A DNA stretch of 64,000 nt from Sciurus carolinensis. Its lineage: Eukaryota > Chordata > Mammalia > Rodentia > Sciuridae. A model generated the notes under the pieces. The model ran no database searches, was not told where the DNA came from, and saw only the letters and a program-made list of their open reading frames with translations. The DNA lies in the NCBI RefSeq assembly GCF_902686445.1, contig NW_025920104.1, positions 4,526,001-4,590,000 on the forward strand, given 5' to 3'. Position numbers and translations under genes: made by a program. Shown here in pieces: positions 1 through 64,000 of this stretch (positions within the stretch are counted from its first letter, which is position 1; each line of letters starts with the position of its first letter).

Positions 1-1506
1 TGTTCAGATTTCTTTTCTTTTTTTTTTCTTCTAGCTTTGTCATCCCATGCTTACCCCTTGATTAGCATAAGCCACATATTGGTCAAAGTTTGCCTATACC
101 CTCTGTGTCAATTACATTTTTTTACTCTTTGCTGTTGTACATGTGTGTTTCTTATCAAAGTTAACAAAATTGAAGTAATTTTTGTTCTCCCCTATGTTTA
201 TATGGAAACATGTAGCTTGGATTTTCCATTTCCAGTTATACCTGAGAGAGAGCAACCTTGGGCATACCCATAATCCTCTAGATTGCCAGGGATATGTGTA
301 CTTTCATTTTAACACCCAGATTCCTAGGTATTATTCTTGTAGCAGAATAGGTTCATGTTCAGCTACTGTTTGATCAAAGGTTTTTATTCATCTCCTAGTG
401 ATAGTGAGGTGTCCTTTTATTGAATATCTGTGTGTGGTTTGAAAATATTTTCATGTGCCCCATGAACTTCTTTGATTATTTTTGAGTTAGTGCAGTCTAC
501 TACTTTCATACGGTTTTCCCAATTCCCAGATTTTGCTGTGCCCTGGCTATTCCTTTCCTGGTTCTGTCTGTTAAACTTCTCATTGCTCTACCATTTTGCT
601 GGGTACTGCTTTTATCATGGAGATGCGAGCAACTTCTTAATTGCTTTCCATGAAGATTTTGTTGTTTACAGCATTGTACTTAGGTATTTATTTCACAAAC
701 TGTCTTGTGAATACTTAGTTCCATCAAAACAGAGGAACTGTTTGTCCTTGAGTCTTGCTTCTCCAGTTTTTCTCTCCTTCTAGGCAGAACCGTTTACCAC
801 TGCACAAGAAATAGGATAGTTGTTCACTTCTCTAAGACTGATACCCTTGCTTTAACTAAGGTGATTGGGAGCCAAGGAATCCCCTAGTCTTGTTGGATTG
901 TCCCTCTGGGTGTGGCACCTGTGCATTATCAACAAGCTGGGCCAGGAGTGATAGCAGCCTAGTATTAGCCTGTTGCACCTAAGGTAGAGCTTTCACCTCT
1001 CATATGAGGAAATTGGCTGACTGGAGGAAGAGAACTCTAATCCTCTGATTCTGCCATAAAGGTCTGGGGAAAATGAAAAGTGCCAGTGACCTGCCTGCCC
1101 TGAGTGAAATTATAGCCATAGACTGGGTACTGAATGAAAAGGAAACCCCCTTTTTCTTGAATAGATCTGCCTAAACTAGAGCTTATGGAGTCATTTCTTA
1201 AGTCAGAACTTGGAAATGTGGGTGATATAAGGACAGAGCAGGTTGTGGCTCAGATGTCACCAAGTAGCACTTACTATGATTTAGTAGGTTTTCTTGAGTG
1301 AAAATCTTAACACACTTTCCAGAGACATTAAATGATTGTTTGAAATAATTTTTCCTAGTTCAGTTGCTGTTTATTGGGCAGAGATTCTATAACACTTTTT
1401 ATTCTTCATTCCCAAACTTGGTCTCCTGTTTTTACCCATTTAAAAAAATTGATAAATTGTATACCTCTTATTGTCTACATATTAATTTATACATTTCTAA
1501 TTTTCA
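1..1506. other. AT-rich non-coding sequence
   Basis: No repeat or gene is recognised here. Open frames are short, have no domain-like content and show no splice-site logic. A T-rich stretch lies near the left edge. Confidence 0.6.
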
Positions 1507-1520
1507 ATATTCTCCATCCA

Positions 1521-1902
1521 AAAATTATGGCATTTGCAGGCAAATGGATGAAACTGGAGAATATCATGCTAAGTGAGATAAGCCAATCTCAAAAAAACCA
1601 ATGGATGAATGATATCACTAATAAGTGGATGATGACACATAATGGGGGGTGGGAGGGGTTAGTGTTAGGGTTAGAGTTAGGGTTAGGGAGGGGGGCAAGA
1701 ATGGAGGAAGGAAGGACTGTATAGAGGGAAAAGAGGGGTGGGAGGGGTGGGGGGGAAGGGGAAAAATAACAGAATGAATCAAACAACATTACCCTATGTA
1801 AATTTATGATTACACAAATGGTATGCCTTTACGCCATGTACAAACAGAGAAACAACATGTATCCCATTTGTTTGCAATAATTCAAAAAAAAATTGAAAAA
1901 AT
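1521..1902 (+). mobile_element. 5'-truncated L1 (LINE-1) 3' end
   Basis: The insert starts in the last codons of ORF2: the frame reads AFAGKWMKLENIMLSEISQS, matching the C terminus of the larger L1 at 10765-14581. It continues through a G-rich 3' UTR with TTAGGG-like units (about 1644-1696) and ends in an A-rich tail. A perfect 14-bp duplication (ATATTCTCCATCCA) flanks it at 1507-1520 and 1903-1916, so both ends are defined. The structure is that of a short target-primed insertion lacking more than 90 percent of the element. It has no coding capacity. Confidence 0.93.
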
Positions 1903-1916
1903 ATATTCTCCATCCA

Positions 1917-2107
1917 TTTGTATCCATGCCTTTACCTGTTGAAAGACTTGAGAAGTTTTTCCTGTAGATTTTGCTACATTCTGGAGTTTGGTGTTTGCAT
2001 ACTTGTGGTGTTGGTCAGCATGTTCATTTGATCTCTGTCTTTCCTACAAGTACTCCCAAAACTGGATCAGACTCAGGTTCAATCCTTTAGGCAGTACTAT
2101 ATGTGGA
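1917..2107. other. Non-coding spacer
   Basis: Starts with the right target-site duplication of the L1 fragment. No further feature is recognised. Confidence 0.5.
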
Positions 2108-2278
2108 ATTTAGCAAAATATAGCATGCCCCTGAATCACCTGCTGGAGTTATTAAAGCAAATGTTACTGAGTAGCAAGCCCACACTTTCTGATTCATTAA
2201 GTCTGAATCTGGGTCTGAGAATTTGCATTTCTTGCAAGTACCCAAGTGATGCTCAGGCTGCTGAAAAACATATTTTTA
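2108..2278 (+). mobile_element. MER5-like non-autonomous hAT DNA transposon fragment
   Basis: The order of motifs follows the MER5A/B pattern: a 'GAATCACCTG' block, a 'TTTCTGATTCA' block, 'GAGAATTTGCATTTC', then 'AAGTACCCAAGTGATGCT'. These elements are ancient, shared by placental mammals and immobile. The copy looks strongly diverged and lacks clear terminal inverted repeats. Identification is from motif order only. Confidence 0.7.
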
Positions 2279-3218
2279 ATGTCTGATGGCATCTCTTTTT
2301 GTATCCTAGTAGATGTGTGTGCCTTTATCTGTTCACTTATTTATTTGAAAATGTCAATATTCTAAAGTTTTTCATTGGAATATTTTTATAAAGAGATGCT
2401 CACCTTTACCTAGTATTTGGTTACCCAGTGTATGGGTAACTAAGAAAAGGTAGGGTAATTTATTGATGTTTTTCACTCTGATTTGCTGATTATAAGATAG
2501 GTGGTTCCCTGCAGGAAGCCATCTATGATGTCTCATTTGAGAACTGAGTGTAGTTCAAGTCTTTAACCAGGTATCTGTCTTCAGGAACTCACAGTTCAGT
2601 AATGGGAGTTCAGGAATGACCAAATCATGTGGTTATCCTGAATTAGCTCACCTCTCAGGTTCAAATACAAGCATTGGATGTGGGAATGACCCTCTAGAGC
2701 CAAATGACTTGATTACCTCCACCCCTCTTTCCTGTTTTTCCCAGAATCAGCTCCTTCCAGTGCATTTTGATCTGTACCACTATAAATAATGCAAGTGCAG
2801 TCTCTCTTTGTTAGAGCCAGACCCTCTGGATGGCTCAATCTGTCATGCCCCTGCTCTTAAGATAATTTTGTCTTCTGTCTTTATTTCTCATAAATAAATT
2901 TCATAGTTTTTTTTTTTTTTATTTTGAAGCCAGCCCATCCCTCTAACAGGAATCCTTTCTGTCACCCATGGGGGATGTGGAGTAAGAGATCTCTTATGTA
3001 TTGAAGGTTATTCTTATCATTAAACATATTAGATGGGTCTAATCCATTTCAAGTATGACCATTATTGAAACTGACATTATTGCATCTTCAGTCAGTGGGA
3101 GACTCTTGAAGTTGACTCCTGAGTCCTAAAATCTGTCATTTCTGTTAGAAGCCCTGTCTAAGGTGTGATATCAGCTTGGTCATTGTTTCTGTGTTTTTTC
3201 TGACAGAAGTTAGAAATA
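2279..3218. other. Non-coding sequence, no recognised feature
   Basis: Mixed AT-rich sequence with an oligo-T run near 2908-2921. No convincing exon or repeat is visible. Confidence 0.5.
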
Positions 3219-3669
3219 TGTATTTGTTTAGTCACCTTTTTTGCTGCTATGACAAAAGGACCTGACAAGAACAATTTTAGAGGAGGAAAAATTTATTTGT
3301 TGCTCCCATTTTTAGAGATCTCAGTCCATAGATGGCCAACTCCATTTCTCAGAGTGTGAGGCAAGGCCAAACATCATGGCAGAAGACTGTGATGGAATAA
3401 AGTGACTCCAAACATTGCACTAAGAAGCAGAGACAGAGAGAGCTCTGTTCGACAGGGACAAAATATAAATTCCAAAGTCATGCATGCCCCCAGAAACCCA
3501 TCTCCTCCAGCCACATCCTACCTGCCTATAGTTACCACAAGTTAACCCCAACCTAGGGATTAACATGCTCATTAGGTTAAATCTCTCATAACCCAATCAT
3601 TTAAATTAAACTTTCTTTCATTTTCTCACAAATGAGCTTTTGGGAGCACCTAATATCTAAACCATAACA
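3219..3669 (-). mobile_element. MaLR-like (ERVL-type) solo LTR
   Basis: On the minus strand the element opens with TGTTATGGTTTAGATATTAG and its 3' end reads as the complement of a 'GTCACCTTTTTTGCTGCTATG' type terminus. This is the usual beginning and end of mammalian MaLR LTRs. The same architecture recurs in this window at 28905, 29679 and 42541. No internal retroviral sequence lies next to it, so it is a solo LTR. The exact subfamily is not determined. Confidence 0.75.
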
Positions 3670-3769
3670 GTGCACATATTTAAGATAAGGAAAAAATACT
3701 TCACAGGTTCTTATTGATACTGAAATTTTGACTTGAGAATAAAAAAAATGAGTAATACACTTCCAGGTT

Positions 3770-3888
3770 CTCCAAAATCTAAAGGTCAGCATTGTTGGTT
3801 TGTGTGGTATCATCTTGTATAGAAAGGTTTCTCCTAAATTTAAAGGTCAGCATTGTTGGTTTGTGTGGTATCATCTTGTATAGAAAGG
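3770..3888. repeat. 61-bp tandem duplication
   Basis: A segment beginning near CTCC(A/T)AAA and containing AAAGGTCAGCATTGTTGG occurs twice, at 3781 and 3842 (period 61). The shared core is identical and only the leading bases differ. This looks like a recent local duplication. Confidence 0.9.
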
Positions 3889-6800
3889 TGTGGCCATAGA
3901 ATCTGGGATTCAGTTTTCCTTTAATAGTAATGTTAAACATTCACTTACATGCTTCCTAAAATGAAACCATGTCACTTTCTACTCCTACCAGCAATAATTT
4001 CCTTTTGGTGGAACTCCTTGATAACTTTTAGCTTCCCTAGTTAGGTGCAGTTCTTCAGAGTACCTAGTAAGGTGAATGGATTGATGGATAGATTGATGTT
4101 AACAACAAGGGGATAGGTTATTTTAAGTAACCAACACATGATTTTGGGAGTTGGCAAGTCTGAGATTTGTAGGATAGGCCATCAGACTGGAATTTCAGGC
4201 AAGATTCTTGTGTTAATAGTCTTGAGGCAGAGTTTCTTCAGCAAACACCAGTCTTTTCTGATAAGGCCTCACTTTGATTTAATAAGTTCCACCATTTATG
4301 GAGGATAATCTGCTTTATTTAAAATCAGTTGAGTGTAAATGTTAATGACATCCACAGAGACTCTCATGCAACATCTAAATTAGTGTTAGACTACAGACCT
4401 GGGCACCATAACCTTAGCCAAGTTGACACATGAAATTAACCATCACACCTACATTGAACACTAAATTTATTGTCCAAATTGAGATTTCTTGAGAATAAGG
4501 AATTATAAATTATAATTAAATTCTTATAATTATGTACATTGAGTATTATATTTACGTGATTTTATTCATTGACCAACTGTTGTTTATCATTGATGACCCT
4601 ACAAAATTGTCCTGTTAAGAAAATTATTCTAAAACATCAACATTTATCTGTGTTCATTAAAGCAAAACAAAAACTGTTCTGTTGAGTTTCTCAACATTAA
4701 AAAGTACATAAATGGAATTCTCAGTAAATGTTCATATATATTTAGTATCTTAGGCATTAAATGCCTAAGTATTTAAAATGTATTTATGTATTTCTGAAAA
4801 AATATATTTTAAGAATTTGGTTGAATTATTTTTAATTGTCTCATAAAATTGTCTTTTTTCAAAGTTCCATTTTATGGTTGGTAAATTTGAAAACACTGAA
4901 AATTTTTTTAAATTTTGTTGATTTGTTTTTTCAACAGCTGCTAATCTCTGAATTATGATTTTAAAATTTTAGAATAGGCTCAAATTATAAATACTAAGGT
5001 ATCTGTTGATTTCAAAGCAAATTCTAACAAATTATTCTAAAATTTTGATATTTTAAAGTAGTTTAATATGTAAATATTCCAGCCCAATTATTTCACAGGT
5101 ATTATCTCCTTTATTCTATTTGGAAATCAAAATTTCTAGGAGGGAAAGCTTGTCACATAAGTTGTATCTATTTTATAGCTTTTGAAAATTGTACCAAATT
5201 TATACACTGCTAATTTTTTAGGCATTCTTAGGTTTATTTTATTCTGCCATATATTATAAACTTGTCTAAGTAAAAAAAAATTCTCTTTAAACACTACATA
5301 TTGAATGAAGATTTGTATTGCTATTATAAAATATAATATATTCAAAGATTAAATAGCAGGCTTTTATTCCTTGTAGTTCTAGAAAATGAGAAGTCTGAAG
5401 ACCAAGGTGCTGAAATCTTCATTGTCTGAAAAGGTACTGCTTCCTGGTTACAGAACTGCTTAGATCTTATGTCCTTCCATAGCCTTTCCTATATGTTTTC
5501 ACTGAGAGAAAGGGAGGGTAGGAGAGACAGAGAATGATTTTTGTCTCATCATTTTATTAAGGCATTAATATCATCTTTAGGGATCCAAGTACATGACATA
5601 ATCTAACTTTAGTCACCTCCCACATGCCACACCTACACATACAATCACATGTAGGTATTAGAATGTCAACTTAAGAATTTTTTGGTGGGATACATATTTT
5701 TAATCTGTAGCTATTTCCAAATGACTATGAATGAAATAAAACCAAGGTTTAGAAAGTGATTGAAAATCATCAGTGCTATTGATTATACCAAGTGCGTATT
5801 AAGATTCAAAGTTTTATAAGACAGGTAACAAAAAGAGAACATGTATACTATTATGATGTAGTATTTTTTTAAGTTGACATCATCTTTGTCACAAAAATAT
5901 TTTAATTCACTTTATGTGTGTATAAATTTTCATAAAATTTAGTAGACTACCACAGCTTCTGTGGATGGAATTGTTAAATTCCCTCCATTTTTATTGGTAG
6001 TGATATATTCAGGTTTATATGCTCACAGTTGCAAATTATTTGTGAATCACAACCCAAGTACAATTTGTTTATGTTCCATAATTGATATTTTTACTGTGAT
6101 ACTCTCTATGCTCCACCAAAATCTGTAGTTTTGTTATTACCTTAAAAATAACGTTGCTTCTTATTCACAGATTTTATTTTTGTGAATATTTCTATTCTTG
6201 TAAGTTTAATTATAACTTCAAAATCATTATTCATGGAGTTTTTGTGGTCATTCACTGAAATGAATGACTACAAATTACAAAATAGTTATAAAATTGTGAT
6301 TACTCGACACAATTTTAGCTGGACACTTATGTTCTACTTTGTGTTAGCTCAGATATGGTAAATAAGTGTCCTTTATGTGACCTGTTTTGTTTTGTTTTTT
6401 GGTGCTTCTTGTTAGTAATTTTTCTGTTTTTAATGTTTTAAGTATCAAATACAGAATTGAAGAAGTGTGTAGTGTTCCTAAGGGCAAGAATGCTGTGATG
6501 TACATCCAGAAAAAAATACACATTATAAAATCTTCATTCAGACCTGTGTTATAGTGCTGTTAATCGTGAGTTAATAGTGAATCAGCAGTATATATTAAAT
6601 AAAATATCTTAAAACAGACATATACATAAAACAAGAGTACATTTGATCAGTTGATGAAAATGTGACCAGAGTCTGTCAGCCTAATCTTGTATCTCCTAGC
6701 AGCTGTGGTTAGGTAATGCACTAATTAAGTGTTCAGGGTAATATTATAAAACTTAACTATTCTGAATAATGAGAACTAACTGTAATTTTATCATTATTGT

Positions 6801-7535
6801 TGAACTTTTTAACTGTATTGAAATAGCAATTACAGCAATATAAGGTATTTCATGTTCAACAGAATGAACGTTCAAAATCTTTACATTGATTTCATGAATT
6901 AAATGGAGAAATCAAGCCATTTTTGGAATTGAATTTTCTATTTGACACTGATAGAAAGCTGAAATCATTAAATTGTTAATTTCTACTGTTAATGCAGCCA
7001 ACAAAATTATATTCATCACTTTCCCTTGAATATATAAAGCAATTTTAAATCAGAACTGAGATTTTTAAAAAAGTCACTTGATTTAGATGAAAAGTCATGC
7101 TTAATAGAATAACATATAAAACACTTTATCTGCTCTTATTCCATTGGTGTGTTTGAGCAAGTCAAAAGCAGGGGCAACATTGGTTATTTCTTCTGGGTAT
7201 TCTCTTTGAGTCAAGTGTCAGTTATGACACTTACAAAAGGTTGGTTACTGCTAGGTGTCTTTCAGATGTAACTACATGTTGAATTGATAACTGGTTTCCT
7301 TGCCTGTACTGAGAAATGACTGAGCTCATACCAGAGCCTGAATGAAAATTACAGATGTCTCAGCTTATTTCAATGGGCCCATAAAAAATCATTGAAGGAT
7401 GAAAAATCTAGGATACATGATAAATTGGTTGGGGCATAAGACAGTGGTTATAAAGTGGATCATTTTGGGGAAACTAATACACATGGACACTTTACTAAAT
7501 GTGTCCTTTCAAAAATCTCCTAACACCACATTCTA
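3889..7535. other. AT-rich intergenic or intronic sequence
   Basis: A long AT-rich stretch without recognisable genes. It may contain very old, unidentifiable repeat remnants. A motif near 4415-4448 resembles the 3' terminus of rodent LTRs, but no element could be delimited. Confidence 0.5.
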
Positions 7536-7622
7536 TTTTTTTTTTTTTGGTGCTGGGGATCGAACCCAGGGCCTTGTGCTTGCAAGATAAGCACTCTACC
7601 AACTGAGCTATCTTCCCAGCCC
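7536..7622 (-). mobile_element. ID-type SINE
   Basis: On the minus strand it reads as a tRNA-like head (GGGCTGGGAAGATAGCTCAG), an A box, a B box (GGTTCGATCCC) and an A tail. This is the ID family of rodent SINEs, transcribed by RNA polymerase III. Imperfect target-site duplications ACCACATTCT (7525-7534) and ACCATATTCT (7623-7632) flank it. The internal promoter boxes look intact. Confidence 0.92.
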
Positions 7623-7632
7623 ACCATATTCT

Positions 7633-8164
7633 TGATTATAGTTTTCCCATCAAAAATGCTATGACCCCAATATGATTCACTTGTTTGTGACTATTTAGTA
7701 ATTTCCACAGCATTATGCACTCAGAAAAGAATGTGAAACGCACTTCTTATTTTTATTCATTGTATCATTTATTTATGGAACATTTTCTATTCATCTTAAA
7801 ACTTTTATACTAAAGTTGCATACTTTCACTTTTAAACTAAAAATAATTATAATAAGTCAATGCATAATCTTCCCTGAAATTAGTTCTTTTGTTATCTTAA
7901 TATAAATGCACAATAATTAAAAATGAAAGTTTAAATGGAAAGTAGTTTTATATATATTTGATAAAACTGTTATCTGATTATATTACTTTATATTTTATTA
8001 TAGAGTTAATTGAAAAGATTCTATCTTATAAGTACAAGAGCCTTGAGAAATAGGACATGACAAGGCTCTTTAGAGAGCTATTTCTTTATGTAACTTTTCT
8101 CTAATACCCTATAATCATATTTTCCAGAGAATTTTGAGTTTATTTTCTATTATAAGTTTGTCTA
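7633..8164. other. AT-rich non-coding sequence
   Basis: Nothing recognised. Confidence 0.5.
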
Positions 8165-8420
8165 GAGGTTAGTAACCATTCTTTAACTTGTACTCAACTA
8201 GGGTCATTTTGACCCATTTCCCCATCACCTTATGATTTTTGATCTCATGTTTGTTTGTAGTTTGAATCACAGCAACAAGCCACTCATGAGTAATGTGATT
8301 TTAGATTCTAAAGGTGTACTTAACCCTTGGAGGGGGTTGAGGAGTTTAGACTTACTGTCTGCCCTCATCCTGCCAGCTGCTGAATAATGATGTTTCTGTC
8401 TCCTGCTTTAAGATCAACTC
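8165..8420 (+). mobile_element. Diverged fragment of the same LTR family as 19782-20344
   Basis: The sequence from about 8165 matches the reverse complement of the LTR at 19782-20344 in order. Shared blocks include 'TTAGTAACCATT', 'GGTCATTTTGACCCA', 'TTCCCC', 'TGATCTCATG', 'TTTGAATCA' and 'AGCAACA'. Similarity fades after about 8300, so both borders are approximate. It is older or more decayed than the other copy. Confidence 0.65.
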
Positions 8421-9302
8421 TGATTTATTGCAATTCACTTGTTCTACCTTTGTAAGAAATGCTGCTTTCCTAATGAAAGTCCAAGTCATACCTTCCACTG
8501 CAGTTTTTGTAAGCTTGGAATAAGTGTTTATGGACTGAGCAGCTGAGAATCAATCATGGGGACTCAATATGTTAGGGGATTTTCTTCTAATTAGTTATCT
8601 TTGTGGGGAATGGGTGCTGATCATTTATTAATATTATGGTCCAAGAGTACATAAAATATCTTAACTGAAATAAGGCTACCACATTTAAACCTTTAGTGAA
8701 TACTACAGAGTAGGTAAGGGAGGAGAGCCAAGAGAGTTCTGTGAATCATGAATGTAAGCATTGTGATTGTGGAATTAAAGCACATACATCTTCAGTTTGT
8801 TGGTACTGCTGCTTTCACATAAGTGTGTCAGAGGTTGCACATATGTCCATTTTGGACTGACAGATCACCAGAAGGTGACCGCTCTAGGCATGTGCCTCCT
8901 TTATCAGGCTGAACAAACCTCAAGCCAGGGTACATGGTACTAGGGCATGAGTTCAGCCCCTCTCAGTCCCTATCTGGGTACTTTTGTGCAGGGTCACATG
9001 ATTTTCACTTTAACAGCCTCCAACCCACCCTCAAGTTTTCTTAGAGGTTCCTTATCTCCTCGAAATCCAGAGATAACCAGAGGCAGAGTGACTGTTGTTT
9101 GCCACCTCTGGTAGGTTTATCCTAATGATGCCTGCTTGATCACATTTTTAATATGTTATTTAAGCACTGCTTAAAATAGTTAATATAATTAATAATCCAG
9201 TTATATTTAGCAACCAATGATACAGAACTTCAATCAAAGTACTATGTGTATTTGAGGTGCAGAGAAAATGTGTGCAATATAAGATTTTTAGCTGTATACC
9301 TG
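8421..9302. other. Non-coding sequence left of the L1 insertion
   Basis: No gene or classified repeat is recognised. Its right end, ending in GCCTCTACACTTTA (9303-9316), is the pre-insertion target of the L1. Confidence 0.5.
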
Positions 9303-9316
9303 GCCTCTACACTTTA
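9303..9316. repeat. Target-site duplication, left copy
   Basis: GCCTCTACACTTTA, identical to 17322-17335. The two copies bound an 8.0-kb insert, showing that everything between them came in as one retrotransposition event. Confidence 0.92.
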
Positions 9317-10487
9317 TTTTATTTTATTTTTTTTTACTTTTCTGAAGAAATCTATTTTATTTGCAAGACACTAAATCTACAAGAGAATGATTGTTAAATC
9401 ATTGCAGTACTTGAAGGTGTGCCAGAAAATAATATGGTAAAAATCATACATGTATTCCTATTGAAAGGTACTCAATTCATGTGAATACCTTTTAATATAA
9501 AATTCTATAAATAGCATCAAAACACCATCAGAGATGCATTCAAATGAATTTTTGGATAGAAAATCAGAAACTGTATGTTGACAAACTAGACAAAAATGTA
9601 ATATGTCCCCTACATGTTTGAATTTCTCAATTACTGAGTTACATAAGATTAATTCAACATATACAGAAAAAATTAGAATTGTATTAAATTCATTTGCTTA
9701 TATTTTTGGTGGTGGGGAGATGGATTGATTTCTAAGAAGGCAGTGGGATTAACAAGTACAGGCAAATTACATTGGATAATACTTGATTAATTCAATACAA
9801 TAATTATTCTAAATTATCTACTAAAATCTCTTATTGGGGAAATTAAAGAGAATATCTGCTTATAATAAATTAATGAAGGAGATTAGACTCTACAGTTACA
9901 AGCAAAGAACAAAGGCACAAATGAGGTATAAAATGATCATATTTTGTGCCATAGAGTAAATGCATGAGATAATTCTTGCATTGAATCACTTGAAAGCCAT
10001 TAAAACCTTAGTCAAAAAGAAAAAAAGGAAAAAAAAAGAAAAACGTGAGAAAAAAAATGATGAGGACATGTGCATAAAAACCAAAGAACCATTGGGTAAA
10101 AAATAATCACAAACAGGTATGAATAGGTCAAAAATATCATACTTCCAAAAATTCAGCTACATTGAAGAATGCAATATTGTAAAATAAATATATTTCTTTA
10201 GTGAACTGTAATATATAATGAAAATATTTAGAATGGGTTTTAAGTTAATGAATTTTAAAATTCTCAAAAAGACTCTAGGTTTGCCAAATATTTGTGGCAA
10301 AATCACATCAAAATTTCTTTTTCTTTTTAGTATGCAACAAAGAACACATCACATTTAAATATCCAAGGAAAAGTCTTTCAGTAGAATTTATTTAGGTGTA
10401 GATCTTGAGGATCAATTTTGCTCAATTTTAGATCAGCTATCTATGCAGACTGGTTACTTTTCTCATTTTACTATAATTTAAAATAAT
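9317..10487 (-). other. 3' transduced segment carried with the L1
   Basis: This AT-rich stretch has no L1 similarity, yet it lies inside the target-site duplications. On the L1 sense strand it follows the L1 3' UTR and its short A7 run (10488-10494). It ends with a canonical AATAAA about 20 nt before a terminal A-rich tail (plus-strand T-rich run 9317-9335). That is the signature of read-through past the L1 poly(A) site into flanking genomic DNA, followed by reverse transcription. The segment should therefore be a copy of the sequence downstream of the parent L1. An A-rich patch at about 10013-10058 (plus strand) lies within it. Confidence 0.82.
9356..9361 (-). terminator. AATAAA polyadenylation signal of the transduced transcript
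   Basis: Canonical hexamer on the minus strand, about 20 nt upstream of the terminal poly(A). The spacing is right for cleavage at the recorded 3' end. Confidence 0.8.
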
Positions 10488-10764
10488 TTTTTTGTATTGT
10501 ATACAAATGGAATACATGTTGTTTCTCTATTGGTACATAGAGTCAAGGCATACCATTTGTGTAATCATACGTTTACATAGGGCAATGATGTTTATTTTTT
10601 ATTCCTTCCCCCCACCACTCCCACCCCTCTTTTCCCTCTATACAGTCCTTCTTTCCTTCATTCTTACTGCTCTCCTTATCCCTAACCCTAAACCTAACCC
10701 TAAACCTAATGCTAACCCCTCCCACCCCCATTATATGTCCTCATCCACTTATCAGCGAGATCAT
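10488..10764 (-). other. L1 3' UTR
   Basis: It follows the ORF2 stop and aligns with the 3' UTR of the short L1 at 1521-1902, including the shared 'ATGATTACACAAATGGTATGCC' region. Its end has no canonical AATAAA. A weak AATACA-like hexamer directly precedes the short A-run, which fits inefficient termination and the read-through seen here. Confidence 0.85.
10679..10728 (-). repeat. Telomere-like, G-rich tract in the L1 3' UTR
   Basis: On the L1 sense strand this is a run of TTAGGG and TTAGGTT-like units next to G-runs of four or five, with potential to form a G-quadruplex. The short L1 copy has an equivalent tract at about 1644-1696. Confidence 0.8.
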
Positions 10765-13700
10765 TCATCCTTTAGTTTTTTGAGATTGGCTTATCTCACT
10801 TAGCATGATATTCTCCAATTTCATCCATTTGCCTACAAATGCCATAATTTTATCATACTTCATTGCGGAGTAATATTCCAATGTATATATATGCCACCGT
10901 TTCTTTATCCATTCATCAACTGAAGGGCATCTAGGTTGGTTCCACAATCTGGCTATGGTGAATTGAGCAGCAATGAACATTGATGTGGCTGTATCTCTGT
11001 AGTATGCTGATTTTAAGTGCTTTGGGTATAGGCCAAGGAGTGGGATAGCTGGGTCAAATGGTGTTTCCATTCCAAGCTTTCTGAGGAATCTCCACACTGC
11101 TTTCAAGAGCGGCTGCACTAATTTGCAACCCCACCAGCAATGTATGAGTGTTCCTTTTTCACCACATCCTCGCCAACACCTATTGTTGCTTGTGTTCTTG
11201 ATAATCGCCATTCTAATTGGGGTGAGATGAAATCTTAGGGTAGTTTTGATTTGCATTTCCCTTATTACTAGGGATGTTGAACATTTTTTCATATATCTGT
11301 TGATTACTTGTACATCTTCTTCTGTGAAGTGTCTGTTCATTTCCTTAGCCCATTTGTTGATTGGATTATTTGTATACTTGGTGTAGAGTTTTTTGAGTTC
11401 TTTATAGATTCTGGAAATTAGCGCTCTATCTGAGGTATTGTTGGCAAAGATATTCTCCCACTCTGTAGGCTCTCTCTTCACATTTCTGATACTTTCCTTT
11501 GCTGAGAGAAAGCTTTTAAGTTTGAATCTATCCCAGTTGTTGATTCTTGCTTTTATTTCTTGTGCTATGGGAGTCCTGTTAAGGAAGTCTGATCCTAAGC
11601 CAACAAGTTGAAGATTTGGACCTACTTTTTCTTCTATAAGATGCAGGGTCTCTGGTCCGATTCCGAGGTTCTTGATCCATTTTGAGTTGAGTTTTGTGTA
11701 GGGTGAGAGATAGGGGTTTAATTTTATTCTATTGCATGTGGTTTTCCAGTTTTCCCAGCACCATTTGTTGAAGAGGCTATCTTTTCTCCATTGCATATTT
11801 TTGGAACTTTTGTCTAGTATGAGAAAATTGTATTTATTTGGGTTTGTGTCCATGTCCTCTATTCTGTACCATTGATCTACCTGTCTATTTTGGTACCAAT
11901 ACCATGCCGTTTTTGTTACTATTGCTTTGTAGTAGAGTTGAAGATCTGGTATTGCAATACCCCCTGCTTCGCTCTTGCTACTGAGGATTGCTTTAGCTAT
12001 TCTAGGTTTTTTATTCTTCCAGATGAATTTCATAATTGCTTGCTCTATTTCTGCAAGGTACATCATTGGGATTTTAATTGGAATTAAATCTGTATAGCAC
12101 TTTAGGTAGTATAGCCATTTTGACGATATTAATTCTGCCTATCCAGGAACATGGGAGATCTTTCCATCTTCTAAGGTTTTCTTGAATTTCTTTCTTTAGT
12201 GTTCTGTAGTTCTCATTGTAGAGGTCTTTCACCTCTTTTGTGAGATTGATTCCCAAGTATTTTATTTTTTTCGATGCTATTGTGAATGGGGTAGTTTTCC
12301 TAATTTCTCTTTCTGAAGATTCATCACTTATGTATAAAAATGCATTGGATTTATGAGCATTGATCTTGTAACCTGCCACTTTACTGAATTCACTTATGAG
12401 TTCTAAAAGTTTTCTGGTGGAATTTCCAGGTTCCTCTAAATATATAATCATGTCATCAGTGAACAGGGATAGTTTGAGTTCTTCTTTTCCTATTCGTATC
12501 CCTTTAATTTCTTTGGTTTGTCTGATTGCTCTGGCTAGAGTCTCAAGGATGATGTTGAATAGAAGTGGTGAAAGAGGGCATCCCTGCCTTGTTCCAGTTT
12601 ATAGGGGGAACACTTTCAGTTTTTCACCATTTAGAATGATATTAGCCATGGGCTTAGCATAGATTGCCTTTATAATGTTAAGGAATGTTCCCACTACCCC
12701 AATTTTTTCTAGTGTTTTGAGCATGAATGGATGCTGTATTTTATCGAATGCTTTTTCTGCATCTATTGAAATAATCATGTGATTCTTAACTTTAAGTGTG
12801 TTGATATGGTGAATGACATTTATTGATTTCCGAATGTTGAACCAACCTTGCATCCCTGGGATAAAACCCACTTGATCGTGGTGCACTATATTTTAATATA
12901 TATTTGTATGCGATTTGCTAAAATTTTGTTGAGAATTTTTGCGTCAATGTTCATTAAGGATATTGGTCTGAAATTTTCTTTCCTCGATGTGTCTCTGTCT
13001 GGTTTAGGTATCAGGGTGATATTGGCTTCATAGAATGAGTTTGGGAGGGTTCCTTCCTCTTCTATTTTATGGAATAGTTTGAGGAGTATTGGAATGAGCT
13101 CTTCTTTAAAGGTTTTGTAGAACTCGGCTGAGAACCCATCTGGTCCTGGACTTTTCTTTGTTGGTAGGCTTTTGATGACCTCTTCTATTTCATTGCTTGA
13201 AATTGGTTTATTTAAGTTGTGTATGTCCTCCTCGTTCAGGTTAGGTAATTCATATGTCTCTAGAAATTTGTTGATGTCTTCGAGGTTTTCTGTTTTGTTG
13301 GAGTATAGATTTTCGAAATAGCTTCTAATTATGTTTTGTATTTCAGTCGTGTCTGTTGTGATGTTTTCTTGTTCATTCCGAATTTTAGTAATTTGAGTTT
13401 TCTGCCTCTTTCTCTTTGTTAGTGTGGCTAAGGGTTTATCAATTTTATTTATTTTTTCAAAGAACCAACTATTTATTTTGTTAATTTTTCCAATTGTTTC
13501 TCTTGTTTCGATTTCGTTGATTTCGGCTCTGATTTTAACTATTTCCTGTCTTCTACTACTTTTGGTATTGGTCTGCTCTTCTTTTTCTAGTGCTTTGAAC
13601 TGTACTGTTAAGTCGTTTATTTGTTGATTTCTACTTCTTTTTTTGAATGTGCCCCATGAAATAAATCTTCCTCTAAGTACTGCTTTCATAGTGTCCCAGA

Positions 13701-14581
13701 GATTTTGATATGATGTGTCTTTGTACTCGTTTACTTCTAAGAATTTCTTTATTTCCCTCCTGATGTCTTCTGTTATTCATTCATCATATAATAGTGTATT
13801 ATTTAGTCTCCAGGTATTGGAGAAGTTTCTGTTTTTTATTCTGTCATTTATTTCTAATTTCAATCCATTATGATCTGATAGAGTACAAGGTAGTATCTCT
13901 ATCTTCTTGTATTTGCTAACAGTAGCTTTGTGGCATAAAATATGGTCTATTTTAGAGAAGGATCCATGTGCTGCTGAGAAGAAAGTGTATTCGTTCTTTG
14001 TTGGATGGTATATTCTATATATGTCCGTTAAGTCTAAATTGTTGATTGTGTTGTTGAGATCTATAGTTTCTTTATTCAATTTTTGTTTGGACGATCTATC
14101 CAGTGGTGAGAGAGGTGTGTTAAAATCGCCTAGTATTATTGTGTTGTGGTCTATTTGATTTCTGGAATTGAGAAGGATTTGTTTGACGTATGTGGATGAG
14201 CCAATGTTGGGGGCATAGATATTTATGATTGTTATGTCTTGCTGATTTATGCTTCCCTTAAGCAGCATGTAGTGTCCTTCTTCATCCCTTCTGACTAGTT
14301 TTGGTTTGAAGTCTACATTATCTGAAATGAGGATGGATTCTCCAGCTTTTTTGTTGTCCGTGTGCATGGTATGATTTTCACCATCCTTTCACCTTTAGTC
14401 TATGGGTGTCTCTTTCTATGAGATGAGTCTCTTGCAGGCAGCATATTGTTGGATTTTTCTTTTTAATCCAATCTGCCAGTCTGTGTCTTTTGATTGATGA
14501 ATTCAGGCCAGTAACATTCAGGGTTATTATTGTGATATGATTTGTATTCCCAGTCAATTGACTCATATTTGTTTTTGACAT
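10765..14581 (-). pseudogene. L1 ORF2 (endonuclease / reverse transcriptase), inactivated
   Basis: ORF2p nicks target DNA and reverse transcribes L1 RNA. The span is 3817 nt, about 1272 codons, a normal length. An endonuclease domain is visible first (TLNVTGLNSS, LQETHL, then NIYAPN, LGDFN, SDHNGL). The reverse transcriptase follows ([47 protein letters not shown], and FTDD at 12452-12463 where FADD is usual). The end carries a Cys-rich motif ([18 protein letters not shown]). Lesions: a frameshift near 14370, TGA at 13777-13779 in place of an apparent Trp codon, a frameshift near 12890, TAA at 12599-12601, and a frameshift near 12070. The C-terminal third (10765-12066) is one uninterrupted frame of 433 codons. 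It starts 31 nt after the ORF1 stop, as in other bicistronic L1s. Confidence 0.93.
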
Positions 14582-14612
14582 GATTTGGTTTCTCCTTTAT
14601 TTGGCTATTCCT

Positions 14613-15667
14613 TTAGGCTAGCACCTCCTGTTGCTGATTTGCGTCATTGTTTTTCATCTCTTCCGCATGGAATATTTTGCTGAGAATGTTCTGTAATGCT
14701 GGCTTCCTTTTTGTAAATTCTTTTAGCTTTTGTTTATCATGGAAGGATCTTATTTCATCATCAAATTTGATGGTAAGTTTTGCTGGGTATAAGATTCTTG
14801 GTTGGCATCCGTTTTCTTTCAGGGCTTGGTATGTTCTTCCAGACCCTTCTAGCTTTTAGGGTCTGGATTGAAAAATCTGCTGATATTCTTATTGGTCTCC
14901 CTCTGAATGTAATTTGATTCTTTTCTCTCGCGGCCTTAAAAATTCTGTTTTTATTTTGTATGTTAGTTATTTTCATAATAATGTGCTTTGGTGTGGGTCT
15001 GTTGTAATTTTGTATGTTTGGAGTTCTATAAGCCTCTTGTACTTGGTTTTCCATTTCATTCTTCAGATTTGGGAAATTTTTTGATATTATCTCATTGAAT
15101 AGATTGTTCATTCCTTTGGTTTGTTTCTCTAAGCCTTCCTCAATCCCAATAATTCTTAAATTTGGCCTTTTTATGATATCCCATAATTCTTGTAGATTCT
15201 GTTCATGATTTCTTACCATCTTTTCTGTTTGGCCAACTTTGTTTTCAAGATTAAATAATTTGTCTTCAATGTCTGAGGTTCTGTCTTCCAGGTGTTCTAT
15301 CCTATTGGTTATGCTTTCTATGGAGTTTTTAACTTGGTTTATTGTTTCCTTCATTTCAAGTATTTCAGTTTTTTTTTTTTTTCAGTATCTCTAACTCTTT
15401 ATTGAAATGATCTCTTGTTTCCTGTATTTGGTCTTTTAACTGTTGATTGGTGCGATCATTTAATGCCTTCATTTGCTCTTTCATCACCTCCTTCAATGCC
15501 TGCATTTGCTCTTTCATCTCCTCATTAGCTTCCCTGATCGTTTTAATTACGTACATTCTGAACTCCCTTTCTGACATTTCTTCTGCTGTGCTGTCATTGG
15601 GTTTTATTGATGTAGTATCTAGGTTTGTTTGGGACATTTTCTTCCCTTGTTTTCTCATATTGTTCAA
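14613..15667 (-). pseudogene. L1 ORF1 (RNA-binding chaperone), inactivated
   Basis: ORF1p trimerises through a coiled coil and coats L1 RNA. The start is ATG at 15667 (MNNMRKQGKKMSQT). The N-terminal 100 codons form a charged, heptad-like region (EEMKEQMQALKEVMKEQM). The frame breaks in an A14 run (plus-strand T run 15369-15382). It resumes in another frame at 15354 with more coiled coil, an RRM-like stretch (LRIIGIEEG) and the C-terminal domain. A second frameshift lies near 14790-14830, after which the original C terminus can be followed to a TAA at 14613-14615. Total length is about 351 codons, normal for the family. Confidence 0.92.
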
Positions 15668-16114
15668 CTGTCAGTGGGTCCCTGAGGTATTGCAGTTTTC
15701 TGCTATTGGCTTATAGTGTTCGGTAGATTTCCAGTGTATCACCTCCCAGCCTTCAGTAGCCTGATGTCTTGGAGGAATCTGATAATGCAGCGCATCCAAA
15801 GAAAACTGCCCCTATCCCCCTACTGGTTCCCCGGTTTGGAGCTGGCACTGTGTGGAAAGGCTCTCACTGTGGGCCTGCACCGTGCAGCTGGCCGTGTGGG
15901 AGGAACCCACTGCCAGAGTGTGGAAGGCTACCTTGGGAAGACTCTAGCTGCCCTGCCAGCTCCGATAAGCCACCTCTATCTGGGCCTGCCACCCGGGCCG
16001 AGCTTTACCCAGTGGGCAGACTCACCTGTGGCTCTATTTCAGTCTGAGTCTCTCAATGCCTCCCCTTCTTAACTCCTGGGTTCTGGAGCGACTGGGGGTG
16101 CAGTCATCCTCTAG

Positions 16115-16127
16115 GCCGCCATCTTGG
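16115..16127 (-). promoter_or_regulatory. YY1-like site in L1 5' UTR unit
   Basis: Reads CCAAGATGGCGGC on the L1 sense strand, matching the YY1 core AAGATGGCGGC. In human L1 a YY1 site at the extreme 5' end sets the transcription start. Binding here is inferred. Confidence 0.7.
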
Positions 16128-16715
16128 ATCACCCCATGAAGAGAGCCTGTGGCCGGAGTGGGCAGAGCCGCCTGAAGAGGTCTCTGGCTGCCCTGCCCTG
16201 ATCCCAGAGGCTGCTTGCAGATCGAAGCTCTCCGTTGGTTTGGGGGCTTGTGGCTGGTTCTATGTAGAAAACCTCTCACTGGACAGTCTGGTATGAGAAG
16301 CTAGCCTTGAAAGGCACCTCCCACCGCAGGGGTCCAGGCTACTTGGGGAAGTCTCTGGCTGCCCTATCCTGGTCCCTGAAGCTGCTTGTGTGCCAGAGTA
16401 CACTGTGCTGCGCTGGCTCCAGGACTTGGAGCTTGTTCTGGTCAGAAAGGTTCTCACTAGCGGGCCAGCTCCGGGAACCTGGAGAAGCTGGCTGTGTGGG
16501 CGGGGCCCACCACTGGAGTGCGCAGGACTGTCTGTGGAAGACTCTAGCTGCCCTGCCCTGCTCCGATAAACCATCTCTATCTGGGCCTGCCACCCAGGCT
16601 GAGCTTTACCCAGTGGGCAGATTCACCCGTGGCTCTATTTCAGTCTGAGTCTCTCAATGCCTCCCCTTCTTAACTCCTGGGTTTTGGAGCGACTGGGGGT
16701 GCAGTCACCCTCTAG

Positions 16716-16728
16716 GCCGCCATCTTGG
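16716..16728 (-). promoter_or_regulatory. YY1-like site in the upstream L1 5' UTR unit
   Basis: Identical 13-mer, exactly 601 bp from the other copy. The third expected copy is missing because the insert ends in the CTAGAG stretch directly downstream of where it would lie. Confidence 0.7.
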
Positions 16729-17321
16729 ATCACCCCGTGAAGAGAGCCTGCAGCCAGAGTGGGCAGAGCTGCCTTAAGAAGTCTCTGGCTGCCCTGCCCT
16801 GATCCCAGAGGCTGCTTGCAGATCGAAGCTCTCCGTTGGCTCGGGGGCTTGTGGCTGGTTCTATGTAGAAAGCCTCTCACTGGGTGGTCTGCTCCGAGAA
16901 ACTAGCCTTGAAAGGCAACTCCAAACCGCAGGGGTCCAGGCTACTTGGGGAAGTCTCTGGCTGCCCTATCCTGGTCCCTGAAGCTGCTTGCGTGCCGGAG
17001 TACACTGCGCTGCGCTGACTCTGGGTCTCGGAGCTTGTTCTGGTCAGAAAGGCTCTCACTAGCAGGCCTGTTCTGTTCCGAGAACCTGGAGAAGCTGGCT
17101 GTGTGGGCGGGGCCCACCGCCGGAGTGCACAGGGCTGCCTGTGGAAGACTCTAGCTGCCTTGCCTGGCTCCGATAAGCCACCTCTATCTGGGCCTGCCAC
17201 CCGGGCCGAGCTTTACCCAGTGGGCAGACTCACCTGTTGCTCTATTTCAGTCTGAGTTTCTCAATGCCTCCCCTTCTTAACTCCTGGGTTCTGGAGTGAC
17301 TGGGGGTGCAGTCTCCCTCTA

Positions 17322-17335
17322 GCCTCTACACTTTA
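17322..17335. repeat. Target-site duplication, right copy
   Basis: GCCTCTACACTTTA, identical to 9303-9316. It abuts the 5' end of the L1. Confidence 0.92.
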
Positions 17336-17362
17336 GATGTCAGGAATGTGTGCATAGTCATA

Positions 17363-17415
17363 TGTGTGCATACATGTGCACATGCACGCGCACGCACACA
17401 CACACACACACACAC
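17363..17415. repeat. Alternating purine-pyrimidine tract ending in (CA)n
   Basis: TGTGCATACATGTGCACATGC leads into a CA microsatellite at about 17393-17415. It may favour left-handed DNA and is likely length-polymorphic. Confidence 0.9.
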
Positions 17416-17820
17416 TGCTTTACTAATGCTCTCAGGTACATGTACAGATCTTGCAAAGTGTACTCTATTGAGAAAAATTGCCTATAGCTGGGGACCACTG
17501 CATTAAAACATTTTATAAGATGTTATATTGTAGGCTACAGGCATTATGTTCCATGTGTTCAACTTCATTCTGAATTTTCAAAATTCCTTATGTTATAAAA
17601 AATAAATCTTCCTTCTTGGGAAAAGTTAAAAATAATTATGAATATGATGTTGTGTTGAAAAATGAATAATTCTTTTATGAGTAGTAAATCTTTAGTTAAA
17701 TTCTCATAAGGAATTTACATAGAATAGTAGTGGGTTTGCATGGGCCCACATGGTGAAGTTGTATATTATATAAGTACAATGAAAAATACAGAGTATATAT
17801 AATCAATCAGATACATGTTG

Positions 17821-17860
<40 letters not shown>

Positions 17861-18099
17861 AAACTGCTCCTATGCATCTGTCCAGAATACTAGCCATGCC
17901 TTCTTACTGATAATAATTGCCTTGCCCACTTACATTCTCTGTTTTCTCCCTGCATTGTGTAGCAAGATCATAAAAACAGTGATAGACTTGGCTGGATGTG
18001 TCAACCATGAGAATTATTCCACCATCAGTGGGAACCACAAGGATATTGATGATAAATTTTATGTGAATGATTGGATCTGTACCATCCCCCAAAGGCTAT
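17416..18099. other. Non-coding sequence with an embedded microsatellite
   Basis: Nothing recognised apart from the TA/GA microsatellite listed separately. Confidence 0.5.
17821..17861. repeat. (TA)n(GA)n compound microsatellite
   Basis: About 13 TA dinucleotides followed by about 7 GA dinucleotides. Confidence 0.95.
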
Positions 18100-18451
18100 G
18101 CTTTACCAATGTGGTACACAGCTGATTACACTATGGGGAAGTAGTAGGAACATTACAGGTTGGGACCTGGTAGAAGAAAGAAAGGTTGCTGGGGCATGCC
18201 TGCAAAAACTATTGAGGCCTCAGATTCATCCTCTCCCCTCATTGCTCCTTAGGGACCATAAGGAAGGCATTAAGTTTTGTTCCACCACACTCTTGCAACA
18301 TGAAACTCTACCTCACTACAGGGCCCAAATCGATGGGGACAGGTGACCAAGAATTGAAATCTTAAAAACCATAATCCAAAACAATTGTTTCCTCCTTTCA
18401 CATTATTTTTCTTAGGTATTCAGTCACAGTGATGGAAAGCTGACTAACACA
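18100..18451 (+). mobile_element. MaLR-like LTR, 3' portion
   Basis: The end follows the mammalian MaLR 3' pattern: 'GACCAAGAATTGAAATC', 'TTTCCTCCTTTCACATTA', 'CTTAGGTATTCAGTCACAG', then 'GGAAAGCTGACTAACACA'. The 5' border is unclear and placed by eye. Solo or truncated; no internal region is seen. Confidence 0.65.
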
Positions 18452-18712
18452 GTTTATATATCAGAAACAAGACTGAAATAAATATATATAACTTTGCATA
18501 TATCTCCATAGGTAGCATAGTTTAAGAGACATCGAACTGTGAAAGAAAACATCTGATGAATTGTATTTCATGGAATGCAATTTGTGATGAAATAAGTTTC
18601 AGAGCTTGAGTGACAATATTTTAACCATTTATGGCTAAAATATATGGTTTATTCTTCAATGAAGCATGAAAAACTAATGAAAACTACACTTAGATACATG
18701 AGAGAGCTTACA

Positions 18713-18862
18713 AGCCAGGAGAACTGGTACACATCTGTAAATAAAGCTGTTCAGGAGACTGAGGCAGGATGATATCAAGTTCAAGATTGGCTCAGAAATT
18801 TAGTGAGATTCTGCTGCCAAAATAAATAAGTAAATAAGTAAATGGGACTGGGTATGTGGAAA
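18713..18862 (+). mobile_element. Diverged B1-ID dimer SINE
   Basis: A B1-like head (AGCCAGGAGAACTGGTACACATC) and a 'GAGACTGAGGCAGGATGAT' block are followed by an A-rich linker with AAATAAGT units and an ID-like piece (GGGACTGGGTATGTGG). Old and diverged; the right end is approximate. Confidence 0.7.
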
Positions 18863-19781
18863 GCAGTGACAGAGTATGGGAGAGTGGTGACAGAGGATGG
18901 CAGAGCAGTGACTAAGATTGGGGATCCCTGTTAACCATGTCTGTGGCATGCATGGTGCCTAGGAATGTTCCTGTGCAAGGGCACAGGATGCTTAGCTGCT
19001 GTGGTAATGCCCTGCCTGAGAAGGCTCAGTTCAAGAGTCCTATCAACTGTGACCTTGATCTCAGGCACACAGCTTCTGGGAACAGAGGAATTCCTTTGCT
19101 AGACAATTAAAATGTTTCACCAGTTCCATTACTCCTGAGTCTGCTTTAAACAATGGACTTTGTAGAGAGCTAAATAAAGCTCATAACATTGCACTTTGCA
19201 ACTGAGGATTGCAATTGCAGAAAAGCTACAAAGATGTTATAGTTTCAGTAACTTTCCTGAATACAAAGAATACTGGTTATATAGTCATTAACCTGATAAT
19301 GAAACATAAAAATAAAGATTGCTGGTGTAACTCACATCTGCATCTTCACCAGAGAGAAGCACTCCAGCTGACCCGAACTTTATCTTCAAAATCTGTTTGT
19401 GATTCTATTTTTCTAATCCCCTTTCACCCTTTGCCAGAATATGCAAATTTGGCAGTGCTAGTCAAGGCAGTTTGTGGCCCATATGGGGAGTGAACACATG
19501 ACCTTGGAGATGTAGCTCAGTGATAGGCATAAAACAAAGAATTTACACATATTTGTTACAAGTATACTCATACAGTTATGCATATGTAACACAAAGGTTT
19601 GTGAAAGATAAGAAACAAACATATACATCTGCTTTTCCTAAAATGGCTCTTACCTGTTATATTGCCAAAGCTAGCTGCTAAATGACTCTCATAGAAAGCA
19701 ACTGCACCAGAATTGTATTAATTATTTTATTATCAATTCATTTGATTTGTGAAATACTGCAATAAATAATCACTCTGGAAA
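18863..19781. other. Non-coding sequence with an ID-like scrap
   Basis: Contains a short ID-like head at about 19500-19540 (GGAGATGTAGCTCAGTGATAG). No gene is recognised. Confidence 0.5.
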
Positions 19782-20344
19782 TGTTATGGGGTGCAAATTA
19801 AGAACAGACCGATCACCACTGAGAAGTCCAAATCTGAGAGTCTTTATTAAGCTGGCCAGCTGACTATCTCACACAATGACCCAAAAAATGGCTATTGGGA
19901 GAACAGACCTGACCACAGGGTTGTAGGGGTTCTTATACCAAAAATCACATCAATCATAAGTGTCTGTTGCTATGATTCAAAATTACACATTAGCATCATG
20001 AGATCATCAACAGAGGGGGAAGTGGGTCAAAATGACCTTTACCTAGGCACAAACTAAATAATGGTTACTAATATCCACATAATCACTGTTCACATGGTAC
20101 ATTGTTTAGGAGCAATAGGAATCAAAAGAGAGCAATTCTTCACTACATAGGAGTTGCCATTGTATATTATTAAACATGTCACACTAAGTAACTGATGATG
20201 GGCACAGAGGTGGGGTGTTCCCATGGGAGAAACTTATTTCCTACATAACATGGAGTCTAAGAGCAAACTGGAGTCTGTTTAGTCGTTTCCCTTAGAGTCT
20301 GGCCTATAACATTCTCATGGAGTCAGATCTGTCAGCCCATCACA
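19782..20344 (-). mobile_element. Solo LTR of an endogenous retrovirus
   Basis: On the minus strand it opens TGTGATGGGCTGAC and closes CCCCATAACA, a TG...CA bounded element of 563 bp. A TATAAG-like box sits before the probable start, and a canonical AATAAA follows ahead of the R/U5-like end. No clear target duplication is visible and there is no adjacent internal region. A diverged relative lies at 8165-8420 in the opposite orientation. By signals it resembles a class I type LTR, but the family is not determined. Confidence 0.8.
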
Positions 20345-21180
20345 GATACAAGGGAAATATTTTTTCAGAATGCTAGAAAGCATATACTATTGAAATTTCT
20401 CTACCTAAGCACAAGCAGAGCCTGCTCTGCTGATTTACTCCCCTTCAGATAAAATAAACTACCATGTTTTCACAGAAAGCTCCATGTTAATCCATCCATT
20501 CCCCACCATGCACCTGTAAGTCATTAATTCATTCATTTAATATTTAACAAATGTTGTCTTTGTACCAAACATTATTTTTGAAACTTGAGATATGTTAATA
20601 AACAAAACCTAGTTTCCTATTGCTTATGAAGCTTATTTTTAGAAGAAAGTGGTATACACAGGAAAGGTACAAGAAAAGTAAAGCCAACAATAATGTACTC
20701 TATGTAGCATCTATTGTGGTAATGATAGATAAAATAAAGATTCATTGTATAAATCTCTAAAGTGGGACCATACATGCTTCATTTTAATGTATTCAAATAT
20801 TGACCACTGTGTTCCGGGGATTTAGGGGCAATTAACAAACTGATATATAGTCTTAAATGAAAATAATGACTTATTCTCTTATACAAAACACATGCATTTT
20901 TGTTCTTTACAGTGTTGATATCACACATCCACAAAACTTTAGACTACCTCCTTTCTGTTCAGTTGTTCTTAGAATGTGACTGTTGTCTGGAGTGTCACTG
21001 GACAGATGCAGAGACTACTTCAGGAAAGAGGAATGGGAAAAGCAATGGGCAGGAGGACCCCAGACTGCACCCTGTATCAAGTAACCCCTTAAAGGCCTTT
21101 TATGGAAACATGACCCCATCACTTTTGATATTTACAGAATGGTTTAAAAACCATGACAGTTTGAATCTGGAGAAACACAG
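20345..21180. other. Non-coding sequence
   Basis: Nothing recognised. Confidence 0.5.
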
Positions 21181-21350
21181 GTTCAAATCCAGCCTCAGCA
21201 ACTTAGCAAGGCCCTAAGCAACTCATTGAAATCCTGTCTCTAAATAAAATATTAAAAGGGATGGAGATGTCTCAGTGGTTAAGTGCCACAGTGTTTGAAC
21301 CCTGGTCCCCAAAAGTAAAGAAGGAAGAGAAGAAGACAACAAAGAAGAAG
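21181..21350 (+). mobile_element. B1-ID dimer SINE, 5'-truncated
   Basis: Starts inside the B1 half (CCAGCCTCAGCAACTTAGCA), continues through an A-rich linker and an ID half (GATGGAGATGTCTCAGTGG), and ends in an A/G-rich tail. Confidence 0.85.
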
Positions 21351-21910
21351 TAGCCTCTTTAGGGAACTTTTTACTGCACACAGCACTTCAGGAAATATTT
21401 TCTTGGGCTTCAGGGTAATATGATTGTAAGCTGTCTGCAAAGACAAATGGTTATTACTAGAACTTGGAGATAATAGAAATTAAAAGAGACTATAGATGCA
21501 AATTCTATCTATAGAGGAAGTTCTATTAAATATTTACATGAAGAGGTCTAAGAAATCAGTAAGATTTATGGCATGTAGTCTGTTCCTTTTTAAGAGTATG
21601 TAACCTACTTTTGTTTAAATAGAGACCTCACAAATTTGGCACTGTCTCCAGCCTGAATTGATGGCTGTTTTTCAGAGGGCAGCCATGTGAATCATGACAC
21701 TTATCTTGATCAACAGGGATGGATAATAACAGGGCGGTCGTCTTGTAAGAATACAATTGAGATATGAATGCCCTTTCTAATAATTTTACTGTGCATTTTC
21801 TATTGAGGTATGTGTAGGTGCGCACATTTTCAACTAGTGAGTTACCTTGGTGACTGCTTTACACAGCATGCCATGTGGGTGAGAAGCGCAGGCATGCAGA
21901 AGGCTGTCCT
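21351..21910. other. Non-coding sequence
   Basis: Nothing recognised. Confidence 0.5.
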
Positions 21911-22030
21911 GGGTTTGTGGAATGCTTCAGATAACCAAGAGGGGAGCAAGTAAATGGCATTGTTTTTCTCTGCAAACTTGTCCTCACCACCAGCTAGATC
22001 ATGACTTCTTTCCCCAACTGGTTGTTCCTG
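21911..22030 (+). repeat. 120-bp direct repeat, copy 1
   Basis: Matches 22906-23025 with a single apparent substitution (TGTCCTC versus TGTTCTC). Flanks on both sides are unrelated. It has no recognisable transposon structure. Confidence 0.92.
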
Positions 22031-22905
22031 GGCTTTCCACCCAGGGTTACTGCAGTATGCTTTGCTCTGGCTTGGAATACATTGTAACTGTCCACATTAT
22101 TAATTGACTCATGTCTTTCTTAACCTAAACTTGCCTAAATATTTGAAATTTACTTTGGACCCTCAGACTGTGTAGGAACTTGACCTGAAGGTGGGAATAT
22201 CATGTGGTTGTTTCAAATGATTTCTTACATTGTTAATAATTGCATAATGGTTTATCTATGTTTTCCCTGTGTGTCACACCACGTTGGGGTGAATCTGAAA
22301 GTTTGTTGTCCAGGAGACTTAGCTAGGTGGAAGTGTGTTGAGAGACTTTCAGTTCATTGTGCCCATGAAGGAGGAAGCACTGTGACATTTCTTGTGATTG
22401 TCTTTTTCATGCTATAATGGTTCCTTAAGGCCAACAACTATTTAAACTGGCTTGTATGTAATTTATTACCTGAGTTAGAATCATAATCTCAAGGACATGG
22501 GCATAAAGGTTGAGTTTTGGGCTTGTGATTGGAGAGAGCATTTGGAGGAGGTCAGGGTGACATAAGATTTGCTATGTAGCTATGGGTACATGATCTTGAG
22601 GTGTCTGAACTGTGCTCTCCACTTTTCTTTTACACCTGGAATAATGGTATAGCTCTGTAAATGTTTAAAATACTGCTGAAAGAATGAGCATTTGAATGTT
22701 CAACTAGGAAAACTTCCTGGGAGAATCCAAGATGTTTTCTAACTGGATATTAGGTAGGACAGAGGAGCAAGTCCACTTTAAGTGAACTTTGAATATCCAT
22801 TGAAGTTCACTTAACTGAAGGTACCAGGGATTTCCACATTCTTATGTGTTAAAGGGATTTTTCTAAAGTGTAGGTCGGTGATAGTTGTAGAATAGATTGT
22901 GTAAA
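22031..22905. other. Sequence between the 120-bp direct repeats
   Basis: 875 bp with no recognised gene or repeat. Confidence 0.5.
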
Positions 22906-23025
22906 GGGTTTGTGGAATGCTTCAGATAACCAAGAGGGGAGCAAGTAAATGGCATTGTTTTTCTCTGCAAACTTGTTCTCACCACCAGCTAGATCATGAC
23001 TTCTTTCCCCAACTGGTTGTTCCTG
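22906..23025 (+). repeat. 120-bp direct repeat, copy 2
   Basis: Near-identical partner of 21911-22030, offset 995 bp. Confidence 0.92.
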
Positions 23026-23100
23026 CTCAGAATCCAGTGTGTGGAATTTATTGGGTATTTGCAAATTCCTGGCTCTTAATCTTCCTTCCTAAAGGCTAAT

Positions 23101-23350
23101 CCTGTCCAATCTCATAGTCACTAGTGACAGGTGACTATTAAGCACTTGAAATAAGTTGCAGGTGTAAAATACCAGACTTTGAAGACTAAAGAAAAACATG
23201 TATCCCAAAATGTTTTCTAATTGATTACAAATTATATTACATGTATTGGATTAAAATAGAGTAATTTCACTTTTTACTATTTTTCAAGTGTCTACCAGGA
23301 CATTTAAAGTGGCACATGGGACTTGTATTCTGCTTCTTTTGGACAGTGCT
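23101..23350. mobile_element. Old non-autonomous DNA transposon (MER-type)
   Basis: Bounded by inverted TGTCCAA (23103-23109) and TTGGACA (23339-23345). Internal blocks include 'GGTGACTATTAAGCACTTGAAAT' and 'TACCAGGACATTTAAAGT', known from a common mammalian MITE. Direction and subfamily are not assigned. Confidence 0.6.
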
Positions 23351-25296
23351 ACACTGTGGTATAGGCTGATGAGGTGACATAGTTAACAAATACCCTGAGT
23401 GATTCTGATGCAGGTACTTAGACCACTGATTGGAAAAGAATTGACTGCAATAGATATTTCAGTATGCAGGCTAGGAACATGAGAGCTGTGACTAAATTGG
23501 GTCAAAGAGGTTAAGTAAGAAGGGACACATCAGAGCAAGATGCTTTGAAAAAGAAATTGAGTTGATGGCAAATGATGTGGAGAAAATATTCTGTCACCCG
23601 ACAGGGTAGTGATGGTCCATGCTCTGATACAGAAGCTCCCCAAGCTCAGCCTGTTCTCACACTTCACCATGGTAAAAATTAAATGCAGAAGCTTCTAGGA
23701 ACTTTGAGTTTGGCCTTGACCGCATCTTATCCAAAGTGTGTACACTTTTCAGAATGTTTCTTAAAAGTGTCTTCTTTGTTTCTTGCACTTACTTTCTTCT
23801 CCAGGCAATGCAGTGATCTTAAGGGATTTTCTGAGTCATTTGGCAAGGGAGAAGTATAGATGTAAATTTATTTTCTCAAGAAAATCAGAATTACTAAACC
23901 CTTACTCATAAGAGACAACTGGTAAATACAGATTGGCCTCTATTGCACATTTGGGGTTTGAAAACATTTTCCAAGTTTTTTACTCAAAATTTTTCTAAAG
24001 CTAGAAACATGGCATTTTTATACCAAAAGTAGCTTCTTTAATGACTTAGTTACATAATTATATTGATGAGAAATATGAGGCCCAGCATATTACATATTTA
24101 GTTTATGATTCCCTGTTCAGTTAGTGGAAGATTTTGTTGAACATCTAGATTTATTGACATCGTCTCCTTTTAAATTGTTTCTACTTGAAAACATACTGAG
24201 TAATTTTTTTTTTAATTTCTGTAAAGTTTTTTAATGGGAAAAAAAAGGAACTGATTTTAGGCTAAAGATTTTTATACTCAGGACCCTCTACACATAGTAT
24301 GGAGAAAAGGACATTTACAAACCAAAACACTTTATGCAGGCACAGAAGTCACTGCTGGTGCCAGAAGGGGAAAGTGTGCACACAGCAGTCATCTTCTCAA
24401 CCTTCAGAACTTGGGAACCTACTCCTGTGAAACTTAAATGTGAAAACTCTTATTTCTAAGGTACTCATGTTGCATGGAATATTGACAATAAATGTTGAGT
24501 TTTAATGTATTGCAGAAGTGGTGTGCTTTTAAGCATATGTACACACAGACTGAAAATTACATGAATGGGTTATACGTATTTAATAATATTTTATTTAGAT
24601 GTTAATTGTTTTTATATGAAAAAAGAACATTTTAGGTGATTAAATCAATATTCTCATGGATTCAGATATGTTCCCATTAAATAGTGTGAGTTGTTTTATT
24701 TTTCAAGTCAACCTCTTGACACAAAGCAGTTTATTCTAAATCTCATGATCAACTCTCATAATTTCTCATGATCTAAGGCAGACTGCCTCCAACAAACCAT
24801 GGAAATCTAATGAAAGACATTTAAGAACGCTATAGTAAGATATAAGACATTACTGAAAGAAGGACGAATGTGTTCTCAGGTTAAAAGACTCTTTTGTAAA
24901 CATGTCAGTGTTCTCCATGGACCCATAGATTGGTTGTATCCCAATCAGATTTTCAGCAATCTTTCTTGTACAAATGAACAACTCATATGGAAAAGAAAAG
25001 AACTAAGAATAACAAAGAAAATCTTGAAGAACTAAGTTGCGGACATACATTAACAGGCAACAACAAGTATTTAAAATCTAACTAGTTATGAGAGCATTTT
25101 TTAAGCACAAACAGGATCAGAGATTCTAGAAGCAAATTCATATAACCACATTCATCTGATTTACCACAAACACAGAACTGGAATAAATGAGGAAAGGATG
25201 ATCTTTTTAATAAGGTATGCCAAATCAAATGAAAAGTCATATGGGGGAAAATAAATCTCCACTCCAATTTCTTGCCATATAAAAAAATTATTTCAA
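23351..25296. other. AT-rich non-coding sequence
   Basis: A possible MER5-like scrap lies near 23390-23440 (GTGATTCTGATGCAGG). Otherwise nothing is recognised. Confidence 0.5.
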
Positions 25297-25519
25297 GCCA
25301 GGCATGGTGGTGCACACCTGTAATCCCAGTGATGTAGGAGGCTGAGGTTGGAGGATTGCAAGTTTGAGTCCAGCCTCAGCAACTAGCAAGGCCCTAAGCA
25401 GCTTAGTGAGACTCTGTCTCAAAATAAAAAATAGAAAGTGCTGGGGATGTGGCTCATTGGTTAAGTATCCCTTAGTTCAGGCCCTGATACCAAAAAAAAA
25501 AAAAAAAAAAAAAAAAAAA
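25297..25519 (+). mobile_element. B1-ID dimer SINE (squirrel type), nearly complete
   Basis: The B1 half starts GCCAGGCATGGTGGTGCACA and includes 'GTTTGAGTCCAGCCTCAG'. It is joined by an A-rich linker to an ID half (GCTGGGGATGTGGCTCATTGG) and ends in a 28-nt poly(A). This dimer architecture is the strongest host clue in the window. The long pure A tail suggests a fairly young copy. Confidence 0.95.
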
Positions 25520-25810
25520 CAGCAAAACCACAACAAAAAAGGAATATTTCAAATAAATGTTATATCTACATATAAAATGGGAAAGTGGACAAAGTATATG
25601 ATTCTGCAATTGATAAGAAACATAATGTCAAATGACTCTACACATATGGAAATATATTAATTGCCATGCAAATGAAAATGAAAAATGTTGATAATCCTTT
25701 ATATTTCATATTTATAAAAATCAAAATGTGATAATTACTTGCAGTGGTTGAGATTTGAGAGGTGATCTTGTATTCTTAGGCACTGCAAGTGGAAATTTAA
25801 GTGGATATAG

Positions 25811-25945
25811 TTGACTGGGGATATGGCTCATTGTTTGCCCAACATGCTCAAGATCCTGGTTTTTAAATCTGCTCTTCTAGGGAAACAAAAAATGTCCCTG
25901 GATTCAATCTCCAGCACTGCCAAAAATAAAAGAAGAAAAGAAATA
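25811..25945 (+). mobile_element. ID SINE with internal insertion
   Basis: The head GACTGGGGATATGGCTCATT and the tail GGATTCAATCTCCAGCACTGCC are separated by about 45 extra bases. An A-rich tail follows. Confidence 0.7.
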
Positions 25946-25974
25946 TGGGCATAGCACTTTTAGAATTAATTAGG

Positions 25975-26240
25975 CAATAATTATAAAAATATAAATGTAT
26001 ATTCTCCCTAACCCAGAAATGCTATTTCACAGAATTTATTCCACAGATATACAGAACACCAGAAGCAACATTAATGTCCACCACTTAAGAAGTGATTAAT
26101 TACTTGTTGCTCACCAATGTATGAACTATAAGATAATTGCAAAGAATGAGTATTCTCATTTAGATCAATTGCCACTGTATTTTGTGTAAAATAACCCAAG
26201 ACATAAAACCTGTCTTCACAGTATTGTAGAACTGAGAAAA
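25975..26240 (+). mobile_element. Possible ancient L1 3' region
   Basis: 'ACCCAGAAATGCTATTTCACAG' and 'AACACCAGAAGCAACATTAATGTCC' resemble L1M-type 3' ends. Weak; could be unrelated. Confidence 0.35.
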
Positions 26241-26486
26241 GTTGTATGACAGTGTTTGACATCTTTGAGGAACAGCAAGGGGTATATGATATAGGTGAAG
26301 TGTGTTGGAAATGTCATGAAGGGTCAAATCAGTCAGAGGAAGATCATATATCTTAGAGGACTCGAGAAAATATGGTTACTAGTGGTGAAATAAACAGGAA
26401 AGACCTCAGTGTATGCTTGTATCTGATTAATGCCTGCTCTACCTTTGCATACTAGGTGTGGGTGAGATAGATAACTCTGAACTTTT

Positions 26487-26587
26487 TCTTTTTTTGTTTG
26501 ATTTTTCTTTTTTCAGTGTGGGGAATCAAACCCAGGACCTCATGCATGCTAAAGTTCATACTCTACCACTGAGCTATCTTCCCAGCC
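26487..26587 (-). mobile_element. ID-type SINE
   Basis: On the minus strand it is a diverged ID head and B box with a long A/T-rich tail. The target-site duplication is CTGAACTTTT (26477-26486 and 26588-26597). Confidence 0.88.
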
Positions 26588-26994
26588 CTGAACTTTTATT
26601 TCATATGTTCAAGGCCTTTAAAGTGTTACAAATGTATTTGTATTCAATACAGAGGAAAGAGATTGATTTTTAAGTGTCACTTAACTAGGTTCTAAAATAA
26701 AACAAGTATCTATAAAATACTGAAATGGCTAATAGGAAGATGTCTTATTACAATGTGGGCAAAATACATTAAAAATCATTTACTTTTGGTGAGATACTCA
26801 GAAATATTGGAACTGTTTATTATTAAATAAAAATCAATGGTAAAATACAATGAATTTTTGAAATGTTTATTTTTAAATATACAATCATTAGTTTATATCT
26901 CAAAGTTTAAAAGTTTTCCTATCTGAAATCTATCATTACCATCAAACTATACCTATATTTATTGCAATCAACACTTATATATAAAGCTCCTTAG
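26588..26994. other. AT-rich non-coding sequence
   Basis: Nothing recognised. Confidence 0.5.
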
Positions 26995-27440
26995 AAAAGC
27001 TTCAACCCAAATGTCTAATCAACTAAAAAAATGTACAAATCAAATGTGATATAGTGATACACTGAAGTGTTATTCAGGAATAAATAGAAATGCAGTACTA
27101 ATCCATGTTTTACTCTAAAAAAAAAACCTGAAATCACTGTTAAGAAGCCAGTCATAAAGGACCATATATTGCATGATTCCACTAATATAAAATTTTCTAT
27201 AATATCCAAGTATGTGGAGACTGAAAGTAGAGTAGTTGTTGCTTGGGATTGGGTTTGGGTGGGAACTGGGGGTTGATGGCTAAGTGCTGCAAGGTTTCTT
27301 TGGGAGACTAATGGAAATGCTCAAAAGTTATGCTGATAGACATATAATTCTGTGAATACACTAAAATCCATTGGATTATATGCTTTAAATGGGCGAATTA
27401 TATAGAATATGATTTATGTTTCAATAAACCTGTTAATATA
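26995..27440 (+). mobile_element. Ancient L1 3' end (probable)
   Basis: 'CCAAATGTCTAATCAACT', 'TATTCAGGAATAAATAGAAATG', 'TGCATGATTCCACTAATATA' and 'GGAACTGGGGGTTGATGG' follow the order of mammalian L1M 3' ends. Strongly diverged. Confidence 0.5.
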
Positions 27441-27589
27441 TTTACAAAATCTTTAGTTTCTATAAAAGATCAAAACTCAAAATATATACTAAAACATATA
27501 TGGGGAGGATAGACTGTCTTGTATTTCTTCAAAAGTTATAGAAAACTCATATACAGTAGGTCCTCAGTAAATATTATAAAAATATAATA

Positions 27590-28590
27590 AAACCCAGTCA
27601 ATAAATGGGCTAAGGAAGTGAACAGACTGTTCACAGAAGATATATAATCAGTCAACAAATACATGAAAAATGTTGAACATCTCAAGCAATTAGAGAAATG
27701 CAAATAAAAACTGTAAGATTTCATGTCACACTGATCAGAATGGCAATTATGAACAATACAAGCAACAATAAATGTTGGAGAGGATGTAGGTAAAGAGGTA
27801 CACTCATACATTGCTGGTGGGAATGCAAATTGATGCGATCATTATGGAAAGCAGTATGGAGATTCCTTAGAAAACTTGGAATGGAACCACTATTTGACCC
27901 AGTTATACCATTCCTCAGTTTATACCCAGGACTTAAAATCAACATACTACAGTGATGCAGCCACATCAGTATTTATAGCAGCTTAATTCACAATAACTGT
28001 ACTGTGGAACCAACCTAGATGCTCTTCAACAGATGAATAAAGAAAATGTTATATATATGTATGTATGTGTATGTGCATATATATATGCATGTATATATAC
28101 ATAACATTCCATATGTATGTGCATAGATATACATATATACAAATATATACATATACATCTGATGAATTTTATTTATCTTTAAAGAAGAATGATATTCTGG
28201 CATTTGCTGGTAAATGGATGGAATTAGGAAAGTTAGTGAATATCATGCTAAGTGAAATAAACCAAACCCAAAAAACAAGGCTGAATGTTTTCTCTGATGA
28301 GCGGGTGCTAATTCACAATAAGGAGTGTGAGGAATAGGGAAGAATAGTTACTTTATATTAGGTAGAGGTGAGTGAAGGGAGGGGAAGGGGTATGGAGGAA
28401 GAAATGGTAGAGTGAAACACATTATTACCACATGTACATGTATGACTGCATGAGTGATGTGCTTCTTTAATAAGTATAATCAGAAAATGAGAGAATACAC
28501 TCCACTTATGTATGATCTATTAAAATGTATAAATGCATTCTTATGTCATGTACAACTAATTAGAAAAGAAAAAAAATAATAAATTCTGAA
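27590..28590 (+). mobile_element. Old L1 3' end (ORF2 tail plus 3' UTR)
   Basis: The decayed ORF2 C terminus is readable: [19 protein letters not shown], then FAGKWMELGKLVNIMLSEIN. Both have counterparts in the L1 at 10765-12066. A 3' UTR with a G-rich stretch (about 28350-28410) follows. A TA/TG-rich microsatellite has expanded inside it (28049-28160). It is more diverged than the 1521-1902 copy, so an older insertion. Confidence 0.85.
28049..28160. repeat. AT/GT-rich low-complexity expansion
   Basis: TATATGTATGTATGTGTATG-type sequence interrupting the L1 ORF2 tail. Confidence 0.9.
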
Positions 28591-28904
28591 AAATTATTAG
28601 ATACTGGGTATTACTAAAAGCAAATGTTACATACTTGATTCATTCTTCAAAATTATATATTACTTATGCAATATATATTATCCTTGTTAGCCTAAAATAC
28701 TTCAAAAATTCTTTGGAATATATATCAAATTTGCTGAGCATCAGACTTCTGCCTTCTCAAATGATTTTTGCTAAACTTATTTCGATTCACTGAACCATAC
28801 CCAAATTCTAAAAAGAAAAGGTAAATGAAATAGGTCAGAAGTAAACTGACTGGGAATAAGCATTTTACTATGAAAATGTGTGGCTTACAAGGAGAAAACC
28901 AACT
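28591..28904. other. AT-rich non-coding sequence
   Basis: Nothing recognised. Confidence 0.5.
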
Positions 28905-29333
28905 TGCTATGGTTTGAATATGCTTCTCTTCTCTAAGACTCATGGTTTCTAATGTAACAATATTGAATGGTGGTGTGGCTGTTAGGAGGTGATTTAGTCA
29001 TGGGGGCACTTCCCTTATGAGTGGATTAATGTCTTTTTCAAAGAAGTGTGATAATTCCCAGGGGAGTCATCTGAGTTACCTCTCACTCAGGAATGGATTA
29101 TTTACCCCACCAGTGGGTTGTTATAAAGCAAGCCTGCCCTTGTTGTATTCTCCTTTTAACAGCCTCATCAGCTTTTCCATGATGCTGTGGAACAACACAA
29201 AGGCCCTGACAGATGTGTATGCATGGTCTTAGACTCCCAACCTCAGGAACTGTGAGCCAAAATAATCTACTCTTCTTTATTAATCACTCAGCCTCTGATA
29301 GTCTGTAACAGCAATATAAAGCAGACCAAGACA
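28905..29333 (+). mobile_element. MaLR-like solo LTR
   Basis: Starts TGCTATGGTTTGAATATGC, contains 'GGAGGTGATTTAGTCATGGGGG' and 'GTGAGCCAAAATAATCTAC', and ends GCAGACCAAGACA. Order and length fit a MaLR LTR. Confidence 0.8.
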
Positions 29334-29616
29334 CAATGCCATTATTTTATATTTCTACACACAGGATCTTGTATCAGTATAGGAACTTTGGGAAATTTTT
29401 CATTTTATGAAGTGTACTAAGTCATCAGAAGCCAGCACTCAGCTACTGAATTTAGCTCTATAGAAAGAAAATCTTAAAAACAGAGTGTGCAGAACAATCA
29501 TTTTTACATGTTAGAAATGCTGTGGCTGTATATTACTAAGTTTCTTGTAAGATTTGTTAAATATCTATATTACACCTTTTCTATACTATGTATGTCTCAA
29601 AATAAAACTTTAAATA

Positions 29617-29678
29617 GGGGCTGAGATATAGTTCAGTTGTAGAATGTCTAGTAGTCTAGGTTCAATCCCCTGTACTGC
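29617..29678 (+). mobile_element. ID SINE fragment
   Basis: 'GGGGCTGAGATATAGTTCAG' and 'GGTTCAATCCCCTGTACTGC'. It abuts the next LTR, which may have inserted at its 3' end. Confidence 0.75.
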
Positions 29679-30140
29679 TGTTATGGTTTGGATCTGAAAT
29701 GTCCCCTAAAGATTACTGAGATAAAGCCTTGGGCCCCAATGTATAGGTGGAAATTTGAGGATCTGAATGGCTTATGAGAGCTCTGACCTCATCAGTGGAT
29801 TAATTAATTGAGGAATTCATAACTGTGTGGATTATTTCGAGGAGTGGAAACTGGAGGAGGTGGAATCTGACTGAGGGAGTGGGTTCATAGGGTGTGGCCC
29901 TTGGGGACTTGTCTTGTTCCTGTCCCCTTCCTCTCTGCTTCATAGATGCCATGAGGTAAACAGCTTTCCTCTGCCATGCCCATTTTACATGATTTTCTGC
30001 CTTGACTCAGGCCCAAACCAATGGAACAATCTGACTATGAACTGAAATGTCTGAAATTATGAGCCAAAATAAATTTTTTCCTTTACGTTTTTCCCCCCAA
30101 GGTATTTAGTCATTGTGATAAAAAAGCAAATAGAACTGCA
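29679..30140 (+). mobile_element. MaLR-like solo LTR
   Basis: Starts TGTTATGGTTTGGATCTGAA, has a 'CCTCTGCCATGCC' block and 'GAGCCAAAATAAATTTTTTCC', and ends AAATAGAACTGCA. It has the same orientation as the LTR about 350 bp upstream but a different sequence, so the two are separate insertions. Confidence 0.82.
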
Positions 30141-31389
30141 GGCAATAAATAAGTAATAATGAAAAGAAATATAATTGACTGATAGAAATGGGTGGATGTT
30201 CAATTTTCCTAGCAAAGATATATTAATCTAGAGGAGACATCTAGATTAATCTAGAGGATTTTTGGTTATCATAAGTAGTAACAGTTAAAAATACATAAAT
30301 GCATACACACACATACTGAGTACTGGGAAATACAGGAAATATTTTTAAAAAGATTATATTCTTTTTAACAAAACAGTTCCATTTCCTGAAATGTATCCTA
30401 AGGAAATATAGGAACTGAGCACATGTATATCTAAATAGAGGTTCATAAAAGCATTATTTATATAGTAACAAATCAGAAATATTCTAAATACCTAACTGTA
30501 GAATACTGTTAATAATGTCACAGCAATATTGTAAAAAATATTCAGCAATTGATAACATTTTTCAGAAAAATACCTAATCATAAGAAAATATGTTCATCTA
30601 TTTTAAGAAAAAAAAAGGAGATGGAAAAATATAATCCAATTTAAAAACCACATTCCCAAGAGAAAAGGAAAATCTAGGAAAAAAATTCCACTATGTAAGA
30701 ACATTGTAACTACTGAAGAATAATGTTTCAAAGCTTTACAAACAAGAAAGATGTTAATCCTTAGAAAGGTTTCATGTGCCTGTCTCTCAACAGGGTGTAA
30801 TTGATGAAATCAAGACCATAACTGACCTGAACATAAGCACCTTAGTGGTAAGTGATCAAGAAATTCCTATTCTAGAGGCCAAGGGAAAGGGTGGAAAGGG
30901 AACACTCTGAAAACATTTATCCAGATTTTTAAAAAAGCAAAGAAAACTGTTGTCTCAAAATTCACACCTACTGAAAATGGGGCTGGATGATCTCAAAAAG
31001 TAGAACTTTGTTCTCTTAAACTCATTAAAATAATGTCAGACCTCCCTGCTCCAACTAACTATCCACATCTATCACAAGCCTCAGATAACCTCCCCAAAGC
31101 AAACCTTGACCACTCATGGTCAAGTTGATCTGTGGCTGTCAGAACCATCAAAATAAAGAAAATGGATGACCTTTTGATAAAAGTAAACTGAAATGACCAA
31201 GTTGATCATATAGTTGCAGAAGACATCTCACTTAAACACAGAAATAGAATTAAGTGGTCATGAACTCCTAGTGGGTGTGGACTTTCAGAAAGTAACAATT
31301 CAAAAACTTAATGAACTTATTTTTCTATCCACCATGCCATAGAACCTTGGGAATCAGCAGTGGTTTAGATAATAAAAGATCTTAGAGGG
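30141..31389. other. AT-rich non-coding sequence
   Basis: Part of it (about 30340-30720) resembles ancient L1ME-type 3' ends ('AAACAGTTCCATTTCCTG', 'TAGGAACTGAGCACATG'), but the match is weak. No gene recognised. Confidence 0.45.
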
Positions 31390-32060
31390 CTTTGGTTCCT
31401 AAAATGCTGGGGACTTACGCACTCTGCCTGTTAGAAATCTGAGTCCCAAGGCAAAAAGATTCACAACCTGTGCCCACACATTGTCCAGAATCAGGTTTGG
31501 AGCAGCAGAGCTGTTGGGGCTGTGACTGCTGGCACATCACTGAGCTTGCTCTTTCCCTGCCTGCCTGAGCACCACTTGACCATTGTTGCTGAGGGGAGTT
31601 CAGCAGTGGCCCTCTCCCAGCCACAGGTGCTGGCACTGAGCAGTACTGGGTCCTGCTTGCCTTCAGAAGCAGAAGGCAGAGGGCCAGACCCATGTAGGTT
31701 GCAGAAGTTACTAATTGTTACCCAACTTTCTGTCCCTTCTGGTCTTGACCATGGTGGTTGGTGGGATAGTGGAGGCAAGGTGCTATTAACTCGCTCCCTG
31801 TCTTCCCTCTGACTGCAGGTTGCTCATGGTGGGAAGTTCTCAGTGTTCAAACTGGGCACCATTAGCTCATGCTCTGAGAATGTTGCTATGGTGCTGGTGG
31901 GAAGGAGTGGGGAGGAAAAGGGAGGAGAAAGGAATGAACCAAGGTCAACATCATAGCCCAAGTTCAGACAAATACCAGTGTCACACCCTCCTACCAAGGC
32001 CCACCCCCAGAGCAGTGGTATTTAGAAAAGAAGGACTAGGTGCTGCTGTGCTCACTGTGG
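31390..32060. other. Locally GC-rich sequence with open frames on both strands
   Basis: More GC-rich than its surroundings, with overlapping frames of about 92-101 codons on both strands. I recognise no protein family. It could be a decayed gene fragment or an unclassified repeat. Confidence 0.4.
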
Positions 32061-32073
32061 TACAGTGTCACTA

Positions 32074-32162
32074 TTTTTTTTTTTTTGTGGTGCTGTGGAT
32101 TGAACTCAGGGTCTTGTGCATGTGAGGCAAGCACTTTACCAACTGAACTTTATCCCCAGCCC
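32074..32162 (-). mobile_element. ID-type SINE
   Basis: The tRNA-like head and B box are readable on the minus strand. The target-site duplication is TGTCACT (32066-32072 and 32163-32169). Confidence 0.9.
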
Positions 32163-32259
32163 TGTCACTGTTTATTGATGCTTTCTTAATAGCCATTACT
32201 AGAGCACATTTTTTAAATGGTGATTTTAACCAACTTTCAGAAAAAGTTTCAATTATATG

Positions 32260-32760
32260 AAAATCCAAATATACAAGGCAATTTGTTGTGGATTATTTTG
32301 TAATTGTAAAATATTGGAAACAAGATAAATACCCATTTGTAGAAAAGGGATTGAATATCTTATAATATAACCACACAATAGAATGTTACATAGCTGTAAA
32401 GATTACTGAAGGGTTTTTTTGAACCAGTAAAAGTAATCTCCCTCCTATTAAAATGGAGAGGATCAAAAGGATAATAATATAAACTTCCTGCAAAAAAGAA
32501 AAAAAATGTGAAAAAAGAAATGTCCTTTCAATCTTTATTTTGCCAAATAAGTGCAATAAGAATAAAACAGAAAGCAAAGAGATTGTTTTCCTATGAGAGA
32601 TATGAGAACAGAGTGGAAACAAATGAAAATGGAAAGCAGGTAGTGGGGATTGGGGTACTGGAACTTCTCAAAATGTAAACATTTTGTATAACTGACTCTC
32701 AGAACCATGGTATTATTTCACATTCTCCAAAATAAATAAACATTAAAAGATAACCATGAT
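32260..32760 (+). mobile_element. Ancient L1 3' end (possible)
   Basis: 'ATATTGGAAACAAGATAAATACCC' and 'ACACAATAGAATGTTACATAGC' resemble L1ME-type ends. Strongly decayed. Confidence 0.45.
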
Positions 32761-33164
32761 ATTGTGAGAACTAAAACTGGAAGTGCAAGCAGTTAAAAAA
32801 AAGTGAGACTGTCTCATACATGAATGACTTAACTACACTGAAGGATGTAGGAAGGAAAGAAGTAAGCTGAGTACATTTAGAAAATACTGTAGCATTTATT
32901 GTATGCTACAAGTCTAAATACTAAAAGAACTATTTACAAGGATTGCACTGTAATTTGTAACTTTTTTCTCCCAGTTTACAAGAGTTACAAATTTGGAAAT
33001 TATTTAAGTCCTAGGAATGAAAAAAATATATGGTGCATAATAAGAGGGACCATTTTGAATGTTGGAGGTAAATTATAATAAGGAGGCAGAAAAAAGGATG
33101 GATAGAATTAAATTTGTGGTATTGCAGTAGAAGCTGAGGCATTAAATAAAATGCAAATAACTTG
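32761..33164. other. Non-coding sequence
   Basis: Nothing recognised. Confidence 0.5.
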
Positions 33165-34060
33165 ATTTGTAAAAAATGGGCAAAAGATTTAAATAAGCAT
33201 TCGTTCATACAAGACATACAAATGGCCATGACATGAAAAGAGGCTCAACATCTTTAGTCATTAAGGAAATGCAAATCAAAACCACAGTAAGATACCATTT
33301 TATTTCCTAATAGGTTGATTCTGTGCAGAAAGAGACAAGAGCAAGTGTTGGAGAAGGTGTTGAGTAATTTATATCCCCACTGGTGGGGATATAAAATGGT
33401 GCAGTCACTTAAGAGAACAGTCCCACAGTTCTTCATTAAGTTAAACAAGGGATTAACTATGACCTCAGAATCCATATACATACATGGATTCCATATATAT
33501 ATATGGAATGTATGTATATGTATATATATTTTCATATATATGTATATTTCCCAAGGAATTTACACATGAAACCATGTAGAATAAGTTCATAACAGCATCA
33601 TTAATATCATTCAAAAGTTAGAAACAACTGAAATGCTAAATAATTAATAAATTGAAAAAGACAATATGGCATATATTCATGTAGTGTAATATTATTTGGT
33701 AATAAAACATGAAGTACAAATATATGCTATAGCATGGATGGACCTGGAAAACATTATTCTTAGTGAAAGAAGACAGCCTCAATGATCACAAATTATATGA
33801 TTTCATACATATGAATTTCCTAGAAAAGGAAAAATTAAAAATACAGAAAGAGGCTAATTATAAATTAGGACTGATAGGGAGGGTATGAAATGTTGGGGAG
33901 AAATTAGAGCATTACATGAAGTTTCTTTTTGTTGTGATGAAAATATTTCAAAACTGTGAAAAAAACTTTATATGATGGAATATACTAAAAACTGTTGAAT
34001 TTTACAACTTAAATTGTTGAATTGTATGGTATGTGAATTATATCTCATAAAGAGTTTTTA
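33165..34060 (+). mobile_element. Ancient L1 3' end
   Basis: Typical blocks in order: 'ATGGGCAAAAGATTTAAATAAGC', 'GGAAATGCAAATCAAAACCAC', 'AAGATACCATTTTAT', 'GCATGGATGGACCTGG', 'AGTGAAAGAAGACAGCCTCA'. The ORF2 frame is destroyed. Short inverted repeats have formed inside it (33369-33394, and an AT palindrome near 33488-33509). Confidence 0.75.
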
Positions 34061-34774
34061 AAAGTCAAAGACCAAGTTTATTTTGAATTTAAAATGACAT
34101 TCATCCATGAATAGTAAGTACTCTGGATCCTCTTCCTTCATCCTCTAACATGATAAGAACATGATAAAGGGGAGTGTATTCATTACAACCAGAAGTCATG
34201 TTCCTATAATGGATAGAGTTTCTTCTCTAAATTTCAGATAGATGCAATTCAAATCACAGCCTAGAATGTGACAGACTGGAAAAAGTGGAGGTTAGCTTTG
34301 TTACAGACAGTTGTGACCTCAATGTTCTGACTCACACAACCATGTGACAGGGGAAGAGTGTTTTGGGAAAGAGTCATTTAGGGGATGACAGATGCATGAA
34401 ACCTCTCAGGGGATATTCCCTATTCTTTCATCAATATTTTCTCCAGGTCTCGTTCAAAACCTGTCCCCATGAATTATGTGTGTTGTGTTCATTTCTAGAT
34501 AAGGACACTGACTGAGGAGTAGCAAGCTTTAGAAAAATTAAAATGGGTCAATAATAGGAAAATTCTCTCCTTGAATTTGAGATGTACTTAAGTAGCAGGA
34601 TGTTACCTATTCTGAGAAGACACTTGCAAAGAACCAGAGCAAAGTGCTCTGTTAGGAAAGAGTGAGCCTAACAGCTCAGTCCATCTTCTACCTGGGTCAG
34701 TCTGCCCACCTACCTGTATTCAGGGGAAGTTTACTACCTTCCCTTGTGGTGGAAAAACACTTCCTCAAATATCA
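34061..34774. other. Non-coding sequence upstream of the zinc-finger pseudogene
   Basis: No KRAB exon or other recognisable domain is seen. Confidence 0.5.
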
Positions 34775-36536
<1,762 letters not shown>

Positions 36537-37239
36537 AGTTGCAGTCATTGCTCATGATTTTTTCACTCCACCTTCCTCACTCTCCCAGTGGGGACCCCCA
36601 CATATTGTGGTCCAGGTAGTCTCCTGGTTTCAGCAGTAATCTGGTGCTGCCACTTTTGTCCTTCTTATTCTGAGCTATTGGGAATGAGGAACTACTGGTT
36701 CTTCCATCTTTCTATTGTGAAGAACATTATAGGACTATAAAAATTCCAATCATGTGAACAGAGCTAATGCATTGCCTTTTATAAACATATATTGTTGATT
36801 CTTTTCCACCAGAGTACCCTGGTGTATAAAATACCTGGTAGATTTATGACATCGATTCTTTCTTCTTGGTAAATACACAAAACATAATGCCCTGCAGCAC
36901 CTATGTGTATAACTTAAAATGATATTCTGTTTAATGAAAGTAGCATTTTGTGACAGATCATGTGCTTTTCTGTCATTAACTTCAAAGTTAAATGTGCAGG
37001 TCTTGCCATGTGATTTGCTTTTGAAGGAAATTAGACTACAAAGACATTTACAAATTTTTGAAAGAGAAAACTAAATGCAGTTTCACTAGAAAACACTACT
37101 GGTTTGTGAGAAAGTATTATATTTCAGTGTTTTTGACTCAGATCTCAAAGAAATGTGTGTGCTGCCAATATACAGCTAAACTACCTTTCCTTTCACAGAA
37201 AAAAATTTAGAAATAACTATTCCTACTCATAATAGAAGT
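36537..37239. other. Spacer between the convergent zinc-finger arrays
   Basis: Non-coding; could contain remnants of zinc-finger 3' UTRs. Nothing further recognised. Confidence 0.5.
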
Positions 37240-38365
<1,126 letters not shown>

Positions 38366-38679
38366 TTATTATATTGAATACAGTTCCCAAATGGGAATTG
38401 CTACCAATTTTTCCACTGTACATAGTGGTATTACTCCCTCTGAATACCTCATTAGAGACTGTAACACACAGTAAAAAATAGATCTATGGCTTGGTACAGA
38501 TGGATCCTCATAGCTGAAAGCACCAGAGCCCATCACCTGGACCATGTGAAAACACAGAGGTGGCAGGGTAGGTGACAGCATTCTAACACAACCTCTGGCT
38601 GCTTTTCACCTCTCAACTTTTTCATTCCAAAGCATGAACTCCATGGTATCTCACAGAGTAAACTATCAGTTAGTGTGAG
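38366..38679. other. Non-coding sequence
   Basis: Nothing recognised. Confidence 0.5.
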
Positions 38680-39070
38680 GATCAGGTCTAGACCTGCTAG
38701 GGCATAGGTAGACTGACCCACAGTGACCAAGCAGGCAGTGTGCAGGGCAAGCAAACTCCTGCTATGGAGTCAGGAAGACTGATCAACATAGAAATAGGGC
38801 AGTGTGAGGGGCCTATGGAAGTTGTGGTTGTGGGAAGAATGAACCACAGTGAGCAGTGAGACACTGTGAAGAGTATGGGCAAGGCTGCTGAGTGCTGAGG
38901 TGCAGAGAAAACTGACTCAGAGTGAGCAGATAGGCAGTGTGAGTGTTTTGTGGAAGCCTACATGGTGAGTGGAAGACAGACACAAGTGAGGTAACAAGCA
39001 ATATGATAGGCATGCAGAAACCAAATAGACAGTGGTCAGAGGTAAGTACCAGTAGGTGTAACATGGTCAC
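38680..39070 (-). repeat. Diverged family-B satellite units, isolated block
   Basis: Several degenerate units in minus orientation: 'GACTGACCCACAGTGACCAAGCAGGCAGTGTG', 'GAATGAACCACAGTGAGCAG', 'AAACTGACTCAGAGTGAGCAGATAGGCAGTGTGAG'. These are the motifs of the array at 54786-63994. Copies are too diverged for a firm count, about six. Confidence 0.8.
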
Positions 39071-39189
39071 AGGCTTTCCTTCAGACCCTCATGTGGAGTT
39101 GCAAAAAGAAGACTGGAGTCTCTTCTTCACCTTCCATTTCCAGCTGCATGAAGAGGCCTGCAGAGACACCCAATAGCAGACATCAGGGT

Positions 39190-39970
39190 ATGCAAAACAG
39201 ATTTAGTTGAATAAGAATTGCCACCCAAGCAGAAAGTCTCGCAATCTGCTATATCCAAGGAAGCCATGTTCCCTGGCTCTCTGCCTGATGTGCAAACAGT
39301 GACCCTTTCCTCAGCTATTGACTTTAAGCCAGTTATTGCCCTGCAGTTAAAAATGTGGTCTGTGCCATGCAACAGACAAAGTGATGTTGAAACTATTGGG
39401 GTTCAATATCGACCAATCCCCAGAAAGTCAAAGTGCACACATGGTAATGCAAGTCACACAATGAGGTCTTATTCAAAGCAAGCTCGAGCCTGGACTGTGA
39501 CCAGCTCTCAGACCACTACAATGGCTAAGTGGGGAGCGGCCCCAAGGGATGAGAAAGCACTCTAAGAAATTTCTAGTCATTCACATACAAAGACCTGTAC
39601 ATTACTGGTTAACATTCAAACAGCTAAACATTTGTTCTCTTTTGGTTGGGTCCCACCAATTTATTTGAATCTCATTGGGTCCTGCCAAAATTGAATGGTC
39701 CTGGAGGAAGAAGGGAGGATGGAGGGGGTGAACTATGCAGGAGATGAGTTGGGGCTAGCCCCCCCATCCTTGATAGATAAGTTTTCTGGGCAGCTGCCCA
39801 TTTCTCAGAATGATATCTCCTAACAGCCTTGATAAACCCCAGGGGTCCCATTATGTCCTGTTTGTCCTGTATTGGCTCTTGAGGGTAGCACCTGCCTGTG
39901 ACCTGGTGGTTAAGATAATTCCTCATTCCTTAGTGTTTGCGCACCCTTTCCTGGGGGGGGGGTTTACAGG
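39190..39970 (-). mobile_element. Candidate endogenous retroviral LTR or fragment
   Basis: A compositionally distinct block. On the minus strand it opens near TGTAAACCCCCCCCC and has a possible AATAAG signal after a GC-rich stretch (GGGGCCGCTCCCC). I could not define both termini or a target duplication, so this rests on general LTR-like look. Confidence 0.35.
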
Positions 39971-40334
39971 TCAGTTCCCAAAATGGCTTGTTCATACAAC
40001 ATGGCTGCACAGATGTTACCTTTTTCTCAAAAAAAATAAAAAAACAAAGAAGAGGCATCACATTCAACCTAAAGGTATCTCTAGAGTTGGGATCAAAGAT
40101 ATTTGTCATTATTGTATATGTGTTACATTAAATAGAGTTAATTGGTAGAAATAAGTTAGAGAAATTCAGTCATGCCAGCTTGGGAAACTCATTGTTTAAT
40201 CAATGTGGAAGGTCATAGAAGACTGCACATTAGTGACAAAGACAAAATGAGTGAACTTGAAGACAAAGTAAATTGAGAAGTGTAAATAAGGAGTCAATTG
40301 GGGAAATAAAGGGGACATTGCAAAATTCCTCCTT

Positions 40335-40511
40335 TCTCATACCTGGGATTGAACTCAGAGGTGCTTAACCACTGAGCAACATCATCAGTCATTTTTATTT
40401 GGAGACAGAGTCTCACTAAGTTGCTTAGGACCTTGCTATTTTGAATTTGTGATCTTTCTGCCTCAGCCTCCCAAGCCACTGGGATTACAGTCAAGCACCA
40501 CTGTACCCAGC
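40335..40511 (-). mobile_element. B1-ID dimer SINE
   Basis: On the minus strand: a B1 half ('CTGTAATCCCAGTGGCTTGG', 'GAGACTCTGTCTCC') followed by an ID half ending near GAGTTCAATCCCAGGT. Confidence 0.9.
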
Positions 40512-42540
40512 AAAATAACTCTTATAGAAATGATGAAAGCACATTCAGGTCTTGGTTTCCCTGTGTGATACAGGGTTCCTATTGCCAAATGCATGCAAAC
40601 TTCTATGCATCCAAGCAGAGGAGAAATACACCTGTGCTCCTCAGCCTCTGCCTGTGCTTCTGAGAGGGGCTTGTGAGTTAGGATTCATGAGGTGACTGAG
40701 AAATAAGGATGATCATGTTCTCTGGCACCTACTCTCACTTTTTTGCCAAATAGCAATTTCCAGGAGTCAAGGTAAGTTATCACTGATTTACATGGCTTAG
40801 TTTAAGTTCTAAGGCACTCTGGAAGTAGGACTCCAACAACCTTCAGTCTTCTGTGTGCTCTTTGGTTCCTGTTGACTACTGTATTCTGGTGACAAGAGCT
40901 GTTTGGTGTTGGGCAGGCCCAAACATGTCTGTTGTTAGACTCTCACCTGGAGATGTCCAGTAGGCTGTTATGTTCTCAGTGTAGAGCCAGGATTGGGAAC
41001 TAGCTATGTTATGATTGGTCAAGTCCAGAAACACTGTGATTCAGCATATAGACTCAAATTCATGAACACTGTCTTGTGAGCACATGCCCCCATGTAACTT
41101 CTTGGCAGTGTGCCTTATTCGTTTGAGTTGTTCATCAAAAGGGTCTATGAAAATGGCTTCACCGGCTTGCTGATGTAATCATCAACTCTGAATAAATGAT
41201 GGCCAATATTCTCACCAGGTTTCACATATAATTGCTGAACCCTCAAGCCAGTTTCCAGGGTCAGGGCCCCCACATGACTCTTTGCAACAGACATCCATCA
41301 TAGAGAGTATCTGCTCCAGTTTCTGGGAAATTTTCTTCCTGATGTAGTCAAAATCATTCAGAAATAACTTCTTAAATAAATTCATTCCTAATTTTTTTAT
41401 TCTAATATTTAATGGCATTCTAAAAGGATGACATTTATGTGTATGTTTTCAGACCTTACTCATAAAGGGATATTTTTTATAATCCACCTTTGATTTTCAA
41501 CATTGCAGTTTACACATATACCATTGCTATTAAAGTTAGGCATGAGATTCAGTTTTCTAAATGCTTTAGATTACATTTATTTTCTGATACCCTAATATGT
41601 GTTTAGTACTGACTAAAATATTAAAATGACAAGAGGAGTCTATTTTTAGCAAAATTCCTGCTTATGTACTTGTTAGGAATAGTGGATTGAGTTTCATTTT
41701 AGTTCTTATTACTATTTTACAAATGTGCATTCAATACTCCCAAATCACAACACAATTGATCCTTGGTACCATATGCCCATTAAAATTGCAAGTCTTTGGT
41801 AAAAATTTGGCTTCTTTACTGAAATGTATTTCAATCATGTTTAGAATTTTACCAGATTCAATTTTCTGACATGAAACTTACCTGAAGCTTTTCATATCAG
41901 AATCCAGGTTCTTTGTGGGGAAGAATATGACATTGTTTTCATTACTAATGGTCTAAGATAACCACTGTCTCTGCAGCAGAGTGACTACATTTTAAACATT
42001 AATATTCAATTATCCCTGCATATATTGAATAACCAGCACTGTTCTGAGTGGTGTAGATTGAATAGCAAGAGGTGTGAAGTTGTGGTCATGAGAACTGCAT
42101 TCTAGCAGGATGAAAAATTACACCAGTCAGAGGTGAACCAGCTTGTTGCTCTGTGGTAGTTGTAAGAGATGTGACAGACTCCGAGTTAGGAGTGGGGCAT
42201 GACCCTACACATCTGTTGAGTGAGTGAGTGAGGGGGATAGAGACCAAGAAGGCTATGACTGATGTCCAACATCACCTCTTTGAAAACAGCTTTCTTTGAG
42301 ATATGTCCAGGAGGGACCCATTCACTCATCAATGCAGCTGCATTTGTGAAAATAACAATTTCTAAAGGACTGTGGAAATTCTGCTTCAGACAGGACTGCA
42401 TCTCCTGATTTCTGAGCAAAATGGCCAAGCAGAGCCCTCAGCTTAGGTGTTGTGCCCTAGCCCTCAAGTGCTGACCCATCTGCCTCCCACTCAGTGCAGA
42501 TCTGGCATCCAAGGAGGTGCCGGAAGTGATCAAGGACTTG
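40512..42540. other. Non-coding sequence
   Basis: No recognised gene. A minus-strand frame at 41212-41418 (68 codons) has no known domain. A short GAGT repeat lies at 42218-42233. Confidence 0.45.
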
Positions 42541-42987
42541 TGTTTTAGTCAGACTTTTCACTTTTGTGACCAAAGAAATGAAAAAAAAATAAAATAAACA
42601 ATCAGAACAGGAGGTTTATTTGGGGGTTATAGTTTCAAAGGTCTCAGGTCCATAGGTTGTCAACTACATTGCTCTGGATCTGGGGTGAGACAAATGCCAT
42701 GGCAGAGTGTGTGGAGGAGGAAAGCACCTGGGTAAGTGACAACAGAAAGACTAGAAATAACTCCACTAAACAGGTACAAAATATAAACCTCAAAGGCATG
42801 CTTCCAGTTAACTACCTCCTTTAGCCAAACCCATCTTGCTTATAGTTACCACCACATTAATCCATATTAGGGGAGTAATTGGGTAATTAGGTTAAGACAC
42901 TCCTAACCCAAACACTTAACCTCTAAAATTTCTTGATTTGTGTCACACATGAGCTCTTGGGAGACCCCTCATATCTAAACTATAACA
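42541..42987 (-). mobile_element. MaLR-like solo LTR
   Basis: On the minus strand it opens TGTTATAGTTTAGATATGAG and ends in GTCTGACTAAAACA. Internal order matches the LTR at 3219-3669. Confidence 0.8.
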
Positions 42988-43711
42988 ACTTGTATACCCT
43001 AAATACATTGACCTCATTAACCACAAACTCTCACATGAGATCTGATATGCATGATCTAGAGGTCCCCAGTGCATTTGCAATCATGCCATGATCATCACTG
43101 TGAGATACATGTGAGATAATGTAAGTAAACTCCACCAGTCTCTACTGAATCTGCAGCATCATGCAGGCAAGCAGTATCCATGGTCTTCCACATCCCAGTC
43201 ACTACTGTTGGAAAATCCTCCTCTGTAGATGGACCTAAGTCTGATCACCTGTGAAATGGTTTAACAACCTTATGATCTCCAAAAGAGTCAATATGTTAAT
43301 GTATACTGGGTCCCCTATTAGACTCTTCTTAAATACAAGTCAGACAAGTATATTTTCAATAAATGACAGAGAATATTCAAGCATTATCCAGGATTCTGCT
43401 GACTGAACAGCTTTGTACAGAAGTTGACATCAGTTTAGCTGCCTCTGACCTCTGCACACAGGTGATCACTAATTACATCAAGTTAATTGTCCAGGCAGCA
43501 CAAGCGAGGGCTTTAGGTCTGGTGCCACAGAGGACAGTGATTGCCTGGCCCTTCCTGCCTACATAGGGCTCCCTTTTTCTGGTCTCTGGAAATTCCAGAC
43601 ACCAGTCATCATCATCTCTTCATTTCTTTTTCTTTTCTCTGTATTTATGTTAAAAAACAAACAAGGAAACAATTCCTTTATATACTCCCTTTATATATTT
43701 CCTCCAGTTAT
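42988..43711. other. Non-coding sequence
   Basis: Nothing recognised. A short plus-strand frame at 43363-43566 has no family resemblance I can name. Confidence 0.45.
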
Positions 43712-43792
43712 TTTTTCCATTACTGAAGACTGAACCCAGGGCTTCACACATACTAGGCAGTGCTCTATTACTGAGCTACTTCTTCCACCCCA
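43712..43792 (-). mobile_element. Diverged ID-like SINE
   Basis: Minus strand: 'AGTAGCTCAGTAATAGAGCAC' and 'CCCTGGGTTCAGTCTTCAG'. Confidence 0.75.
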
Positions 43793-45390
43793 GTTACCTA
43801 GTTAGAAGAGGGAAAAATTCATGATTGAGGACATGTGTAAAAGTGAAAATTCAGTACCATGTTTTAGAAATTTCAAAAGGCAAACATATATTCTATAAAA
43901 ATTTAGTAAGTTTGAAATAGGGAAAGATAAATAAATGATTCCTCATAGTCTTCTCTGGCACAAGCTTTTTCCTCTGAACATACATGCCTTCCACAGTACC
44001 TGCAGTGCTGGGTCATCTGTGTTCCCTGGTGAAAGACCTTTATTTCCATTGGTACTGACCTCCTGCTGCTCATCTCAATAATCTGTGCTCACAGAGTCCT
44101 AAGTCCATTAGAGCCAATGACATGGTTATTGAGTATATTCTACTCTCAAGAGGGCATGGGCTGAATGGGTAAAACATGAATGCACAGGCCAGAAAACCAC
44201 AGAGTAATGTTGGTAGCAGATATATCTCAGTGTGTCCGCAACCCAGCATGACCCATCTGGAGTCCTGGGGAGTCTTAATTGGAGCTCAAGTCCTTAATTG
44301 CTTCTGGATGCACCCAGAACACACATGCTCATTTGTGAACCCAGCAGAGATACAAAAGCGGTACTGCCAGGCAATCCGTGCTGCCAGTGTTTGCACTGTC
44401 ATAGCTCAGCTGCCAGCTTTCTCCCTAATGGGAGAATCCTGCAGACCAGGAACTCAGGAGACAGAGTTGGTGATGTACAAGGAGTTCCTGGTCTTCTAAA
44501 GTCATCCACCTCTATGAAAACATAACCCTTGGTCTGGTGATGGCTCCTACCAAACCCAGAAATACATGTGATATATGCAGGATCAGAACAGGAATAACTC
44601 TTCAGTCCCAGGGCAGTGTAAGACCATGACCCTTGCTGCAGAAAGAATATAAGCCCCTTCATTTTGGATAAAGGAATGTAAAAACTAGAGCTTGATATTT
44701 TTATTAGCCCAATGTGTTGACAGATTTTCAATTCCCACCTGGATTCCAAAACATGGAGGTCTCTGACTCTGGCCATGGGGATGTGGCCCCTACCTTTGAC
44801 AAGCACAGGACTTCTCATATTTGCTCATTACTGCTTTGTGCATAAGCCATCTTCACCTTCATTCATAAAGACTCTCTTCAGCCTCTCATGATGTCTAACT
44901 GTCCATCTTCCTATCCTCTGGGTACACTTACCCTGGGTCATTTTTGGTACTTCACAGAGGTCGTTTTTGGAGTAACTTCACAGGAATGTTACTCCAAAAC
45001 CTGACTTCCAGGTTTGTCCTGCATGGATACAAGCATCAACTAAGTGACTTGGAAATCATTTCATGATGTGCTTGATGAATTCAGTGAGTTATCCCAATTG
45101 AATGGATCAAGAGCTGCGATCTTGTAGATTTTCTCTGTAAACTCTCTTGCAACAAAAAGTAGAATGTGAATCATGTTGACAGTAGTATGAAGGATGAAGG
45201 AAATGGGGAAAACAAAAGAAGACATTAATACTTTTAAAGTAATTGCTTTGGTAGAAAAATGATTTAGTCACATACAACTGCTCTGAAAATGCACAATTCT
45301 GATGCACTGGAGCAAAAGCACAACCTAGTCACATTATACTTACAGACACTGGGGCAAGGTTTTACATATTACATTATTTAGTCCATAAGA
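43793..45390. other. Non-coding sequence with overlapping short open frames
   Basis: Frames of 107 codons (44176-44499, plus) and 139 codons (44399-44818, minus) overlap on opposite strands. Neither resembles a family I know and there are no splice or start signals to favour one. Treated as chance frames. Confidence 0.4.
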
Positions 45391-45600
45391 TTTTTTCATT
45401 TTATTTTATTTTTTTTTTATTTTTTGGTACTAGGGATTGAACCCAAGGGCACTCTACCATTGAGCTACATCCCCAGATTTTTATTTCTTATCTTGAAACA
45501 GGGTCTCCCTAATTTGCTGAGGTCAACCTCAAACCTACAGTCCTCCTGCCTTAGCATCCTATGTCACTGGCATTATAATTATGTGCTGCTGCACATGGCC
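45391..45600 (-). mobile_element. B1-ID dimer SINE
   Basis: Minus strand: a B1 half (GGCCATGTGCAGCAGCACATA...), a linker, then an ID half ('GGGGATGTAGCTCAATGG', 'GGGTTCAATCCCTAGTACC') and an A-rich tail. Confidence 0.88.
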
Positions 45601-45984
45601 ACATGAAATTTAAAATGTCACTTCCTGTATACAAACATCTATACCATTTACCATCTAGGGGTCTAGATTTGTTGTCCACTAGCAATGTATTGAAGAACAG
45701 GAAAAGGAATAGGAAGCTGAAAGATTTAATGCAAGATCAAAAGTAACAAGCTCACAAATTTCTCTGAAGAGAAGGAACCAAGGGAAGTGAAGTAGCTGCT
45801 TATTGTTCTTATGGGCTTTGGGATTTCCTCCCAAGTTTTTAAAATGTATCTTTCCATATACAAATATCTGTATCCATTCAGGAATTTTACATAATTTGTA
45901 CTCATGATCATAATTCCTAAATACTAGCTCTTTCCTTTCAGTGACAAAAACATGGAAACTTCCCACCCCCCAAAAACAGAATTT

Positions 45985-46255
45985 CCTTGCAGTTGCTCAG
46001 GGGACACATGGAGGACCTCATTAGTCTCTCATCTATGCAGTCCTGGTGGTACATATGTTTGCATGGCATATGTTGGAGGGAGTCCCTGCAAACAAGGTCC
46101 ATCCAGCTGATCACACACTCTGGCCTTTCATCTACTGCTGGGTCATAAGCTTCTTTAAGCTGCTCTATGATGCTCATTCTCTGAGCTACTCTAACTTTTT
46201 TCTCCTCAGTTCACTGAGTTGCTAGTTGAGGCTACTTAGGGGTGAATGAGTCAAA
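45985..46255 (-). pseudogene. RNF11: Processed pseudogene of RNF11 (RING-H2 ubiquitin ligase)
   Basis: RNF11 is a small RING-H2 E3 ligase acting with NEDD4-family ligases. The frame at 45938-46177 reads SIIEQLKEAYDPAVDERPEC, then ISWMDLVCRDSLQHMPCKHM and YHQDCIDERLMRSSMCP. That matches the C-terminal region of RNF11, with the His-x2-His-x2-Cys core still visible. Upstream on the same strand the similarity continues through LATQ and TEE, broken by two stop codons. The second RING cysteine has become Ser and the Cys-Pro-x-x-Cys end is disrupted. Sequence that the parent gene carries in separate exons runs without introns, so this is a retrocopy. It is truncated at both ends and lacks the N-terminal myristoylation and PPxY region. 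Confidence 0.85.
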
Positions 46256-46900
46256 AGTAGATCTTGTCCCTGATGTAACTGTGAGGGCTCCTGCTAGTGC
46301 TCCATTGACAGGTAATGCATGGAGATTTGCTCCATGGTGAGGTCCCAAATGCTCTTCTACAACTGCTGAGGCTGGTGTGGGTCTGTCTGCACAGATACAG
46401 AAGCCCTCTGAAAAGTTGTTCTAACTAGTACCTAGGGTTCAGATAATATAAAAGTTTTTATATAATGTGAACCTCTGCTTGCAGACTTACATAGACTTAC
46501 ATAGTACTTGCAACAACCTTGCTGATTCTGATTCCTTAACTGCTTTAATGAGGAAAATGTGGGTACAGGAGACATTAGTAACAGGACAAGATTAAATGGT
46601 TCAACTTTAAAGTCCAGCTGTTACTCCTAGCCATACTTCCCCTTGAGGGGATGTATCTCTCCCAGGTATTGCCATGAATGTACATTTCTGATAAATGTAA
46701 TCAGACTCTTTCAGTAATCACAGCCTTATCCTCTTCTCCTGTTCATAGAATATCTTCCCTTGTCTATATTGTGCCACACAGAACAGGGTCCACTGGACAC
46801 ACCTTGTGTCCTTCAGTCCCCAAATTTCATCATCTTTAACACCAATATTTATCATCATTTACTCACTTCAAAAGATACCACCCTGGACCAACAATTTACA

Positions 46901-46935
<35 letters not shown>

Positions 46936-47098
46936 CTAACCTTCTAGTGTGTCTGCTTATCCAGGCAGTTGTACTGGGGACACCAGTCTTCCCTGGTCAT
47001 TGGTCAAATATGACCAATGACATATAAATTCAGAAATTCCAACTCCACAGCAACCTACCTAACCTCAAAGGCTCTGCCACCCAGTACCTGGAGTAAGA
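46256..47098. other. Non-coding sequence with a CA microsatellite
   Basis: Nothing recognised apart from the CA tract. Confidence 0.5.
46900..46933. repeat. (CA)n microsatellite
   Basis: An almost uninterrupted CA tract of about 17 dinucleotides. Confidence 0.95.
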
Positions 47099-47524
47099 TT
47101 AAACAGCCAATTTCAAATTAAAATTTATTGGAATTAGTGAAGTTTGTCCACCGAGAAGAAAATGCCTCCTGTTCTCACCAGAATCAAGCTCATGGAAAAT
47201 TCTGACAGCCAAGTCTCTGGAGGCCATGTCACTACACCTGGACCTCAGCACTTCATCTCCACAGGACAGCTTTCTTGTTATGTGGTGGATAAACATCCAT
47301 CCCACAGCCTCATCACACATAATCTCATCAGCCATGTCATCCAAAGTCAGCACTCTGAACAATTGGGATGCTGTTAAGGTAAATCTAATCAAGGCTTGCC
47401 TCTCCAACACATTTCCCTTGAAGTAAGTTGTAAGATGCAGTTGGGAAAAACTAGCCATGGCCCCTCCTTCTGCATGTCTTCCCACCACTTTCAGGATTGC
47501 TCCTTGTGGGTTGTCAATCAACAT
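47099..47524 (-). other. Unassigned open frame, 141 codons
   Basis: The longest frame in the 39-50 kb stretch outside repeats. It begins MLIDNPQGAILKVVG and contains an acidic stretch (LTLDDMADEIMCDEAVGW) and helical-looking segments, without transmembrane or signal features. I recognise no family. The composition looks more protein-like than its neighbours, so it could be a retrocopy or a leftover exon. No start context, splice sites or upstream coding exons support a live gene. Confidence 0.3.
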
Positions 47525-48825
47525 TCTTTCATGCTGTGAACATCAGTGTGACCATTGAATTAGTAATAGTCATGTTGAAAAGATACAATTGAGGAAAAAA
47601 TATCAGCATTATGGAATGTCCATAATTTATAAAAAGCAAAAGAGTGACCTCTCAGTGACCTTCAGGCTGGGATCAGTTGGTGTCGTTAGGAGTGTGATGC
47701 CTACAAATTTTTAAACATTGAGGATCCTCAGTTTTTCTCTAGCCTCATTATTGATTTTATTGAATATGTCTTTAAAATAACATTGCTCAAAAGTAATACA
47801 ATTTTGAAATTCTTAGAACTTTTTTTAATATGATATTTTCAGTTATACAAGACAGTACAGGTATTTTGACATATCATACATACTTGGACTATCCCTTCCC
47901 ATTTTTGGGGTTGTACAGCATGAGGAGTTATACTGGTTGAAGTCAGACATTTTTAGATCTCTCAAGTTTTCACATGGGATCCAAACTAAGATGCATCATT
48001 GAATTCACACTCAATGTCTCCTTTGGTTTCATTTGAAAGAGCTTTTCTTGAATTTCATGATCTTCACAATTTTCAGGAATACTTGTTGGATCTTTTGTGA
48101 AACGACCCTCAATTTTTTTTGTTGATTTTTTTTCTCATGAATTATAGAATTATAGGTTCTGGGAGGAAGAACACAGAATCAAACTTCTCTTGTTATTACA
48201 TTTTAAATATACAGTATCCACATAGTGCTTATCAAATTAGATTCATGGGTTGCAATATATGTATTTTTCTGATGGGGGTATTGATAAAGAGGGAGGCTAT
48301 ACACTTGTATGTAGGGAGAGGGTAGAGTACACTTTTATTTTTATTAATATTTCTGTTAACATAAAACTGGTTTAAAAATGTTAAGGAAATGGAAGGTAAA
48401 GAGAAAGGGTCAACTTTACTGGCTTCACTCAAAACTGAGTCCTTGTCCTGAGTGTGGGAAAGAATTTCCTTTTCCTCATTCCCAGGAATGAGGAATGAAT
48501 AAATTAGAATTTCTTATATCAACAGAAAGGTGAAAACTTTAAACTTATAGTCTATAGTGGACAAACACTTTTACCTGAGAATTCTTTCTACAAAAGAGTG
48601 AAGCATGAATCATACAATCATATAATTTTCTTAATTCACAAAACATGTAAGCAACTGCAGCATATACTGCAGTGGAATACATGGGCTGAAAATTCTTTTA
48701 TGTGCCACAGAAGGTGATCTCATTAAAAGAAAATTGAGTCAACACAATTTTACATTTCATACAGTCTTTGACACTGTCTTCACATTTAAAAACTGAACAA
48801 AATCATATTCAATAAGTCACCATTT
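47525..48825. other. Non-coding sequence
   Basis: Nothing recognised. Confidence 0.5.
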
Positions 48826-49012
48826 TTTGCACTAGGAGTTGAATCAAGTGGTATGCTAACAATAAGCAACATTCCCAGTCCATTTTTTTTTTAAATTTTG
48901 AGGCAGGGTATATCTAATTTGTTCAGGCTTGGCCTCAAACTTAGTTCCTCAATACTCAGCCTCCCAAATTAGTAGAATTCCTGGAATTAATAGATATGTA
49001 CTACCATGCTTA
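48826..49012 (-). mobile_element. Diverged B1-ID dimer SINE
   Basis: 'GCACTAGGAGTTGAATCAAG' (ID half, reversed), a T-rich linker, then 'CTCAATACTCAGCCTCCCAA' (B1 half, reversed). Confidence 0.8.
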
Positions 49013-50708
49013 TTAAATACTTAAAAAAACACTAAAATACAGTATTGTTAGCTTCAACTGAGAAGGGCTGCCTGATTTAGAGCTCCCAGGCATACAGTTT
49101 CCTGACAATCTCTGTTCACTTACGGCCAGTATGAACAAAATGCCTGATGGGAACTTAAAAGAACAACAGGGTACCACCACATAAGGAAACTCTTGGCAGT
49201 ATTCACAAGACTCACACTTCCACAATCAATAAAGGAATACCACAACCTAACCCTGAGTCTTCTCTATGTAGTGAGGAAGCACTGGTAGGTAGTCAAAGGC
49301 CTGTGGTGATCATCCTCCATCACATATAGGAGGAGAAATACATCTTCAGATTCAATCACTTAGTCACTGTGACATTCTTCATTGTCCAGGAATTCTTACA
49401 GGTTGGTAAAGCCCAGTCTCAAGAGTCCTTTACATCCAATTGCCAGTAATATTTTTCAGGGTTGAAATATTGTGTTCCCCATTAAGGAAAATAGTTAGAA
49501 ATATTATAATTCAAAGATGAGTCTGGATAGACATGCCCAACCATCAAGACTTCTCACCTCATCAAATATCCTGTGGTTATGATTGGTTATGGCATTTTTG
49601 AAGGAAATATATACAATGAAGAGAATATTGTAGTGAAAATGAATTTAAATTCCTGTGAGATGAGAAAGCTCTACCTGAGTCTCATTTGAGGGGGGGAGAG
49701 TAGTAGAAGGGTAATGCTGACTGGAATATATTTCACTCAAGGGTTTCCAGAATACCTGCAGAAGAAACAAGTGTCCAACTACAATTAAAACATTTCTAAT
49801 ATTTGGACATTGTAAAGAAAAGAAACTTTTTGGAGGTCTGCATTGCCATTAAGTTCAAAGAAATAATTACTTGCTGTGGTTCCTATTTAGGCATACCATG
49901 GAAATCGGTATGCTGCCCCATCATCCACCAATTGTATTTCTGATGCTCATGAAGTATTACTCAGTGCATTCAGTTATTGTGGTTGTCATGTATTTTAATA
50001 AATTAATGCATTTACTATATTACTTACAATATAATACACATCACAAATTCAATTACAAAGGCATTTTAAGGTAAATTTGTAAATGTTTTCATCACTAATT
50101 GCACTTAATTTCAAATGGGAACATCATGAACTAATTTATAATTCTGTCTGACTTATTGAACTGATTTTGTACCTACATCTTTCACTTATCTTTTCCTTAT
50201 TTAACCATGATGTCCAGATTATTAAATGTGAAAACAAATACCAGTTGACAGGTCATTATCTTTTGTGATATTAAGGCTTAATAAATGGAAATAATTTCCA
50301 GAGAATAGCATTATTGAAGGGCACTATACAGTGGTCCCATCAACAGGCTTATACTCCCCTTGGAAGCAGTTGAGCATGTCTATCAGTCCAATGATTGTCT
50401 CAGCAGAAAGTACTGACTTCACAGACTGAAGAATGTGCAGCTGCTCTGACTTGCTCCTGTAAGGAGGAAGATGACATGAATTCTCTGGTGCAAAAAATGT
50501 CATCACATTCTTTAAGGGACAAGATAAACATTCAACAGAAAACGCTTCATGAAACCATATTCTGGTCATAGTGTATCTCTACAATCATGAGGTGGGTCTG
50601 TTCCATTCTTAGGATTCTTTCTTACTTTATTTGCTGTGACCAAACCATTTCTTGGTGTTATCCATCTCTCTCATTTAGCTGAGAAGTCCAGTACTGTAAT
50701 TAGTCTCT
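49013..50708. other. Non-coding sequence left of the satellite array
   Basis: A minus-strand frame at 50324-50569 (81 codons) resembles no family I know. No transposon is recognised at the array border. Confidence 0.5.
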
Positions 50709-53700
50709 TCTGTGCAGCCCTTCCCCAGTGGCTCTTTATGCTCTTCATGCAACATGCCCATCACACAACCCAGAGAATTTTTGATAATGTAACCAAACCC
50801 TCCTGTGTGTCCCTACCCAGAGGCTCCTGGGATGTGTATGTCACAAGCTCATCAGGCACCCTGTGTATTCTAGCAATGTCACCAGTCTGTCAGTAAAGCC
50901 CTCACACATAGGTGCCTGGGTGTTGCATTAGACTCCCTGAGAATTCAGGGTAGTGCAGATCATCCTTTCATTGCAGCCCTTACCAAGAGGCTCCTGAGAG
51001 CCTCACGCCAAATCTCACCACACACCCCTGAAGATTCTGGATAGTGTAACGCATTGCCCTGTATGGCTGAAACCCAGGAGCTTCTGGTAGTTATAGGCCA
51101 CATGCTCATAATGCAAACAGGATTCTGGTTAGTGCACCACATCCTTCCTGTTAGGAACTCACAAAGAAGCACCCAGGAGCTGCAGGGCCCCCTGAGGATT
51201 CTGGGTAGTGCTGACTATTATTCCTTTACAGGCCCCACCCAGAGGTTCCTGGCTTCTGAAGTTTGAAAGCTTATCACCCACCCTGAGGTCTCAGAGCACT
51301 AGCCCATCCTTCCTGTGAGGTCCTCACCCAAAGTCTCGGGGAAATACATGCCATGTGCTCTGTGACCCTCATGCTGAGGCTCCAGGGAGCAGCAGGCAAC
51401 TTGCTCAAAAGGCACTGGTAAGATTCTTGTAGCAGTCCACAATTCATTTGTAGCCACACCTGAGGATTCTGGGTAGCATAACCCATACTTCCCAGCCAGT
51501 CTTCCCAGAGTCTACAGGGTAATGCAGGCCACATGCTCACAATGCACACTTGTTTCTGGGTAGTGTAACCCATACTTCTTTTGTCCCCTCACCCACAGGC
51601 TCCCAGTAGCTACAGCCCACATATTCACCAGACACCCATAATATTATGGATAGTGCATCCAATTCTCCCTTTCCATCACTCACCCAGTGGGTCATAAGAC
51701 TGCAGATCACAAGCACATCCTACACTCTTGTAACCTATCACTCCTGTGGGAACCTCACTCTGATTTTCCTTGGAACTGTAGGTCACAGGCTAAATCAGGT
51801 ACCCAGTGAGCTTTGGGTTGTCTATCCCATATTTCAAAGTGCAGCCTTTACACACATGTTCCTGGGAACTGTAGGCCACATGCTCATAAGGCACCCTTAG
51901 GATTCTGGGTACTGCAATCCATTTCTCCTTTGTAACCTCCAACTAATAACTTCTGGGAACTGCAAGCCCATATGCTTACCATACATACCTGAGAATTCTA
52001 GGCAGTATAACCCATCATTCTTTTGTGGAAAGCACCCAGAAGATCAGGGAATTGCAAGCCACATGATGATTCTTCGTATTTCAACCCATCCTTCCTGTGC
52101 AACTCACACACAGTTCCCTGGGAGCTGCTTGGCACATGATTACCACATGTACATGAGGATTCTAGCAGTGTAGCACATCCATTCTGCAGTCATCACCCAG
52201 GAGCTCCCAGGGGCTGCATGCCACATGCCCACCAGAAACCCTTGTGAATTCTCAGTTTTGCATCTTATCCTTCCTTGGAAGCCCTCACCCAGGACCTCCT
52301 GGGAACTACAGGGCACATGCTCACCAGGCACGCTTTGGAATCCTTTCACACAAGTTCCTGGAACCTGCACACCACATGCTCACCACATGCCCCTGAGAAT
52401 TGTGGGTAGTGTAACCATCCCTTCTTGCACCCCTCACTCAGAGATTCCAGGCAGCTATGGTTCCCATGCCCACCACACCACCCTGAGGTTTTGGATAATG
52501 TAACTGAATAATTTTGGGGGGCCCTCATGCAGAGACTCCAGAGAGCTGCAGGCCACACGCTCACCAAGCACAATGAGAATTCGGGTAATGTAGCCAATCC
52601 TTCCAGTGACCCTCTCAATCAGAGGCTCCCACTAGCTACAGGCCATATTATTATGAGGCACCTGGGTTTTATGGGTAGTTTACTCAATTCTTCTTTTGTA
52701 GGAATCACCCAGATGCTCCTAGTAGCTCTTTGCCAAATGCACACCCCGCACACCTGAGAATTCTGGATAGTGTAACCTATTCCTCCTGTCCAGATCACAC
52801 TCTGAGGCTACTGGGATCTGTAATCAAAGAGTAATGAGGTACGCTGTGGATTTTTGACAGTGTAATCTACATTTCCTGCACAGTGCTCACACACTCACAC
52901 ACTTACTCCTGGGAGCTGTAGGTCATGTGTCCATAAAGTGCCAGATGATCGTGAGTATTGCAGCCCATACTTCCTGTGCAGCCCTCACCCATTGATTCCC
53001 AGGAACTGTATGTCTCATGCTCAGGACATTACCCTAAGGAATATATCAGTGTAAACCATCCCTCCCATATGACCCTCTTGCATAGTGTCCTAGAAGCTGC
53101 ATGCTGTATGCACAACACACAACCATGAGGATTCTAAGTAAAGCAAACCAATCTTCCAGTACAGTCCTTGCCCATAGGCTTTGGGGAGCTATATGACACA
53201 TGCCCACCACCCAACACTAAGTATTCTGAGTAGTGTAACCTATTTTTCCTTTGAGACATTTACCAGAGGTTCCTGGGGGCAGCAAACTACAAGCTCACAA
53301 GGCCCCCTGGGATTCTGGGCAACAAAACCCAGGCTACCTGTGCAGTACAAACAAACACACAGGTTCCTGGGAGCTTATGGCCACATGCTCATGTGACACC
53401 CTAAGGATTCTGGATAGTGAAGCCCAGTCTTCTTTTGCAGCCCTTACCCATAGGCTCATGAGAGCTGTTGGCAACACGCTATCCATGCACCCTTGGAATT
53501 CTTGGTAGCTCAACCTATCTCTCTTGTGCTCTCCTAACACAGAGGCTCCTGGGAATGACTGGTCACATGCTTATAAGGCACCTGAGGTTTCTGGGTAGTA
53601 CAGCACATCTTTCCTATGTAGTCCTCACCCATATGCTATTGTGAACTAAATGCCTTATGCTCACCATATACACCTGAGGATTCTAGCTGTGTAATCAAAA

Positions 53701-54785
53701 CTACATGTGCAGTCCTGACCCAGAGTCTCCTAGGAACTTCATGCAACAGGTTCACAACACACACTGTATTCAGGTTCACAACACACACTGGTTCCTGGGA
53801 GTTGCAGGCCACATGCTTTCCATATACCCCTATGGATCCTGTGTAATATAACCCATCCCTCCTGTGTGACCCTCACCCATAGTATCTGGGATCTTCAGTC
53901 TACATGTTCACCATCCACCTCTGAGAATTCTGGGTAGTACAGCTCATCCTTCCTGTACAGCCCTTACTCAGAGTTTCCATGGAACTTCAGGCCACATGCT
54001 CACTACACACTCCTCAGGATTCTGGGTAGTACAGTCCAACCTTGTGCTCCCCTCAGAATGAGGCTCCTGACAACTACTGGCTACATGCTTACCCCTGACC
54101 TGAATATTCTGGATAGTGCAGCCCATTCTACTTTTGTGGCCACATACATAGTCTTCAGGGAGTTGCATGTCACCTGCTCATAAGGCACCTCTGAGAATTG
54201 TGGATAGTGTAACAAATTCTTCCCAGGCAGCCATCTTCCAGAGGCTCTGAGGAAGTGCCTGCTACATTTTCACCTCTTATCCATCAGGATTCTACCAGTG
54301 TAATCCATTTATCCTGTATGGCACCCAAACAGAGTATTTCAGGAGTTTCATGCCCCATGTGCTCCACAAACCCCTGAGGATTATGAGTAGTGTAATCCAT
54401 CACAACTTTACAGCCTCACACAGAAGATCCTGGGAGTTTCAGATCACATACTCAACAAACATCCTGTGGATTCTGGTAGTGCAGTCTATCCTTTCTGTTC
54501 AGGGCTCACAAGATGATACTTGGAGCTTCATCCACATACTCATTAAGCACAGTGATGATTCTGGGTACCACAGCCCATCCTTCCTTGGTGGTCTTCACCC
54601 AGGATATCCAAGGAGCTGCATATCACATGACCATCACAAAACCCTGAGGATTATGTCTAATGCAATCCATCCCTCCTTTGTGGTCCTCACCTAGATGCTC
54701 CTGGATGCTGCTGGCCACAAGCTCTCATGTACATTGTGGATTCTTGGTTGTGTAGTCAGTCCTTCCTGTGCACACCTAACACACA
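50709..54785 (+). repeat. Tandem satellite family A (~91-bp unit)
   Basis: Units share the order CTTCCTGTGCAGCCCTCACC, then AGAGGCTCCTGGGAGCTGC, then GGCCACATGCTCACCA, then GAGGATTCTGGGTAGTGTAA. The GATTCTGG landmark falls at 51033, 51121 and 51197, and comparable spacing (76-91 bp) continues across the block, so some units are truncated. Units are diverged from each other. A unit length of about 91 is not a multiple of three and the frames are broken. I see no transposon or gene in the block. Confidence 0.92.
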
Positions 54786-57700
54786 TCTTCCCTGAACCCC
54801 AGAAGATATCTACTCTTCCCTCACAATGACTGTGTGTTTTAGTAGGTCAGTCTTTTCTACAACCCAGTACGTTTCCACAGGCCCCTCACACAGCTTGCTT
54901 GCTCAACTTGGTCAATCCTGCCAGCCTTCCGGAAGGAATCTGCACCCCAATCACAGTGCCAGCATGTTCACTGTGGATCAGTCTTCCCAGCACCTAAGTA
55001 TGTTTTGGCACATCCTTCACACTGCCTGGTTGCTCATGTGGATCAACCTCCCTGCAATTCAGGCTATTGCCACTGGCCCCTAAAACTGCCTCCTTGCTCA
55101 CCTGGGTCAGTCTTTTCTGCATGCTAAAATGAATCCAAACAATCCTCACACTGCCTGCTTGATCCCTGTGGGTCATTCTTGCTGTATAACAGCACGTATC
55201 TCCACACCTGTCACAACGCCTGTGTGCTCACTGTGGGCCAATCTTCCATGCAACCCAGAAGGTGTATGCACACCCTTCATACTGCCTGCTTTTTCACTGT
55301 GGTTGAGTATTATATGCACCCCAGAAGATTCCCACAGGCCTTCTGCTAGAATGCTCATTATGGGTCAGCGTTCTCAATCCCCTCACACTGATTGTTTATC
55401 CAGCTCTGTCACTCTTCCCTGAACCACAGAAGGTTTCTGCAAGCTCCACAAATTACCTTATGGCTCAGCTGAGTAGTCTTCCCTACACCCCAGTAGGTTT
55501 CCAAAGACCACCCACACTGCCTGATCACTATGGCTCATACTTCCCTGTACCTCAGTATTTTTCCACATACTCCTCACTCTGCCTACTTGCACAGTTCAGT
55601 GAGTGTTCCATGCACCCCAGAAGAAATGTGCATGCCTCTCACACTGCCTGGTTTCTCACTGTAGTTCAATTTTCCCTGAAATGTCAGCAGCTTTCAACAC
55701 ATCCCTCACTGCATATTTGTACACTGTGCATGAGTCTTCAGAGCAACACAGCATTTTTCCACAAGCCCCTCCTAATGCCTGATTGCTCAGTTGGGTCAAT
55801 CTTCCCTGAACCACAGCATATTTCCACAGAATCCATATGCTGCCTGCTTGTTCACTGTGTCAGTCTTTCATGCATCTTAGTAGGATTTGACACATTCCCA
55901 ACACTGCCTGTTGCTCACTGTGGATCCATCTTCACACCTCATTAGGTGTGGGCAAGTCAGTCACACCACCAACTTGCTTACATGGGTCAGTCTTCCCTGC
56001 ACACCCCTGTCTTTCAAAGGCCCCTCACACTGCCTGCTGGCTCACTGTGGTTCAATCTTCCCTGCACACATGCAGGTTAGCATGAACTCTTCACACTGCC
56101 TGCTTGCTCATTGTGGGTTATTCTTTGTATCCCAACTGATTTCCACAAGGCAAATCACACTTCACTTTGCTGAGCTGGGTTAGTCTTTCCTGCACCTCAG
56201 TCTTTCCTGCATTTCACCACACCCCTAAATATTCCTGTTTCCTAACTGTGCTCCATCTTCACTGCACCCCAGAAGATGTACACAAGCCCCTTAAACTGCC
56301 TATTTACCCACTGTGGGTCAATCTTCCTGCACTCTGGCATATGTCAACAGCCCCATCACAATGTGTGCTTGCACAGCTGTATCAGTCATCCCTGCATTCC
56401 AGCAGATTTTCCCATGCCCCTCAAAATGCCTCCTCAATCACTGTGCAGTAGTGTTCCCTGTAGTTCAACAAGATTCCAAAGCAGCATAAACAACCTGCTT
56501 GTTCAACTGGGTCAGTCTTCCCTAAGCCCCAGCAGATTTCACTTGCCCCTCACACTGATTACTTGCTTAGATGGGTCATCCTAGAATGAATCTACATCCA
56601 GCTTCCCTCTTCCTATATCCTCAATGTGGGTCATTCTTCCAAGAACCTCAATATATTTTAGCACATCCCTCACACTGCCATTCTGCTCACTCTGGGTCAC
56701 TCTTCCCTGCATCCCAGCAAGATTCAACAGGCCCCTCACTGTCTACTTGCTCACTTGGGTCATTCATCCCTTGACACCAGGAAAAGTCTGTGTACCACTC
56801 ACTGCCTGCTTTCTCACTGTGGTTCAATCTTCCCTGTACCTGCTGTTTGCCACCAGTCCCTAAAAACTGCATGCATGGTCACCTGGGTTGGTCTTCCCTA
56901 CACTCAAAAAGGTGTACAAACAACTCGTCCACTGCCATCCTGTCTTCTCTGTACCACAGTTGTCTGGAATCACCTCACATTGCAAGAAAGTACACCTGTG
57001 TCAGTCTGGCCTGCACCCCAGTAGTTTGTCTCGAGCTTCACACACAGCCTGTTGGCTCAGCTTAATCTATCTTCCCTGTACCCCTGTAGTTTTCCACAGG
57101 CCTCTCACACTGCTACGCATGATCACTGAGGGTCAGTTTTCCCTGTGCCCTAGAAGGTTTCTACAGGCTCCTCAAACCGCCTGTTTCTCAGTTGTCTGTC
57201 TTCCCTGAAACTGAAAATATGTTCCCACACCACTCACACTGCCTGTATGCTCACACTGCCTGCAATCTCACTGTGGGTCATTCTTCCCTGCACCCAAGGA
57301 GCTTTTCCACAGTCCCCTTTCACTGCGTGCTTGCTCAGCTGAGTTAGTTTTACTGCACTTGTGCATGTTTCCCATGCCCATCAAATTGCACATTTGCACA
57401 CTGTGGGCGACTCTTCTTTGAAATGAAGGAGGTTTCCTCAGGCCATCCCACTTCCTCACTTGAGTCAGTATTCCATACACCCCCAACACATTTCCACAGA
57501 CCATCACACTACCTGCTTGCTCACAGAAGATCAGTCTTCCCAGTACTGCAGCAGGAGTCTGCATACCCACTCACTTCTTGGTTGCTCACTCTGGGTATAC
57601 CTTTCCATTATGTCAACTGGTTTCCACAACTTTTACACTGACTGCTCACTGGGGTCAGCCTTCCTTGCATCCAAAAGGTGGATTTGCATGCCCAACATAT

Positions 57701-58114
57701 TGCATTTTTCAGCTGAGTCACTCTTCCCTGCACACAAGCAGATTGCCACAGGACCACATGCTGCCTGCTTGCTCACTGTGGGTCAGTCTTCCATGCACCC
57801 CAGCAGGTGTACACAAGGCTCTCATGCTGCCTGCTTGCTCATTGTTGGTCAGTCATCCCTGCACCACAGCAGGTATATGCAGGCCTCTCATGCTGCATGA
57901 CTCCTCACACTTGGTCAGTCCTCTGGGCACTCCAGCAGGTGTACATAGGCCCTCTTACTGCCTGACTACTCACTGTGGGTCAGTATTCCCTGTATCCCAG
58001 CAGGTATAAACAGGCTCCTGATGCTTCCTACTTGCTCACTCTGTGTCAGTCTTCCTTGTACCCCAGCACATATACACAGGCCTCTCACACTGCCTGAATA
58101 TTCACTGTGGGTTG
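54786..58114 (+). repeat. Tandem satellite family B (~66-bp unit), left block
   Basis: Units contain GTCAGTCTTCCCTG, then CACCCCAGCAGG, then TTTCCACAGG or GTGTACACAGG, then CCCCTCACACTGCCTG. Up to about 57.7 kb most units are the TTTCCACAGG / AGCTGGGTCAG subtype and quite diverged. From there the GTGTACACAGG / CACTGTGGGTCAG subtype takes over. At 66 bp the unit is 22 codons, and it has no stop in any of the three plus frames, which explains the many open frames seen here. Confidence 0.92.
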
Positions 58115-58172
58115 GTGGGCTTATGTTCATATACTTGGTTGTAGAGATAACTGACCCACAGTGAGTATTCAG
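58094..58172. repeat. Inverted repeat at the array inversion junction
   Basis: CTGAATATTCACTGTGGGT (58094-58112) pairs with ACCCACAGTGAGTATTCAG (58154-58172) at 18 of 19 positions, around a 41-bp loop. It is formed by two oppositely oriented family-B units meeting near 58115. Confidence 0.88.
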
Positions 58173-60363
58173 ACTATGTAGGGGCCTTTGTACACCTGCT
58201 GGGGTGCAGGGAAGATGAACAACAGTGAATAGTCAGGGAGCAAGTGGGAAATTTGTACACCTGCTATGGTGCAGGGAAGACTGACCCACAGTGAGTAGTC
58301 AGGCAGCAGGAGAGGCCTATGTGCAGCTGCTATGGTGTAGGGAAGATTGACCCACAATGAGTAATCAGGCAGTCTGAGGGACATGTGTACACTTGTTGCG
58401 ATGCAGGGAAGACTGACCCACAGTGAGTACTCTAGCAGTGTGAAGGGCCTATGTACCCCGGCTTACCCAGAATGAGTAGTGAGACAGTGTGAGGGGCCTG
58501 TGTATATGTGTTGGGGTGCAAGGAAGACTGACCCAGAGGTGAGTAAGGAGGAAGTATCAGGGGCCTGTGTATACCTGCTGGGGTGCAGGGAAGACTGACA
58601 CACAGTGAGTAGTCAGGCAGGAAGAGGGGCTTGTGTACCCCTGCTGGGTTTCCTGAAAGACATACCCACAGTGAGTAGTCAGTCAGTGTGAGGGACCTGT
58701 GTACACCTGCTGGAGCCCAAAAAAGACTGACCAACCACGTGTGGACAGTCATTGTGTTGGGGCTGTGTATACATTTTGGGGCTCAGGGAAGACTGAACCA
58801 CAGTGAGTAGACAGAAAGTGTGAAGGGCATGTGTACTCCTGCTGGGGAGCAGGGAATACTGACTCACAGTGAGTATTCAGGCAATGTGAAGGGACTGTGT
58901 ATACTTTCTGGTGTGTAAAGAAGACAGACCCACAGAAAGTAGTCAGTCAGTGTGAGGGACCTGTATACATCTGCAGGAGGGAAGGGAAGACTGACCACAG
59001 TGTGAAGAGTCAAGCAGCATCAGAGACCTGTTTGCACCTGCTAGGGTGCAGAAAAAACTGACCCACAGTGAGTAGTGAGGCACTGTGTGGGGCCCATATA
59101 CATCAGCTGGGGTTCAGGGAAGAATGACCCACAGTGAGTGTCAGGAAGTGTGAGGAGTCTGAGCACACCTTCTGGGGTCCAGGGAAGGTTGACCCACAGT
59201 GATGAGATTGGCAGTGTGAAGGGCCTTTGTACACCTTGCTGGGGTGCAGGGAAAATTAACCCACATTGAAGTCAGGCAGCAAACGGGGTCTGTGTACACA
59301 CACTGGGGTGCAGGGAAGACAGACCCAAGTGAGTAATCAGGCAATGTGAGGGGCCTGTGTACATCTGCTGGGGTGCAAAGAAAACAACCAAAGTAAGCAA
59401 GTAGGCAGTGTGATGGTCCTGTGAACACCTGCTGGGGTACAGTGAACACAGACCCACAGGGAGTAGTGAAGCAGAATGAGGATCCTGTGTTTACCTTCTC
59501 GTGCGCAGGGAAGTCTGACCCAGAGTTAGGAGTTGGGCAGTGTGAGGGCCCTGTGTATACATTTTGGGTTACAGGAAAGACTAACCCACAGTAAGTCACC
59601 AGGCAGCAAGAGGGTCCTGTGTACACCTGCTAGGGTGCACGGAAGATAGAACCACTGTGTGTAGTCAGGCAGCAAAAGGGGCCTGTGTACACCTGCTAGG
59701 GTACAGGGATACTGATGCAAAGTAAGTAGTCAGGCAGTATGGGCAGCCTGTATACACCTGTTGTGATGCAGGGAAGATTGACCCACCGTGACTACTCTGT
59801 CAGTGTGAGGGGCCAGTGTACACCTGCTAGGGTGCAGGGAAGACTCACCAAGAGTAAGTAGTGAAGCAGTGTGGGGGGCCTGTGTATATGTGCTGGGGTG
59901 CAAGGAAGACTGACTCAGAGTGAGCAAGAAGGAAGTATGAGAGGCCTGTGTACACCTGTTGGGGTGCAGGGAAGACTGACCTACAGTGAGTAGTCAGGGA
60001 GTGTGAGGGGACTGTGTACACTTGCTGGGGTGCAGAGAAGACTAATGCATAGTGATTAGTCAGGGAGCAAGAGGGGTCTGTATACACTTGCTGGGGTGCA
60101 GGGAAGATTGACCCTCAGTGAGTAGTCGGGCAGTGTGATGGACCTGTGTATTCATGCTAGGGTTCATGAAACACTAATGCACAGAGAGAAGTCAGCGGAT
60201 GTGAGGGGCCTGGGTACACCTGCTGGGGTGTAGGGAAGACTGACCCACAGTGAGCAAGCAGGCAGTGTGAAGGGCGTATGTACACCTGTGGGTGTATAGT
60301 GAAGACTGGTCCACAAGGAGTAGTGAGGCAGAATGAGGGTCCTCTGTATACATTCTTGTGTGC
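58115..60363 (-). repeat. Tandem satellite family B, inverted block
   Basis: Every unit reads in reverse: 'GACTGACCCACAGTGAGTAG', 'CAGGCAGTGTGAGGGGCC', 'TGTGTACACCTGCTGGGGTG'. Neighbouring landmarks are 65-67 bp apart (for example CCCACA at 58285, 58352 and 58417). Units belong to the GTGTACACAGG subtype and look more uniform than the left block. Orientation flips back near 60363. Confidence 0.93.
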
Positions 60364-63300
60364 CTTGCTGACTTACTCCTCACTGTGTCAGTCTTCCTGG
60401 CACCCCAGCAGGCACACACATGCACTGATTGCTGCCTGAGTACTCACTGTGAGTCAGTCTTCCCTAAACCCCAGCCAGTATATGCAAGGCCCTCACAATG
60501 TGTGTCAACAAACTCTCTAACAGTCTTCCACATACCCTTGCAGGTGTACACAGGCATCTCACACTGCCTGAACTCACTGTGGGTCAGTATTCTCTGCACC
60601 CCAGGAAGGGTATACATGCCTGAGACACTGCCTGACTACTCACTGTGGGTCAGACTTTTCTGCACCCAAGAAGGTATACACAGGCCCCACTTGCTCCCTC
60701 ACTACTCACTGTGGGTCAGTCTTCCCTGCACAGGAGATGTACATCACCCCCTTATGCTGCCTGACTACTCACTGTGGGTCAGTCTTCCCTCAAGCTCTTC
60801 ACAATGCCTCACTACTCACTTTGAGTTAGTCCTCTGCACAACCTGGCAGGTGTACACAGGCCCCTCTTGCTTTCTGACTACTCACTGTCATCAGCCTTCT
60901 ATGCACACCAGCATGTATAAACTGCCTGAAGACTCTGTGGGTGTCATTTTCCTTTACCCCTGAAGTTGTACACATGTCCCTCACACTGCCTAAATACTCA
61001 CTGTTGGTAAGTCTTTTCTGCACCCAAGCAGGTATACCCAGGCCTCTCATGTTTCCTGCTTACTCACTGTGGTTCAGCCTCTCCAGCATCCCAGGAGGTG
61101 GGCAAAGACCCTCACACTGCCTAACCACTCACTCTGGGTCAGCCTTCCCTATACTGTAGCACATATACATAGTGCCCTCACAGTTCCTCATAGTGCCCTC
61201 ACTGAGGGCCAGTCTACTGTGTACCCCAGCAGATGTAAACAGACCCCTCCCATTGCATGAGTCAGTCTTTCCAGCACCCCAGCATGTGTATACAGGCCCC
61301 TCATTCTGAGGGGCTACACAACCTGGGTCAGTCTTCCCTGCACCCCAGCTCTTGTACCCAGGCCCTTCACACTGCCTGACTACTCACTGTGGGTCAGTCT
61401 TCCTTGCACACCAGCAGAAATTTTAGGCCCCAGCACTGCTTGACTAATCAATGTGGTCAATCTTTCCTGTACCCCAGCAAGTATACACAGGCCCAAGCTT
61501 TCCACTTGCTATCTGTGGGTCAGAGTTTCCTGAAGATTAGCAAGTGTACACAGGCCCTCAACACTGCCTGACTACTCTCTGTGGGTCAGTCTTCCATGCA
61601 AAACAGCAGGTATACACAGGCCCCTTACACAGCATGACTACTCACTGCAGGTATGTCTTTCAGGAAACCCAGCAGGTATACAAAAGCACCTTTTGCTGAC
61701 TGAATACTCACTGTGTGTCACTGAGTGCAGTGTTCCCTGTACCCCAGCATGTATACACAGGCTATTCACACTGCCTGATTACTCATTGTGAGTCAGTCTT
61801 CCCTCCATCTCAGCAGGTATACACAGGCTCCTCACACTGCTTGACTACTCACTATGGGTCAATGTTCCAGGCAACCCAGCAGGTATACAAAATTGCCTCT
61901 TGCTGCCTGACTACTGATTGTTGGTCAGTCTTCCCTGAACCCCAGCAGTTATACACAGGCCTCTCATACTGCCTGAATATTCTCTGTGGGCTAGTCAACC
62001 CTGCACACAAGCAGGTATACACAGGCCCCGCATGCTGCCTAAATATTCACTGTGGTTGTCCATGGACCCTTAACACTGCCTGACTACTCACTTTGTGTCA
62101 GAAATCCCTGCACTCCAGAAGGTATATACAGGCCCCTCACACTGCTTGATTACCCACTGTGGGTCAATCTACCCTGTACCCCAATAGGTGTACACAAGCC
62201 CTTCAGACTGCCTGTCTACTCACTTTTGGTCAGACTTTCCTGCACCCCAGTGGGTACACAAACGCCCCTCACACCGCCTGACTACTCACTCTGAGTCAGT
62301 GTTCCATGGACACCAGGTGGTGTACAGAAGTCTACCATGCTGCCTGAACACTCATCATTGGTCATTGTTCCCTGCACCCCTGCAGGTGTACACAGGCCCA
62401 TCACATTTGACCAGTCTTTCTTCAACCCCAAAATGTGTCCACACACCCCTAACATCCAACTTACTCATGGGGTCAGTCTTCCATGTACCCCAGCAGGTTT
62501 CTTCAGGGCCCTCAGACTGCCTACTTGTTCAACTGTGTTAGACTTATCTGCACCCTAGCAAGTATCCACACACCACCCTGCCAGCTGCTCACATTGGGTC
62601 AGTCTTCCAATTCACCCAGCAGTTTTTCAAACTCCCACACAATCACTGCTTGCTCAGCCACTTCAGTCTTCCCTGGACCCCAGCAGGTGTTGGCACATGC
62701 CCCTCACTGCCGGCTTACTTACACTTGGTCTCCCTTTACTGCATCCCAGCAGGTATATACCAGTTCTTGACACTCTTAGCTTGCTCTAATTGGTCAGTTC
62801 TTCTCCAACACTTCCAGTTTTCTCACACTGCTAGATTGAAACTGTGGGTTCATCTTCAAAGCACTTCAGAAAGTTGCCACTGGATCCTAAAATTGCCTGC
62901 TTGCTCAGCTGGATCTGTCTTGCCTGTACCCCCAAAGGGGTCCACACACCATTCACACTGCAAGCTTTCTCCCTGGGGGTCAGTATTTCATGCCTCCTGC
63001 ATGTTTCCACAGAACTTAAATACTACCTGTTTATTCAGTTATGTCATTATTCCCTGCACCCCAGCAGGAATCTACACCCCTCTCAACTGCTTCTCAATGC
63101 TCACTCTGTATCAGTCTTTCCTTTGCCCCAATGGTTTCCACATACCCCTCACAGTGCCATCTTACCCATATGGGTCAGTCTTACCTGAACCCCAGCAGAA
63201 GCCAGCCTGCCCCTCACACTGCATTCTTGTTCAACTGGGTCAGACTTCCTTGCACACAAACAGGTTGCCACAGGTTTCAAACAATGCCTGCATGCTTACT

Positions 63301-64000
63301 GTGGATCAGTCTTCCTTGCACATTGGCTGATTTCCACCAGCCATTCACAGTGCAAGCTTGCTCAGCTGGGTCAGGTTTTCCCAGCACCACAGCATTTCCC
63401 CACAAACCTAAGAATTCCTTCATGCTCACTGTGGTCCCAATTCCCAGATCCCATCAAATGTTCTCTTGTGACTCAGACTCCTTGCTTAATCACGATGGGT
63501 CAGTTTTTCAGCACCCAAGTATGTATTTCCAGCCCTCTTGTACAGCTGGGTCAGTCTTCCCTGCACCTCAGCAGTTGTCCACATGGCCATCATGATTCCT
63601 ACTTATTGGGTTGTATCTGTCTTCCTTGCACCCCAGAAATATGTTGCAACCTGCAAAAAATGCCTACAGGCTCAGCCTGCTCAATCTTCCCTACTAAGGT
63701 TTCCACAGACCCTTCACACTGCCTGATTGCTCAATGTGGGTCAATTTTCACTGCACCCAGGTAGGTGTTCACAGGTCCCACACACTGCCTACTTGCTAAA
63801 CTGGGTCAGTTTTCCCTGAACCTCAGAAGGTTTCCAGTGACAAATCACAGTGCTTCCTTGGTCAAATATGTCTTCCTTGCACTCATCCAGATGTCCACAC
63901 ATCCCCACATTCCCTGATTTTTCAGCTGGTTCAGTATTCTTTACTACCCAGCAGATTGTCACATGTCCAACAAATTGTGTGTGTGTGCTCTCTGTGTGTT
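60364..64000 (+). repeat. Tandem satellite family B, right block
   Basis: Plus-oriented units again; CACTGTGGGT landmarks fall at 60641, 60707 and 60770. The GTGTACACAGG subtype continues to about 62.4 kb and then gives way to the TTTCCACAGG / AGCTGGGTCAG subtype. Units are still recognisable at 63960, so the array runs off the right edge. The longest open frame (62650-63330, 226 codons) is a by-product of the 22-codon stop-free unit, not a gene. Confidence 0.92.

What the first reader, a model, noticed from the sequence alone, without database searches (positions are those of the whole stretch)
9303..17335. L1 insertion carrying about 1.17 kb of 3' transduced genomic DNA
The 14-bp duplication GCCTCTACACTTTA flanks not just the L1 but also 1.17 kb of non-L1 sequence beyond its 3' UTR. 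That sequence ends with AATAAA about 20 nt before a terminal A-rich tail, while the L1's own end has only a weak AATACA-like signal and a short A7 run. This is the textbook outcome of transcriptional read-through, and it tags the parent L1: its locus should have the same 1.17 kb immediately downstream.
Basis: partly seen in the sequence, partly recalled or inferred. Interest (0 to 1): 0.75.

Follow-up and report, generated by a model that had tools for sequence, protein, structure and literature searches.

The report
Jumping gene carrying copied neighbouring DNA
In a squirrel genome, a near-full-length L1 jumping gene landed together with about 1,150 bases that match DNA found elsewhere in the genome, and unfilled versions of the landing site in the same genome show that it was one insertion, of a well-known kind.

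Summary
The finding holds. A 6.83-kb L1 (minus strand, 10488-17321), 1,154 bp of non-L1 DNA (9334-10487) and a 17-nt A-rich tail (9317-9333) lie between two identical copies of GCCTCTACACTTTA. Two tests within this genome settle most of it. (1) The landing site is a low-copy repeat; 12 of 12 other copies are empty, both flanks joined through one 14-mer. (2) The 1,154 bp is a slice of a larger duplicated block: of 39 other copies, 36 read straight through the place where the window turns into L1, and in 3 that place was not reached. In 19 of 19 checked, block sequence continues where the window has its tail, 22 nt after AATAAA. So L1 plus slice is one target-primed insertion, best read as a 3' transduction from an L1 inside such a block. 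That parent was not found: only the window spans the junction. It resembles the "parentless" transductions described in dogs. New member of a known kind; modest interest. The tag names a family of loci, not one locus.

The parts
9303..9316 (.). target-site duplication, copy next to the 3' end of the insert
   Evidence: exact 14-bp match to 17322-17335; present once in 12 of 12 paralogous empty sites, 0-3 mismatches
9317..9333 (-). A-rich tail of the insert (17 nt)
   Evidence: donor copies continue with other genomic sequence at this point in 19 of 19 checked (9 of them also printed)
9334..10487 (-). 3'-transduced genomic DNA, 1,154 bp, a slice of a larger duplicated block
   Evidence: 40 genome copies scored including itself; of 18 other copies fetched at 10 kb, 11 align with L010 over 5 kb or more; closest is L010 on scaffold C151, 95.8%
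9356..9361 (-). AATAAA polyadenylation signal of the transduced DNA
   Evidence: 22 nt before the tail; present in 17 of 19 donor copies
10487..10493 (-). A7 run at the L1 / transduced DNA junction, read as remnant of the parent L1's own tail (inferred)
   Evidence: no other place spans this junction
10488..17321 (-). L1 element, about 6.83 kb, broken reading frames
   Evidence: Pfam L1 ORF1 and endonuclease/RT matches on the minus strand; ORF list
14761..15354 (-). L1 ORF1 part (Transposase_22 and trimerisation domains)
   Evidence: PF02994 E 6.4e-24, PF17489 E 5e-5
10765..14367 (-). L1 ORF2 region, in at least four separate ORFs (endonuclease, RT pieces, C-terminal part)
   Evidence: PF03372 E 2.2e-8; two PF00078 fragments below the curated cut-off; no Pfam match for the last ORF
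15823..17321 (-). L1 5' UTR made of about 2.5 tandem units of about 600 bp
   Evidence: self-alignment at offsets of 607 and 1,208 bp, 88-91%
17322..17335 (.). target-site duplication, copy next to the 5' end of the L1
   Evidence: right flank resumes exactly after the 14-mer in paralogs

Best explanation
A parent L1 once sat in one copy of a duplicated genomic block of the squirrel, with its 3' end facing this 1,154-bp slice. Transcription ran past the L1's own weak end and the RNA was cut at the block's own AATAAA site. That read-through RNA was reverse transcribed by target priming at the window's site and integrated nearly whole, leaving a 14-bp duplication and an A-rich tail. Shown: one insertion, foreign 3' DNA, poly(A) signal encoded in the donor DNA, tail absent from the donor copies checked. 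Inferred: the parent L1 next to the donor slice, and read-through as the cause.
For: Identical 14-bp duplication around the whole composite. 12 of 12 paralogous empty sites with both flanks joined through a single 14-mer; in independent whole-genome searches with each flank, the two hits lie exactly 14 bp apart at 10 of these 12 places, and in the other 2 the right-flank match starts later, at base 16 or 32. The slice belongs to a larger block, not to L1: 19 of 19 copies fetched at 10 kb run on past both ends (block extent), and 17 further copies read through the L1-side junction (15, 2). The tail starts 22 nt after an AATAAA that 17 of 19 donor copies carry, followed in many donors by a TATGTGTAGG-like stretch. 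The window slice nests inside the donor family, next to L010. The junction falls at a TT/AA step of the donor block, fitting an earlier L1 insertion there; in such AT-rich DNA this is weak support.
Against: No copy with an L1 at the junction was found, so the parent is not shown; in 3 of 39 copies (C39, C164, C243) the junction was not reached. The nick site of the final insertion, CTTTA/GA on +, departs from the L1 consensus TTTT/AA (recalled) at two places. The tail side was checked in 19 of 39 other copies only. The AATAAA is changed in 2 of 19 donors.
Confidence: 0.9

Rival explanations
1. RNA recombination: the reverse transcriptase first copied a polyadenylated transcript of the donor block and then switched to the 3' end of an L1 RNA (or the two RNAs were ligated), so that no parent L1 ever lay beside the slice.
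For: Only the window spans the L1-donor junction in the searches made. L1 chimeras with other RNAs are documented (PMC13174262, passages).
Against: It needs a donor RNA beginning exactly at a TT/AA step; the A run at the junction is only A7, whereas a switch onto a polyadenylated L1 RNA could leave a longer one (inference). In the passages read, the catalogue places the partner RNA at the L1 5' end, not the 3' end.
Confidence: 0.07
2. The parent is an L1 lying about 3 kb upstream in the same orientation, as in L020 and L025, with the 3 kb between them spliced or deleted out.
For: L020 and L025 carry an L1 of similar type (92.7 and 94.3%) about 3 kb upstream of the slice, same orientation.
Against: Their slices differ from the window by 11.3 and 11.8% against 4.0% for L010; the donor sequence just before the junction does not end in AG in the 8 copies printed.
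Confidence: 0.02
3. Two separate events: the slice was at this place first and the L1 landed later at its edge.
For: None beyond adjacency.
Against: The 14-bp duplication brackets both parts; 12 of 12 empty sites lack both; the A-rich tail next to a duplication is at the outer end of the slice.
Confidence: 0.01

Closest known systems
L1 3' transduction (Moran 1999, Goodier 2000, Pickeral 2000; seen here only as references 71-73 of PMC13103737)
   Same: flanking DNA beyond the L1 3' end copied with it, ending at a second poly(A) signal and tail, all inside one target-site duplication (general description recalled)
   Different: here the parent was not found and the tag is a multi-copy duplicated block, so it names a family of loci
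'Parentless' 3' transductions of dogs (PMC13103737, passages read)
   Same: the transduced sequence maps to a place with no L1 in the reference assembly; in the dog example the parent is an L1 present in only some genomes
   Different: the window's insertion is probably older (own branches 2.8 and 2.1%), its L1 is broken, and the donor is duplicated; that study removed transductions with excess alignments due to segmental duplication, and alignments to unplaced sequences
L1 chimeras made by template switching or RNA ligation (PMC13174262, passages read)
   Same: L1 joined to unrelated RNA within one duplication
   Different: in the passages read the partner lies at the L1 5' end; here it lies at the 3' end with its own poly(A) signal

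Membership tests
L1 3' transduction | non-L1 genomic DNA directly 3' of an L1, same insertion | tested here: met
L1 3' transduction | target-site duplication surrounds L1 and extra DNA together; empty site exists | tested here: met
   14/14 duplication; 12 of 12 paralogous empty sites; orthologous site in another species not testable here
L1 3' transduction | extra DNA ends at its own poly(A) signal and a tail that the donor DNA lacks | tested here: met
   AATAAA 22 nt before the tail, in 17 of 19 donors; 19 of 19 donor copies checked without the tail
L1 3' transduction | extra DNA exists elsewhere as ordinary genomic sequence | tested here: met
   39 other copies, lying in larger blocks
L1 3' transduction | parent L1 directly upstream of that sequence (not always found; parentless cases are accepted as transductions in PMC13103737) | tested here: inconclusive
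   no such junction found in this assembly, 36 of 39 donor copies uninterrupted, 3 not reached; an unassembled, lost or segregating parent is not excluded
L1 target-primed insertion | nick at a TTTT/AA-like site (consensus recalled) | tested here: inconclusive
   CTTTA/GA, two departures (read)
L1 (LINE-1) | ORF1 and ORF2 domains | tested here: met
   PF02994, PF17489, PF03372 above cut-off; RVT_1 fragments below it
Template-switch chimera | partner RNA with its own 5' start at the junction | not testable with these tools
   no transcript data held for this genome

The most novel reading that the evidence does not exclude
The junction arose by recombination between an L1 RNA and a separate polyadenylated transcript of the duplicated block, with the foreign RNA on the 3' side: an L1 chimera of the reverse order to those in the catalogue passages read, in which a non-L1 poly(A) primed the insertion and a nearly full-length L1 was picked up second.
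Probability: 0.06. Interest if true: 0.55.

Novelty: new member of a known kind. Interest (0 to 1): 0.3.

Why it matters
It is a clean worked example. Because both donor and landing site are low-copy duplications, one genome alone supplies the empty site and unfilled donors, which otherwise need other genomes or species. It also shows a limit of the method: transductions out of segmental duplications cannot name a single parent, and a published pipeline drops them (PMC13103737). It points to a parent L1 in the squirrel lineage that the searches of this assembly did not find: lost, segregating or unassembled.

Tried and rejected
Chance duplication and ancestral slice: rejected. L020/L025 as parents: disfavoured by divergence and position. 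L057-L061 (five donor copies) as parents: L1 sequence does abut the block there, but about 300-330 bp short of the junction, in the opposite orientation relative to the block and 66-88% identical to the window L1; in 2 of these 5 (C413, C59) the block resumes beyond that L1 and reads through the junction, in 3 (C39, C164, C243) the junction was not reached. The C10 fragment (L029, 96% over 338 bp of the slice, found) as a sibling insertion: rejected, since it also holds 105 bp of block beyond the tail position and no match to the window L1. Rows that run into the donor side at 81-86% (7 of 39 other rows start at query positions 15-19) as parents: two of them, C9 and C12, were read and are L1 ends followed by T-rich tails and unrelated flanks; the other five were not read, but (up to 3 mismatches in 44) finds only the window. 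Naming the donor block led nowhere: 0 of 10 ORFs of L010 hit Pfam at E 0.1, and L010 has 0 Rfam matches. A plasmid search with the L010 slice found nothing and was not informative. Literature searches listed no title on L1 transduction in squirrels; I read none of the papers listed there and claim nothing wider.

Full report
What is there. On the minus strand the window holds an L1 (10488-17321), followed in the L1's own direction by 1,154 bp of other DNA (10487-9334), a 17-nt A-rich tail (9333-9317) and a 14-bp duplication whose other copy lies upstream of the L1 at 17322-17335. The 14-mer occurs nowhere else in the window. Pfam finds the L1 ORF1 domain (PF02994, E 6.4e-24), the endonuclease (PF03372, E 2.2e-8) and two weak RT pieces below the curated cut-off. 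ORF2 is split over at least four ORFs, so this copy is most likely dead.

Which genome. G000 has 752 contigs and 2,815,392,149 bases. The published grey squirrel assembly mSciCar1 has 752 scaffolds, a span of 2,815,397,268, and chromosomes 5, 10 and 11 of 175.91, 140.98 and 135.23 Mb (PMC7653645, passages and its section 5). Contigs C5, C10 and C11 have 175,905,472, 140,975,125 and 135,226,351 bases. I take it as that species; this is inference from the numbers. The window's scaffold C16 (8.4 Mb) matches no chromosome size in that table.

The empty site. The left flank 9150-9302 has 13 places in the genome, all 13 candidates scored: the window and 12 others. All 12 others were fetched. In 12 of 12 the left flank runs through one 14-mer (0-3 mismatches to GCCTCTACACTTTA, 0 in L032) straight into the right flank. 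A separate search with the right flank hits the same 12 places; at 10 of 12 its hit begins exactly 14 bp from the left-flank hit, and at the other 2 (one on C21, one on C5) its match starts later, at base 16 or 32. So everything between the duplications, L1 and slice alike, arrived at once. The closest empty paralog is L032, 1.05 Mb away on the same scaffold, 4.64% different over 755 aligned sites; the window's own branch is 2.1%.

The donor. The slice gives 41 matches in 40 places including itself, from 40 scored of 130 candidates, so copy number is a lower bound. All 39 others were looked at on the L1 side: 19 fetched at 10 kb, 15 through 0.7-kb pieces, and 5 (L057-L061) whose match ends about 300-330 bp short of the junction against a more diverged L1 in the opposite orientation. 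For 2 of these 5 the continuation beyond that L1 was then read (C413, C59). In all, 36 of 39 run straight through the place where the window turns into L1; in 3 of 39 (C39, C164, C243) that place was not reached. On the tail side, 19 of 39 were checked and 19 of 19 go on into further block sequence where the window has its tail, as does the partial C10 copy; 17 of 19 carry the AATAAA. Of 18 other 10-kb copies, 11 align with L010 over 5 kb or more; the shortest, L015, over 1.8 kb plus a detached piece. So the slice is part of a larger duplicated block. No protein or RNA family was found in it. All 40 places lie on contigs of 8.4 Mb or less, though later searches also hit chromosome 10 (C10) and C24.

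Relatedness and age. In a tree of 20 slices the window sits with L010 (split from the other 18 supported at 84), with an own branch of 2.8%; it differs from L010 at 46 of 1,152 aligned sites. The best-matching L1 3' ends elsewhere are 97% identical over about 234 bp (40 of 2,483 candidates scored). The two branches (2.8 and 2.1%) are upper bounds for change since insertion, and the L1 figure is of the same order. With a recalled neutral rate of 2-3e-9 per site and year this would be at most roughly 7-14 million years; gene conversion between copies could distort it.

The parent. Three searches were made for the junction: 88 bp donor plus 233 bp L1 (40 of 2,483 candidates scored), 91 bp around it (40 of 891), and a 44-base pattern with up to 3 mismatches over the whole genome. 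Only the window spans the junction fully. In one search, 7 of 39 other rows run some 30 bases into the donor side at 81-86%; the two read (C9, C12) are L1 ends with T-rich tails and flanks unlike the donor. Candidates were capped and very common words are skipped, so one search is the stronger negative, though it would miss a parent with more than 3 differences in 44. The nearest donor slice, L010, is itself uninterrupted. The parent is therefore lost, unassembled, on the other haplotype, segregating, or too diverged. Passages of PMC13103737 describe such parentless transductions in dogs, one resolved by an L1 present in only some genomes.

How it most likely worked. L1 transcription passed the element's own end and the RNA was cut after the block's AATAAA; it was reverse transcribed at the nick in the window's site. 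At the donor step the block reads TTTGATT/AATTATTTT in L015 and the window reads A7 then TTATTTT, which fits a former L1 insertion at a TT/AA site. The nick of the final insertion (CTTTA/GA) is a poor match to the recalled consensus. Template switching or RNA ligation is the rival that cannot be excluded without the parent.

Judgement. The two features it could not know are that both donor and landing site are duplicated within the genome, which gives the proof, and that the parent was not found. This is an ordinary process in a well-preserved example.

Noticed in passing
15823-17321 (-): The L1 5' UTR consists of about 2.5 tandem units of about 600 bp (88-91% alike). A CCAAGATGGCGGCC box, resembling a YY1 site (name recalled), stands just before units two and three (near window 16726 and 16125); this copy starts just downstream of where the first would be.
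   Followed up: partly
10680-10718: Telomere-like CCCTAA/CCTAAA repeat (TTAGGG-like on the L1 sense strand) inside the L1 3' UTR, periods 6, 12 and 18.
   Followed up: no
L020, L025: Two donor-block copies share an L1 of the same type about 3 kb upstream of the slice and are 96% alike across it, so the block was probably duplicated after that L1 arrived.
   Followed up: partly
L057-L061, L068: Five donor-block copies are interrupted at nearly the same place (slice query position about 840-870) by a more diverged L1 in the opposite orientation; on C59 the L1 3' end and the resumed block were read.
   Followed up: partly
scaffolds C57 and C79, and others: The landing-site family (11 of 13 places) and the 40 scored donor-family places sit on contigs of 8.4 Mb or less; C57 and C79 hold both. 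They may mark a duplication-rich part of the genome that the assembly could not place.
   Followed up: no
window 54251-63761 (+): Dense overlapping ORFs of 85-262 aa, mostly on +; 5 of them tested gave no Pfam match at E 0.01.
   Followed up: partly
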